From Halorubrum tebenquichense DSM 14210 (GTDB lineage Archaea; Halobacteriota; Halobacteria; Halobacteriales; Haloferacaceae): 44,621 nucleotides of DNA. The stretch covers positions 1 through 44,621 of the forward strand of contig NZ_AOJD01000034.1 in assembly GCF_000337415.1 (NCBI RefSeq). Direction: 5' to 3'. Shown in pieces: positions 1 through 44,621 of this stretch. The first letter of the stretch is position 1; every line of letters begins with the position of its first letter. The translations under genes and the position numbers were made by a program. The notes beneath the pieces are model-generated. The model had not been told where the DNA came from and did not search any database. It saw only the letters and a program-made list of their open reading frames with translations.

Positions 1-206
1 GCGGTCGCTGTGCGGTGCGGGGCGGGACTCGAAGGGGCAGCCGGGAGGCGGGCAGAGGCGACGTAAGCACCGCAGGAGCGAACGGAGTGAGCGACGAGGA
101 GCACAACGAGCGTCTGCCCGCCTCGCGACTGGGGCTTCGGTGGTGTTCGTGGCGATCGGTCGTTTATAAATAGCAACCTCGTATCGCCGAGCGACTGGGG
201 CTTCGG
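1..206 (+). repeat. Dispersed structured repeat, copy A (left end cut by window edge)
   Basis: This stretch shares long near-identical segments with 17790-18077, including GACTCGAAGGGGCAG and the tail GCGACTGGGGCTTCGG. The arms at about 45-56 and 113-124 form a perfect 12-bp stem, followed by a weaker extension. The tail motif GCGACTGGGGCTTCGG occurs twice (125-140 and 191-206) with a TTTATAA box (163-169) between the two. No coding sense is apparent. The left part of the element lies outside the window. It could be a noncoding RNA gene family or a MITE-like element. Confidence 0.7.
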
Positions 207-243
207 CGTGTTCACTCCAAAAATGAAAACGCGATCCGGCCGC

Positions 244-444
244 TCAGCCCTCCAGCTCGAACGCGACCTCGACTTCGGCCTGATACTCGCGGTCGGCGTC
301 CCCCTGTAGCTCGACCCCGAACTCCTCCACCTCGGCCCAGTAGACGTTGTCGAGGGTGTCCTCGGCGCGGTCGAGGGCGTCGTCCGCCGCGGCGTCGAAG
401 CTCTCCTCGCTCGTCCCGATCAGCGTGATCTTCTTGAACACCAT
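244..444 (-). CDS. Dodecin family flavin-binding protein
   Basis: This 66-residue protein matches haloarchaeal dodecin over its full length. Dodecins form hollow dodecamers that bind riboflavin or lumichrome in stacked pairs and buffer free flavin in the cytoplasm. The flavin-stacking Trp is at residue 36 and the flavin-contacting Gln at residue 55, the same positions as in Halobacterium dodecin; Glu45 is also present. A start ten codons upstream (474) is possible but falls inside the TATA-like stretch at 472-482, so 444 is preferred and gives a nearly leaderless mRNA. The gene is monocistronic and lies just inside the dispersed repeat. The family assignment is very secure. Confidence 0.95.
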
Positions 445-471
445 GTCGCGTGTGGGTAGGGCGCACGGTGG

Positions 472-482
472 CATAAAAATAC
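472..482 (-). promoter_or_regulatory. TATA-like box for dodecin
   Basis: On the minus strand the AT-rich string GTATTTTTATG lies about 30 bases before the ATG at 444 and is the only AT-rich run nearby. It decides the start codon: the upstream in-frame ATG at 474 would lie within this box. Confidence 0.6.
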
Positions 483-531
483 GCGTCCGGCGGGTCGACC
501 CGCGGCCGGGTCGGCCCTCAAAAGGCGGCGG

Positions 532-870
532 CTACGGACTGCCCGGCGCGCCTTCCATCACGGCGAAGTCCTCGCCGTCGCGGTCGACGCCGATGACCGC
601 CCAGTCGTAGGGCGGCTTCGCGGAGACGAGCCGTTCCTGGAGGTCGGCCGCGCGGTCGCGCCACGTGACGAAACACCGGAGTCGCGGTGTCTCGCCGCCG
701 TCTGCGAGATACGGGTCGAGGTCGTCGTCGTCCAGACACAACACCGTCACGAGCACGCGCCGCCACTTGCGTTCCGCGACGAACTCTCGTCCGCCCTCGG
801 AGACGGTGTATCCCAGTTCGCGGAAGACGTCTCTGGCCTCGGTCGTCGGGGGGATGCTCGCAGTGGCCAT
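532..870 (-). CDS. Haloarchaeal hypothetical protein (DUF7116-like)
   Basis: A 112-residue soluble protein of unknown function. From memory it resembles the haloarchaea-restricted DUF7116 family: an N-terminal segment about a gene-specific region (ARDVFRELGYTVS) followed by a basic EFVAERKWRRV strand and a conserved tail containing YDWAVIGVDRDGEDFAVME. The alternating beta-rich pattern suggests a compact alpha/beta fold; no catalytic motif is visible. A TATA-like AAAGTTTAT at about 897-905 places transcription start close to 870. An overlapping ATG at 892 opens a different frame that is low-complexity and arginine-rich, so it was not chosen. It stands alone between dodecin and a zinc-ribbon gene. 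Coding status is firm, function unknown. Confidence 0.8.
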   Translation of the reverse strand: MATASIPPTTEARDVFRELGYTVSEGGREFVAERKWRRVLVTVLCLDDDDLDPYLADGGETPRLRCFVTWRDRAADLQERLVSAKPPYDWAVIGVDRDGEDFAVMEGAPGSP

Positions 871-972
871 CTACCTCGGAGTTGGTCGCCATCCGTGATA
901 AACTTTCTCACGATTTCGCTCGCGGAGAATCGGCGCGCCGCCGAGAACGGTCGAGAGCGGCGCGAGCGCGGC

Positions 973-1218
973 TCACTCGTGCGCGGCGTCCCACTCGTCC
1001 GGCTTCCGGAGGTTGCCGCACTCGGTGCACTGGATCCGGCCCATCGTGTCCATCGCGGTGTCGAACGACTCGCAGTTGCCGCAGCGGAACCCCCAGCGCG
1101 ACTCCCCCGCCTCGTCGGCGAACACGACGTAGAAGGGACCGTCCGCCCCGCGCTCGGTGTCCGATCGATCGGTGTACACCCGCTCGCCGCTCGGCGTCGT
1201 CGTCGCTTCCAGAGTCAT
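973..1218 (-). CDS. Small zinc-ribbon protein (DUF5816-like)
   Basis: An 81-residue protein with a C-terminal zinc ribbon: CGNC near residues 46-49 and CTEC-GN near residues 63-68, giving a four-cysteine metal site. It resembles the haloarchaeal DUF5816 family (recalled, not searched). The N-terminal half contains the family-like string DRSDTERGADGPFYVVFAD. Such proteins may bind nucleic acid or protein partners, but no role is established here. A TATA-like CTTAAG at about 1243-1248 sits 26-28 bases before the ATG, so the mRNA is probably leaderless and the start is well supported. Confidence 0.8.
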   Translation of the reverse strand: MTLEATTTPSGERVYTDRSDTERGADGPFYVVFADEAGESRWGFRCGNCESFDTAMDTMGRIQCTECGNLRKPDEWDAAHE

Positions 1219-1324
1219 GACTCCCGCTACCCGACGGAGCGACTTAAGCGGGGGACTCGCGCGTCGCGAAAAGGAATCGGAAATGACGGACCGGAGATGG
1301 CGGGGCGCTGCGCGGACGGGACGA

Positions 1325-1699
1325 CTACGTCCGGAACGACTCGCCGCAGCCGCACTCGGAGACGACGTTGGGGTTCTCGACCTCGAAGCCGGCGGCCTGA
1401 AGCCCGTGTTCGTAGTCGAGCGTGCTGCCGCCGATGTAGTTCTTGCTCGCGGGGTCGACGAACACCCGAAGCCCGTGGTGTTCCACGACGAGGTCGTCCT
1501 CCTCCGGTTCGGTGTCGAAACGCATCCCGTACGACAGCCCCGCGCAGCCGCCCTGCTGGACGAACAGCCGCAGTCCGGCGATGTCCGTGTCGAGCCCCTC
1601 GCCCTGAAGGAGCGAGATCGCTTCTTCGGCGGCGTCCGGCGTGACCTCGATCGCCGGGTCGGTTCCCTCGGTCCCGGTGTCGGCCGGTTCGGTACTCAT
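1325..1699 (-). CDS. A-type iron-sulfur cluster carrier (HesB/IscA/ErpA family)
   Basis: The 124-residue product carries the three conserved cysteines of A-type Fe-S carriers: Cys52 in QQGGCAGLSYGM and Cys116/Cys118 in the C-terminal ECGCGESF. Proteins of this family accept Fe-S clusters from scaffold proteins and deliver them to apo-enzymes in the cytoplasm. The first ~15 residues are an acidic halophilic extension. An in-frame ATG nine codons upstream exists, but the TATA-like GTTTTGAGT at about 1722-1730 places transcription start at 1699, so the shorter form is preferred. The gene appears monocistronic; the downstream HAD gene belongs to the phn operon that is transcribed toward it. Confidence 0.93.
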   Translation of the reverse strand: MSTEPADTGTEGTDPAIEVTPDAAEEAISLLQGEGLDTDIAGLRLFVQQGGCAGLSYGMRFDTEPEEDDLVVEHHGLRVFVDPASKNYIGGSTLDYEHGLQAAGFEVENPNVVSECGCGESFRT

Positions 1700-1820
1700 G
1701 CGAACGGGTTCGGCACGGACACTCAAAACCCTGCCGGCGGAAGCGATCCGTTCGTCCGGGATGTCGACCGCCGCGACCGAGACCGCCGTAGACCGGTCGA
1801 AAAGGGCTCGGAGGGCCGCG

Positions 1821-2567
1821 TCAGGGGGCGTCGCCGGGCGGGTCGGTCGTCGCGGAGTCGGCCGCCGCGAGATCGACGAACTCGACGAGGTCGTGGAGGC
1901 TCCCGACCTCGACTGTGGGGTCCACGTCGAGGTCGCGGTCCGCGTTGTGGTCGCGCCTGAGGAACGCGCTGTCGAGGCCGGCGCGCTCGGCGGCGATCAC
2001 GTCGGTCGCGCGGTCGCCGACGTAGACCCCGCCGGCCGCGCCGAGCGCGTCGAGCGCCTCGTTCAGGTAGTGCGGGTCCGGCTTCCGCCGCCGGAAGCCG
2101 TCCGGGCCGAGGTCGCGGCCGCGGACGAACGAGAACGCGTCGAGCCGGAAGTGGTCGACGACGAACTCGACGGTCGGGTGGTAGTTGTTGCTCACGAGTC
2201 CGATCCGCGCGCCCTCGGCCAGCTCGTCGAGGGCGTCCACGTCGCGGTGGAGCCGCCTCGCTCCGGCCGAGAGGCGCGCGACGGCGCGCTCGGCGGTCCG
2301 CTCCTCGCGCGCCCGGAAGAACGCCGGGGCGTCGACGCCGAGCTCGTCGCAGGCGGCCCGGAACGCCCCGTCGTAGGCGGCGCGCTCCAGCGGCCGGCGG
2401 AGCGCCCCCGACGCCGTCAGCCCGCGGTCGGCGAGGACGTCGTCGAGGGCGCGCGAGCGGACCGCCGGATCGGTCTCCCGGCCCTCGAGGACCACGCCGT
2501 CCATGTCGAAGAGGATCACCGCGTCGTCGCCGGCGAGCGTCGTCGCGTCGTCGCCGGCGAGCGTCAT
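1821..2567 (-). CDS. HAD-superfamily hydrolase, last gene of the phn operon
   Basis: A 248-residue HAD phosphatase. Motif I is FDMDG (Asp21, Asp23), motif II has SN at about 126-127, the conserved Lys is about 162 in RRKPDP, and motif III is GDRATD at about 184-189, so the active site looks intact. The cap region suggests a phosphoglycolate phosphatase-like or 5'-nucleotidase-like subgroup; substrate is unknown. Its ATG overlaps the stop of the upstream permease gene (ATGA) and is preceded by GGAGGATGA, so it is translationally coupled to phosphonate-type uptake. The first 16 residues contain a duplicated TLAGDDA, produced by a 24-bp tandem repeat ahead of the catalytic strand. A role in dephosphorylating imported or derived organophosphorus compounds is inference. 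Confidence 0.88.
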   Translation of the reverse strand: MTLAGDDATTLAGDDAVILFDMDGVVLEGRETDPAVRSRALDDVLADRGLTASGALRRPLERAAYDGAFRAACDELGVDAPAFFRAREERTAERAVARLSAGARRLHRDVDALDELAEGARIGLVSNNYHPTVEFVVDHFRLDAFSFVRGRDLGPDGFRRRKPDPHYLNEALDALGAAGGVYVGDRATDVIAAERAGLDSAFLRRDHNADRDLDVDPTVEVGSLHDLVEFVDLAAADSATTDPPGDAP

Positions 2568-3364
2568 CGCGTCATCCTCCGTGCGGACGCCGATACCCCC
2601 TCGCTGACGAGGACGACGCCGAGGATCACGATCAGGATCGTCGCGACCGACTGCCAGGCGAAGGCGTTGACGGCGCGGAACAGCTGGACGCCGATCCCGC
2701 CCGCCCCGACGAACCCGAGGATCGTCGAGTCGCGGACGTTGATGTCCCACCGGTAGACGCTGAGGCCGACGAGCGCCGGCTTCACCTGCGGGAGGACGCC
2801 GTACAGCAGCACCTGCGTCGACGACGCGCCGGCGGCGCGGACGGCCTCGACCTGCCCGAAGTCGATCTCCTCTATCTCCTCGCCGAGCAGCTTCCCGAGG
2901 AAGCCGACCGACCGGAAGGCGATGGCGACCGCGCCCGCGAGGGGGCCGCTGCCGAACACCACGACGAAGATCAGCGCCCAGACGATCGTGTTCACCGACC
3001 GACTCACGGTGACGATCAGCTTGCCGAGCCAGTAGGTGCCCGCGTTCGGCGTCGTGTTCTCGGCGGCGAGCAGCGCGACCGGGACCGCGAGCACGAGCGC
3101 GCCGAGCGTCCCGAGCGCCGCGATGTGGATCGTCTCGACGAGCGGATCGACGATCTCCGGCGCGTACGCGAGGTCCGGCGGGTACATCCGCGTGAGGAGG
3201 TCGCGGATCTCGCGGGGGACCGTCTCGACGTTCGTCACCCCCATGTCGAGGAAGCGCCACGAGACGGCGAACGCGACGAGCGCGACGAGGACGGCGGAGA
3301 ACCGACCGATCCGGCGGCGGCGGTCGAACCGTCGCCACGAGCGCGCGGCGTCGGCCTCGCTCAT
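2564..3364 (-). CDS. phnE: Phosphonate-type ABC transporter permease PhnE (second copy)
   Basis: A 266-residue inner-membrane permease with about six membrane segments, starting with an N-terminal anchor (about residues 21-38). The EAA-like loop region reads EIDFGQVEAVRAAGAS, typical of PhnE, and is the contact site for the ATPase. Near the C-terminus lies DINVRDSTILGFVGAGGIG, a signature of this permease family. It overlaps the upstream phnE by four bases (ATGA) and has GGAGGT six bases before its ATG. The two permeases have the same length and clear similarity, so they are a tandem duplication that probably forms a heterodimeric channel. Substrate could be phosphonate, phosphite, phosphate or a phosphate ester. 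Confidence 0.92.
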   Translation of the reverse strand: MSEADAARSWRRFDRRRRIGRFSAVLVALVAFAVSWRFLDMGVTNVETVPREIRDLLTRMYPPDLAYAPEIVDPLVETIHIAALGTLGALVLAVPVALLAAENTTPNAGTYWLGKLIVTVSRSVNTIVWALIFVVVFGSGPLAGAVAIAFRSVGFLGKLLGEEIEEIDFGQVEAVRAAGASSTQVLLYGVLPQVKPALVGLSVYRWDINVRDSTILGFVGAGGIGVQLFRAVNAFAWQSVATILIVILGVVLVSEGVSASARRMTR

Positions 3365-4161
3365 TGGTACCTCCGTCTGACGACCGCGCTGACCCCCTCG
3401 GCGACGAGGACGACCGCGATGATCGCCACGAGGATGGCGGAGACGTACTGGTAGGAGTAGCGGTTGAACGCGGTGAGCAGCACCGAGCCGATGCCGCCCG
3501 CGCCGACGATACCGACGACCGTCGAGGTGCGGATGTTGATGTCCCAGCGGTAGACGCTGAGGCCCGCGAACCGCGGGATTATCTGCGGGACGACGCCGTA
3601 CGCGAGCGTCTGGACCGGCGACGCGCCGGTCGCCCGCACGGCGTCGACGCTCCCCATGTCGATGTCCTCTAAGTCTTCCGCGAGCAGCTTCGCGAAGAAC
3701 CCGACCGTCTTGAAGGTGATCGTGATGATCCCGGCGAGGGGACCGAGCCCGACCGCCTTCACGACGAGGATGGCGACGATGATGGCGTTGAGCGCGCGGG
3801 AGAGCGAGATGAACCCGCGGTTGAGGTAGTACAGCGGCCGCGGCGAGAGGTTCTCCGCGGCCATGAACGCGACGGGGACGCTCAGGGCGATCCCGGTGAC
3901 CGTCGAGATCATCGCCATGGCGACGCTCTCGACCATCTTGTCGACGATCCGCCGGGCCTGCCGCGGGGTCGCGTCCGGCGGGAAGAAGTCGCCGAGCAGC
4001 GTCAGCCCCCGGCCGAACCCGCTGGCGATCCGCGCGGGATCGGCACCGATCCCCCACGCCGACCAGAGGAAGAAGCCGACGACCGCGAGGTATCCCGCCC
4101 ACTTGAACTCCCGCCGGCCGAACGCCGTCGGTCGCCGCCAGGTGCGCTCTTCCGTCGCCAT
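3361..4161 (-). CDS. phnE: Phosphonate-type ABC transporter permease PhnE (first copy)
   Basis: A 266-residue PhnE-family permease, partner of PhnC and PhnD. It has an N-terminal membrane segment (about residues 20-36) and several more hydrophobic helices. The ATPase-coupling loop reads DIDMGSVDAVRATGAS and the C-terminal family signature reads DINIRTSTVVGIVGAGGIG. The ATG at 4161 lies one base from the phnC stop at 4163; longer in-frame readings upstream are arginine/threonine-rich low-complexity and overlap phnC, so they were rejected. No strong Shine-Dalgarno is visible, so translation probably depends on coupling with phnC. Confidence 0.92.
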   Translation of the reverse strand: MATEERTWRRPTAFGRREFKWAGYLAVVGFFLWSAWGIGADPARIASGFGRGLTLLGDFFPPDATPRQARRIVDKMVESVAMAMISTVTGIALSVPVAFMAAENLSPRPLYYLNRGFISLSRALNAIIVAILVVKAVGLGPLAGIITITFKTVGFFAKLLAEDLEDIDMGSVDAVRATGASPVQTLAYGVVPQIIPRFAGLSVYRWDINIRTSTVVGIVGAGGIGSVLLTAFNRYSYQYVSAILVAIIAVVLVAEGVSAVVRRRYQ

Positions 4162-4162
4162 C

Positions 4163-5131
4163 TCAGGACCCACCCGAGGTCGACCGGTCCGGCGCGCGGC
4201 CGTCCGCCGAGACGACGCCGTTTCCGACGGCGCGGTCGCCCGCGGAGCCGTCGTCCGCGGTGCCGTCCGCGGCCGTCGAGTCGCTTCCGTTTCGGCTCGG
4301 ACTGCCGGGCGCGGTCGAATCACCGGGCGCGGTCGAATCACCGGGCGCGGTCGAGCCGCCGGGGGCGGTCGCGTCGCGCGACGCCGGCGGGTCGCCGCCG
4401 CGGTACACCCGGTCGAGCGCGCCCTCGTCCAGTTCGCTCGTCAAGCCCTCGAAGACGACCTCGCCGTCGTGGAGCCCGACGATCCGGTCGGCGTGTTCGA
4501 CCGCGAGGTCCACCTCGTGGATGTTGATCAGCACGGGCACCTCGCGCTCGGCGGCGATCTCGGTGAGGAGTCGCATCACCGTGTTCGACGTCTCGGGGTC
4601 GAGGCTGGATGTCGGCTCGTCGACGAGGAGGATCTTCGGCTGCTGGACGACGGCGCGGGCGATGCCGACGCGCTGGCGCTGGCCGCCCGACAGCTCGTCG
4701 ACGCGCTTGTTCTCCATGTCGCCGAGGCCGACGCGCTCCAAGATCTCGTAGGCGCGCTCGACGTCCTCGGGCGGGAAGTTCCGGCGGAAGGCGCGCCAGG
4801 CGGAGACGTAGCCGAGCCGCCCGGTGAGGACGTTCTCCATCACGGTGAGCCGCTCGACGAGGTTGTACTCCTGAAATATCATCCCGATGTCGCGGCGCGC
4901 CGCGCGGAGCCCGTCGTCGTCGAGCGCGGTCAGGTCGGTGCCGTCGAGTTCGACCGTCCCCGCGGTCGGCTCCGTGAGCCGGTTGATACACCTGATGAAC
5001 GTGCTCTTCCCGGCACCGCTCGGGCCGATCATCGCGGTCGTCTCGCTGCCGCCGACCGAGAGGTCGACGCCCTTCAGCGCCTCGTCGCCCGACTCGTACG
5101 TCTTGCGCAGGTCGGTCACGTCGAGCGTCAT
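4163..5131 (-). CDS. phnC: Phosphonate-type ABC transporter ATP-binding protein PhnC
   Basis: A 322-residue ABC ATPase that powers uptake with PhnE/PhnE. Walker A is GPSGAGKS (residues 36-43), the signature is LSGGQ (147-151), Walker B ends in LLVDEP with Asp-Glu at 171-172, and the switch His is 205. The PhnC-typical insertion [17 protein letters not shown] is present. Residues after about 246 form an extra tail of roughly 75 residues rich in Ser, Thr, Ala, Pro, Gly and Asp, including several STAPGD units encoded by an 18-bp tandem repeat; ordinary PhnC ends before this. GTGATCC just before the ATG is a good Shine-Dalgarno. The stop precedes phnE by one base. Confidence 0.95.
4305..4376 (+). 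repeat. 18-bp tandem repeat inside phnC (four units)
   Basis: Four consecutive 18-bp units beginning CCGGGCGCGGTCGAATCA: two identical (4305-4322 and 4323-4340) and two diverged (4341-4358 and 4359-4376). On the minus strand they encode the repeated STAPGD hexapeptide in the tail of PhnC. The unit length is a multiple of three, so copy-number change would keep the frame. Confidence 0.9.
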
Positions 5132-5135
5132 CGGA

Positions 5136-6356
5136 TCACTCGCTCAGCGCGCCCTGCGTGTACTCGACGTCGTTGTACCGCTGGATGACCATGATGTCGT
5201 ACCAGTGCCGCCGGTACTCGATGGGGACGTACTCCTCGTACCCGGTGCGCTCGGCGTAGGCCGTCCCGGCGAAGTCCGAGTCGAGCCACGCGGCCCGGAT
5301 CCCCTCTTGGATGTCCGGGTGGAGGTTGTACCGGTACGTGATCGGGCCGTTCGGGAACGGATTCGACGCCCAGACCACTTTGAAGTCGTCGAAGCGCAGG
5401 CTGCTGTCGGCCTCGACGGTGTCGAGGAAGCAGGTCGAACAGATCGGGCCGGCGTCGTAGTCGCCCGCGGCGATGCCGCGCGTCGTCTGGGAGTGCCCGC
5501 CGGAGAAGTTGATCTCGTAGTCGTCGCCCGCCGTCACGTCGAAGTACTGGTCGAACAGCGCCGAGGGGGCCTGGTGGCCGGAGTTCGACGCCGGCTCGGC
5601 GTGGGCCATCCGCACGTCGTCGCTCGCGAAGTCCTCGACGCCCTGGACCCCGTCGGCGTCGGCGCGCGTCGTGGCGAACAGCCGGTAGCCGAAGGAGCCG
5701 TTCGGCGCGATGCCGGCCGCGAACGGAACCGCTCCCGCGAGGTTGACCGCGAAGCAGGTCGTCCCCGTCGAGAAGTTCGCGATGTGGGCGCGCTCGGAGC
5801 GCATCGCCTCCACGGAGGCGGCGTAGCTGTTGACGCGGTTGTACTCGACCGGGATGCCCGTCTCTTCCTCGATGCGGTCGAAGACCGCCTGGAAGTCCTC
5901 CTCGTAGCGGCCCTGAACGTCCTCGCTCGGGCTCTCGGTGAACACGAGCGTGTCCGGTTCGAGCCACTCGCTCTCGTCCTCCGGCGTCTCCCGGACCGGC
6001 TCGCCGTGGGGGACCTCGTCGACCTCGCGGTTCCCCATGCTCTCTAAGTCCGCGCGGGTCCCGCGCTCGTACCCGGCGTCGATGAGGGGCGTCGAGAGGT
6101 AGTTGTTCTCCTCCCAGTTCGGGTTCTCGGGGTCGAACTCGCTCGCGTCCGCCAGCAGCGGATCGCCCGACGCGTCCGACTCAGACCCGTCCGAGCCGGC
6201 CGAACTCGTCGTCGCGCTCGCGTCGGAGCCGTCGCCGCCTCCGCCCCCCGACCCACCGGAACACCCGGCGAGCGCGGTGACCGCCGCCGCGCCTCCGGCG
6301 AGGACGACCCGCCGCTTGAAGCTCGATTCGCGTCCGCCGTCGGTGTCTTCCACCAT
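5136..6356 (-). CDS. phnD: Phosphonate-type substrate-binding lipoprotein PhnD
   Basis: A 406-residue extracellular solute-binding protein. The N-terminus has a twin-arginine ([10 protein letters not shown], Arg15-Arg16) and a lipobox LAGC with Cys32, the usual haloarchaeal Tat lipoprotein arrangement. A Gly/Ser/Asp linker (about 33-70) follows, then a PhnD-like fold: [40 protein letters not shown], and the ligand-contact region [18 protein letters not shown], where a Ser-x-Ser/Thr turn usually contacts phosphonate. It is the first gene of the operon, four bases upstream of phnC. A weak TATA-like TTCTTACTCC lies about 26 bases before the ATG. No C-P lyase genes are in the window, so the true ligand is open. 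Confidence 0.93.
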
Positions 6357-6411
6357 TACGGGTACACGGGCCGTTCTTCGGAGTAAGAAGGCTGCTATGA
6401 CCCGAACGTAG

Positions 6412-6449
6412 CCGGTCCGTTCGGTCCGTTCCGGTCCGAAACGGAACGT
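6412..6449 (-). promoter_or_regulatory. Direct and inverted repeats upstream of phnD
   Basis: CGGTCCGTT occurs twice in tandem, followed by CGGTCCGAA, and overlapping this CGTTCCG and CGGAACG form a 7-bp inverted repeat with an 8-base loop. The cluster lies 60-95 bases upstream of the phnD start, above the putative TATA element, where a haloarchaeal activator or repressor could bind. A role in phosphate-starvation control is inference; a terminator for the upstream side is the alternative. Confidence 0.3.
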
Positions 6450-6548
6450 ACCGCTCGGAGGGATACGGAGAGTTCTGGTCGGTACGATCCGCTATATATC
6501 GATCAGGAAACAGGTATCAGAGGGGAAAGAGAGACGCTCCGGCCGGTC

Positions 6549-7826
6549 TTACTCGAACCGCTTCCGCACGCTCTCGGCGTGGCCCTCCAGCCCCTCCGCC
6601 TCCGCGAGCGACGTGACCGTCTCGGAGAGGTCGTCGAGGGCGTCGCGGTCGAGCCGCTGGACCGTCGACGAGCGGAGGAAGGTGTCCACGGAGAGTCCGC
6701 CGTAGCGCTTCGCGCCGCCGTTCGTCGGCAGCACGTGGTTCGTGCCGGTCGCGTAGTCGCCGGCCGCCACGGGGGAGTACGGCCCGAGGAACACCGAGCC
6801 GGCGTTGGTGATCCGGTCTAACAGCGCCTCGTCGTCCTCGGCCACGATCGAGAGGTGCTCGGCGGCGTACTCCTCGGCGAACAGCACGGCCTCGGGCATC
6901 GAGCGCGCGCGGAGGACCCCCGACGCCTCGTTGTCGAGGGCGGCCCGGATCGTCTCTTCCCGCTCGCGCTCGCCGGCCTGCGCGTCGACCGCGTCGGCGA
7001 CGGCGTCCGCGAGGTCGGCGTCGGCGGTGACCGCGACCACGGAGGCGTTCGGGTCGTGTTCCGCCTGCGCGACGAGGTCGGCCGCCACGAGGTCCGGGTC
7101 CGCCGTTTCGTCGGCGAGGACGAGCACCTCGCTCGGCCCCGCGAGGAAGTCGATCCCCACGTCGCCCTGCACGATCGACTTGGCGGCGGTGACCCACTTG
7201 TTGCCCGGGCCGACCACCTTCTGGACCCGGGTCACGGTCTCCGTGCCGTACGCGAGCGCGCCGACGGCCTGCGCGCCGCCGACCTGGTACACCGCGTCGG
7301 CCCCCGCCTCGTGGATCGCCGCGAGGGTGACGGGGTCGAGCTCCTCCGCCGGCGGGGTCGCGACCGCGACGTGGTCGACGCCCGCGACGACCGCGGGGAT
7401 GACGCCCATCAGCGCGCTGGAGGGGTAGGAGGCCGCGCCGCCGGGCACGTACACGCCGACGCGGTCGAGGGGGCGGAACCGGCGGCCCAGCTCCCGGCCG
7501 CCGAAGTCGTCGCGCCAGTCCTCGGGGCGCTGTCGCTCGTGGAACTCGCGGACGTTCGCGGCCGCCGCCTCGACCGCGTCGAGGACCGGGTCGTCCGCGT
7601 CGGCCAGCTCCTCGTGTGCGCGCGCCGCGTCGTCGGTGATGTCGACGTTGCCGACGGCGACGCCGTCGAACTCCTCGGCGAACTCGCGGACCGCGACGTC
7701 GCCCTCCGCGCGGACCCGCTCGACTATCTCCCGCACGTCTTCGCGGACCCCCTCGACGCCCGCGTCGCGCTCGAAGAAGGCGCGCCGCTCGGCCGGCGAG
7801 AGGTCCGCGACGGTTCGTACGTCCAT
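6549..7826 (-). CDS. hisD: Histidinol dehydrogenase
   Basis: A full-length 425-residue histidinol dehydrogenase, which oxidises L-histidinol to L-histidine in two NAD-dependent steps, the last reactions of histidine synthesis. Family signatures are plain: RVGVYVPGGAASYPSSALM (about 122-140), QVGGAQAVGALAYGTETV, VVGPGNKWVTAAK, DFLAGPSEVLVLAD, AEHDPNASV and the catalytic AAEHLSIV segment containing the conserved Glu-His pair. No other his gene is adjacent, as is usual in haloarchaea where the pathway is scattered. Upstream lies a five-unit 19-bp repeat in place of an obvious TATA box, so expression may depend on read-through from the crtB side or on the repeat. Confidence 0.97.
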   Translation of the reverse strand: MDVRTVADLSPAERRAFFERDAGVEGVREDVREIVERVRAEGDVAVREFAEEFDGVAVGNVDITDDAARAHEELADADDPVLDAVEAAAANVREFHERQRPEDWRDDFGGRELGRRFRPLDRVGVYVPGGAASYPSSALMGVIPAVVAGVDHVAVATPPAEELDPVTLAAIHEAGADAVYQVGGAQAVGALAYGTETVTRVQKVVGPGNKWVTAAKSIVQGDVGIDFLAGPSEVLVLADETADPDLVAADLVAQAEHDPNASVVAVTADADLADAVADAVDAQAGEREREETIRAALDNEASGVLRARSMPEAVLFAEEYAAEHLSIVAEDDEALLDRITNAGSVFLGPYSPVAAGDYATGTNHVLPTNGGAKRYGGLSVDTFLRSSTVQRLDRDALDDLSETVTSLAEAEGLEGHAESVRKRFE

Positions 7827-7854
7827 ACGCCTCGTCGGGCGCGGCGGGGCAAGG

Positions 7855-7949
7855 GCGTTCCGACTCGGACGGGGTGTTCCGACTCGGACGTGGCGTTCCG
7901 ACTCGGACGTGGCGTTCCGACTCGGACGGGGTGTTCCGACTCGGACGTG
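7855..7949 (+). repeat. Five-unit 19-bp tandem repeat upstream of hisD
   Basis: Five uninterrupted 19-bp units of the form G(C/T)GTTCCGACTCGGACG(G/T)G, at 7855, 7874, 7893, 7912 and 7931. Units differ only at positions 2 and 18. The array begins 29 bp upstream of the hisD start codon. The unit is not a multiple of three, and the array lies between two same-strand genes, so it is noncoding. It could be a regulator-binding array or a recent slippage expansion. Confidence 0.9.
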
Positions 7950-7994
7950 GCGTTACGGGCGCGTCAGTTCCCCGGTTACCCGTGGGCCGTCGGA

Positions 7995-8204
7995 CTACTC
8001 CATCGGGCGGATCCCGATCGCGTCGAGGACCGCGAGCGCGAAGAGCCCGGCCAACAGCGCAGCGGCCGCGAAGAGGACCGGTGCCGACGCGGCGACGGCG
8101 ACCCCGTAGGGGGCCACCAGTCGGGTCAGGCCGCGGATGAGGAAGGAGACGAACACGAGCCCGAACGCGGCGATCGCGAGCGAGACGAACCGGGAGCGCT
8201 CCAT
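7995..8204 (-). CDS. Small two-helix membrane protein
   Basis: A 69-residue protein with two hydrophobic stretches, about residues 7-24 (LAIAAFGLVFVSFLIRGL) and 34-63, joined by a short polar turn. I do not recognise the family with confidence. It begins 10 bases after the crtB stop and is on the same strand, so it is probably translated from the crtB transcript, which may link it to membrane carotenoid metabolism (inference). No catalytic residues are visible. Confidence 0.7.
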   Translation of the reverse strand: MERSRFVSLAIAAFGLVFVSFLIRGLTRLVAPYGVAVAASAPVLFAAAALLAGLFALAVLDAIGIRPME

Positions 8205-8214
8205 GCGGGCCGGC

Positions 8215-9180
8215 TCAGTCCGTCTGCGGGACGCCCGCGCCGTGCGGGCCGTGGCCGTGGTGTTCGCGGCTCGGCTCGAAGTCGGTGCACATGTCGTAGA
8301 ACACCGCTTCCGGGTCGCGGTTCCACTGCCACTTCCAGCGGGTGCGGACGAGCAGCGAGATTTTCCGGGCGAACGACAGCTCCGGCGTCGCCGAGACGGT
8401 GTCGTAGCCGCGGTTACGGATGAGCCGGTGGTGGTCGACGTACAGCACCGCCGCGAGCAGCACCGCGAGCTGGCAGTCTTCGGGGAGGTACTTGATCCCC
8501 GCGACGCCCTCCTCGTAGAGGCGTTCGGTGCGAGCCATCTCCTCGCGGACCGCGGCCGCGACGTGCTCGTCGAACTCCAAGTCGAGGATCTGCTCCTCGC
8601 TCACGCCGTGGCGGCGGAGCGTCTCCAAGGGGAGGTAGATTCGGTCGCGCTCGACGACGTCCTCGCGGACGTCCCGGAGGAAGTTCGTCATCTGGAACGC
8701 CTCGCCGAGCTTCGTGGCGTGGGGGAGCGCCTCGGCCTCCTCCTCCGGGTCGAGGTCCATGATCGCCGTCATCATCCGCCCGACGGCGGCCGCGGAGCCG
8801 TCCATGTACGCCTCCAGGTCGGCGTACGTCTCGTACCGGTCGGTGTCGATGTCGCTCGCCATCGCGTCCACGAACGAGTGGACGTCCGAGTCGGGGATGT
8901 CGTTCCGGTCGACCACCTCGGCGAACGCCTCCAACACCGGGTCGTCGGTCGGCTCTTCGCCGAGCGCGGCCGCCCGGAGCCGGTCGAGCTCGGCGCGCTG
9001 CTCGGCCGGGGGCGCGGTGTCCTCCGCGTCGACGACCTCGTCGGCGATCCGGAAGAAGCCGTACAGCACGTACGTCGGATGACGGATCCGCTGCGGCAGC
9101 AGCCGGGTGGCGACGTGGAACGTCTTCCCGGTGCGGCGCTGGATCCGCTTGCTCCGGGCAACCTGATTTTGCTCTACCAT
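8215..9180 (-). CDS. crtB: Phytoene synthase
   Basis: A 321-residue squalene/phytoene synthase. It condenses two geranylgeranyl diphosphates to phytoene, the entry to C40 carotenoids and C50 bacterioruberin. Both Asp-rich Mg-diphosphate motifs are intact: DEVVD (Asp47, Asp51) and DVREDVVERD starting at Asp170. YMDGSAAAVGRMM and the conserved MTNFLRDV are also present. The C-terminus ends in a His/Gly-rich tail (REHHGHGPHGAG), which could bind metal but is uncharacterised. No AT-rich box is at -26 from this ATG; the only box fits a start 50 bases upstream, at a short leader ORF that overlaps the crtB start, suggesting translational coupling. The neighbouring zinc-finger gene is typical of this haloarchaeal locus. 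Confidence 0.95.
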   Translation of the reverse strand: MVEQNQVARSKRIQRRTGKTFHVATRLLPQRIRHPTYVLYGFFRIADEVVDAEDTAPPAEQRAELDRLRAAALGEEPTDDPVLEAFAEVVDRNDIPDSDVHSFVDAMASDIDTDRYETYADLEAYMDGSAAAVGRMMTAIMDLDPEEEAEALPHATKLGEAFQMTNFLRDVREDVVERDRIYLPLETLRRHGVSEEQILDLEFDEHVAAAVREEMARTERLYEEGVAGIKYLPEDCQLAVLLAAVLYVDHHRLIRNRGYDTVSATPELSFARKISLLVRTRWKWQWNRDPEAVFYDMCTDFEPSREHHGHGPHGAGVPQTD

Positions 9181-9230
9181 GCTGACCCCAGGAGGTCGGC
9201 AGGGAGGGTCACGTACGGGTCGCCCATCAT
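9174..9230 (-). CDS. Putative 18-residue leader peptide overlapping crtB
   Basis: A 19-codon ORF, MMGDPYVTLPADLLGSAW followed by TAG. It begins with two ATG codons, uses GC-ending codons like its neighbours, and its stop (9174-9176) lies inside the first codons of crtB (ATGGTAG, different frame). The only good TATA-like box upstream of crtB (GTTATGTTCT at 9251-9260) is about 26 bases before 9230, so a leaderless mRNA would begin with this ORF. No Shine-Dalgarno precedes crtB. Coding status is inferred from this geometry; there is no homology support. Confidence 0.4.
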   Translation of the reverse strand: MMGDPYVTLPADLLGSAW

Positions 9231-9250
9231 GTCTGAAAAGTCGGACTCCA

Positions 9251-9260
9251 AGAACATAAC
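9251..9260 (-). promoter_or_regulatory. crtB: TATA-like box for the crtB transcript
   Basis: Minus strand GTTATGTTCT, the most AT-rich string between 9181 and 9290, centred about 26 bases before the ATGATG at 9230. Around 9206, where a box for a leaderless crtB mRNA would be expected, the sequence is GC-rich. The placement supports transcription starting at the leader ORF. Confidence 0.5.
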
Positions 9261-9339
9261 AGTTCGCACGGCTCAGTTTGGTCCCCTTGCGGACCCGTTA
9301 ATTCCGCCCGCGATCGGGGCGTGCGAACCGACCGTTCGG

Positions 9340-9471
9340 TCAGTAGAACGTGTCGCTACAGTCGTAGACGACGCCGTGCGCCGGACAGACGTACTTACAG
9401 TGCCGGTGGTACATCGGCGTCTCGCAGACCGGACACGGGCGACCGCCGTCGTCCGCGGTTGCGTCGCTCAC
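9340..9471 (-). CDS. 43-residue zinc-finger protein (HVO_2523-like)
   Basis: A GTG-started ORF of 43 residues reading MSDATADDGGRPCPVCETPM and ending in YDCSDTFY. It has a CPVC knuckle (Cys13, Cys16), then HRHCKYVCPAHG and a final Cys38, giving enough Cys/His ligands for one or two zinc sites. It matches what I recall of the HVO_2523 family of tiny haloarchaeal zinc-finger proteins, found next to phytoene synthase in Haloferax. A TATA-like GTTTTGCC at about 9495-9503 is about 27 bases before the GTG, supporting a leaderless GTG start. Function is unknown; its conserved position beside crtB suggests a regulatory link (inference). Confidence 0.8.
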   Translation of the reverse strand: MSDATADDGGRPCPVCETPMYHRHCKYVCPAHGVVYDCSDTFY

Positions 9472-9588
9472 GGCTGAGACACGGGGGCCGGAGGCAAAAC
9501 GCTGTCCACCCGCCTCGCCGGGACCTGACCAGTCAGCCGTCGGGGGCGGACCCGCGACGAGCCGCTCGCCCGAACCGCCCGCGGCGAC

Positions 9589-10146
9589 TCACTCCTCGGC
9601 GGCGAGGCGCTCGAAGACGGACTCGGCGACCGACTCCTCGCCGAACGGGAGCGTCAGCACGCCGCCCCACTCGGAGGCGGTGAGGGAGTCGGCGGTCTCC
9701 TCGTCGAGTTCGACGCGCCTGACTTCGGTCCCGTCGAGCGCCATCGACACCACGAACGCCGCCGGGTCGTCGGTCGCGCCCGCGTCGCTGAGGCGGCTCC
9801 GGAACGACTCGACGCCCGCCTCGGAGAGGACGACCTGAACGAGGTACTCGCCGTCCTCGGCGAAGACGCCCTTGACGCGGTCGAGGTCGCTCGCGTCGAA
9901 CAGCCGCGCCTCGGTCCCGTCGTCGCCGGTGAGCGTTGCCGCGAACGGCGCGTCGGGGTCGACGGGAGCCGCGGTCGGCCCGTCGTCGCTCCCGTCTTCC
10001 TCGCCGCCCGCCGGTCCCGGCCCCTCCCCGCCGATGCCGTCGAGCGCCTCGCCGTCCGTCACCCGCGTCGCGCCGGCGAACCCGACGGCACCGACCCCAC
10101 AGACCGCGCCGAGACCGCCGAGTACGCCCCGCCGAGAGATGTCCAT
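9589..10146 (-). CDS. Tat-exported protein of unknown function
   Basis: A 185-residue protein with an N-terminal twin-arginine signal (MDISRRGVLGGLGAVCGVG; Arg5-Arg6) and a hydrophobic core to about residue 26, but no lipobox Cys after it, so it is probably released or held by other means. An Asp/Glu/Gly/Pro linker (about 30-65) precedes a domain (about 66-185). The domain alternates strands and helices (FAATLTGDDGTEARLFDASD, LVQVVLSEAGVESFRSRL, GVLTLPFGEESVAESVFERL) and loosely recalls the extracellular P1 head of SecD; that resemblance is by eye only. A TATA-like CTTTTTGCC lies about 26 bases before the ATG, so the start is well supported. Confidence 0.8.
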   Translation of the reverse strand: MDISRRGVLGGLGAVCGVGAVGFAGATRVTDGEALDGIGGEGPGPAGGEEDGSDDGPTAAPVDPDAPFAATLTGDDGTEARLFDASDLDRVKGVFAEDGEYLVQVVLSEAGVESFRSRLSDAGATDDPAAFVVSMALDGTEVRRVELDEETADSLTASEWGGVLTLPFGEESVAESVFERLAAEE

Positions 10147-10262
10147 ACCTCGCGGTTCCGGCGAGCGGCAAAAAGGGTTACACGCCGATTGCCGCGCGTG
10201 ATAATCGCGGTCTCGACGGATCGGGGAGCGGACTCCCGTCTCGCGGGCGGGCGCGACCCCCG

Positions 10263-10841
10263 CTACGCGGAGTCGAAGGCGACCTCGTCGCGGGTCGCCG
10301 TCTCGCCGAACAGCCAGTCGGCGTGGTCGACCGCGTACTCGCGGTGCTCCTCGGTGATGTAGCCGAGCGCGTCCTCGACGACGACCGGGCGGTAGTCCCG
10401 GAGCCCCGCGCTGCCCGCGGTGTGGAGGACGCAGACGTTCGCGAGCGTGCCGCAGATCAGGAGGTCACGGATTCCGTGCGCGTCGAGGTACCCCTCCAGA
10501 TCGGTCTGATAGAAGGCGTCGTAGGTGTGTTTCTCGACGACGTGGTCCGCGTCGCGCACGTCGAGAGCGTCGAGGAGCTCGGCGTCCCACGACCCCTCGA
10601 CGACGTGTTCGCCCCAGCGGTCGAACTCGTCGTAGTAGTGCGCCCCGTCGAACTGCTCGGGCGGGTGGACATCGCGGGTGTAGACGACCGACGCGCCGGC
10701 GTCGCGGGCGCGGTCGACGAGGGCCGTCACCGGCTCGACCGCCGCCTCGCTCGGCTCGGCGTAGAGGCTCCCGTCGGGGTGACAGAACCCGTTTTGCATG
10801 TCGACGACGACCACCGCGGCCTCGGTCGGATCGAACGCCAT
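10263..10841 (-). CDS. pncA: Nicotinamidase (isochorismatase superfamily)
   Basis: A 192-residue cysteine hydrolase. The catalytic triad Asp14 (VVDMQNGF), Lys104 (VEKHTYDAF) and Cys137 (GTLANVCVLH) is complete. The metal-binding residues that separate nicotinamidases from other isochorismatase-like proteins also appear present: Asp57 and His59 in YTRDVHPPEQ and His79 in WGEHV. It would convert nicotinamide to nicotinate, feeding the nicotinate phosphoribosyltransferase encoded at 13014-14174. The ATG is about 26 bases from the TATA-like GTTTTTGAGG at 10862-10871, so the mRNA is leaderless. It diverges from the Hvo_1808-type surface gene. Confidence 0.92.
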   Translation of the reverse strand: MAFDPTEAAVVVVDMQNGFCHPDGSLYAEPSEAAVEPVTALVDRARDAGASVVYTRDVHPPEQFDGAHYYDEFDRWGEHVVEGSWDAELLDALDVRDADHVVEKHTYDAFYQTDLEGYLDAHGIRDLLICGTLANVCVLHTAGSAGLRDYRPVVVEDALGYITEEHREYAVDHADWLFGETATRDEVAFDSA

Positions 10842-10877
10842 GCCGAGGGTTGGGGCGCGGTCCTCAAAAACCGTGGT

Positions 10878-10940
10878 CCGGACTGCCGGGTTCGTCCTCC
10901 GGACTGCCGAGTCGGTCCTCCGGACTGCCGGGTTCGTCGA
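10878..10940 (+). repeat. Three-unit 21-bp tandem repeat in the pncA upstream region
   Basis: Three 21-bp units, CCGGACTGCCGGGTTCGTCCT at 10878 (one base per site may differ in the others), at 10899 and at 10920. They lie 37-100 bp upstream of the pncA start, just above its TATA-like box, and about 150 bp upstream of the divergent surface-protein gene. The region has no likely gene. It may be an operator array or a slippage product; the arrangement resembles the 19-bp array upstream of hisD, although the units differ. Confidence 0.85.
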
Positions 10941-11087
10941 GCGACCGGCGAGTCCGCCGCGTCGAACCGAGCGCCGGGTCCGCCGACCCGACCGCCGTCG
11001 GCGGGGATCGAACCCGCGGAAAAATCCGCCGGCCGCGGCCCCGAAGGAACCGACAGACTACTTACCGGGGCGTCCGATACGGTTCCT

Positions 11088-12938
11088 ATGCGACGGGTTC
11101 TCACCCCCTCGACCGCGGCCGCCGTCGTGGCCGCGTTCGCCGTCCTGTGTGTCGCGTTCAGCGCTGGTGCCGCCGCCGCGCCGGACGCCGGCGTTTCCCA
11201 CGCCGCGTCCGTCGGCGACCCGGGGGCGTCCGAGCCCGTGCCCTCCGCGTCCGCAGACGAGTGCGACGCCGGCGACGGCACCGAGTTGGTCGGCTGCTGG
11301 AACGGGACGCACTACGAGGAGTCGGTCGACTTCGAGGAGACGGACGGGCTCAACGAGACGCAGTTGTCGGCGCTGACGGACCTGACGATGGCGCGCGTCG
11401 AGCACGTCCGGCAGCGCCCCTTCAAGCAGGACGTCCCGGTCGAGACGGTGTCGCGCAGCGAGTACGCGAACGACACCGCGGGCGGCAACCAGTCCGAGGC
11501 GTACCGCCGCTGGAACGACCAGGTGTGGGAGGCGCTGTTCGTCGTCGGCGACGAGGAGAACGCGAACGACGAGATCGACTCGGTGCTCGGCGGCGCGGTC
11601 TCCGGCTTCTACTCGCCGTCCGAGGACCGGATCGTCATCGTCGTCCCGGACGGCGAGTCGCCCGACATCGACCCCTCGACGCTCGCGCACGAGCTGCTCC
11701 ACGCGATGCAAGACCAGTACCACGACCTCACCGACCCGCGCTACGTCGGCGTCACGCAGGACGGCGACCTCGCGGTCGACGGGATCGTCGAGGGAGAAGC
11801 GGTCCACGTCGAGGAGCGGTACGACGCCCGCTGTGCGGACAACTGGACCTGCGTCGAGCCGTCCGAGAGCGACGGGGGCGGTGGTGGCGGATTCTCCGGG
11901 AACATCGGCATCCTCCAGACCGTCCTCCAGCCGTACGGCGACGGGGCCCTCTACGTCCGCGAACTCGTCGACGAGGGGGGCTGGGCGGCGGTCAACGAGA
12001 CGATGAACGACCCGCCGGCGTCGACCGCGGAGGTGATCCACCGGACCCCCGACTACGAGACGACCGAGGTCGCCTTCGAGGACGCGGCGACGGGCGGGTG
12101 GGAGACGTACGCGGACCAGGGCGTCGACGGCGCGGAGACCGCGGGCGAGGCGTCGATGTTCGTGATGTTCTGGTACCAGAGCGCCGGCGTCCAGTTCGAC
12201 GGCGCGTACGAGTACTCGGTCCTCGATCCCGACCGCTCCCCCGGGGCGAACTACAACACTCACCTCCAGACCGACGCGACGCTCCAGACGCGGGGGACCT
12301 ACAACTACGCGCACCCCGTGACGGACGGGTGGGCGGGCGACGAGCTGTACCCGTACCGGAACGGCGACCGGGACGGGTACGTCTGGGCGACGGAGTGGCA
12401 GACCGAGGCCGACGCCGCCGAGTTCCGAGACGCCTACGTCCGGATGCTGAACGCGCACGGCGACGGCGGCCACGAGGAGGGGACCGTCTACGCGATCGGC
12501 GACGGGAGCGACTTCCCCGGCGCGTACGGCGTCGAGCGCGACGGGACGAGCGTGACGGTGATCCACGCGCCGTCCCCGGAGGGCGTCCTCGAACTGCGCC
12601 CGGACGCCGACCTCGCGCTCCCGGACGCCGACGGGACGGACGGAGCCGACGGGAGCGACGGCGGTGACGACACCGACGGGAGCGACGGCGGTGACGACAC
12701 CGACGGGAGCGACGACGGTGACGACACCGACGGGAGCGACGACGGTACCGGCACCGACGGCGGCGACGGCGAGAGCGGAAGCGACGGCGAGGACGGGAGC
12801 GCCGGCACCGACGGCGACGACGGCGAGAACGGAAGCGACGACGGCAGCACCGGCGGCAGCGCGCCCGGGTTCGGCGTCGCGGCGGCGCTCGTCGCCCTCG
12901 CGGCCGTGCTGGGGCTGTCCGCGCGGCGGTCGTCGTAG
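11088..12938 (+). CDS. Hvo_1808-family surface protein with HExxH motif and PGF-CTERM anchor
   Basis: A 616-residue cell-surface protein. It has a Sec-type signal (residues 1-31), a large ectodomain with N-glycosylation sequons (NGT, NET, NDT, NQS, NWT), a HELLH motif at 201-205 followed by EGEA near 235-238 as in gluzincin-type metalloproteases, a Gly/Asp/Ser/Thr linker (about 510-585), and a C-terminal PGFG-hydrophobic helix-ARRSS signal processed by archaeosortase with lipid attachment. Overall it matches the Hvo_1808 family as I recall it. Protease activity is predicted only from the motif. The ATG at 11088 follows a weak TATA-like CTACTTAC by about 25 bases; longer upstream readings are arginine-rich and overlap pncA antisense. 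Confidence 0.92.
   Translation: MRRVLTPSTAAAVVAAFAVLCVAFSAGAAAAPDAGVSHAASVGDPGASEPVPSASADECDAGDGTELVGCWNGTHYEESVDFEETDGLNETQLSALTDLTMARVEHVRQRPFKQDVPVETVSRSEYANDTAGGNQSEAYRRWNDQVWEALFVVGDEENANDEIDSVLGGAVSGFYSPSEDRIVIVVPDGESPDIDPSTLAHELLHAMQDQYHDLTDPRYVGVTQDGDLAVDGIVEGEAVHVEERYDARCADNWTCVEPSESDGGGGGGFSGNIGILQTVLQPYGDGALYVRELVDEGGWAAVNETMNDPPASTAEVIHRTPDYETTEVAFEDAATGGWETYADQGVDGAETAGEASMFVMFWYQSAGVQFDGAYEYSVLDPDRSPGANYNTHLQTDATLQTRGTYNYAHPVTDGWAGDELYPYRNGDRDGYVWATEWQTEADAAEFRDAYVRMLNAHGDGGHEEGTVYAIGDGSDFPGAYGVERDGTSVTVIHAPSPEGVLELRPDADLALPDADGTDGADGSDGGDDTDGSDGGDDTDGSDDGDDTDGSDDGTGTDGGDGESGSDGEDGSAGTDGDDGENGSDDGSTGGSAPGFGVAAALVALAAVLGLSARRSS
12648..12755 (+). repeat. 27-bp tandem repeat encoding an acidic linker
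   Basis: Four 27-bp units starting at 12648, 12675, 12702 and 12729, based on GACGGGAGCGACGGCGGTGA plus CGACACC. They encode DGSDGGDDT-like nonapeptides in the linker between the ectodomain and the PGF-CTERM helix of the surface protein. The in-frame unit suggests linker length can vary. Confidence 0.9.
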
Positions 12939-13013
12939 TCCGAGTCGGCGGCGCGGCGCTGGCGGGCGCTCCGACACGGGTGGCTTTTCGTCCCCGCGGC
13001 CGAACGATCGGCC

Positions 13014-14174
13014 ATGAGCGAGTTCGACATCGTCGACGCGGCCGCGGTCCGAGAGGGGCGCGCGACCGACGCGTATTTCGAGCGGACCGAGGCGGCGCTC
13101 TCGGCCGCGGGCCGGAACCCCCGTGTCGTCGCCGAGGTGACCGCGGACCAGTTCCCCGACGGAGAGTTCGAGGTGTTCGCCGGGCTGGGGAACGCGGTCG
13201 AACTGCTGGCCGGCCGCGACGTCGACGTCCACGCGATCCCGGAGGGGCGGCTGTTCGACGGCGGCCCGGTGATGCGGATCGAGGGCCCGTACCTGGAGTT
13301 CGCGCGGCTGGAGACCTCCCTCCTCGGCTTCCTCTCGCACGCGTCCGGGATGGCGACGGCGGCGCTGGACTGCCGGCTCGCCGCGCCGGAGTCGTCGGTG
13401 CTCTCGTTCGGCGCGCGCCACGTCCATCCCGCGATGACCGCGGCGGTCGAGCGCTCGGCGCTCGTCGGCGGGTTCGACGGCTTCTCGCACGTCGCCGCCG
13501 GGGAGCTGATCGGGCGAGAGGCGTCCGGGACGATGCCGCACGCGCTCGCCATCTGCTTCGGGCGGGGCGAACAGGAGGCCGCGTGGCGCGCCTACGACGA
13601 GGGCGTCCCGGCGGACGCGCCTCGGATCGCGCTGTGTGACACCTACTCCGACGAGGTGGACGAGGTGCTGCGGGCGGTGGAGACGCTCGGCGACGACCTC
13701 GACGGCGTCCGCCTCGACACGACCGGTTCCCGGCGCGGCGACTTCCGGCACATCGTGCGGGAGGTCCAGTGGGAACTCGACGCGCGCGGCCGCGGAGACG
13801 TCGACGTGTACGTCTCCGGCGGGCTCGGCCCCGCGGACCTCCGGGGGCTGCGCGACGTCGTCGACGGGTTCGGCGTCGGCGGGTACGTCTCCAACGCGGA
13901 CCCCGTCGACTTCGCGCTCGATCTGGTCGCCGTCGACGGCGAGCCGGCGGCCAAGCGCGGGAAACTCTCGGGCGCGAAGTCCGTCTACCGCACCGCAGAC
14001 GGTGCACACGCCGTCGGGCTCGCGGACCGCTCCGGGCCCGAGGGGGCCGAGTCGCTCATGGAGCCGGTGATCCGCGACGGCGAGGTCGTCGCCGGCGACG
14101 CGTTCGACCTGTCGGCGGCGACGGAACGGGCGCTCGCGGACGGGGAGGCGGTGGGCTACGGGAGCGGCGAGTAG
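13014..14174 (+). CDS. pncB: Nicotinate phosphoribosyltransferase
   Basis: A 386-residue enzyme forming nicotinate mononucleotide from nicotinate and PRPP (Preiss-Handler route). Recognisable segments are EGRLFDGGPVMRIEGPY, ARLETSLLGFLSHASGMA, the conserved SFGARHVHPAM with the active-site His region, GTMPHALAI, and the C-terminal phosphoribosyl-binding LDTTGSRRGDFRHIVREVQW and VYVSGGLGPADL. The length fits the short archaeal form. TGGCTTTTCG at 12981-12990 is a plausible TATA element about 27 bases before the ATG. With the nicotinamidase at 10263 it completes a two-step salvage path; the two genes are separated by the surface-protein gene and are not in one operon. Confidence 0.96.
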   Translation: MSEFDIVDAAAVREGRATDAYFERTEAALSAAGRNPRVVAEVTADQFPDGEFEVFAGLGNAVELLAGRDVDVHAIPEGRLFDGGPVMRIEGPYLEFARLETSLLGFLSHASGMATAALDCRLAAPESSVLSFGARHVHPAMTAAVERSALVGGFDGFSHVAAGELIGREASGTMPHALAICFGRGEQEAAWRAYDEGVPADAPRIALCDTYSDEVDEVLRAVETLGDDLDGVRLDTTGSRRGDFRHIVREVQWELDARGRGDVDVYVSGGLGPADLRGLRDVVDGFGVGGYVSNADPVDFALDLVAVDGEPAAKRGKLSGAKSVYRTADGAHAVGLADRSGPEGAESLMEPVIRDGEVVAGDAFDLSAATERALADGEAVGYGSGE

Positions 14175-14238
14175 TTTCAGATATCGTACAACGGTTCTCG
14201 GATCGGCGCTGATAGCGCTTCAGTCCCGCACTCTGTCG

Positions 14239-14260
14239 ACTTTTAGGCAGCACGAAAAGT
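14239..14260 (+). promoter_or_regulatory. Dyad ACTTTT-N10-AAAAGT upstream of dpsA
   Basis: A perfect 6-bp dyad with a 10-base spacer, containing TTTTAGGC, the same half-site seen in the TTTTTAGG operator at 16390-16396. It sits about 20-35 bases above the dpsA TATA element, a position where an activator or repressor could act. Iron- or oxidant-responsive control of dpsA is well known in haloarchaea; this site as the operator is inference. Confidence 0.35.
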
Positions 14261-14276
14261 TGTTTGTATGTTGATA

Positions 14277-14286
14277 AGATATAAGA
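14277..14286 (+). promoter_or_regulatory. dpsA: TATA box of dpsA
   Basis: AGATATAAGA, centred about 31 bases before the ATG at 14313, predicts transcription start near 14308. GGAGG at 14303-14307 lies before the ATG but would be just outside such a short leader, so a slightly earlier start is possible. Confidence 0.6.
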
Positions 14287-14312
14287 CGGGGGCGCACGAA
14301 GCGGAGGACGTA

Positions 14313-14858
14313 ATGAGCACCCAGAAGTCAACGCGCCAGCGGGCGGGGACCGTCGACGAGAACGCGCTGCGGCTGGACACGGAGAAGGCGGAACAGATAA
14401 TCGAGGCGCTGAACGGCGACCTGGCGAACGCGTACGTCCTCTATCACCAGCTCCACAAGCACCACTGGAACGTCGAGGGCGCGGAGTTCCTCGAGGTCCA
14501 CGTGTTCCTTCAGGAGGTGTACGAGGACGTCGAGGCCGCCGCCGATGAACTCGCGGAGCGGCTCCAGGCGCTCGGCGGCGTGCCGCACGCGAGCATGACG
14601 ACGCTGGCCGACGAGGCGACGGTGGAGCCGGAAGACGAGGACGTGTACGACGTGCGGACGTCGCTCGCGAACGACCTGGAGATGATGGGCGACATCATCG
14701 AGAGCTACCGCGAACACGTCGCGCTCGCGGACGGGCTCGGCGACTACGCGACGAGCCAGATGCTCCGCGAACAGCTCGAAACGCTCGAAGAGCACGCCCA
14801 CCACATCGAGCACTACCTCGAGGACGACTCGCTCGTCGTCGAGTCCGCGACGAACTGA
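14313..14858 (+). CDS. dpsA: DNA-protecting ferritin-like protein DpsA
   Basis: A 181-residue Dps/ferritin-like protein, close to the known length of Halobacterium DpsA. Dps proteins form dodecamers that oxidise Fe(II) with peroxide and store ferric iron, protecting DNA. The ferroxidase region reads LYHQLHKHHWNVEG followed by EVHVFLQEVYEDVEAAADEL, with conserved His, Asp and Glu ligands. Four long helices are evident and the C-terminal helix ends with HAHHIEHYLEDD. The start MSTQKS was chosen over an in-frame ATG at 14268 because that codon precedes the TATA box. It converges on a DtxR/SirR-type regulator gene, with only 46 bases between the stops. Confidence 0.96.
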   Translation: MSTQKSTRQRAGTVDENALRLDTEKAEQIIEALNGDLANAYVLYHQLHKHHWNVEGAEFLEVHVFLQEVYEDVEAAADELAERLQALGGVPHASMTTLADEATVEPEDEDVYDVRTSLANDLEMMGDIIESYREHVALADGLGDYATSQMLREQLETLEEHAHHIEHYLEDDSLVVESATN

Positions 14859-14904
14859 GCCGACGGGGCGGCGGCGGCCGACAGCCGACCGATTCCGAAC
14901 TTTT

Positions 14905-15318
14905 TCAGTCCGCGTCCGACCGCTGGAGCGACGGCGCTCCGGGATCGGACGGGTCGTCCGGCACCTCGTCGAGCAGCAGGTCGACGAGCCGGTCGGCGAC
15001 CGTCGGGCTCACCTGCGCCGCCATCTCCATCGCCTCGCGCTCGTGGGCGTCGAGCCTCAGCGCGTCGCGGAAGAACCACGAGAGCGCGACGTACGCCTCG
15101 TGGCGGGCCGCGGCGCGCTCCCGGCCCGCCTCGGTGAGTGCCACGCCGTCGTACGGCTCCCGGGCCACGAGCCCACGGTCTTCGAGCCGTTGGAGCATCT
15201 CCGTCGTCGCGGCGGGCGACCGCCCGACCGCGTCGGCGATCCGCCCCGGCGGGACCGGCGGCGACGACCGCTGTTCCGCGATGTACAGCGCGAGCAGGTA
15301 CTCCGTCTCGCTCGTCAT
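14905..15318 (-). CDS. DtxR/SirR-family transcriptional regulator with degenerate metal site
   Basis: A 137-residue regulator with an N-terminal winged helix (SETEYLLALYIAEQ, RIADAVGRSPAATTEMLQRLEDRGLV) and a DtxR-like dimerisation domain, without the C-terminal SH3-like domain, like the short SirR/MntR forms. The recognition helix and wing look normal. In the metal-ligand segment, where DtxR/SirR proteins have an Glu-His pair before a V-x-S, this protein reads EMAAQVSPTVADRL, so by my alignment Glu and His are both replaced by Ala and the Cys/Met position is Met. It may therefore not sense Fe or Mn in the usual way. Its ATG overlaps the preceding gene (ATGA). Palindromes at the operon promoter suggest autoregulation. 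Confidence 0.85.
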   Translation of the reverse strand: MTSETEYLLALYIAEQRSSPPVPPGRIADAVGRSPAATTEMLQRLEDRGLVAREPYDGVALTEAGRERAAARHEAYVALSWFFRDALRLDAHEREAMEMAAQVSPTVADRLVDLLLDEVPDDPSDPGAPSLQRSDAD

Positions 15319-15479
15319 TCCGGGGTGGTCGAACCAGCCTCGCTCGCCCCGTCGTCTCTCGATTCGTCCTCGCGCGGGTCGGTGCTCTCGGCGTCGACGC
15401 TCTCGGCGTCGCCGCCGAACAGCGCGAGGCAGGCCCACGCCCAGCCGGTCGCCCGAGTGCGGCGCGGCGAGTCCGACAC
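15315..15479 (-). CDS. Small hypothetical protein in the DtxR-type operon
   Basis: A 54-residue ORF from a GTG two bases after the upstream stop, ending with ATGA overlap into the regulator gene. It starts MSDSPRRTRATGWAWACLAL (GTG read as Met) and continues with a very acidic tail rich in Asp, Glu and Ser. The Trp-rich hydrophobic patch of about ten residues is too short for a typical membrane helix. I do not recognise it. Being sandwiched with no gap between two real genes, it is probably translated, and an adaptor or coupling role is possible (inference). Confidence 0.6.
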   Translation of the reverse strand: MSDSPRRTRATGWAWACLALFGGDAESVDAESTDPREDESRDDGASEAGSTTPE

Positions 15480-15481
15480 GG

Positions 15482-16297
15482 TCACGCCCTCCGCGTCAGG
15501 TGGTCGCGGACCGCCCGCTGGCACTCGGTGAGCGTCTCGACGAGCCGCGCGACCGTCGAGAGGACGGGGTGTGACACCGGGAAGTCGTCGTAGAGGTACG
15601 CGACCGTCGAGCGCTGCCGGAGCCCGACCGACGCGCCGCGGCTGGCGGTCCGGTCGAGGTCTGCCTGCCGGTCCGCGAGCAACGACTCGCAGGTCGCGAT
15701 CCGGTCCGCGAGCGCCTCGTGGCGGCGGCGTAGCTCGTCGAACCCGAGCGTCAGGAGGGGCGTCTCGTCCGCGGCCGCCAGCCAGTCGGTGAGTTCCCGG
15801 ACCGTCTCGCCCGCCGACCGGAGGGACGCGGCCTCCCGCTCTAACGTCCGGTCGAACACCGCGATCTCCGCGATCCGGTCGTCGACGGCGGACCCGATCG
15901 CGGACGCGACCGGCGGGGTGAAGTCGTGGTCCGTCTTCGGCGAGAGCGCGACCGCGACGGCGTCGCCCAACTCTTCGCGGACCGTCGCCAGCAGCGGCTC
16001 GTCGGCGGCGCGGTCGGCGACGCTGTGCGGGCGCACCGTCTCGGCGAACGCCTCGCGGACCCGCCGGCAGCCGTCGGTCGCCGAGGCGGTGCGTCCGCCG
16101 ACGGCCGCGCGAACGCCGCCGGTCCCCGGTCCGGTGCCGGCGGTCGGCTCCCCGCCGGCGGCCGTCGGCCCGGAAGTCGTGGGGATCGACGCGACGGCGG
16201 ATCCGAAGCGCTCGTAGGCCCGCCGCTCGTCGGCGACGGCGTCGCGCTCGGCGGCCACGCGGTCACGAGCGCGGTCGACGTGAGTTTCGACGCTCAT
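15482..16297 (-). CDS. Haloarchaeal coiled-coil protein (DUF7260-like)
   Basis: A 271-residue acidic, Ala/Arg-rich soluble protein that I match from memory to DUF7260, of unknown function. The N-terminus (MSVETHVDRARDRVAAERDA) and the middle (about 140-215, RRRHEALADRIATCESLLADRQ) are predicted helical with coiled-coil character. A C-terminal conserved segment reads STVAYLYDDFPVSHPVLSTV. A Gly/Thr/Pro loop around residues 40-65 looks disordered. It is the first large gene of the operon with the DtxR-type regulator. Its ATG overlaps the stop of an 18-codon leader ORF, with GGTGATCC three bases before it, a strong match to the 16S 3' end. Confidence 0.75.
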   Translation of the reverse strand: MSVETHVDRARDRVAAERDAVADERRAYERFGSAVASIPTTSGPTAAGGEPTAGTGPGTGGVRAAVGGRTASATDGCRRVREAFAETVRPHSVADRAADEPLLATVREELGDAVAVALSPKTDHDFTPPVASAIGSAVDDRIAEIAVFDRTLEREAASLRSAGETVRELTDWLAAADETPLLTLGFDELRRRHEALADRIATCESLLADRQADLDRTASRGASVGLRQRSTVAYLYDDFPVSHPVLSTVARLVETLTECQRAVRDHLTRRA

Positions 16298-16350
16298 CGC
16301 GGATCACCGCCGTCGGAGGGGGCTGGGCGCGCGTCGTCCGAACGTCTCAT
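16294..16350 (-). CDS. Putative 18-residue leader peptide of the DtxR-type operon
   Basis: A 19-codon ORF, MRRSDDARPAPSDGGDPR then TGA, whose stop overlaps the ATG of the next gene (ATGA). The TATA-like TTTTTGATGTT at 16370-16380 is about 26 bases before this ATG, so a leaderless mRNA would open with it. Its 3' end carries GGTGATCC, complementary to the 16S rRNA tail, positioned to restart ribosomes at the downstream ATG. Coding status is inferred from geometry only. Confidence 0.4.
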   Translation of the reverse strand: MRRSDDARPAPSDGGDPR

Positions 16351-16355
16351 GAATA

Positions 16356-16369
16356 TTAGGCCCGCCTAA
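16356..16369. promoter_or_regulatory. Palindromic operator 1, TTAGG-N4-CCTAA
   Basis: TTAGGCCCGCCTAA is a perfect 5-bp inverted repeat resembling the outer half-sites of DtxR/IdeR boxes. It lies between the TATA-like element and the predicted transcription start, so binding there would block initiation. Autoregulation by the DtxR-type protein of this operon, or control by another iron regulator, is the natural reading. Confidence 0.7.
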
Positions 16370-16380
16370 AACATCAAAAA
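16370..16380 (-). promoter_or_regulatory. TATA-like box of the DtxR-type operon
   Basis: Minus strand TTTTTGATGTT, flanked on both sides by the palindromic operators. Its centre is about 26 bases before the leader ORF ATG at 16350 and about 79 bases before the first large gene, around which no other AT-rich box occurs. Confidence 0.5.
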
Positions 16381-16391
16381 GCCACCGATTT

Positions 16392-16405
16392 TTAGGACGG
16401 CCTAA
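16392..16405. promoter_or_regulatory. Palindromic operator 2, TTAGG-N4-CCTAA
   Basis: TTAGGACGGCCTAA, the same half-sites as operator 1, centred 36 bp from it and located just upstream of the TATA/BRE position. Two identical half-site pairs with different spacers are unlikely to be chance in DNA this GC-rich. The pair brackets the promoter. Confidence 0.7.
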
Positions 16406-16555
16406 GAAATCGGGCGTCGCGAGCGTGGCGCGACGGAGCGGGGCGCGACGGACGGGGCCGCGGCTCTGCGGTCGGCGTCAAGCGGGAGGACGCGGTCGGG
16501 GGGCGGTCGATCGGACGGGCCCGTACGGGGTGGCCGGGCGGTGCGTCGGGGCGGC

Positions 16556-17158
16556 TTACAGCTCCTCGACGGCACCGCCGTCGGCGCGCTCTCGGAACAC
16601 CTGTCCCTCGATGAGCGTCACCATCGTGTCCTCCTCCTGCCACGCGGTGGGCGAGAGCTTCGCCTTCCGGCAGGCGCGCGAGAGGAACTCCGCGCCGGAC
16701 CAGCCGTTCTCGACGGGGACCGTCGGATAGAGCCAGCCGTGGGCGTTGCCGCTGTCGACGGCGACGCCGTGGGTGCCGATCTCGAGGTCTTCGAGCGGAT
16801 CGTTCGTGAGGACGGAGTTCGAGACGACGAACACCGAGACCGTGAGGTTGTCGAGCTCCTTGGGCTCCACCTCGGAGCCGCAGGAGTCGTCGGAGGCCGC
16901 CTTGATGGCGGCCTCGACGATGGCGTGGCCGAGTTGGTCGGAGGTCTCCCACGCGCCGGCGCAGCCGCGGAGGCGACCGCGACCCCGGGTCGATTCGAGT
17001 CGAACGAAGGCTCCGGTGCGGGCGTAGAACGCCTCCCGCATGCTGCCGGGTTGTTCGCGTTGTCCGTGTTGGACGAACGACTCGACCGCTTCCCGCGCGA
17101 GTTCGACCGCTCGTGCACCGTCGTCGTACGACAGCTGAACGGTCTGAGCCTCGGACAT
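16556..17158 (-). CDS. AMMECR1-domain protein (TIGR00296 family)
   Basis: A 200-residue AMMECR1-family protein found across archaea and eukaryotes; its biochemical role is not established, and links to radical-SAM and Memo-type partners are suggested in the literature. The family core LRGCAGAWETSDQLGHAIVEAAIKAASDD (around residues 63-91) corresponds to the LRGCIG motif. Also typical are LTVSVFVVSN, GLTHG-like IGTHGVAVDSG and PTVPVENGWSGAEFLSRACRKAKL with the aspartate-free CWQ-like PTAWQEEDTMV. The length is normal. It is divergent from the RNase P RNA gene, sharing a 124-bp upstream region. A weak TATA-like CGTTCAAGT lies about 27 bases before the ATG. Confidence 0.9.
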   Translation of the reverse strand: MSEAQTVQLSYDDGARAVELAREAVESFVQHGQREQPGSMREAFYARTGAFVRLESTRGRGRLRGCAGAWETSDQLGHAIVEAAIKAASDDSCGSEVEPKELDNLTVSVFVVSNSVLTNDPLEDLEIGTHGVAVDSGNAHGWLYPTVPVENGWSGAEFLSRACRKAKLSPTAWQEEDTMVTLIEGQVFRERADGGAVEEL

Positions 17159-17254
17159 GAGAGACTATTACGTTGCTGACGACTTGAACGCTTCCCTTGG
17201 AACAGCGTTCTCGCGGCGCTTCCAACGTCTCGCCGGAGACGCGCCCGACCGAAC

Positions 17255-17262
17255 CGCTTATT
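17255..17262 (+). promoter_or_regulatory. rnpB: TATA-like box of the RNase P RNA gene
   Basis: CGCTTATT lies about 26 bases before the 5' end expected from the P1 helix (about 17283). It is the only AT-rich string on this side of the 17159-17282 intergenic region; nothing else is recognisable there. Confidence 0.5.
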
Positions 17263-17282
17263 CGCCGGCGGGCGAAAGGCCG

Positions 17283-17630
17283 AACCGGACAGAGGGAGCC
17301 CGACTCCCGTGCCTCCGGCATGAGGAAAGTCCCCCCACCGGCCGGACAGGCGACCGGGCACACGCCCGGAGTCGGAGACGGCTGGCGCTGGAACAGCAAC
17401 GACACCCCCCGCCCCGACCGATGATCCGTGCGAACCGACCCGCGAGGGAAGGGAGTTAACCCGGAGAGGGCGCGTGGCTCCGCCACGCCACGGACGGGCG
17501 GGAACGGATGGAACGGCGAATCCTCGCCGGTGCAAGTCCGTGCCACAAGGTAGTCCGGCCACGGCACGGACGCTCAGCCGAATGTCGGGACGAACCGAAG
17601 GGGGCTTACTCCCCTCAGTCCGCTCGCACC
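17283..17630 (+). ncRNA. rnpB: RNase P RNA (archaeal type A)
   Basis: The catalytic RNA that removes 5' leaders from pre-tRNAs. The universal CR-I sequence GAGGAAAGTCCCCCCAC (from about 17322) and the matching 3' strand GGGGGCTTAC (from about 17600) form helix P4: AAG/CUU and CCCCC/GGGGG pair with the invariant U bulged between them. The ends pair as P1/P2 (CGGAC-A-GAGGGAG at the 5' side with CTCCCCTCAGTCCG at the 3' side). Interior landmarks include GAACAGCAACGACACC and GCTCAGCCGAATGTCGGGA. The length of about 350 bases suits haloarchaeal RNase P RNA. Exact ends are uncertain by about ten bases. It lies between the AMMECR1 gene and the dispersed repeat. Confidence 0.93.
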
Positions 17631-17639
17631 GACGAGCGG
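17620..17639 (+). terminator. Hairpin at the 3' end of RNase P RNA
   Basis: CCGCTCG-N6-CGAGCGG forms a perfect 7-bp stem overlapping the last bases of the P1 strand. It could act in 3' processing or termination, or simply compete with P1; there is no T-tract after it. Confidence 0.35.
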
Positions 17640-17658
17640 CGCGACTGTCCCGTGATCG

Positions 17659-18077
17659 TTTATAAACCGACAGCGGTGGCGCGCGCCTCCGAGGCCGCAT
17701 CGCGGCCGAGGAGCGTCGCGCGAGGGAGTCAGTCGCCGGAGCGAAGCGACGGCGACTGACGAGGCTGGGGAGGCGCGAGGTGCTGTGCGGAGCGGTGCGG
17801 GCGGGACTCGAAGGGGCAGTCGCGAGGCGGGCGGAGGCGTTCACGAGAGCGGAGCTCTCGTGAGCCAATCAGAACGCGGAGCGCTCTGCCGACGACGGAA
17901 GCAGCGTGGCGCTACGCGCCACGGGCAGCCGGCGGCTTCGCCGCCGGCGGCACCGCAGGGAGCGAGCAGCGCGAGCGAGGAGCACAGCGAGCGTCTACCC
18001 GCCTCGCGACTGGGGCTTCGGCGGTCGTCATCGCCGATCCGCGGTTGGTTATTTATAAGTGGACGACTGGGCTTCGG
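17659..18077 (+). repeat. Dispersed structured repeat, copy B (most complete)
   Basis: Most of the 517-bp gap between RNase P RNA and htpX is this element. It opens with TTTATAA (17659-17665) followed by AGCGGTGGCGCGCGCCT, shared with copy C at 44514. AGTCGCCG (17731-17738) pairs with CGGCGACT (17750-17757). The outer arms 17809-17831 and 17998-18020 form a 15-bp helix, a 3-base G-rich internal loop and a further 5 bp. Between the arms are three perfect hairpins that copy A lacks. The tail GCGACTGGGGCTTCGG (18006-18021) is repeated as GACGACTGGGCTTCGG (18062-18077) after a second TTTATAA (18052-18058). No protein-coding sense is apparent. It may be a transcribed structured RNA or a MITE. Confidence 0.75.
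17841..17948 (+). repeat. Array of three perfect hairpins inside repeat copy B
   Basis: Three inverted repeats, each with a three-base loop: TCACGAGAGC-GGA-GCTCTCGTGA (17841-17863, 10 bp), CGTGGCGC-TAC-GCGCCACG (17905-17923, 8 bp) and GCCGGCGGC-TTC-GCCGCCGGC (17928-17948, 9 bp). At the matching place copy A has only a few bases. Stem sequences differ but loop size is constant, suggesting selection for structure or insertion of palindromic units. Confidence 0.85.
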
Positions 18078-18148
18078 CAGTGTCCGTCGTCGATCCCGGT
18101 TTCAATAGCTCATAAACAACCGGGTGAAAAGTACACCTCAGGCCCGTA

Positions 18149-19021
18149 TCAGGCCGTTTCGAGTTCCTTCTCCATCTCGCGGAGCCGCTCGATGCGGTTC
18201 TCCGTCGACGGGTGCGTGGAGGCGATCCGGCCGACGAAGCCGGCCTTGATCGGGATGATGAAGAACGCGTTCATCTCCGCCTCCTCGCGGAGGTCCTCCT
18301 TGGGAACCTTGTCCATCCGGCCGTCGATCGTCATCAGCGCCGAGGCGAGCGCGCCGGGCTGGCCCGTGATCAGCGCCGCGCCGCGGTCCGCGGAGTACTC
18401 GCGGTAGCGCGAGAGCGCGCGGATGAGCAGGAACGATATCACCCAGACGACTAGCGACACGAGGATGGCGACGATGACGGGCGCGCCCTGCCGGTTGTCG
18501 CCGCTGAACAGCCACCCCCACCGCACGATGAAGAAGGCGATGGTCGAGAGGAACGACGCGATGGTCATCACCATCACGTCGCGGTTCTTCACGTGCGCGA
18601 GCTCGTGGGCGAGGACGCCGTCCAGTTCGTCCTCGTCCAAGCTCTCTAAGAGGCCGGTCGTCACCGCGACGGTGGCGTTCTTCTTGTTCCGGCCGGTCGC
18701 GAACGCGTTCGGCACCTGCGTGTTCGCGACCGCGACCGCCGGCTTCGGGAGGTCGGCCTGCTGGCTCAGCCGCTCGATCCGGCGGTGGAGGTCGGGGTAC
18801 TCGTCGGGGTCGACCTCGCGAGCGCCCATGCTCCGCAGGGCGAGCTTGTCGCTGAAGAAGTACTGCGCGAGCGAGAACCCGCCGAGCATGAGGAGGATCG
18901 TCAGCCTCCCGACGTCGAAGAACGTCAGGAGGACACCGACGAAGGCGACGTAGAGGGCGAACAGGAGGAACATCGTCAGTCCCATCCGTCCGCGGAGTCC
19001 CCAATCTGTCTTCCAGTCCAT
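18149..19021 (-). CDS. htpX: HtpX-like membrane zinc metalloprotease
   Basis: A 290-residue M48-family protease. Membrane helices lie at about residues 15-35, 39-56, 152-172 and 183-203. The zinc site HELAH is at 139-143, with the third ligand region REYSADRGAA further on, and NAFATGRNKKNATVAVTTGL upstream as in bacterial HtpX. It degrades misfolded membrane proteins, with the active site facing the cytoplasm. A TATA-like GCTTTAACG at about 19044-19052 gives a leaderless mRNA at the ATG. The dispersed repeat follows its 3' end. Assignment is secure. Confidence 0.95.
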   Translation of the reverse strand: MDWKTDWGLRGRMGLTMFLLFALYVAFVGVLLTFFDVGRLTILLMLGGFSLAQYFFSDKLALRSMGAREVDPDEYPDLHRRIERLSQQADLPKPAVAVANTQVPNAFATGRNKKNATVAVTTGLLESLDEDELDGVLAHELAHVKNRDVMVMTIASFLSTIAFFIVRWGWLFSGDNRQGAPVIVAILVSLVVWVISFLLIRALSRYREYSADRGAALITGQPGALASALMTIDGRMDKVPKEDLREEAEMNAFFIIPIKAGFVGRIASTHPSTENRIERLREMEKELETA

Positions 19022-19131
19022 AGCCGTGAGTTACCGTTCGGTGCGTTAAAGCCTGCCGGAGGCTACGCCGTCCGGCGGCCCGGACCCGACGAGTGCGGTG
19101 CGTTTTTCGCCCGTCCGCACGACCGACCGGC

Positions 19132-20067
19132 ATGGAAACGGTACTCGTCACGGGCGGCCGCGGGGTCTCCGGGCGCTGGGTCGTCGATCGGCTCGCCGGC
19201 GACTACGAGGTCGTCGTCGTCGACTACGACCACCCGGGACTCGGCGTCGACCCCGCCCCGAACGTCTCGTTCCGCGCGGCCGACCTCGCCGAGCGCGGCG
19301 AGGCGCTCGACGTGGTCGCCACCGTCGACCCCGACGCCGTCGTCCACTGGGCCGCGATCCCCGTCGCCGGCACCCACCCCGAGGGCCGGGTGTTCGAGAC
19401 GAACGCGCTCGCCGCGAAACACGTCCTCGACGCCGCCGGGCGCGCCGGCGCGCGGGTCGTTCAGGCCTCCAGCGACGGCGCGTACGGCTTCTTCTTCGCC
19501 GACCCGACGCCGCTCCCGGACGAACTGCCGGTCACCGAGGCGCACCCGCTCCGCCCGGAGGACCCGTACGGCCTCTCGAAGGTGACCGCGGAGGCGGCGG
19601 CGGGCGCGGTCGCGCGCCGCCACGACGTCCCCGCCGTCTCGATACGTCCGTCGTGGATCCAGTACCCCGGCGCGTACGCCTGCCGCGCGGACGAGTACGT
19701 CGACGATCTCGACGCCGGCGCGGGCAACTTCTGGTCGTACGTCGACGTCCGCGACGTGGCCGACCTCGTCGCGGCCGCGCTCGCGGAGACAGCAGAGGCG
19801 ACGGGCGGCGGCGACTCCCCCGTCGGACCGGGGACCCACGAGGCGGTGAACTGCGTCGCGGCCGACAACGCCCTCGGCCGCCCGCTGCTCGACCTCGTCC
19901 GGGAAGCGTACGGCGGCGTCCCCGACGACTGCGTCGTCGACGAGGGCGACGACCGCGGCGCGTACGCGATCGACAAGGCCGAGCGGCTGTTCGACTGGGA
20001 GCCGTCGCGCTCGTGGCGCGACGCCGCGGACGAGTCAGTCGCCGAGCCGACGCTGTTCGAGGAGTAG
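19132..20067 (+). CDS. NAD(P)-dependent epimerase/dehydratase (extended SDR)
   Basis: A 311-residue extended short-chain dehydrogenase. The nucleotide motif is TGGRGVSG (residues 7-14), the acidic residue after strand 2 is in VVVDYDH, and the active site has a Ser region ASSDGAYG and the YGLSK pair (Tyr-x-x-x-Lys). RPSWIQYPGAY and the late substrate segment match nucleotide-sugar epimerases/dehydratases, although the substrate cannot be told. CGTTTTTCGC at 19101-19110 sits at about -26 for a leaderless start at METVLV; the longer in-frame reading from 19093 lies above this box and was rejected. It is convergent with arlJ. Confidence 0.88.
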   Translation: METVLVTGGRGVSGRWVVDRLAGDYEVVVVDYDHPGLGVDPAPNVSFRAADLAERGEALDVVATVDPDAVVHWAAIPVAGTHPEGRVFETNALAAKHVLDAAGRAGARVVQASSDGAYGFFFADPTPLPDELPVTEAHPLRPEDPYGLSKVTAEAAAGAVARRHDVPAVSIRPSWIQYPGAYACRADEYVDDLDAGAGNFWSYVDVRDVADLVAAALAETAEATGGGDSPVGPGTHEAVNCVAADNALGRPLLDLVREAYGGVPDDCVVDEGDDRGAYAIDKAERLFDWEPSRSWRDAADESVAEPTLFEE

Positions 20068-20144
20068 CGCGGAGGTCGACCGGGCGGATCGACCGGAGCG
20101 GGTCGAGCGGGGCTAACCGACCGAATCGGACCGACCGAGACCGT

Positions 20145-21881
20145 TCAGATCGACAGGATCGCGTTGACCAGCGTCCGCGTCGCGATGGCGGTGACCGAGC
20201 CGAGCCACGTCAGGAGGACGAAGTGGATGTAGCCGTTCGCGGGGTTGCCGCCGTCGATCCGGCGGATCATCTGCGAGGAGAGCGCCGCGTTGAACAGGAC
20301 GACCGTGAGCAGCAGGTACTCGATGAGCGGGATGTCGTAGGCCCCGGGGTAGACGATCTGCGCCATGTCGATCTCATCGAGTCCGAAGTCGGCGGTCAGG
20401 TCCGCGAGGATGGCGACGACCTCCAGGCCGATGAAGAAGGCGAACGTCGCCGCCGCCGTGATCCCGTACAGCAGCCCGATGAACGTCATCGCCGCCTGCC
20501 GGCGCTGCTCGCGGAGCTGGTTGACGGCGTTCATGTTCTTCGAGATCAGCTCGCCGAGCATCTTCGGGTCCCCGCCCATCTGGCGACCGACGAGGTACAT
20601 CTCGGAGAACTTCTGAATGAGGTACGAGCGCGTGTCTCGCGTGAACGCTCGCCACGCGCCCTCGGTGCTGATTCGCATGTTGAGCCGGCGGTAGAGCCGC
20701 TCGATCGACTCGGAGAGCTTCCCGAAGTTCTTGTCGCGGAGGGTGGTGAGCACGTCGGTCGTCGTCGACTGCTTCGCGCTCTCCGTCGCCCCGAGCGCGC
20801 GGATGAACGACGGGAACTCGCCGTCGCGGGCGGTGATCGCCTGCTCCTCCTGCCGGAGCACGACCCCGGTGACGATGAGCGGCGAGATGGGGACCGCGAG
20901 GTACAGCGGCAGCCGGACGTCGTCGAGGAAGAAGAGGAGTCCCGGCAGCCCCGGCCCGTATCCGAACATCCCGGCGGCCGTGATCCCGATGATCGCGAAC
21001 GAGAGCGTGCCGCCGCCGATCAGCGACGCCCACAGCTTCAGGTCGCCGGGAGCGCGCTCGTCCGGGTGGTACCAGATCGGGTCGTAGGGGGACGTCGCAC
21101 GGATCATCGCGTAGAAGCCCAGTTGAACGAACACGAACAGCACGATGACGGCCGCGACCGTCGCGGTCGGGTCGTTGCCGGTGAGGATCGGGAGGACGAC
21201 GGCGAACACTAAAGCGAACGTCATCGAGAGGATCATGGACATGTACAGGTCCTTCATCACCTCCAGGTTCGAGAGCGCGGACTCGTAGCGGGTCTCGTAC
21301 TGCGCCAGCATGACGTCCTGCTCGGAGACGAGGAACTCCTGTAGGGACTGCCCCGCGCCCATCGTGTAGCCGAGCCGGTCGAAGAAGTCGGCCATCGCGT
21401 CGGAGGGGACCTCCTCGGCCCGGCGGCGACACGCGTCGTCGAGGCTCTGGTTCCACGTGTCGACGAGGTGGACGACGCGACCGATCTCCTCGGCGGCGAC
21501 GCCGTACTCCTCCTGTTTCGCCAGCGTTCGGAACACCTCCATACGGTCGATGTTCGTCGTCGACAGCACCGTCATGTGCGTCATCACGAGGTGCAGCTGG
21601 TTGTCGATCTTCGTCTCCAGACTGGAGAGGTAGATCTTCGGGTAGATGACGGCCGCGAACAGAATGAGCGCGCCGAACATCGGGATCGGCACCCGGGCGG
21701 CGATCGGGAGCGGGAGCGCGACCAGCCCGACGATACTCGCGAGGAACACGAGAAGCGCCGGCACCAACACCAGCCCGACGTACCTGCGCTTGGAGATGTC
21801 GAGCTTGTCGTACGACTCCATGACGTCGGAGGTCAGCTGCGCGGCCGTCGCGAGCCCGTCGCCCATCTCCTTTACCGCCAT
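20145..21881 (-). CDS. arlJ: Archaellum membrane platform protein ArlJ (FlaJ)
   Basis: A 578-residue polytopic membrane protein of the GspF/FlaJ family, the membrane platform on which the ArlI ATPase rotates and assembles the archaellum. Hydrophobic segments cluster at about 38-75, 215-255, 280-340 and 480-570, with large charged cytoplasmic loops between. LGRQMGGDPKMLGELISKNMNAVNQLREQRRQ matches the second conserved cytoplasmic loop. It ends the operon. An 18-codon ORF fills the gap from arlI and stops one base before this ATG; GGAGG at the end of that ORF is about ten bases upstream of the ATG. Confidence 0.95.
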   Translation of the reverse strand: MAVKEMGDGLATAAQLTSDVMESYDKLDISKRRYVGLVLVPALLVFLASIVGLVALPLPIAARVPIPMFGALILFAAVIYPKIYLSSLETKIDNQLHLVMTHMTVLSTTNIDRMEVFRTLAKQEEYGVAAEEIGRVVHLVDTWNQSLDDACRRRAEEVPSDAMADFFDRLGYTMGAGQSLQEFLVSEQDVMLAQYETRYESALSNLEVMKDLYMSMILSMTFALVFAVVLPILTGNDPTATVAAVIVLFVFVQLGFYAMIRATSPYDPIWYHPDERAPGDLKLWASLIGGGTLSFAIIGITAAGMFGYGPGLPGLLFFLDDVRLPLYLAVPISPLIVTGVVLRQEEQAITARDGEFPSFIRALGATESAKQSTTTDVLTTLRDKNFGKLSESIERLYRRLNMRISTEGAWRAFTRDTRSYLIQKFSEMYLVGRQMGGDPKMLGELISKNMNAVNQLREQRRQAAMTFIGLLYGITAAATFAFFIGLEVVAILADLTADFGLDEIDMAQIVYPGAYDIPLIEYLLLTVVLFNAALSSQMIRRIDGGNPANGYIHFVLLTWLGSVTAIATRTLVNAILSI

Positions 21882-21882
21882 C

Positions 21883-21939
21883 TCAGTACGCCCTCCTCGC
21901 GGTCGTCGCGTTCGCCTCGGTCGTCGCGCGTGCCTTCAT
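21883..21939 (-). CDS. Putative 18-residue ORF between arlI and arlJ
   Basis: MKARATTEANATTARRAY followed by TGA. The ATG is five bases after the arlI stop and the stop is one base before the arlJ ATG, so it exactly fills the gap, and it carries a GGAGG that would serve arlJ. Composition (Ala, Thr, Arg) is similar to the ORF in the arlH-arlI gap. GC-rich DNA often leaves such short frames open, so coding status is tentative. Confidence 0.3.
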   Translation of the reverse strand: MKARATTEANATTARRAY

Positions 21940-21944
21940 GATCG

Positions 21945-23618
21945 CTACCTCGTGTTCCGGTGCATGTCGAAGGGAAGCCCCTCGACGCCGTCGCGCTGGA
22001 AGGAGTTGATCGCGTCGTTCACCTCGTGGTAGCCCAGAATGCCCTCCTGGATCATCCGCTCGATCAGCTCCGCGCGGAAGTCGAGGTCGTCGTAGATGTC
22101 GCGGGTGTCGGCGTACCCCAGCAGCGTCGCGATCTGCTCTTCTAACACGTAGGAGTTGTTCATCCCTTGGAAGACGATCTCGTCTTCGACGGGGTCCCAG
22201 CTGAACACCTCGCGGGTGACGACCCCCTCCATCTCCTTGGAGTACCCTTCGATCTCCTGAACGCTCGTCACCCGGCGCAGGACCTGATCGCCCTGTTTCA
22301 CGCGGTTCTGGAACAGCGCCACGTCGGCGTTGTCCATGAACGTCTCGGGGACGTTGATCGGCTCGGAGGTGAACCGCTGGATCATCGAGACGATGTCCGA
22401 GGCGTGGAACGTCAGCATGACCGGGTGGCCCGTCTGGGCCGCCTGGAACGCCATGCGCCCCTCGGCACCGCGGACCTCGCCGACGATGATGTAGTCGGGG
22501 CGCGACCGCAGCGCGGCGGCGACCAGGTCGAACATGTCGACGTCTGAGGACCCCTCGTCGCCGCCCTCGCGGGTCAACAGCTGCTGCCAGGTGTTGTGCG
22601 GCGGGATGACCTCGGCGGTGTCCTCCGCGGTGTAGATCTTCGAGTCGTCGGGGATGTACGAGAGGATGGCGTTCAGCGTCGTCGTCTTCCCCGAGGCCGT
22701 CTCGCCGACGACGAACACGGTCTGCTCGTTCTCCAGACAGAGCCAGAGGTACGCGGCGAGCTGGGGAGAGAGCGTCCCCCAGTTCGTGATCTGGTTGATC
22801 GACAGCGGCACCTCGTCTCCCTGCCGGATCGTGAGCGAGGAGCCCTTCAGCGAGACGTCGTCGGAGTAGATGATGTTGATACGGGAGCCGTCCGGGAGGG
22901 TGGAGTCGACGATGGGGTCCGAGTCGGAGAGCGGGTCGCCCATCCGCTCGCCCATGTTCCGCAGCCAGTTGTCGAACTCCTGTGGCGTGCCGAAGTCGAC
23001 GGTCGTCTCCAGCATGCCGTAGGTCCCGTGGTCGACGTGACACTCCTTGGGACCGATGACGTGGATGTCCTCGTTGGCCGGGTCGCGCATGATCGGTTCG
23101 AGGGGACCGAGCCCGACGATGTCGCGGTTGAGCCGATACCGGATGTTCTCGTAGGTCTCCTCGGTCACCGACAGCTTCCCGAAGTTCTTCAGCTTCGAGA
23201 TGCCGCGCCGCCAGCCGGAGGAGGTGTCGTCGACGTGGGTGACCTCCTCTAACAGCTCCTCGATGAGGTCGTCGTACTCCGCCTCGTTGTCCGGTGCCGT
23301 GTGCTGGCCGCTGGCGGTGAGCAGCCGGTTTTTCACCTCGTTGAGCACCTCCACCTGCGGGCCGGTGACCTCCGGCTCGATGGCGTAGTACTTCGTGTCC
23401 TGTCCGAGGTCGCCGTAGATGTGGCTGTAGATGGGACCGCCCACAGGGTAGATGACGTTCGGCCGGTCGGACTCGTACTCGTCTTTCGGCTCCTCAACGA
23501 ACTGCGGGAACTCCCCCGTGATCTGTTTGAACTCGCGGAGGTGTTCCCGGAGGTGGGGCCGCCGCATGGCGGCCTTTCGGAGCTCGTCGGACGGTTGTGC
23601 GGTGCCGTGTTCGGTCAT
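21945..23618 (-). CDS. arlI: Archaellum motor ATPase ArlI (FlaI)
   Basis: A 557-residue type II/IV secretion superfamily ATPase that forms a hexamer under ArlJ and drives both assembly and rotation. Walker A is GETASGKT (305-312), followed by the Asp box (YTAEDTAEVIPPHNTWQQLL), Walker B (RPDYIIVGEVRGAEGRMAF) and the His box (TGHPVMLTFHASD). The acidic N-terminal domain of about 200 residues is normal for haloarchaea. No Shine-Dalgarno precedes the ATG; instead the stop of a 23-residue ORF overlaps it (ATGA), suggesting coupled translation. Confidence 0.96.
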   Translation of the reverse strand: MTEHGTAQPSDELRKAAMRRPHLREHLREFKQITGEFPQFVEEPKDEYESDRPNVIYPVGGPIYSHIYGDLGQDTKYYAIEPEVTGPQVEVLNEVKNRLLTASGQHTAPDNEAEYDDLIEELLEEVTHVDDTSSGWRRGISKLKNFGKLSVTEETYENIRYRLNRDIVGLGPLEPIMRDPANEDIHVIGPKECHVDHGTYGMLETTVDFGTPQEFDNWLRNMGERMGDPLSDSDPIVDSTLPDGSRINIIYSDDVSLKGSSLTIRQGDEVPLSINQITNWGTLSPQLAAYLWLCLENEQTVFVVGETASGKTTTLNAILSYIPDDSKIYTAEDTAEVIPPHNTWQQLLTREGGDEGSSDVDMFDLVAAALRSRPDYIIVGEVRGAEGRMAFQAAQTGHPVMLTFHASDIVSMIQRFTSEPINVPETFMDNADVALFQNRVKQGDQVLRRVTSVQEIEGYSKEMEGVVTREVFSWDPVEDEIVFQGMNNSYVLEEQIATLLGYADTRDIYDDLDFRAELIERMIQEGILGYHEVNDAINSFQRDGVEGLPFDMHRNTR

Positions 23619-23686
23619 GTCCCACGCCGTGTCGCCGTGTTGGTCGCGGTCCGGGCGCGCGGACCGACTGTGCGTCTGCGGGCCAT
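23615..23686 (-). CDS. Putative 23-residue ORF between arlH and arlI
   Basis: A 24-codon ORF starting MARRRTVGPRARTATN and ending in GT before TGA. It begins three bases after the arlH stop and its TGA overlaps the arlI ATG, so the 71-base gap is entirely covered. It is rich in Arg and Thr. Because arlI has no Shine-Dalgarno of its own, translation of this ORF could deliver ribosomes to arlI. Tentative, without homology support. Confidence 0.3.
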   Translation of the reverse strand: MARRRTVGPRARTATNTATRRGT

Positions 23687-23689
23687 GTG

Positions 23690-24439
23690 TCAGGCGACGC
23701 TGCGGCTCTCTATCACGATACCGGTTCCGGACCGGACCGAGAACCCGATCGTGTCGCCGACCTGCTCGCCCATGCCCGCGAACCGCTTGACGTTGATCTG
23801 TCGCCGGATGTCGTTACCGACCTCGATCATCTCCAGTTCCAAGAACACGTCGGCGATGGAGCGGAAGGGGCCAATCGCCTCGTCGTCGACCGCCGAGGGG
23901 TCGACGGTGAGCACCACCACCTTCCCCTGCGAGATGATCTCGCGGAAGAAGGAGATGATCTCCAGGGCGGCCTGCCGCTCCTCGTTCTTCCGGACCAAGG
24001 CCTCGAACGTGGGGTCGTTCCGGAAGATGGCGTCGAACGTGTCGAGGAACACCACGTCGGAGTTCCACATCGCCTCGGCGTCCATCAGCCGCTTGAGCAG
24101 CTCCTTGCGCTCGCCGTCGTCGTCGGAGAACGCACCTCCTGAATCGAAGTCGGCGTGGAGGAAGAGCAGCTCCTCCTGAAGCAGCGGTTTCACCATGTCG
24201 TACTCCAGCGAGTGCATCTGGTCGATGAACCCGCGGACGGTGAGCTCCGTCGACATCATCGTCACCGACGCGCCCTCCTGAACCAGTCCGTAGGCGAACC
24301 GCTGGGAGATGGCGCTCTTGCCGGCCCCGTAGTCGCCCTCCATGAGGACGATGCTGCCGCGCGGGATGCCGCCGCCGAGCTCCTTGTTCAGTCGGTCGCG
24401 CTCCCCGAGTCCCAGAGAGAGTAGGTTGTCGTGTGGCAT
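23690..24439 (-). CDS. arlH: Archaellum regulatory ATPase ArlH (FlaH)
   Basis: A 249-residue RecA/KaiC-like ATP-binding protein that sits on the ArlI motor and is thought to switch it between assembly and rotation. Walker A is GDYGAGKS (35-42) after GGIPRGSIVLM; the Walker B region reads SDVVFLDTFDAIF. GGAGGAG upstream of the ATG is a good Shine-Dalgarno within the 3' end of arlG. The gene is separated by one base from arlG. Confidence 0.95.
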   Translation of the reverse strand: MPHDNLLSLGLGERDRLNKELGGGIPRGSIVLMEGDYGAGKSAISQRFAYGLVQEGASVTMMSTELTVRGFIDQMHSLEYDMVKPLLQEELLFLHADFDSGGAFSDDDGERKELLKRLMDAEAMWNSDVVFLDTFDAIFRNDPTFEALVRKNEERQAALEIISFFREIISQGKVVVLTVDPSAVDDEAIGPFRSIADVFLELEMIEVGNDIRRQINVKRFAGMGEQVGDTIGFSVRSGTGIVIESRSVA

Positions 24440-24440
24440 T

Positions 24441-24935
24441 TCAGTTCTCCTCCACGCGGAACTGGAACAGCTCTTCGTCGCCGTTCACGGTGAGGAACAG
24501 CCGGTGGTCGCCGTCGTCGAGGGTACCGTCCGACCCCTGGATCGCGTCCACGTTGATCGTGAGCCGGAGCACGTCGCCGCGGCTCCACGCGTTCGCGCCG
24601 TCCGCGGAGACGAGTTCGCCGGAGGTCGCGTCCGGCCCGACGTACGCGCCGTCGAAGACGACGTCGAGGTCGGAGCCGTCTGGGGCGAGCCGGTAGGTGC
24701 CGGTGTTCTTGATCAGCAGGGTCACGTTGTCGTTGCCGCTCGCGTTGTACACCCCCGCGCTCGCGTCGGAGATGATCGTCACGTCGGTCCGGAGCGTCTC
24801 GGTCGCGTCGAGTCCCGCGTCGTCGACGGCGGCGCTCACCCGGTCGACGCCGGTGGTGATCGTGCCGACGACGCCGGCGGCGATGACGAGGCTCGCGATG
24901 AACAGGATGAGGTGCGAGACGGGAACGCTGGCCAT
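24441..24935 (-). CDS. arlG: Archaellum stator protein ArlG (FlaG)
   Basis: A 164-residue protein with one N-terminal membrane helix (about residues 7-30, LILFIASLVIAAGVVGTITT) and an extracellular beta-sandwich domain. With ArlF it forms the stator linking the motor to the S-layer. Signature segments are VTLLIKNTGTYRLAPDGSDLDVVFDG and GDVLRLTINVD. A strong GGAGGTGA lies within arlF just upstream of the ATG. No processing site of type IV pilin kind is seen, as expected. Confidence 0.92.
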   Translation of the reverse strand: MASVPVSHLILFIASLVIAAGVVGTITTGVDRVSAAVDDAGLDATETLRTDVTIISDASAGVYNASGNDNVTLLIKNTGTYRLAPDGSDLDVVFDGAYVGPDATSGELVSADGANAWSRGDVLRLTINVDAIQGSDGTLDDGDHRLFLTVNGDEELFQFRVEEN

Positions 24936-25412
24936 CTATGCGCTCACCTCCGTCACTGTCCCGGCGTCGCGCACGCCGGACTCGACGACGAGGATGACCC
25001 GGGTCTCGTTCCCGACCACGTCGGTCGAGAGGTCGCTCTCGGCGATCTCGACGCGCAGCGTCTCGTCGCCGAGCCAGAGCGCGGTGTCGCCGTCGCCGTC
25101 GACGGTGGTCGTGGCGTTCGCCCCGCCGACGTCGACGTACTCGTTGCCGACGACGAGCGTCGCGTCGTCCGCGACGAGCCCGACGGATCCCTCGTTGGTG
25201 GCGTTGACCGTGAGGACGCCGCTCGACCCGTTGAACGTCGCGTTCGTCACGGTGAAGTCGGTGTTCTGTCGCTCCAGCGCGCGCTCGTTGACGCCGTGTT
25301 GGGCGTCGGAGACGCGGTCGAGCCCGTTGGCCGCCACGGGGTAAAACGTCGTGAACGCGAAGAACAGCCCCGCGACGATGATGGCCGTGGACGCGGAGAC
25401 GCTAACGCCCAT
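24936..25412 (-). CDS. arlF: Archaellum stator protein ArlF (FlaF)
   Basis: A 158-residue protein with an N-terminal membrane helix (about 6-26, ASTAIIVAGLFFAFTTFYPV) followed by a beta-rich extracellular domain with several N-x-S/T sequons (NATF, NGSS, NATN, NATTT). ArlF binds the S-layer and, with ArlG, holds the motor in place. The start overlaps the arlCE 3' end by 11 bases, with GGAGGG upstream, so the two genes are coupled; its stop abuts arlG. Confidence 0.92.
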   Translation of the reverse strand: MGVSVSASTAIIVAGLFFAFTTFYPVAANGLDRVSDAQHGVNERALERQNTDFTVTNATFNGSSGVLTVNATNEGSVGLVADDATLVVGNEYVDVGGANATTTVDGDGDTALWLGDETLRVEIAESDLSTDVVGNETRVILVVESGVRDAGTVTEVSA

Positions 25413-27339
25413 CTCCCCACCCTCCGTCGGCCGGATCGGCGCGGTCGGAACGGGGATTCGGGTCGTTCATCGGTCGCGTCGAGCCGTTCCGATCGCGTCG
25501 GTCGTCGCGGTGGTCCGCATCGGCGTGGTCCGCGCCGTTCGTCCGCCGCTCGCGGGCGTCGGGCGCGTCGCCGCGCTCGGACGTGTCGTGACCGTTCCGC
25601 TCCGGTGCCGGCCGCTCGCCGCGGCCGTCGTGGCCGTTGCGGTCGGCGCGGTTCGCTCGGCCGTCGTGGCCGGAGTCGACCCGCCCGCGGTGTCGGCCGT
25701 CCCGGCGACCGCCGACCGGCCGTCCGCCGCCGACGAGCGACCCGCCGGCCAGGTCGTCCCAGCGGTCCAGGAGGACCGTCTGGCTGTTGGTGCCGTTGAG
25801 TTGGGTCACGTACCGGAGGCTGCGGGTGTGGTGCTCGCGGACGAGCCGGTCGGTGCCCGGCCGGTCGACGAGGTTGCGGTCGATAGTGCCGAACCCGGAG
25901 AGGAAGTCCCGGAGCCGCGCCGCGGCGTCGGGGCCGATCCACTCTATCCGCTCGTAGTAGTTGATCGCGCGCACCGCGTCGGTGACGTCGCTCTCGGAGA
26001 CGAGGAACTCCAGCCACTCCATCACGAGGAGGTCGCCCACGTAGTCGCCGGGCAGCTCGGTGAGGTACGGCTTGCCGCGGCCGCTCCCGCTCGAGAGGTC
26101 GTCCTCGCCGACGTACTGGAAGCCCCCGGAGGCCTCGGCGGGGTCGCCGCCGGGCTGTCGGTCGGGCGCGGAATCTGCGGCCGGTTCGGGGTCGGCCGCC
26201 GCGCCGGCCGGCTCCGGATCGGCCGGTTCGTCGAAGCCGTCGTCGACGCCGCCGAGGTCGTCCCCGAGGCCGTCGTCCTCGAAGCCGTCGTCCCCGAGGC
26301 CGTCGTCGGCCTCGTCGAACGAGTCGGTCTCGTCGCCGGGGTCAGCGAACGAGTCGTCCCCGTCGTCGAACGGGCCCTCGTCCGCGGCGTCGTCGCCCTC
26401 CTCGGCCCAGTCGGCCTCCCCGGAGTCGTACTCTTCTTTCAGTTCGCTGAAACTCTTTCCATCGTCGTTCATATCGTCTCCGTCGTCCGCCGTTTCGGTG
26501 TCGGACGCGGCGTCGTCCGTGCTGTCGTCGTCCAGTTCCTCGAACTCCTCGTCGAAGTCGTCGTCGAGGTCATCGTCGAGGTCGTCGAACCCGTCCCCGT
26601 CGTCGAGGTCATCGTCGAGCTCGTCGTCGAGGTCGTCGAAATCGCCGTCGTCCTCGGCCTCGTCGTCGAAGCCGTCCGGCTCCTCCTCGTCGAGGAGATC
26701 GTCGTCGAAGAACCCGTCCGCGTCCGCGTTCGCCACGTCCTCGTCGAGGTCCTCCTCCTCGCCGCCGTCCTCGTCGTCGAAGATGCCGAACGACCCCTCG
26801 CCGCCGCCGGCGACGCTGTCGAAGCCGCCGCCGTCGTCGACGAAGGGGTTGATGCCGCGCGTGACCATCTCGTAGATGTCGAGGAGGTTGCGGACGTCCT
26901 CCTCGATGTCGTCGACCGCGGCGGAGATCTCCTCGTTCTCGGAACGGACCGTCGAGACGGTCGAGGAGAGCGAGGCGACCTCGTTCTCCAGTTCGTCGAG
27001 CCGGTTCTCCAGCTCGTCGGTCGCGGCACCGCCGCCGCCACCGCCGCCGCCGTCGTCGAACTCGTCGTCCCACTCGTCCATGCCGTCGAAGTCGTCGAAG
27101 CCGTCGCCGCCACCGTCACCGCCGCCCATGCCGCCGCCCATCCCTCCGCCGCCCATGTCGCCGCCGCCGCCCATGTCGCCGCCGAAGGGGTCATCGTTAC
27201 CGTCCATACCACCGGAACCGTCGTCGTCGGATCCGTCGTCGTCGAGGAACCTGTCGAGGACGCTCGCACCGACGAGCCCCAGCGTGGCGACTGCCCAGGC
27301 GGCGGTTGGAGCTCCCCACACCGGTAGTTCGAGGCCCAT
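25402..27339 (-). CDS. arlCE: Archaellum switch-complex protein ArlCE (FlaC/FlaE fusion)
   Basis: A 645-residue fusion in the archaellum cytosolic collar, which receives CheF/CheY signals. Order: hydrophobic N-terminus (about 10-30), Gly/Met/Asp-rich segment (about 35-105), FlaC-like coiled coil (ELENRLDELENEVASLSSTV to DVRNLLDIYEMVTRGINPF, about 108-165), a very long linker of mostly Asp/Glu (about 180-400), then the FlaD/E domain (PYLTELPGDYVGDLLVMEWL to ARLRDFLSGF, about 435-500). A final ~120-residue tail is rich in Arg, Asp, His and Gly. The N-terminal hydrophobic stretch, the acidic linker and the charged tail are larger than in most FlaCE proteins I know. It leads the arl operon; a TATA-like GATATTTTG lies near 27380-27388. 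Confidence 0.9.
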   Translation of the reverse strand: MGLELPVWGAPTAAWAVATLGLVGASVLDRFLDDDGSDDDGSGGMDGNDDPFGGDMGGGGDMGGGGMGGGMGGGDGGGDGFDDFDGMDEWDDEFDDGGGGGGGGAATDELENRLDELENEVASLSSTVSTVRSENEEISAAVDDIEEDVRNLLDIYEMVTRGINPFVDDGGGFDSVAGGGEGSFGIFDDEDGGEEEDLDEDVANADADGFFDDDLLDEEEPDGFDDEAEDDGDFDDLDDELDDDLDDGDGFDDLDDDLDDDFDEEFEELDDDSTDDAASDTETADDGDDMNDDGKSFSELKEEYDSGEADWAEEGDDAADEGPFDDGDDSFADPGDETDSFDEADDGLGDDGFEDDGLGDDLGGVDDGFDEPADPEPAGAAADPEPAADSAPDRQPGGDPAEASGGFQYVGEDDLSSGSGRGKPYLTELPGDYVGDLLVMEWLEFLVSESDVTDAVRAINYYERIEWIGPDAAARLRDFLSGFGTIDRNLVDRPGTDRLVREHHTRSLRYVTQLNGTNSQTVLLDRWDDLAGGSLVGGGRPVGGRRDGRHRGRVDSGHDGRANRADRNGHDGRGERPAPERNGHDTSERGDAPDARERRTNGADHADADHRDDRRDRNGSTRPMNDPNPRSDRADPADGGWGDGR

Positions 27340-27488
27340 TACCGTGTACGACCCGCAGAAGCTACTTCAATTCACCCCTCAAAATATCAGCCATGAGAAA
27401 GCACGTCACGAGACGGAGGTCGCTCCGACGGAGCGCTGTAACGGGGAACGCGGAACACACGGGAGAGAAGTCGGCGGCCGAACGGCTG

Positions 27489-28070
27489 TCAGATCGCGCG
27501 TTCGAACCCGTCCGCGGCCCGGACGACGAGGCGACCGTCGGGACCGAACCGAACTGTCCGGCCGACGGTGTCCCCGACGTCGCTGGCGACGATCGGAACG
27601 CCGGCCGCGTCGAGCACTTCGCCGACCCGTTCGACGTTCCGCGGCCCGACCGCGTCGGTGAGGTCGAGCATCTCGGCCCCGCCGGCGACCCGCGCCTCCA
27701 ATCGCCGGGGGTCGCCGCCGGCGTCGTCGATGGCCGCGATCAGGGTGTCAACCCCGGTGTCGACGTACTTCGCGGGCCGCGAAGCCGCCGTGGTTCGCCC
27801 CTCACCCGCCGGCAGCATGGCGTGGAGGAGCCCGCGGACGCCCGCCCGGTCGTCGACGAGCGCGACCGCGACGCAAGAGCCGAGGCCGCTGGTCGTCAGC
27901 GTCGCGTCCTCGCTCGTGACCGCGAGCTCGCCCACGCCGACCTTGATCCGGCCGCGGTCGTCGGCCGAGGGACCACCGGTGACGGCGGCCGGCTCCGCGT
28001 CGGCGACCGCGTCGCTCCCCGTTCGGTCCGCCGGGTCGTCCGGCCGATCGTCGGAGAGCGAGCGGGTCAC
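27489..28070 (-). CDS. cheD: Chemotaxis protein CheD
   Basis: A 193-residue CheD, a receptor glutamine deamidase that also partners CheC. The catalytic Cys66 is in TSGLGSCVAVAL and the catalytic His83 in LLHAML, both intact. The first ~38 residues are an acidic halophilic extension. It starts at a GTG overlapping the cheC stop (GTGA) and ends the che operon, 149 bp before arlCE. That gap holds the arlCE promoter and no recognisable gene. Confidence 0.94.
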   Translation of the reverse strand: MTRSLSDDRPDDPADRTGSDAVADAEPAAVTGGPSADDRGRIKVGVGELAVTSEDATLTTSGLGSCVAVALVDDRAGVRGLLHAMLPAGEGRTTAASRPAKYVDTGVDTLIAAIDDAGGDPRRLEARVAGGAEMLDLTDAVGPRNVERVGEVLDAAGVPIVASDVGDTVGRTVRFGPDGRLVVRAADGFERAI

Positions 28071-29269
28071 GGCTCCGAGAGTCTATCGAGCGCCCGGGCC
28101 AGTTCGCGCTCGTCGGGGAGCGCGTACACGTCGCACCGCGCCTGAATCCCCTCCGTCCGGATGGCGGTGTCGATCACGAACCCGTAGTCCTGTCGCTCAC
28201 TCAACTTCGCGACGAGCGGGCTGATCGTCGACGCGCCGATGTCGTGGACGAACTCCGGCGGGGAGTGCGTGATGGTCGTGCCGAGCACGTTCGCCCAGCC
28301 GTCGATGAACCCGCTCGTCATCACGTTGCCGAGCTCGCAGAGCGCGTTCTCGGCCATGTCGCCGAGCGGCTCGTCGGGCTCCATCGGGAGCATCGCGTCC
28401 GCGACGGCCGCCGCCGACGACTCCTCGAAGAGGATGGCGAGGTAGCCGCTCGGCTGCCCCTGTAGCTCGAACACCGTGCCCGCGTGCGGCTCGGTGCCGA
28501 CCTCCGCGGGCACGTCGGCGAGCGGGACGAACCGGAGCCGGCTCACGTCGACGCTCGTCTCCAGCCCGGTCATCATCGCGATGTTGTCGGCGGCGTTGGC
28601 CGACCCCTCCTTCGCCAGCGACGAGAACGTCGACAGCGACTCGTAGGGGACCGCCGTGCTGGTGGTGCCGTCGTTCGCCGCCGCGCCGGGCGCGTCACCG
28701 GCCGCCGCCGCGGGGGCCGTCTTCCCGACGATGAGGTCCCGGAACGGGCCCGAGTCGGGCAGCATGTAGATGGAGAAGTCGAGGTCGGTCGTCGTCGCGT
28801 CCAGCCGGCTCTCGAAGAGGAACACGCCGTCGCCGGCGAGCGCCCCGTCCGGCAGCACCGCCGCGCCGTCCGCCTCGAAGTACCGCGGCGGCGACATGTC
28901 GATCGCCTTCCCGAGGTAGTTCGCCCAGCCGTCGAGGAAGCCGCCAAGCGCGATGTTGCCGACCTCCGTCACCGCGCTCCGCTCCATCGACTGCCCGCCC
29001 GGTAAAAGCGAGAGCAGCGCGTCGGCGTTGACGGCGTCGAACGCGAGGACCGCCTCGCCGTCTAACCCGCCGCGGAGGCCGACGCTCACGCCGATGGACT
29101 CTCGGCCCGCGAACGACTCCGCGAGGTCCTGCCCGCTGGCGACGCTCGCGCCGGTCACCTCGACCGCGAGGTCCGTCCCGGTGAGATCCGAGAGCGCACC
29201 CGCGGCCTGTTTCGCCCCCTGCTCCGCGAGGCGGTTACAAGCGCCGAGCGCGCGGACGTCGACGCGCAT
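28067..29269 (-). CDS. cheC: Double-domain CheC phosphatase
   Basis: A 400-residue protein made of two CheC-like halves. CheC proteins dephosphorylate CheY-P using Glu and Asn in a consensus E-x-x-N-x(22)-P. The first half has EVGNIALGGFLDGWANYLG (around residue 102-120) and the second ELGNVMTSGFIDGWANVLG (around 306-324), each followed by a conserved Pro, so both active sites look intact. A Pro/Ala/Asp/Gly linker of about 25 residues separates the halves. It follows cheY with overlapping stop/start and overlaps cheD, the usual functional partner. Confidence 0.93.
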   Translation of the reverse strand: MRVDVRALGACNRLAEQGAKQAAGALSDLTGTDLAVEVTGASVASGQDLAESFAGRESIGVSVGLRGGLDGEAVLAFDAVNADALLSLLPGGQSMERSAVTEVGNIALGGFLDGWANYLGKAIDMSPPRYFEADGAAVLPDGALAGDGVFLFESRLDATTTDLDFSIYMLPDSGPFRDLIVGKTAPAAAAGDAPGAAANDGTTSTAVPYESLSTFSSLAKEGSANAADNIAMMTGLETSVDVSRLRFVPLADVPAEVGTEPHAGTVFELQGQPSGYLAILFEESSAAAVADAMLPMEPDEPLGDMAENALCELGNVMTSGFIDGWANVLGTTITHSPPEFVHDIGASTISPLVAKLSERQDYGFVIDTAIRTEGIQARCDVYALPDERELARALDRLSEP

Positions 29270-29625
29270 TATACCGCCGAACCGATGGCGTCGAGCACGT
29301 TCGGCTTCTGGAACGGCTTCGTGATGTACCCCTCAGCACCCGCCTTGATCGCCGCCTTCATCTTCTCCTCCTGTCCGACGCTGGTACACATGATCACCGT
29401 CGCGTCGGGGTTGTCCTCTAAGATCTCCGTCGTCGCCTCGATCCCGTCGCGGATCGGCATCACGATGTCCATCATCACGAGGTCCGGCCCGTGCTCTTCG
29501 TACATGTTGACCGCCTCGACGCCGTTTTCCGCCTCCCCGACGATCTCGAACTCCCCTTCGAGGATCTCCCGGAGGAGGTTCCGCATGAACTCCGAGTCGT
29601 CGGCGATGAGTACCCGCGTAGCCAT
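29269..29625 (-). CDS. cheY: Chemotaxis response regulator CheY
   Basis: A 118-residue single receiver domain. The acidic pocket is Asp9-Asp10, the phosphoacceptor Asp53 (MMDIVMP), Thr81 and Lys103 (ITKPF) complete the site. When phosphorylated by CheA it signals through CheF to the archaellum switch (ArlCE). It is the first gene of the cheY-cheC-cheD operon. A TATA-like GATTAAGTGA at 29651-29660 lies about 28 bases before the ATG, so the mRNA is nearly leaderless. Confidence 0.96.
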   Translation of the reverse strand: MATRVLIADDSEFMRNLLREILEGEFEIVGEAENGVEAVNMYEEHGPDLVMMDIVMPIRDGIEATTEILEDNPDATVIMCTSVGQEEKMKAAIKAGAEGYITKPFQKPNVLDAIGSAV

Positions 29626-29650
29626 TGTTGTCTGAATCGGGGTGTAGCGA

Positions 29651-29660
29651 TCACTTAATC
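29651..29660 (-). promoter_or_regulatory. TATA box of the cheY operon
   Basis: Minus strand GATTAAGTGA, centred about 30 bases before the cheY ATG. No other AT-rich element lies between cheY and the BGTF gene end at 29731. Confidence 0.5.
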
Positions 29661-29730
29661 GCTCCCCCGCGGTTCTCAGCGCTGAGAATGGATCGGGGAG
29701 GCGAGGAGCAGCTGCGAACCGAACGGCGAG

Positions 29731-32052
29731 TCACACCCAGTGACCGAGGAGGTACGTCGCCCCGACGAGGACCGTTCCGCCGAACGTCTCGCGCGTCCCG
29801 ATGCCGAACGGGAGGAACGTCGCCGCCCCGTCGTCCCCGTCCTCGCCGCCCGGCTCGCCGTCCGGGTCCGGGGAGTCGCCGTCCGACTCCGAGCCGTTAT
29901 CCTCCGACTCCGAGCCGTTCTCGCTTCCCGTCGACGAGCCGTCGGCCGACCCGCCCTCTCCCGCGTCTGAGGAGTCGGTCGAATCCCCGTCGTCGGTACC
30001 GTTGCCGTCGTCGCCCGCGTCGTCATCGTCGTCGAGCGTCGTCTTCGCCGGGTCGTCGGTGACGACGAGCGTCCCGTTCCGGACATCGTTGTCGAGCGCG
30101 ACCGAGAACTGGTACTCGCCGGGGTCGAGACGGTCGACGCTAACGGACGAGAACGCCACGGTGCGCGACTCGTTCCCGGACAGCGTCAGGTCGCGCGAGG
30201 CGGTGAGGTTCCCGTCGTCGACGTCGAGCGCGAGGGTTCCCTCGCCTTCGACCCCCCCGACGTTGCGAACGTCGACATCGAGCGCGGAGAGGTTCCCGTC
30301 CTCGATGACGGTGACGTTCGCGGTGACGTTCTCGATCGCGAGCCGGTCCGGCTCCGACGTGTTGGAGACGACGACGACGTTCCGACTGTCCTTGAGTGAC
30401 GTGCCTTGGTACAGCTCGTAGTTCAGGCGGGTGCCGGGCGAAACGTCGTCGAGGTCGGCGTCGATGGTGAAGTTCCCGTCCGAGACCTCCATCGACGCCT
30501 CCGTCCGGATCGGCTCGCCGGCGTCATTCACGAAGTTCGCGGCCATCTCCTCGACCGGAATTATCGAGGTCGTCCCCGTAACCGTTCCGCCGTCCGCCTC
30601 AACGAGGAGTTCGCCGTCGTCGGTGACGTGGTCGTACCGGATGTACCGCTCCCGGACACTGAACGACGCCTCGGCGCTCACGGTCTCGTCCGCCGCCTCC
30701 CAGTAGGGGAACTGCCCGGACGCCGACGAGGTTCCGTCGAACGCCGCGGGCGGCTCGCCGCCGTCGGCGAACGCGTACCGCTCGCCCTCGGTTCCCTCCA
30801 GCGCGAACTCGACGGCGAACTCGTCGCCGGGTTCGGGGTCCCTCGTGAACGGCCCCCCGTCGCTCGTGTCCAAGACGAGGTAGAAGCGGCCCGCAGTCGG
30901 GTCGTCGTCGCCGGCCGTTCCCTCGCTCGCGTCGGCCAGGATCAGGGAGACGTCGTCCGAGTCGGCCGCCGAGAGATCGAACTCCGACGCCGCTTGGTTC
31001 CGGCCGGGGTTGGTCTGTCGGACCCGGAGCGAGACCCCCTCCTCGGCACCGAGGAAGCTGTCCAGGACGGTGTGGTCGAGTTCCGTTCCCGCCTCTACGT
31101 CCTCGGTCGACCCGGCGAAGTGCGAGAGCGCGCCCCAGATCCCGCTCGACTCGAAGCCGAGCACGACGCGGTCGCCCTTCGTCACCGCGGTCCGGTCGAG
31201 CCCGTTCTCCCGGAGCGCGTCGAGCGACTCCTCGGCGTCGGGGTCGGTATCCGGAATGTCGTTACGGTCCGCGGTGGTGAACACCTCGATTTCGTCGTGG
31301 AACGTCGGCTTCTGCAAGACGAGCTCCGCCCGCCCGGCCATCTCGACCGGCGTCACCTGCCCCGAGTCCTCGACGACGAACGTCCCGTTGGTGATCGCGA
31401 GCCGGTACCGCTGCGGGGCTATCGGGCGCGGGAGTCCACCGGCACCGGTCGCGCCCGACAGTTCGGAGAGGTTCTCTGCGATCACGTCCCCGTCCTCGTT
31501 CTGAAATTCGATGTTACAGTCGACCTCGCTACAGCTCTCGACGTTCGTCGCGTCGGTCCCGAGGGTTCGCGTGTTGATCGTGGTTTCGGAGCCGGTCACT
31601 CTGACGACGTCGACGAATCCGACCGACTGTCCAGTGTCGGTGAGTCGGTTCCCCCCGATGAGCAGGTACGCCTCGTCGCCGTCGGAGGCGTCGACGGCGT
31701 GTCTGATCCTGACGGGGTCGCCGGCGATGCCCGTGTACACGTCCCGGCTGAACCCGCCGCTGATCTCGGCGCGATCAGACGACCTGGCGTCGATTGCCTG
31801 ACGGTTGTCCGCGGTGAGCGGGGCGGCGTCGCCGGCCTGAGCCGTCGGAGTCGGACCCTCGGGCGAGAGGGCGACGGCTCCGGGGCCGGCGGCCGCGGCG
31901 GCGACGAGCGCGAGGCAGGCGACGAGCGCGAGGCCGGCGGCCCGGTGCGTCGAGCGCCGCGCGGTCGGCTCCGCAGCGGCGGGGCGCTCGTCGCGCGAAG
32001 TCGGGTCGTCCGCGGGGCGGTCAGCGTCGTCCGGAGGGCGTTCGGATGTCAT
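29731..32052 (-). CDS. BGTF-type cell-surface glycoprotein
   Basis: A 773-residue haloarchaeal surface protein. A charged N-terminal region of 36 residues precedes the signal helix (about 38-57). The ectodomain begins with ISGGFSRDVYTGIAGDPVRI, matching the BGTF surface-domain family of S-layer-like proteins. About ten N-x-S/T sequons are present (for example NLSE, NGTF, NFTI, NVTANVT, NLTAS, NESR). A CARDB-like stretch (LDVDVRNVGGVEGEGTLALDV to LDNDVRNGTLVVTDD) is followed by an Asp/Ser/Gly/Glu linker and a C-terminal helix FGGTVLVGATYLLGHWV. The C-terminus has neither PGF nor trailing basic residues, so it is not a standard PGF-CTERM. A TATA-like CTTTAGTCG at about 32123-32131 implies a leader of roughly 50 bases. 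An S-layer or accessory role is inferred. Confidence 0.88.
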   Translation of the reverse strand: MTSERPPDDADRPADDPTSRDERPAAAEPTARRSTHRAAGLALVACLALVAAAAAGPGAVALSPEGPTPTAQAGDAAPLTADNRQAIDARSSDRAEISGGFSRDVYTGIAGDPVRIRHAVDASDGDEAYLLIGGNRLTDTGQSVGFVDVVRVTGSETTINTRTLGTDATNVESCSEVDCNIEFQNEDGDVIAENLSELSGATGAGGLPRPIAPQRYRLAITNGTFVVEDSGQVTPVEMAGRAELVLQKPTFHDEIEVFTTADRNDIPDTDPDAEESLDALRENGLDRTAVTKGDRVVLGFESSGIWGALSHFAGSTEDVEAGTELDHTVLDSFLGAEEGVSLRVRQTNPGRNQAASEFDLSAADSDDVSLILADASEGTAGDDDPTAGRFYLVLDTSDGGPFTRDPEPGDEFAVEFALEGTEGERYAFADGGEPPAAFDGTSSASGQFPYWEAADETVSAEASFSVRERYIRYDHVTDDGELLVEADGGTVTGTTSIIPVEEMAANFVNDAGEPIRTEASMEVSDGNFTIDADLDDVSPGTRLNYELYQGTSLKDSRNVVVVSNTSEPDRLAIENVTANVTVIEDGNLSALDVDVRNVGGVEGEGTLALDVDDGNLTASRDLTLSGNESRTVAFSSVSVDRLDPGEYQFSVALDNDVRNGTLVVTDDPAKTTLDDDDDAGDDGNGTDDGDSTDSSDAGEGGSADGSSTGSENGSESEDNGSESDGDSPDPDGEPGGEDGDDGAATFLPFGIGTRETFGGTVLVGATYLLGHWV

Positions 32053-32273
32053 CGTGTGTGAATTTTCGAGTGGCGGGCCGCGGCCCGGCCCACCGTCGGT
32101 TAGGCAAGAGTCCGCGAGTCACCGACTAAAGCGTACCCTCTCGATTATCACCGACAAAAATCGCAGCGCGAGTTCGGACGCCTCGATCCGGAAGATCGGA
32201 AGACGACGGCGTGGTCCGGCGATCGAGCGGTCCCCGAAGAATTAAATCCGACGGGAGTGGGATTTCGATCAGA

Positions 32274-32720
32274 ATGCCATCGTGTCCCCGCTGTGACGCG
32301 CCGACCGACGACGGAGACCGATACTGCGCGGAGTGCGGCGCTCCGCAGACGGAGGACGCGGCCGAGGAGCTCGACGAGTACGTCCAGCGGCAGGCGCAAC
32401 AGGTCGCCGGCGGCGGGGGCGGCGGAGAGGGGGGCGGCGACAGTGGCGGGGGCGACGGCTTCGCGGACATGGCCGACCTCAACGACCGCGAGCAGCTCTG
32501 GCGGCGCGGCTGTTACGCTGTCGGGTACGGAACGATTGTCGTCGCGCTCAGCATCGGAGCGATTAGCTCCATCCCGCTGATCCTCGCGGGGATCGCGATC
32601 CTCCCGCCGATCCGGCGGCTCACCGCCCGACCGCTGGGGAGTTCCCTGAAGCGAGAGGTGATGGCCGGCCTCTACGTGATATTCGCCCTGATCGGCGTGG
32701 CGCTGTACGTGCTACTGTGA
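32274..32720 (+). CDS. Zinc-ribbon membrane protein
   Basis: A 148-residue protein: N-terminal zinc ribbon (MPSCPRCDAPTDDGDRYCAE; Cys4, Cys7, Cys18, Cys21), a Gly-rich flexible stretch (about 45-65), then two or three hydrophobic segments (about 82-115 and 130-148). ATTAAAT at 32241-32247 is about 29 bases before the ATG, placing the start there rather than at longer in-frame readings. It diverges from the BGTF gene and converges on the DUF7500-like gene. Function unknown; such ribbons often bind protein partners. Confidence 0.82.
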   Translation: MPSCPRCDAPTDDGDRYCAECGAPQTEDAAEELDEYVQRQAQQVAGGGGGGEGGGDSGGGDGFADMADLNDREQLWRRGCYAVGYGTIVVALSIGAISSIPLILAGIAILPPIRRLTARPLGSSLKREVMAGLYVIFALIGVALYVLL

Positions 32721-32755
32721 GGACCGAAGCGGGCGTCCCGGTCCGCTGACGGGCG

Positions 32756-33520
32756 TCACTCGATCCTGAACCCGCCCTGCTCTTCGGCGGCGCGCACCAG
32801 GTCGCCGATGCTGTCGCTCGCGGAGAGTCCCTGACTCGCCGCGAACCGCTTTATCATCACCGGCGGGATGTCGACGGTGGTCTCGCTCGCGGCGAGCAGC
32901 AGCCCGATCGCCTCCGGGGTCGGCGAACTCGGGCCGGCGTTCGACGCGAACCACGAGACGAGCGTGTCGAACATCGCCGTCACGTCGTTCGAGACCATCC
33001 GCTGCCGGGTGGTGTCGCCGTTCGCGTGGAGCGTCGCGTCGATGCCGTACGCGAACCCGTCGCCCTCGAAAGAATCGGCCAGCCACCGGCTCACCGCCTG
33101 TCGGTCGACCTCGTTGCCACCGGCTGCGGACCGATTCTGACGCTGCCCTCCAGGGGCGTTCGGCGGCGGTTGTCCGCCGCCGGGCTGTCCTCCGCCGGAG
33201 GGCTTGCCGCCGGAGGGTTGCCCCCCGGCGTTGGGTTGGCCGCCAGTGGGGTGACCGCGTTCGCCGACGCCGGGACCGGCCGCACTCGCCTGTGGGTCGT
33301 CGCCGGCCGGCCGGCGGTCCGAGGGGTTCGCCGGATCCGCCGCGGTGAAGTCGGAGTCGTCGTCCGCGGGCGGCGCGCGGCGCTGCCCGCGCGACCGGCC
33401 GACGTTGGGCCGGCCGTTCGTCCCGACGACGTAGCGCCCGTCCCCGATCTCGACGACGTTCTCGTCGTCGGTGAAGTCGAGCTCCTCCGGGTCGGCCGGC
33501 AGCGCCTCGTCGTCACTCAT
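32756..33520 (-). CDS. Haloarchaeal hypothetical protein (DUF7500-like)
   Basis: A 254-residue soluble protein. The N-terminus, DPEELDFTDDENVVEIGDGR then YVVGTNGRPN, matches my memory of DUF7500 proteins, which are often near archaellum/chemotaxis genes in haloarchaea. A middle region of about 80 residues is Gly/Pro/Gln-rich low complexity with GGQPSGGKPSGGGQPGGGQP-type repeats. The C-terminal domain (about 135-254) is globular, with WLADSFEGDGFAYGIDATLH and MIKRFAASQGLSASDSIGDL. No catalytic motif is visible. A TATA-like CTATTTTTCGG lies about 26 bases before the ATG. A link to archaella is suggested only by position. Confidence 0.78.
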   Translation of the reverse strand: MSDDEALPADPEELDFTDDENVVEIGDGRYVVGTNGRPNVGRSRGQRRAPPADDDSDFTAADPANPSDRRPAGDDPQASAAGPGVGERGHPTGGQPNAGGQPSGGKPSGGGQPGGGQPPPNAPGGQRQNRSAAGGNEVDRQAVSRWLADSFEGDGFAYGIDATLHANGDTTRQRMVSNDVTAMFDTLVSWFASNAGPSSPTPEAIGLLLAASETTVDIPPVMIKRFAASQGLSASDSIGDLVRAAEEQGGFRIE

Positions 33521-33601
33521 GGGTCGTGGTAGCGCACGCCGAAAAATAGGTGTTGCGGGCGGCCGAGCCGCCGCAAGGTGGTTACCGCGTTGTTCGGGCT
33601 C

Positions 33602-34321
33602 TTAGAGCCGGACCGCTTCGCCGTCCTCGGTGAAGAGGTCGGGCGCACTCAGTTCAACCGAAGTCGTCGCCGACGACGGCGAGACGATCTCAAGCGATGA
33701 GGTGTCCCCCTGACCGAACGACTCCTCAGAACCGCTCAGATGCGCGTAGGTGTAACTTCCGTCACTAGCATTGACGCTGTCCGCATCGAGACTACCGAAC
33801 GGCTGTGCACTGGGATTCACTACGATTGCGTAGTCCTGCTCGCCGTCTAGGACCGCACTATCCGCCGAGATGAACGACCCGGAACTGTCCTGTACCGCAA
33901 ATTTGCTCGCGTTGAGCTGGCTTGCGTTGACAGCGCTACTAGAAGTCAGATCCGTACCATTGGCAGACGTATCCGTGAACACGAGATTCGCCTGTCCGTT
34001 CGGACCAACTGCTTGGATAGTTGTCTCTGACAGATCGATCTGACTTGAGCCGGCCGCACCGGAAACGCTCACTCGAATTGCGTCAAGTTCGCCCGAATCT
34101 GCATTACCGACAATCCCGACTTCACTGGAAACATCGATTCGCTCCGAGACAAGGTCTGTACTTTCTTGACCCGTTGCTTCAGCCTGTGATTGGAGGAAGC
34201 CGGCCGTGTTGATCAGCACGCCAGCGGCGATCGCCGCCACCAGCACCATCGCGATGAACACGATGAGGGTGCCGATACCCACCTGACCGCGCTCCTCGTT
34301 GTTAGTTATGAATTCGAACAT
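33602..34321 (-). CDS. Archaellin, second in tandem
   Basis: A 239-residue archaellin, a filament subunit. The class III signal peptide [12 protein letters not shown] is cut by the prepilin-like peptidase after Gly12, giving mature [20 protein letters not shown], the conserved core helix. The outer domain differs from the other archaellin and has several sequons (NGTD, NASQ, NASK, NASD). It lies two bases after the stop of the first archaellin gene, without its own Shine-Dalgarno, so translation is likely coupled. The gene is less GC-rich than its surroundings. The fla/arl letter cannot be fixed from sequence alone. Confidence 0.95.
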
Positions 34322-34323
34322 TG

Positions 34324-34950
34324 TTACAGCCTCACCGAAGTCTGTTCATCAGTCAGCGTCGTCGGGACACGAAGTTCGACGCTCGTCGTCGCGCCGGAGG
34401 CAGTCGTGAACGTCACCGAGAGGCTATCACCGGCGTTGAGACCGCCATCGCTCCCATCCGGCTCCAGATTGTAGCCGAACTCACCCGTGCTATTGTTGAG
34501 ATTCAGCGTGATCTCCGCACGATCACCGCTGTCGGTCAGAACGACATCGTCGGAGTCTCCGGTGAAAATGTCGATCTCATTCTGGCTGAGTTCGCCCGTG
34601 ACCTGTCCACCCGTTCCGATCAGTTCCACAGTCACTTCGGTGAGATCGATGTTCCCAGCACCCGGAGACTGCGCGACGGTGACTTGGAGCTCGTCGATCG
34701 CACGCTCTGTACTCGTGTTGCTGATGTTAAGATCCGTCACATTCCCGGAAGTGCTCACCACCTGAAGCCGGTCTGAGACCTGACTTGTACTCTCCTCGCC
34801 CGTTGCTTCCGCCTGCGTCTGGAGGAACCCGGCCGTGTTGATCAGCACGCCGGCGGCGATCGCCGCCACCAGCACCATCGCGATGAACACGATGAGGGTG
34901 CCGATCCCCACTTGACCGCGCTCTTCCTCGTCCAGTATGGTTTCGAACAT
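34324..34950 (-). CDS. Archaellin, first in tandem
   Basis: A 208-residue archaellin. The signal peptide [12 protein letters not shown] is cleaved before [20 protein letters not shown], identical in the core to the neighbouring archaellin. The outer domain carries sequons (NVTD, NISN, NTST, NNST). The first 105 coding bases are nearly identical to those of the second archaellin, while the remainder is strongly diverged. It is the first gene of the two-gene filament operon, about 40 bases after the predicted transcription start. Lower GC content than neighbours fits the family. Confidence 0.95.
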
Positions 34951-35258
34951 TGTGTGTTGCGTCGGCCCCCGGCCTGCCCGGCGGGCGTTATCGATAGCGA
35001 TGGGAAGTTCCTACTTAAGATCACTTGCCCGGTTATTCAAACTGATAAACGGCTGCGGTCATGCGATTTCTGCGCTATTTTCAGATTTATAGTTACAGAA
35101 TTTATCAACGATCTCGTCACGGCAGTATCAGGACTGGATCTGTCGTAGATTAACGGTAACACGCCTGAAGGTCGAAGCTTGGCTGGGAGACGGACAGTCG
35201 AGGGTGAGCAAGACGGACAGACGAGAGAGAACGGCGGGGCTCGCGGTTTCGGAGCGCG
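34951..35258. other. AT-richer intergenic region with archaellin promoter
   Basis: This 308-bp gap is visibly less GC-rich than the rest of the window. On the minus strand a TATA-like GATCTTAAGTAG (about 35012-35023) predicts transcription of the archaellin operon from about 34990, leaving a leader near 40 bases that contains GCCCGCCGGGC, a small palindrome. The part from 35025 to 35140 (TTATTCAAACTG, ATTTTCAGATTTATAG, AATTTATCAACG) is AT-rich and could hold regulator sites. I see no gene in it. Confidence 0.6.
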
Positions 35259-35888
35259 TCAGCGCTCGCGATCGCGGACCGGTGAGTCGACTCGTTCGGA
35301 CCGGCTTCGCGACGCGGGGCCCTCGCGGTCGTCGTCATCGGCCAGCAGCCGGTCGAGGCGTCGCTCGAACTCCGCGTCGGTGAGTTCGCCCTCGACGTAG
35401 CGGTGTTTGAGGCGCTCGATCGGTGGTTCGGTCGCCGCGTCGGCGGGGACCGGAGAGCGCTCGCGGTCCGCCGCGATCCGGTCCGCGAGGTAGCCGCCGA
35501 GCGCGCCGCTGCCGACGACGTACGCCGCGCCGAGGAGCGTGAGTCCGAGGACGCCGACGGTCGCCGCGGGCGACACGGCGGCCGCGATCCAGACCGCGAG
35601 GAACGTCAGCGGCAGCGACAGCACCGCGACGAGCGCCCCCGTGGCAGCCCCGATCCGCGGGCCGCGAGCGGCCGCGGACTCGTCGGTCCAGGTGGCCACG
35701 CCGCCGCCGACGGCGGGGGCGATCAGTCCGACGAACGGCAGGACGCTCACGAGGACCGTGACCCCGGCACCGATGCCGGCGCGCGCGGCGAGGTCCGAGA
35801 CGCGGGCGACCGTCGAGCGGTCGCCGCGGGCGTCAGGGGCGGTCATCGTCGCGGCCTCAGGGGTCGAACCCGTTCGGTCTGCCGACAC
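35259..35888 (-). CDS. Membrane protein with C-terminal SHOCT motif
   Basis: A 209-residue protein with three to four membrane helices (about 36-60, 78-100, 106-135) and a cytoplasmic C-terminal SHOCT motif, PIERLKHRYVEGELTDAEFE then RRLDRLL, a short helical module common in haloarchaeal membrane proteins. The N-terminal membrane part resembles the DUF5518-type glycine-rich helices (AAPAVGGGVATW). The start is uncertain: an in-frame ATG at 35846 would give 195 residues and may be the true one. The final ~25 residues are Arg/Ser/Asp-rich. Function unknown. It lies upstream of the archaellins but is separated by their promoter region. Confidence 0.75.
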   Translation of the reverse strand: MSADRTGSTPEAATMTAPDARGDRSTVARVSDLAARAGIGAGVTVLVSVLPFVGLIAPAVGGGVATWTDESAAARGPRIGAATGALVAVLSLPLTFLAVWIAAAVSPAATVGVLGLTLLGAAYVVGSGALGGYLADRIAADRERSPVPADAATEPPIERLKHRYVEGELTDAEFERRLDRLLADDDDREGPASRSRSERVDSPVRDRER

Positions 35889-36066
35889 CTCCGCGGAGCC
35901 GGCTCCGCGCTCTCGCCCGCGACCCGATCTCGACAGGGAACTGTCATCGCCATCCGTACGGGATCCGAAATCAAAAGCGCGTCGGGGAGGGTATTACGCC
36001 CCTTTTATCCGGGTCACGAGGTCGAACTGACGAGGGTCTGGCGACTGCGAGACGGCGGCCACGTCC

Positions 36067-36405
36067 TCACCGGTCACGCAGGCGCGACAGCTCCGATTCG
36101 GGAATGACGAACTCCTGTGTCCCCGGCTCGTAGACGGCGAGGCTCCCGGCGACGAGCGCCATCGACGCCGCCAGCAGCCCGGTGTTGACCAGAAACAGCG
36201 CCTCCGGGTTCGCGAACCCCGTCCAAAACGCGACCGCGGGCGTGCCGACCGCCGCGAGGACGACGAGTCCGAAGCCGACCGCCAGGTACGCCATCGCCGT
36301 GCGACCGGACGATCGATAGGCCGCGACCGCGAACGCGACGAGCGTCGCGCTCGCGCCGGCCAACACGGTGGTCGTCATCAGGTACAACCCTTCGATGAGC
36401 TCCAT
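36067..36405 (-). CDS. Small membrane protein (DUF7521-like), divergent partner of wHTH
   Basis: A 112-residue protein with three membrane helices (about 5-30, 37-62, 68-92) that matches what I recall of haloarchaeal DUF7521 proteins, which are commonly encoded next to a winged-helix regulator. The TATA-like GTTTATTATCGG at 36427-36438 lies about 26 bases before the ATG, so the mRNA is leaderless. The soluble C-terminus is short (YEPGTQEFVIPESELSRLRD). It may sense a membrane or envelope signal for the adjacent regulator (inference). Confidence 0.78.
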   Translation of the reverse strand: MELIEGLYLMTTTVLAGASATLVAFAVAAYRSSGRTAMAYLAVGFGLVVLAAVGTPAVAFWTGFANPEALFLVNTGLLAASMALVAGSLAVYEPGTQEFVIPESELSRLRDR

Positions 36406-36591
36406 ACTGCTCCTGCTCGAACGCCGATAATAAACCCACGGGGGCGGGTATCAGCGGCGATAACACAGTCGAGCCGAGCGTCGCGTCGAATCGGGCGTGG
36501 TTCCCTCCCGTCCGCCGAAGCCGGAGCGTTCGCCGATCGAGGCAACGACCGGTACCATTATAAGAGATAAAAATCAATCTCGATAACGTGA

Positions 36592-36930
36592 ATGGTGGGG
36601 GACGATCTGATCACCGTACTCGGTAACAAATACAACACGGACATCCTGACGGCGACGGGCGACGCGAAGTCGGCGCAGGACCTCAGCGACCAGCTGGACG
36701 TCCCGATCGCGACGTGTTACCGGCGGATCAACGAGTTGGAGGAGGCGGACCTACTGGAGTTACACGATCGCCCGCTCTCGGACGAACACCGGCGGGTGAA
36801 GGTGTACCGCCGGAAGGTCGACGGGGTCGAGGTCGACTTCCGGGACGGGCTCACCGTCGAGGTGGAGGAGCGGTCGGCGGTGAAGAACCGCCTCGACGAC
36901 GTCTGGCGCGACCTCTCCTCGCGGGAGTAG
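36592..36930 (+). CDS. Winged helix-turn-helix transcriptional regulator
   Basis: A 112-residue ArsR-like winged helix protein. The DNA-binding region reads ILTATGDAKSAQDLSDQLDV then PIATCYRRINELEEADLLEL, with the recognition helix around residues 42-55, and the wing has DEHRRVKVYRRKVDG. The C-terminal half (VDFRDGLTVEVEERSAVKNR) looks like a dimerisation helix. No metal- or effector-binding Cys cluster is present (only Cys43-region single). ATTATAAGAGATAAAA at about 36556-36571 gives a TATA near -28. It is divergent from the small membrane protein, with 186 bp shared between the two, and is a candidate local regulator of the archaellin neighbourhood. Confidence 0.85.
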   Translation: MVGDDLITVLGNKYNTDILTATGDAKSAQDLSDQLDVPIATCYRRINELEEADLLELHDRPLSDEHRRVKVYRRKVDGVEVDFRDGLTVEVEERSAVKNRLDDVWRDLSSRE

Positions 36931-36957
36931 TCGGTCGAACCGGCGGCCCCCGCTCTG

Positions 36958-37689
36958 TCAGAACGACGGCCGGTCGTCGGAGCCGCCCATCATCGAGAAG
37001 CCGCCCGCGCGCTCGTGGACCGTGATCCCTCCCTGTCCGATCTCCATCGGGAAGATGTCGGTGTCGATGTCCTGTTTCCGCATCTTCGCCACCCAGACGT
37101 ATCGGTTGACGCCGGAGTCGGTCGGCGTCTGGATGAAGTAGATGTTCCCGTCAGTGAGGAAGTTCTCTAGGCCGACCTCGGTGTCGGGGAAGACAGCGCC
37201 CTGCTCGTTGATGAGCAGCGAGGTGAGCCCGTTCGCCTTGAGGATGTCCGAGAACTTCAGCAGGTACGTGCGCTTCTCCTGTTCGGCGTCGAAGAAGAGC
37301 TGGAACATCGACAGCGAGTCGAGGACGAGGCGGTCGAAGTCGCCGTCCTCGACGGTGTCAAGCAGCCGATCGACCGCCGTCGAGAAGTCGGTCTCGCGGA
37401 GCATCTCGCGTTTGTCTAAGATGACGATGTCGCCGTCGTCGACCATCTCGTCGAACCCCTCGAAGCCGACCGACTCGGCCGCGCCGCGGATGTCGGCCTC
37501 GTCCTCCTCGAAGGAGACGTAGACCCCGCGCTCGCCGTGCTCGGAGACGCCGTGGTGGAGGTACTGGATTCCGAAGATGCTCTTGCCCGTGCCCGGGTTC
37601 CCCGAGACGAGGACCGTCGATCGCTCGGTGATGCCGCCGGTGAGAATGGAGTCGAGCCCCTCGACCCCGGTGGAGACGAGTTCTGACAT
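36958..37689 (-). CDS. RAD55/KaiC-like ATPase
   Basis: A 243-residue RecA-superfamily ATPase of the haloarchaeal HTR-like/KaiC single-domain kind. It opens with VSTGVEGLDSILTGGI, then Walker A GNPGTGKS (30-37), GVYVSFEEDEADIRG with the catalytic Glu pair, and Walker B DRLVLDSLSMF. The C-terminal segment QTPTDSGVNRYVWVAKMRKQ is typical of this group, related to ArlH. CTTTTATATAC at about 37712-37722 lies about 28 bases before the ATG. Next to an archaellum and a HalX receiver, a signalling role is plausible but unproven. It diverges from the HalX response regulator gene. Confidence 0.88.
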   Translation of the reverse strand: MSELVSTGVEGLDSILTGGITERSTVLVSGNPGTGKSIFGIQYLHHGVSEHGERGVYVSFEEDEADIRGAAESVGFEGFDEMVDDGDIVILDKREMLRETDFSTAVDRLLDTVEDGDFDRLVLDSLSMFQLFFDAEQEKRTYLLKFSDILKANGLTSLLINEQGAVFPDTEVGLENFLTDGNIYFIQTPTDSGVNRYVWVAKMRKQDIDTDIFPMEIGQGGITVHERAGGFSMMGGSDDRPSF

Positions 37690-37756
37690 TCGTCTCCCCT
37701 TTGGCGGCCGGTGTATATAAAAGACGGTTCAGTACATCGGGCGAACGAACGGCGAC

Positions 37757-37766
37757 AGTTTTATCT
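37757..37766 (+). promoter_or_regulatory. TATA-like box of the HalX-regulator transcript
   Basis: AGTTTTATCT, centred about 28 bases before the ATG at 37790 of a short leader ORF. Around 37808, where a box for a leaderless mRNA of the main gene would be expected, the sequence is GC-rich (AAGCGTCCCCC). Confidence 0.5.
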
Positions 37767-37789
37767 CTCGACATACCGCTCCTTCGTGT

Positions 37790-37837
37790 ATGCCCGGTGA
37801 AGCGTCCCCCGTCACGCGCGACGGTGATCGACGGTGA
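37790..37837 (+). CDS. Putative 15-residue leader peptide of the HalX regulator
   Basis: A 16-codon ORF, MPGEASPVTRDGDRR then TGA. Its stop overlaps the GTG start of the response regulator (GTGA). The TATA-like box is placed for a leaderless mRNA beginning at this ATG. GGTGATC at 37823-37829, inside the ORF, complements the 16S 3' end and stands five bases before the GTG, as in the DtxR-type operon leader. Coding status is inferred. Confidence 0.4.
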   Translation: MPGEASPVTRDGDRR

Positions 37838-38397
37838 GCGAGCCGTCGATACTCGTCGTGGAGGACGAGCCCGACATCGCGGCGCTGTACGCCGGCTTCC
37901 TCGAGGAGCAGTACGCGGTCGACGTCGCCGAGACCGCCGCCGAGGCGATCGATCGGGTCGACGCCGCCGTCGACGTGGTGCTGCTCGACCGGCGGCTCCC
38001 GGACGGGAGCGGCGACGACGTCTTAGCGCACATCCGCGAGGAGGGGTACGACTGCCGCGTGGCGATGGTCACCGCGGTCGAGCCGGACTTCGACATCATC
38101 GATATGGGGTTCGACCTGTATCTCACCAAGCCGGTGAGCCGCTCGAAGCTGCTCGCGGCCATCGACACGCTCCTGACACGCAGCGAGTACGACGACCTCG
38201 TCCGGGAGGCCGCCGCGCTCGCCAGCAAGCGCGCCGTGTTGAGTTCACAGAAGCCGGCCGCACAGCGCGAGGGGAACGAGGCCTACGCCGAACTCGTCGA
38301 GCGGCTGGAGGACTTGGACGCCGACATCGACGACCTCGGCGAGTCGCTGTCGACCGACGACTACCGCGCGATGTTCCGCGACCTCGGCGAGGCCTGA
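37834..38397 (+). CDS. Response regulator with HalX domain
   Basis: A 187-residue protein from a GTG start. Receiver domain: Glu-Asp-Glu pocket at 10-12 (VVEDEPD), phosphoacceptor Asp52 (LLDRRLPDG), Thr80 (MVTAVEP) and Lys99 (YLTKPVS), all intact. Residues 120-187 form the HalX helical domain (REAAALASKRAVLSSQKPAA to AELVERLEDLDADIDDLGE), a haloarchaeal output or partner-binding domain of unknown mechanism. There is no DNA-binding domain. No histidine kinase is adjacent. A leaderless leader ORF precedes it. The shared upstream region with the KaiC-like gene suggests co-regulation. Confidence 0.92.
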   Translation: MSEPSILVVEDEPDIAALYAGFLEEQYAVDVAETAAEAIDRVDAAVDVVLLDRRLPDGSGDDVLAHIREEGYDCRVAMVTAVEPDFDIIDMGFDLYLTKPVSRSKLLAAIDTLLTRSEYDDLVREAAALASKRAVLSSQKPAAQREGNEAYAELVERLEDLDADIDDLGESLSTDDYRAMFRDLGEA

Positions 38398-38568
38398 CGC
38401 GGCGCTTTTCGTTCGTTTGTCCGTCGATACTGTTCCGCCGTCCCGTCAGGGAACCCGCCGACAGCGACGCGATCCGGGACGAAGTTTGAACGGACCTCGC
38501 CCCGACTCCGCCCCGAATTTGTCCGGTAGTTGAAAATATATCTCCCCGCTATCGCCCTCGTGGAGACC

Positions 38569-38721
38569 ATGACGAGACGAGACGCGCGACGGCGGTTCCC
38601 GGCGACGAGCGGCGGACTCGCGACGCCCGCACTCGCCGGATGTCTCGGCGGAGCGACGGGGGACGGCCACGAGTGCCCGACGGTCGAGGACGTGGTTCAA
38701 GTGACCGTGACCGCTACGTAA
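38569..38721 (+). CDS. Tiny Tat lipoprotein upstream of the molybdoenzyme
   Basis: A 50-residue ORF, starting MTRRDARRRFPATSGGLATP and ending in VVQVTVTAT. It has a twin-arginine-like N-terminus (RRRFPATS), a lipobox LAGC with the Cys at about residue 24, then only about 26 residues after cleavage, including HECPTVEDVVQ. AAAATATATCT at 38533-38543 gives a TATA box about 30 bases before the ATG. The next gene starts three bases after its TAA stop, so they share a transcript. It could be a short true lipoprotein, an accessory to the oxidoreductase, or the remnant of a larger one (the downstream mature part looks truncated). Confidence 0.6.
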   Translation: MTRRDARRRFPATSGGLATPALAGCLGGATGDGHECPTVEDVVQVTVTAT

Positions 38722-38724
38722 ATC

Positions 38725-40242
38725 ATGATCAACGTTACCGAGAATCGAGAGACGCTCCTCGCGGCGGCGGCCGGCGCGGCCGGGGTCGCCGGGTCGTACC
38801 TCGTCACGGGGTGGACGCCGTCGTTCGTCGTTCGGCCCATCGACCAGACCATCGTCAACCTGACCCCCGGTCCGGTCGTGACGACCGCGATCGAGACGCT
38901 CGGCGACGCGGGACACCTGATCCACATCGCCATGGCGGTCACGGTCGCGACCGGGCTGTTCGGTGCGATCGCGTTCGCGGGCCTCCGGATCGCCGCACGC
39001 ACCGAGCGGCGGGCCGCGGGCGTCGCCGTCGCCGGCGTCGGGTCGTGGCTGCTCGCCGCGGGTCTGACCGGCGTCTCGACCGGGGCGCTGGGCGCGGCGC
39101 TCCCCGCGGCGACCGTCGTCGGGACCGGGTGGCTCCCCCCGTCGGCCGCGCCGTCCGGAGACGATCCCGCCGCCGTGAGGAACTCGTCGGCGGTCGTCGA
39201 CGCGGTGCGCCGCCGGACCCTCGGCGTCGTCGCCGGGGCGCTCGGGTTCGTCGGCGCGACGGCGGTGGGGCGACGGGCGCTCGCGTCGGGCGACGGCCCG
39301 CTCCCCGACGCCCCGCGGTCGGAGGGCGCGGCCACGCGGCTTCAGGAACTCGACGCGGCGTCGCTGTCGGTCGAGAGCGACGACCTCCACGGGATGGTGA
39401 GTCCGATCGGGGAGTTCTACAACGTCGACATCGCGGAGTTCGACCCCGAGGTCACCGCCGAGGAGTGGTCGCTGACGTTCACCGGCGAGACGGAGTCCGA
39501 TCGGACGGTCACCTTCGACGAACTGATCGACCGCCCGGTCGAACACCGGGCGATAACGCTCCGCTGCGTCGGCGAGGACCTGAACGGGCCGAAGCTGGAC
39601 AACGCCGTCTGGACCGGGACTCCGATCCGGCCGCTGCTTGAGTCCGTCGACCCGCAGGGCGAGTGCGACTGCGCGATGCTGCGCGGCGAGGACGGGTACT
39701 ACGTCCAGTTCCCGGTCGACGTCCTCGCCGAGGGGTTCCTCGCGTGGGGGATGAACGGCAAGGAGCTGCCGTCCGGTCACGGCCACCCGGTCCGGGTGCT
39801 GATCCCGGGGCACTGGGGCGAGACGAACGTGAAGTGGCTCTCGGAGATCGAGCTGCTGAACGTCGAGGACGACGGCTACTGGGAGGAGCGCGGCTGGGAG
39901 GGGACCGGCGAGGTGAAGACGGTCGCCAAGCTCTGGGACGAGGGGATCACGGAGCTGAGCGACGGCCGGACCGAACTCGCCGGCCACGCCTACGCGGGGA
40001 CGCGCGGGATCGACCGCGTCGAGGTGTCGACCGACGGCGGCGACACGTGGACCGACGCCGACCTCTCCGAGGCGCTCCCCGACGCCGACGTCTGGCGGCA
40101 GTGGCGACACGTTTTCGAGCCCGACGGGGAGCGCGAGGTCGTCGTCCGCGCGGTCGACGGCGAGGGGACGCTCCAGACCGAAGATCCCACGGGGTCGGTC
40201 CCGGACGGCGCTGCGGGGTGGGTGCGCCGGACGGTCGGGTGA
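38725..40242 (+). CDS. Membrane-anchored sulfite-oxidase-family molybdopterin oxidoreductase
   Basis: A 505-residue molybdoenzyme. Four or five membrane helices occupy the first ~185 residues. The catalytic part begins near residue 220: IGEFYNVDIAEFDPEVTAEEW, VEHRAITLRCVGED with Mo-ligand Cys281, GYYVQFPVDVLAEGFLAWGM and the C-terminal dimerisation domain GIDRVEVSTDGGDTWTDADL. Such enzymes oxidise or reduce S- or N-oxides; the substrate here is unknown. No Tat signal is seen in the N-terminus, unlike soluble relatives, so the protein is membrane-tethered with the catalytic domain presumably outside. It follows the tiny lipoprotein by three bases. A DHH nuclease gene converges on it. Confidence 0.9.
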   Translation: MINVTENRETLLAAAAGAAGVAGSYLVTGWTPSFVVRPIDQTIVNLTPGPVVTTAIETLGDAGHLIHIAMAVTVATGLFGAIAFAGLRIAARTERRAAGVAVAGVGSWLLAAGLTGVSTGALGAALPAATVVGTGWLPPSAAPSGDDPAAVRNSSAVVDAVRRRTLGVVAGALGFVGATAVGRRALASGDGPLPDAPRSEGAATRLQELDAASLSVESDDLHGMVSPIGEFYNVDIAEFDPEVTAEEWSLTFTGETESDRTVTFDELIDRPVEHRAITLRCVGEDLNGPKLDNAVWTGTPIRPLLESVDPQGECDCAMLRGEDGYYVQFPVDVLAEGFLAWGMNGKELPSGHGHPVRVLIPGHWGETNVKWLSEIELLNVEDDGYWEERGWEGTGEVKTVAKLWDEGITELSDGRTELAGHAYAGTRGIDRVEVSTDGGDTWTDADLSEALPDADVWRQWRHVFEPDGEREVVVRAVDGEGTLQTEDPTGSVPDGAAGWVRRTVG

Positions 40243-40270
40243 TCGTCGGGGACGGCCGCCCGCCCACGGC

Positions 40271-41689
40271 TCACGAGAGCTGTTCGCCGACGATCCGGTC
40301 CGCCTCGGCGAGGAACGCGTCGCGCTCGCCGGTCGGGATGGTCGCGCCCGCGGCGACGTCGTGGCCGCCGCCGTCGCCGCCGACGGACCGGCTCGCCTCG
40401 CGCATCACCGTCGAGAGGTCGAGGCCCCGCCGGACGAGCGCGTGCGACCCGCGCGAGGACACCTTCAGCTCCTCGGCGCTCTTCTCGGCGAAGGCGATCA
40501 CCGGCTTCGAGCGGTCGACCCCGGGCGAGCCGACCGCCATCCCGGCGACGATGCCGACGATGGTCTCGCGGATGCGCGACCCGGCGTCGAACCACTGGAG
40601 GTGCTCCTCGTGGGTGACGCCCTCGTTTTTGACCCACTGGAGGCCCTCCGAGAGGTTCCGGCGGTGGGTGCGGAGGAGCCGCCGGGCCTCCGCGAGGGCG
40701 TCGCCGCGGTCGCCGAGACACACCGCGAGGCCGACGTCGCCGCGCTCGTAGCGGGCGGTCGCGTTGAGCAGGGTCGAGAACTCGCTCACGTCGCGCAGTT
40801 CGGTGCCGACCTCCTCGTCGACGAGCGTGTACGCCGTGCCGACGAGCGCCTCGATCCGGTCAGAGGGGACGCCCGAGGCGACCGCGCGGCGCATCAGCGC
40901 GGAGGCGACCGCGCGGCGCTCGTCGGCGTCGAGGTCGACCCAGCGCCGCCACTCCCCGTCGCGTTTCACGTCGACGTCGAGGTCGGTGAGGAAGGAGATC
41001 GCCCCCGCCTCGTCGTTGGTGATCCCGGGAATCTTCACGTCGGAGGCGTACTCCAGGAACTTCGGGAGCGGGCGGGTCTGTCTGCCGTAGAGGTCGAGGT
41101 CGGTCCGCGCGTCGAGGACGCCCGCGTCGACGCCGTCGGCGACGACCGCCTCGTTGGCACCGACGAGGCCGTCGGTCGAGTCCTGCATGTCGCCGACCGC
41201 GCCGACGACCGCCAGCCCGGCGAGGTCGCGGTTGTCGCCGTCGGGTCCCTCCAGCGCGCGGGCGAGCAGGTAGCTCGCGCCGGCCCCGGAGAGTTCGCTC
41301 GCGCCGTCGATTCCTTCGAGCAGCGGGTTGAGGTGGTACCGCGTGTCGCGGTCGGCGGGCTGGTGGTGGTCGGCGATGACGGGCACGAAGTCCCCGGCCG
41401 CCTCGTGGTCGGCGATCATGTCCAGCTGGCCGGAGCCGAAGTCGGTGAAAAGCACCACGTCGTACTCGCGGGCCGCGATCCCCGCGATCGACGCCTCGTC
41501 CAGCTGCTTCTCGAAGACGACCTCGTGGTCGACCCCGGCCCGAGCGAGCGCGGTGGACGCGATCGCGGCGCTCGTGATCCCGTCGGCGTCGATGTGAGAG
41601 GCCAGGAGGACCCGACCGGCCTCGCGCAGTCGGTCGGCGCAGTCGGTCGCGCGGTCGGCGAGGTCGGGGACTGGGGCGGCGACTGCCAT
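40271..41689 (-). CDS. RecJ-like DHH-family phosphoesterase/nuclease
   Basis: A 472-residue DHH protein of the archaeal RecJ/GAN group. Motif I is SHIDADG (31-37), motif II has FTDFGSGQ, motif III is IADHHQP (Asp107-His108-His109), and motif IV lies in VGAVGDMQD. The C-terminal DHHA1 domain ends with GGDGGGHDVAAGATIP. Archaeal relatives are single-strand exonucleases linked to the replisome (GINS-associated) or to repair; the role here is predicted. The ATG at 41689 lies about 28 bases from the TATA-like GTTTATGACC (41711-41720); a GTG two codons upstream is possible. Confidence 0.92.
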   Translation of the reverse strand: MAVAAPVPDLADRATDCADRLREAGRVLLASHIDADGITSAAIASTALARAGVDHEVVFEKQLDEASIAGIAAREYDVVLFTDFGSGQLDMIADHEAAGDFVPVIADHHQPADRDTRYHLNPLLEGIDGASELSGAGASYLLARALEGPDGDNRDLAGLAVVGAVGDMQDSTDGLVGANEAVVADGVDAGVLDARTDLDLYGRQTRPLPKFLEYASDVKIPGITNDEAGAISFLTDLDVDVKRDGEWRRWVDLDADERRAVASALMRRAVASGVPSDRIEALVGTAYTLVDEEVGTELRDVSEFSTLLNATARYERGDVGLAVCLGDRGDALAEARRLLRTHRRNLSEGLQWVKNEGVTHEEHLQWFDAGSRIRETIVGIVAGMAVGSPGVDRSKPVIAFAEKSAEELKVSSRGSHALVRRGLDLSTVMREASRSVGGDGGGHDVAAGATIPTGERDAFLAEADRIVGEQLS

Positions 41690-41712
41690 TACCACCGCTT
41701 GGCGCTCGATCG

Positions 41713-41720
41713 GTCATAAA
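41713..41720 (-). promoter_or_regulatory. TATA-like box for the DHH nuclease
   Basis: Minus strand GTTTATGA about 28 bases before the ATG at 41689. It favours this ATG over the in-frame GTG two codons upstream. Confidence 0.5.
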
Positions 41721-41806
41721 CGCACGCTTCGGGGAGACGGGAGCGGCGCGGTCGGCGGGACGGGACCGCGGCCCCCGTCGAAGGGGCATCAATTGCCGTA
41801 ACTGAC

Positions 41807-41813
41807 GATTATA
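41807..41813 (+). promoter_or_regulatory. TATA-like box of the metYX operon
   Basis: GATTATA, centred about 32 bases before the metY ATG at 41842 and 19 bases before an out-of-frame ATG at 41829. No SAM-box or other riboswitch is recognisable in the very short leader. Confidence 0.5.
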
Positions 41814-41841
41814 GAAGTACGTAGACGTATGAGCAACAAAC

Positions 41842-43179
41842 ATGACACGTGGGTTTTCCACCCGGAGTCTCCACGCCGGAGCCGAGCCCGACTCGGCCAC
41901 CGGTGCCCGCGCTACGCCGATCCACCAGACGACCTCGTACGTCTTCGACGACGCGGACACGGCGGCGGAGCTGTACGCGCTCCGGGCGGAGGGCCACATC
42001 TACTCCCGGCTCTCGAACCCGACGGTGAACGCCTTGGAGGACCGGCTGGCGGACCTCTCGGGCGGGTCGGACGCGGTCGCGACCGGCTCGGGGATGGCCG
42101 CGTTCGACGCGATCACGACGGTCCTCGCGAGCGCGGGCGACAACGTCGTCGCCAGCTCGGAGATGTACGGCGGCACCGCCGCGTACCTCACGAGCATCGC
42201 GGACCGCCGGGGGATCGAGGCGCGGCTCGTCGACACGCTCGACTACGAGGCGTACGCGGACGCGATCGACGACGACACCGCGTTCGTCCACGTCGAGACG
42301 ATCGCGAATCCCTCGCTCGTCACCCCCGACTTCGAGCGGCTCGCCGACATCGCCCACGACCGCGCAGTCCCGCTCGTCGTCGACAACACCTTCGCGACGC
42401 CGTACCTCTGCCGCCCGTTCGAGCACGGCGCGGACATCACGTGGGAGTCGACGACGAAGTGGATCACGGGCAACGGCACCACGGTCGGCGGCGTCGTCGT
42501 CGACGGCGGGCAGTTCCCGTGGGACCACCCGGACGCCGACTACGACGAACTGGACGGCGAGTCGCCCGCGTACCCGATCGACTTCGTCGAGCAGTTCGGC
42601 GACGCCGCGTTCGCCAACGTCGCCCGCCAGCGCGGGGTGCGGCCGACCGGCGGCCAGCAGTCGCCCTTCGACGCGTGGCAGACGATCCAGGGGCTCAACA
42701 CCCTCCCGCTGCGGATGGAGCGCCACTGTGAGAACGCGCGGGAGGTGGCCGAGTTCCTCCGCGACGACGAGCGCGTCGACTGGGTGTCGTACCCGGGGTT
42801 CGAGGACCACGAGAGCCACGCCAACGCCGCCGAGTATCTCGACGGCTTCGGTGGGATGGTCACCTTCGGCGTCGACGGCGGCTACGAGGCCGCGAAGACG
42901 TTCTGCGAGTCGGTCGAGCTGACGAGCTTCCTCGCGAACATCGGCGACGCGAAGACGCTCGTCATCCACCCGGCCTCCACGACGCACGCGCAGATGGACG
43001 AAGAGCAACGGCGGCTCGCGGGCGTCTCCCCCGAGATGCTCCGGCTCTCGGTCGGCATCGAGGACGCCGACGACGTGATCGCCGACCTCGACGCGGGGCT
43101 GGCGGCGGGCGAGCGCGCCGCGACGGGTGAGGCCGGAGACGACGGGGGCGCGGCCGGGGAGGGAGGGGAGGATCGATGA
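41842..43179 (+). CDS. metY: O-acetylhomoserine sulfhydrylase (MetY/MetZ type)
   Basis: A 445-residue PLP enzyme of the Cys/Met metabolism family. It replaces the acetyl group of O-acetylhomoserine with sulfide, giving homocysteine. PLP features: STTKW with Schiff-base Lys206, Asp181 in [25 protein letters not shown] and the C-terminal [26 protein letters not shown]. The acidic tail after residue 425 is haloarchaeal. The long length, over 420 residues, suits O-acetylhomoserine sulfhydrylase rather than cystathionine gamma-synthase (usually about 380-400), but either is possible. Its stop overlaps metX (ATGA). Confidence 0.94.
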
Positions 43180-44480
43180 GCGCCGTCCCGACCGACCACG
43201 GCGTCGCCTCGCTCGGCGAGTTCACCTTCGAGTGCGGGCAGTCGGTGCCCGACTTCGAGGTCGCCTACGAGACCCACGGCGAGTTCGACGGCGACAACGT
43301 CGTGTTAGTCTGTCACGCGCTCACCGGGAGCCAGAACGTCGCGCGGTCGCCGGAGCCGGAGCGCGACGCGGAGACCGCCGGGGCCGGACAGGCCGGACAG
43401 GCCCGCGCGTGGTGGGACGACGTCGTCGGGCCGGGGAAGGCCATCGACACGACGGAGTACTACGTCGTCTGCGCGAACGTCCCCGGATCCTGTTACGGCA
43501 CGACCGGGCCGGCCAGCGAGCGGCCCGCGGACCTCGACCTCCGCGAGGAGCCCGATCACGACCGGTGGGGGACCGCGTTCCCGCCGGTTCAGGTCGAGGA
43601 CTGGGCGCGGGCGCAGCGGCGGCTGCTCGACCACCTCGGCGTCGGGCGGCTCCGGGCGGTCGTCGGCGGGAGCGTCGGCGGGATGAACGCCCTGGAGTGG
43701 GCGAAGCGGTACCCCGACGACGTCGACCGCGTGGTCGCCATCGCGACCGCCGGGCGGCTCGACGCGCAGTGTCTCGCGCTCGACGCGGTCGCGCGGCGGG
43801 CGATCCGCGCGGACGCCGACTGGAACGGCGGCGACTACTACGGCGACGACCGGCCGGACCCGACGGAGGGGCTCGCGATCGCCCGTCAGATCGGCCACAT
43901 CATGTACCTCTCGAAGGCGTCGATGGAGCGGAAGTTCGGGCGGCGCTCGGCGGGCCGCGACTCGCTCACGCGCGAGGACGGCGACCTCGGGCTGCCGCCG
44001 GAGCCGACGGCCGGCTTCTTCCCGTACCGCGAGGTCGAGTCGTACCTCGACTACCAAGCGGAGGGGTTCGGAGACCGCTTCGACGCGAACAGCTACCTCT
44101 ACCTGACGCGCGCGATGGACGAGTACGACCTCGCCGCGGGCCACGGCACCGACGCCGACGCGCTCGCCGCCTTCGAGGGCGAGGCGCTCCTCGTGAGCTT
44201 CACCGCCGACTGGCACTTCACCGTCGAGCAGTCGGCCTCCCTCGCCGACGCCTTCGGCGAGGCCGAGGTCCCGGCCGCGCACCACGTGATCGACTCCGAC
44301 CACGGCCACGACGCGTTCCTCGTCGAGCCCGAACACGTCGGGCCGCCGGTCCGCGACTTCCTCGCGGACGGCGTCGACGGCCGGGCGGTCTCGGACGAGG
44401 GCGACGACGAGGGCGACAATCGCCCGGACCGCGGCGACGCCGACCACGCCCCGGTCCACGCGAGTCTTTTCAGGGGGTAG
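43176..44480 (+). CDS. metX: Homoserine O-acetyltransferase
   Basis: A 434-residue alpha/beta-hydrolase of the MetX family, which acetylates homoserine with acetyl-CoA. The nucleophile is Ser166 in GGSVGGMN, preceded by the acyl-binding VCHALTGSQ and [15 protein letters not shown]; the charge-relay Asp and His are in FTADWHFT and SDHGHDAFL. The last ~45 residues are an acidic Asp/Gly/Glu-rich tail beyond the conserved domain. GGGAGGGGAGGATCG precedes its ATG, a strong Shine-Dalgarno, and the start overlaps the metY stop by four bases. The two enzymes form a direct two-step homocysteine route. Confidence 0.95.
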
Positions 44481-44513
44481 CCGAGTTTCGAGGAGGATCG
44501 AGATCGTGTGGTT

Positions 44514-44621
44514 AGCGGTGGCGCGTGCCTGTGAGCGGCCGGAGGCCGCGAGTAGGGAGGGACCTCCGATTCTCGCTGGAGTCGGTCGCCGAGCGAAGCG
44601 ACGGCGACCGACGAGGCTGGG
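44514..44621 (+). repeat. Dispersed structured repeat, copy C (right end cut by window edge)
   Basis: AGCGGTGGCGCG(T)GCCT and the closing GACGAGGCTGGG match copy B at 17672 and 17758. GGTCGCCG (44584-44591) pairs with CGGCGACC (44602-44609); copy B has AGTCGCCG/CGGCGACT at the same place, so the outer base pair changed on both sides at once (A-T to G-C). GCGGCC-GGA-GGCCGC forms another stem near 44534-44548. No TATA box precedes this copy. Confidence 0.7.

Follow-up and report, generated by a model that had tools for sequence, protein, structure and literature searches.

The paired base change between two repeat copies of the window (the whole stretch of DNA analysed here, i.e. the complete contig G000:C34 of Halorubrum tebenquichense with 44,621 nt) is one column of a hairpin, P2, which belongs to a non-coding, dispersed element of Halobacteria with several hairpins. 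The stems of P2 and of a further module, P4, covary far beyond controls. Structure and strand bias of the element are well supported, its RNA form is likely, and its function we infer. We favour, with moderate confidence, the reading that the + strand folds, most likely as RNA, that its pairing is selected, that its stems turn over fast, and that this structured RNA spread as a non-autonomous repeat.

According to the genome copies, the element comprises about 245 nt, lies in intergenic regions and has the layout GCGGTGGCGCG-P1-GCGCGAGGGA-P2-GAGGCTGGGGAGG-link-GGGACTCGAAGGGGC-P4-GGGGCTTCGG. Its parts are, in order, P1, P2, a G-rich link, P4 and a tail. The following features were located in the window:

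1..140, + strand: copy A, link and P4 module; 5′ part lost at the contig start
161..206, + strand: tail of copy A, with a TTTATAA box plus another small hairpin unit, GCCGAGCGACTGGGGCTTCGG
17659..17666, + strand: AT-rich box TTTATAAA preceding copy B
17673..18021, + strand: copy B, whole element P1-P2-link-P4, located 3′ of the RNase P RNA gene
17673..17727, + strand: P1 hairpin region of copy B and GAGGGA motif
17728..17760, + strand: hairpin P2 of copy B, GTCAGTCGCCG..CGGCGACTGAC, with the matching pair A17731-T17757
17761..17802, + strand: G-rich link of copy B, starting with GAGGCTGGGGAGG
17803..18021, + strand: P4 module of copy B, GGGACTCGAAGGGGC..GGGGCTTCGG, made larger by additional hairpins; covariation in the family
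17839..17895 (end approximate), + strand: double-palindrome cassette in the P4 loop of copy B, resembling palindromes near Y1 transposase genes
44515..44621, + strand: copy C, truncated by the contig end and limited to the 5′ part of the element; 3′ arm of P1 abnormal
44581..44612, + strand: hairpin P2 of copy C, GTCGGTCGCCG..CGGCGACCGAC, with the swapped pair G44584-C44609

In the partial copy at 1-140, which we take to be copy A of the first-pass annotation, P2 is absent. Both contig ends (1-140 and 44515-44621) lie inside element copies, and therefore these repeats break the assembly. At copy C, the contig breaks inside the repeat and the sequence resumes at contig C35 of the same genome. 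Directly 5′ of P2 in this copy, GGGACCTCCGATTCTC (44550-44580) is a hybrid hairpin half that is not self-complementary, while its relatives are full hairpins; copy C may thus in part be an assembly chimera. An AT-rich box was found upstream in 91 of 181 regions, starting at −16 to −12 in 63 of those 91, and a TTTATAA-like box follows the element in 109 of 243 tails. With a start about 12–16 nt before the element, the upstream box is too close for an archaeal TATA box starting RNA at P1. Tails (loci L012, L016 and L017, and 161-206 of the window) repeat a small unit consisting of a TTTATAA box, about 15–20 nt, a hairpin like GCCGAGCGGC, and GGGGCTTCGG. P4 segments are 110–129 nt long in 179 of 215 cases, with CGAAG/CTTCG, CAAAG/CTTTG or GAAAG/CTTTC as outer helix. 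Flipped inner modules were seen three times in P4 and twice in P2; in loci L242, L244 and L291, the P4 arms enclose an inner part in opposite orientation, as would result from a flip of the hairpin arm. The 5′ end of P4, GTGGGACTGAAAG, seems to resemble the 3′ part of haloarchaeal CRISPR repeats.

The base change reported in the first-pass annotation was confirmed, as A17731-T17757 of copy B and G44584-C44609 of copy C were both read in the sequence. The arms named there (GGTCGCCG..CGGCGACC in copy C, AGTCGCCG..CGGCGACT in copy B) all lie within P2. The pair had been described as the outer one; it is instead the fourth pair of an 11-bp stem, because GTC/GAC adds three pairs outside. The loop core, taken to be the same in both copies, is nearly so, with one G more in copy B than in copy C. 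The arrangement GTCGCCG-N4..30-CGGCGAC occurs four times in the window (copies B and C, and two unrelated places) versus a shuffle mean of 0.85, and none of 100 shuffles reached four. The difference between B and C is not one traceable event, because the copies are different loci and carry two alleles among many. An accident of two copies as source of the compensatory change was ruled out, the pattern being family-wide.

For analysis of P2, 260 anchors were collected, from which 58 without GCGAGGG within 60 nt, two with N and four shorter than 20 nt were dropped. The 196 copies kept comprise 157 distinct sequences, of which 156 fold as one hairpin. With related copies taken as independent, as in all covariation and mismatch counts of this study, 97.6% of cells in 32 distinct 35-nt hairpins are paired versus 86.6% after shuffling and at most 54.8% after sliding, and two-sided change occurred in 50 cells versus 12.9 in shuffled sets; none of 500 shuffles was as high in either measure. 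The covariation score of these 32 hairpins was 0.350 versus 0.139 shuffled, above all 500 shuffles and all slid controls. Further pair types were less clear (16 versus 13.8 shuffled, reached by 25 of 500). In the column of the swapped pair (4-32), 26 hairpins have GC and six AU, with no intermediate. Single-sided changes at an equal or higher rate, named in the first-pass annotation as the result that would speak against its claim, were sought in 15 hairpins: 209 two-sided changes keep Watson-Crick pairing versus 25 one-sided changes that break it, next to 49 one-sided changes keeping G.T and 22 other two-sided changes.

The same shuffle controls were applied to P4. Pairing extends to 96.2% of cells in 33 copies, of which nine come from outside the genus, versus 80.7% shuffled; 78 cells show two-sided change versus 20.0, and the score is 0.429 versus 0.141, with none of 500 shuffles as high. 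Two-sided changes affect 11 of 17 pairs versus 7.8 shuffled (reached by 4 of 500). The inner helix is unbroken in the 33 copies, with CG 25, GC 7 and UA 1 at pair 47-85, and CG 27, UA 5 and one gap at pair 50-82. Thereby, paired columns of P2 and P4 covary beyond controls, as is expected of a structured noncoding RNA. Of the earlier proposal of a selected stem in RNA, the selected stem is supported by this covariation, while RNA as its form appears likely.

Known RNAs were considered as identity of the element and rejected: the window holds no tRNA, RNase P alone was found by the Rfam search of the window, and no Rfam match over the element exceeds its cut-off. In three loci searched at E ≤ 1, the match over an element was to GA-cis (L013, 1605-1696); with 26.9 bits versus a gathering cut-off of 34.7, it is probably a chance match from GA-rich sequence.

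Change at orthologous sites was followed in a close species (genome G015), with which the window and contig C35 are collinear. All seven element sites in the compared stretch are common to both species in the same orientation, and no extra site of G015 lies inside it. P2 is readable in both species at five sites, namely B, C and three sites of C35, and at each of them the two species differ. At the four alignable sites, 2, 4, 3 and 4 of 11 pairs are changed, i.e. 13 of 44 pairs two-sidedly and none one-sidedly, with flanks about 95–99% identical; two of these sites, B and C35:9196, exchange A-T and G-C at the swapped pair itself. At the fifth site (C35:11150), hairpins of 21 and 39 nt permit no pair-by-pair alignment. 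Over a broader set of species, the + strand P2 anchor was found at the site 3′ of RNase P in 15 of 30 loci (14 distinct), and at the site after a metX-like gene (our reading of a Pfam Abhydrolase_1 match) in 18 of 30 loci, all distinct; in both sets, a few P2 are incomplete or carry extra hairpins. Judged by eye, five of the 30 metX-like loci lack the element although the downstream gene is the same, and a remnant is left in one further locus. Since some orthologous gaps are without the element, sites turn over slowly.

Also P4 could be compared at an orthologous site, behind one orthologous gene in genomes G236 and G204, each with two matches (E ≤ 1e-4). Four pairs differ on both sides and remain Watson-Crick; of two others, one is changed to G.T and the other to C.A. 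The inner part, in contrast, is identical at 53 of 55 positions, and the 5′ flank at 90.4%. Two-sided changes in genomes with only two matches therefore fit point compensation under selection. Among 43 copies of the own genome, eight P2 alleles were each found at two loci, always with links that differ; this combination of common P2 alleles and different links suggests module copying.

Isolated mismatches were used to analyse which strand folds, with 30 RNase P RNA loci of the genus as wobble control. G.T exceeds A.C by 17 to 2 in P2 and by 47 to 13 in P4b, where 29 of the 47 wobbles fall on one position (otherwise 18 to 10), compared to 124 to 4 in RNase P. If the arms were only copied and mutated as double-stranded DNA, G.T and A.C would be expected in equal numbers; the wobble excess therefore indicates that one strand, the + strand, appears to fold. 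This bias does not distinguish RNA from single-stranded DNA. G.U is rare in P2 (33 of 1941 pairs versus 164 of 2955 in RNase P), which counts against the favoured reading. The G.U fraction of P4 was rejected as a test between RNA and DNA, P4b with 5.4% equalling RNase P with 5.5%; it is uninformative because recombination of two alleles can make T.G, too. The central triloop of P2 is GNA in 112, TNC in 2 and neither in 43 of 157 hairpins, and C-GNA-G was found in 109 of 158 apical loops; among 223 internal loops, 106 are GA/GA and 31 GGA/GGA. In 444.6 kb of the genome, no 2x2 loop is more common in triloop hairpins than GA/GA, its complement included (37 occurrences versus 7.2 shuffled). C-GNA-G triloops and tandem G.A mismatches are motifs of stable DNA minihairpins, and by this analogy they would suit DNA at least as well as RNA.

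A purely mutational origin of the paired changes would have gene conversion or template switching across the palindrome rewrite both arms without any selection for pairing. P2 indeed outpaces its flanks at the four aligned sites (13 of 44 pairs versus about 95–99% identity), one-sided changes are lacking there as expected if both arms are rewritten together, identical P2 alleles occur at different loci, and arms are flipped. However, equal numbers of G.T and A.C are predicted, yet P2 has 17 to 2; moreover, the P4 stem changed two-sidedly at four pairs in genomes with two recognisable copies, unpaired motifs are conserved, and the inner helix is unbroken. We regard mutation without selection as improbable. 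Less easily dismissed, although still unlikely, is an element acting at the DNA level, the + strand of which folds as single-stranded DNA during replication, in transposition or as cruciform and is bound by protein, as are the hairpins of REP/RAYT or IS200/IS605. Its triloops and its GA/GA and GGA/GGA loops resemble stable DNA minihairpins, inner modules are flipped (three in P4, two in P2), the element is multi-copy and non-coding, and the cassette of copy B resembles palindromes near Y1 transposase genes. This cassette is 79–84% identical to palindromes in three Y1 transposase loci (L131, L134 and L142), and a BLAST of Y1 loci against the own copies matched the inserted cassette only, in 3 of 47 copies (copy B and two others).

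Against a DNA-level element stand the distribution of the transposase and the stability of the sites. Of 51 genus genomes, 41 have a Y1 (PF01797) match; no match was found in the other 10 carriers, including G015, which has 70 core motifs and shares all seven sites; a hairpin needed by a transposase, as proposed initially, thus receives little support. The best full-length identity among the 47 own copies is 92% (median 85%), i.e. none are near-identical, and neither core nor link motif was found in 13 loci examined, 12 Y1 loci and L082, which we read as IS1341-like. P4 might also be a small mobile repeat of the SMR-A type and the longer element a nest of such repeats. In favour of this, P4 has mostly 110–129 nt (179/215), long inverted ends and many copies, 11 of 13 P4 copies of low-copy genomes have no link motif within 300 nt upstream, and three copies in genome G160 lie in a unit with inverted ends. 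However, the inner loops of P4 are conserved and its inner helix covaries, GGGTGGGACT directly precedes P4 in 6 of the 13 low-copy copies with nothing alike after it, the core motif is absent from the examined Y1 loci, and sites are stable, so that we consider such a nest very unlikely.

The preferred reading, a selected structured RNA, assumes that the + strand would fold in single-stranded form, with RNA as the likeliest molecule, and that its stems would be kept paired by selection. Stems would turn over fast for two reasons: compensated changes are at an advantage, and gene conversion transfers hairpin modules from one copy of the element to another. The element might act as a transcribed structured RNA or as a folded part of intergenic transcripts; it would have spread as a non-autonomous repeat and now sit at fixed places, less often between two promoters. 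More tentatively, we propose a Halobacteria-wide family of structured noncoding RNAs with 1 to about 170 copies per genome around a conserved P4 core, to which Halorubrum and family relatives add P1 and P2, with stems rewritten and the grammar kept. This grammar would be a stem, a tandem G.A, a short stem and a GNA triloop, on one strand.

Exact matches to the core GGGACTSRAAGGGGC number 86 in the Halorubrum genome under study. Five further members of the genus have 70, 169, 120, 98 and 77, and four genomes from elsewhere in the family have 11, 20, 65 and 73; the backward control gave 0 in all ten. By BLAST, a contig-end query had at least 43 matches in the own genome (40 of 228 candidates scored) and a second element query at least 84 (40 of 257 scored). 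One element copy matched 52 of 52 genomes searched of the genus, which is Halorubrum according to named records; other carriers among the matches listed are Haloparvum, Haladaptatus, Haloarchaeobius and Halosimplex. The layout is mostly kept in eight family relatives examined. At E ≤ 1e-5, a P4 covariance model matched 146 of 194 genomes of the class, in 53 of 65 genera. A sample of the phylum gave 23 matching genomes among 196, all belonging to the same order as the window. In ten genomes chosen because they had few matches, P4 was matched one to three times each; among their 13 copies, the exceptions to the lacking link motif are L334, with link and P1-like motifs, and L341, with a one-mismatch link match. 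Core pairs in head-to-head orientation, 200–340 bases apart, were seen six times in genome G066, e.g. C1:566112(-)/566448(+), and at least four times in G106, e.g. C1:265942(-)/266261(+). Viruses and plasmids were rejected as main home, since one element copy matched 0 of 50,697 phage records and 6 of 72,556 plasmid records.

Gene neighbours were taken from an ad hoc gene caller. Of the copies with two called neighbours (n = 165), 45 lie in gaps between convergent genes, 101 in tandem gaps and 19 in divergent ones; a further 24 copies, not among the 165, lay at edges. Gaps of more than 150 nt, element-bearing ones included (n = 542), comprise 104 convergent, 295 tandem and 143 divergent ones. 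The divergent share is thus 19/165 for elements versus 143/542. Orientation to genes in tandem gaps is unbiased (43 same, 58 opposite), which is evidence against a cis-acting element of fixed strand; a strand-fixed 3′-UTR or riboswitch role was rejected on this ground.

No published description of the element was found in the literature, with thin coverage of subscription journals. If the preferred reading is right, a conserved structured element for which no description was found is present in most haloarchaeal genomes, and in Halorubrum it is so frequent that both contig ends fall in copies. It would also offer a natural experiment on stems that change both arms while staying paired, in which the strand test can separate selection from gene conversion.

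According to PMC3119063, SMR-A repeats of Haloquadratum walsbyi are about 110 bp long, non-coding and many-copied with prominent inverted ends; they are mobile and insert without target duplication in near-terminal palindromes of PATE/IS605 elements. Measured against this description, P4 is alike in length (110–129 nt in 179/215 segments), in its inverted ends (a GAAAG/CTTTC-type outer helix with a stem behind), in copy number and in lacking coding capacity. In contrast to SMR-A, the 13 loci examined showed no insertion in PATE/IS605 palindromes (no core or link motif), the inner helix of P4 covaries, and in Halorubrum and family relatives the P4 module is linked to P1-P2. As to recent movement, no evidence was seen in the stretch compared, where 7/7 sites are common to one close relative. 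MITEs carry the terminal inverted repeats of a known transposon and a target duplication. Ends that may be of this sort, GTGTTCAGA/TCTGAACAC, were found around G160 copies only; there, three P4 copies (L341, L345 and L350) lie in a unit with these ends, imperfect in L341 and L350, which resembles a MITE that picked up P4. PATEs (palindrome-associated transposable elements), as described in PMC3119063 and PMC10544981, are haloarchaeal, palindrome-rich, non-coding and repeated; they have no terminal inverted repeats, and their ends are common to IS605-type transposons. The element has the first four properties in common with them; unlike PATEs, P4 has inverted ends, and in the 13 loci the likeness to IS605-type near-terminal palindromes is confined to the cassette in 3 of 47 copies.

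Bacterial REP/BIME and REPIN sequences are intergenic hairpin repeats with many copies, as is the element, and REP/RAYT systems feature a conserved tetranucleotide at the hairpin foot. Unlike REP/RAYT, the element has no associated Y1 transposase and is kept in genomes without a Y1 match. It further differs from REP/BIME and REPIN in being longer, three-part and class-wide, with conserved inner loops.
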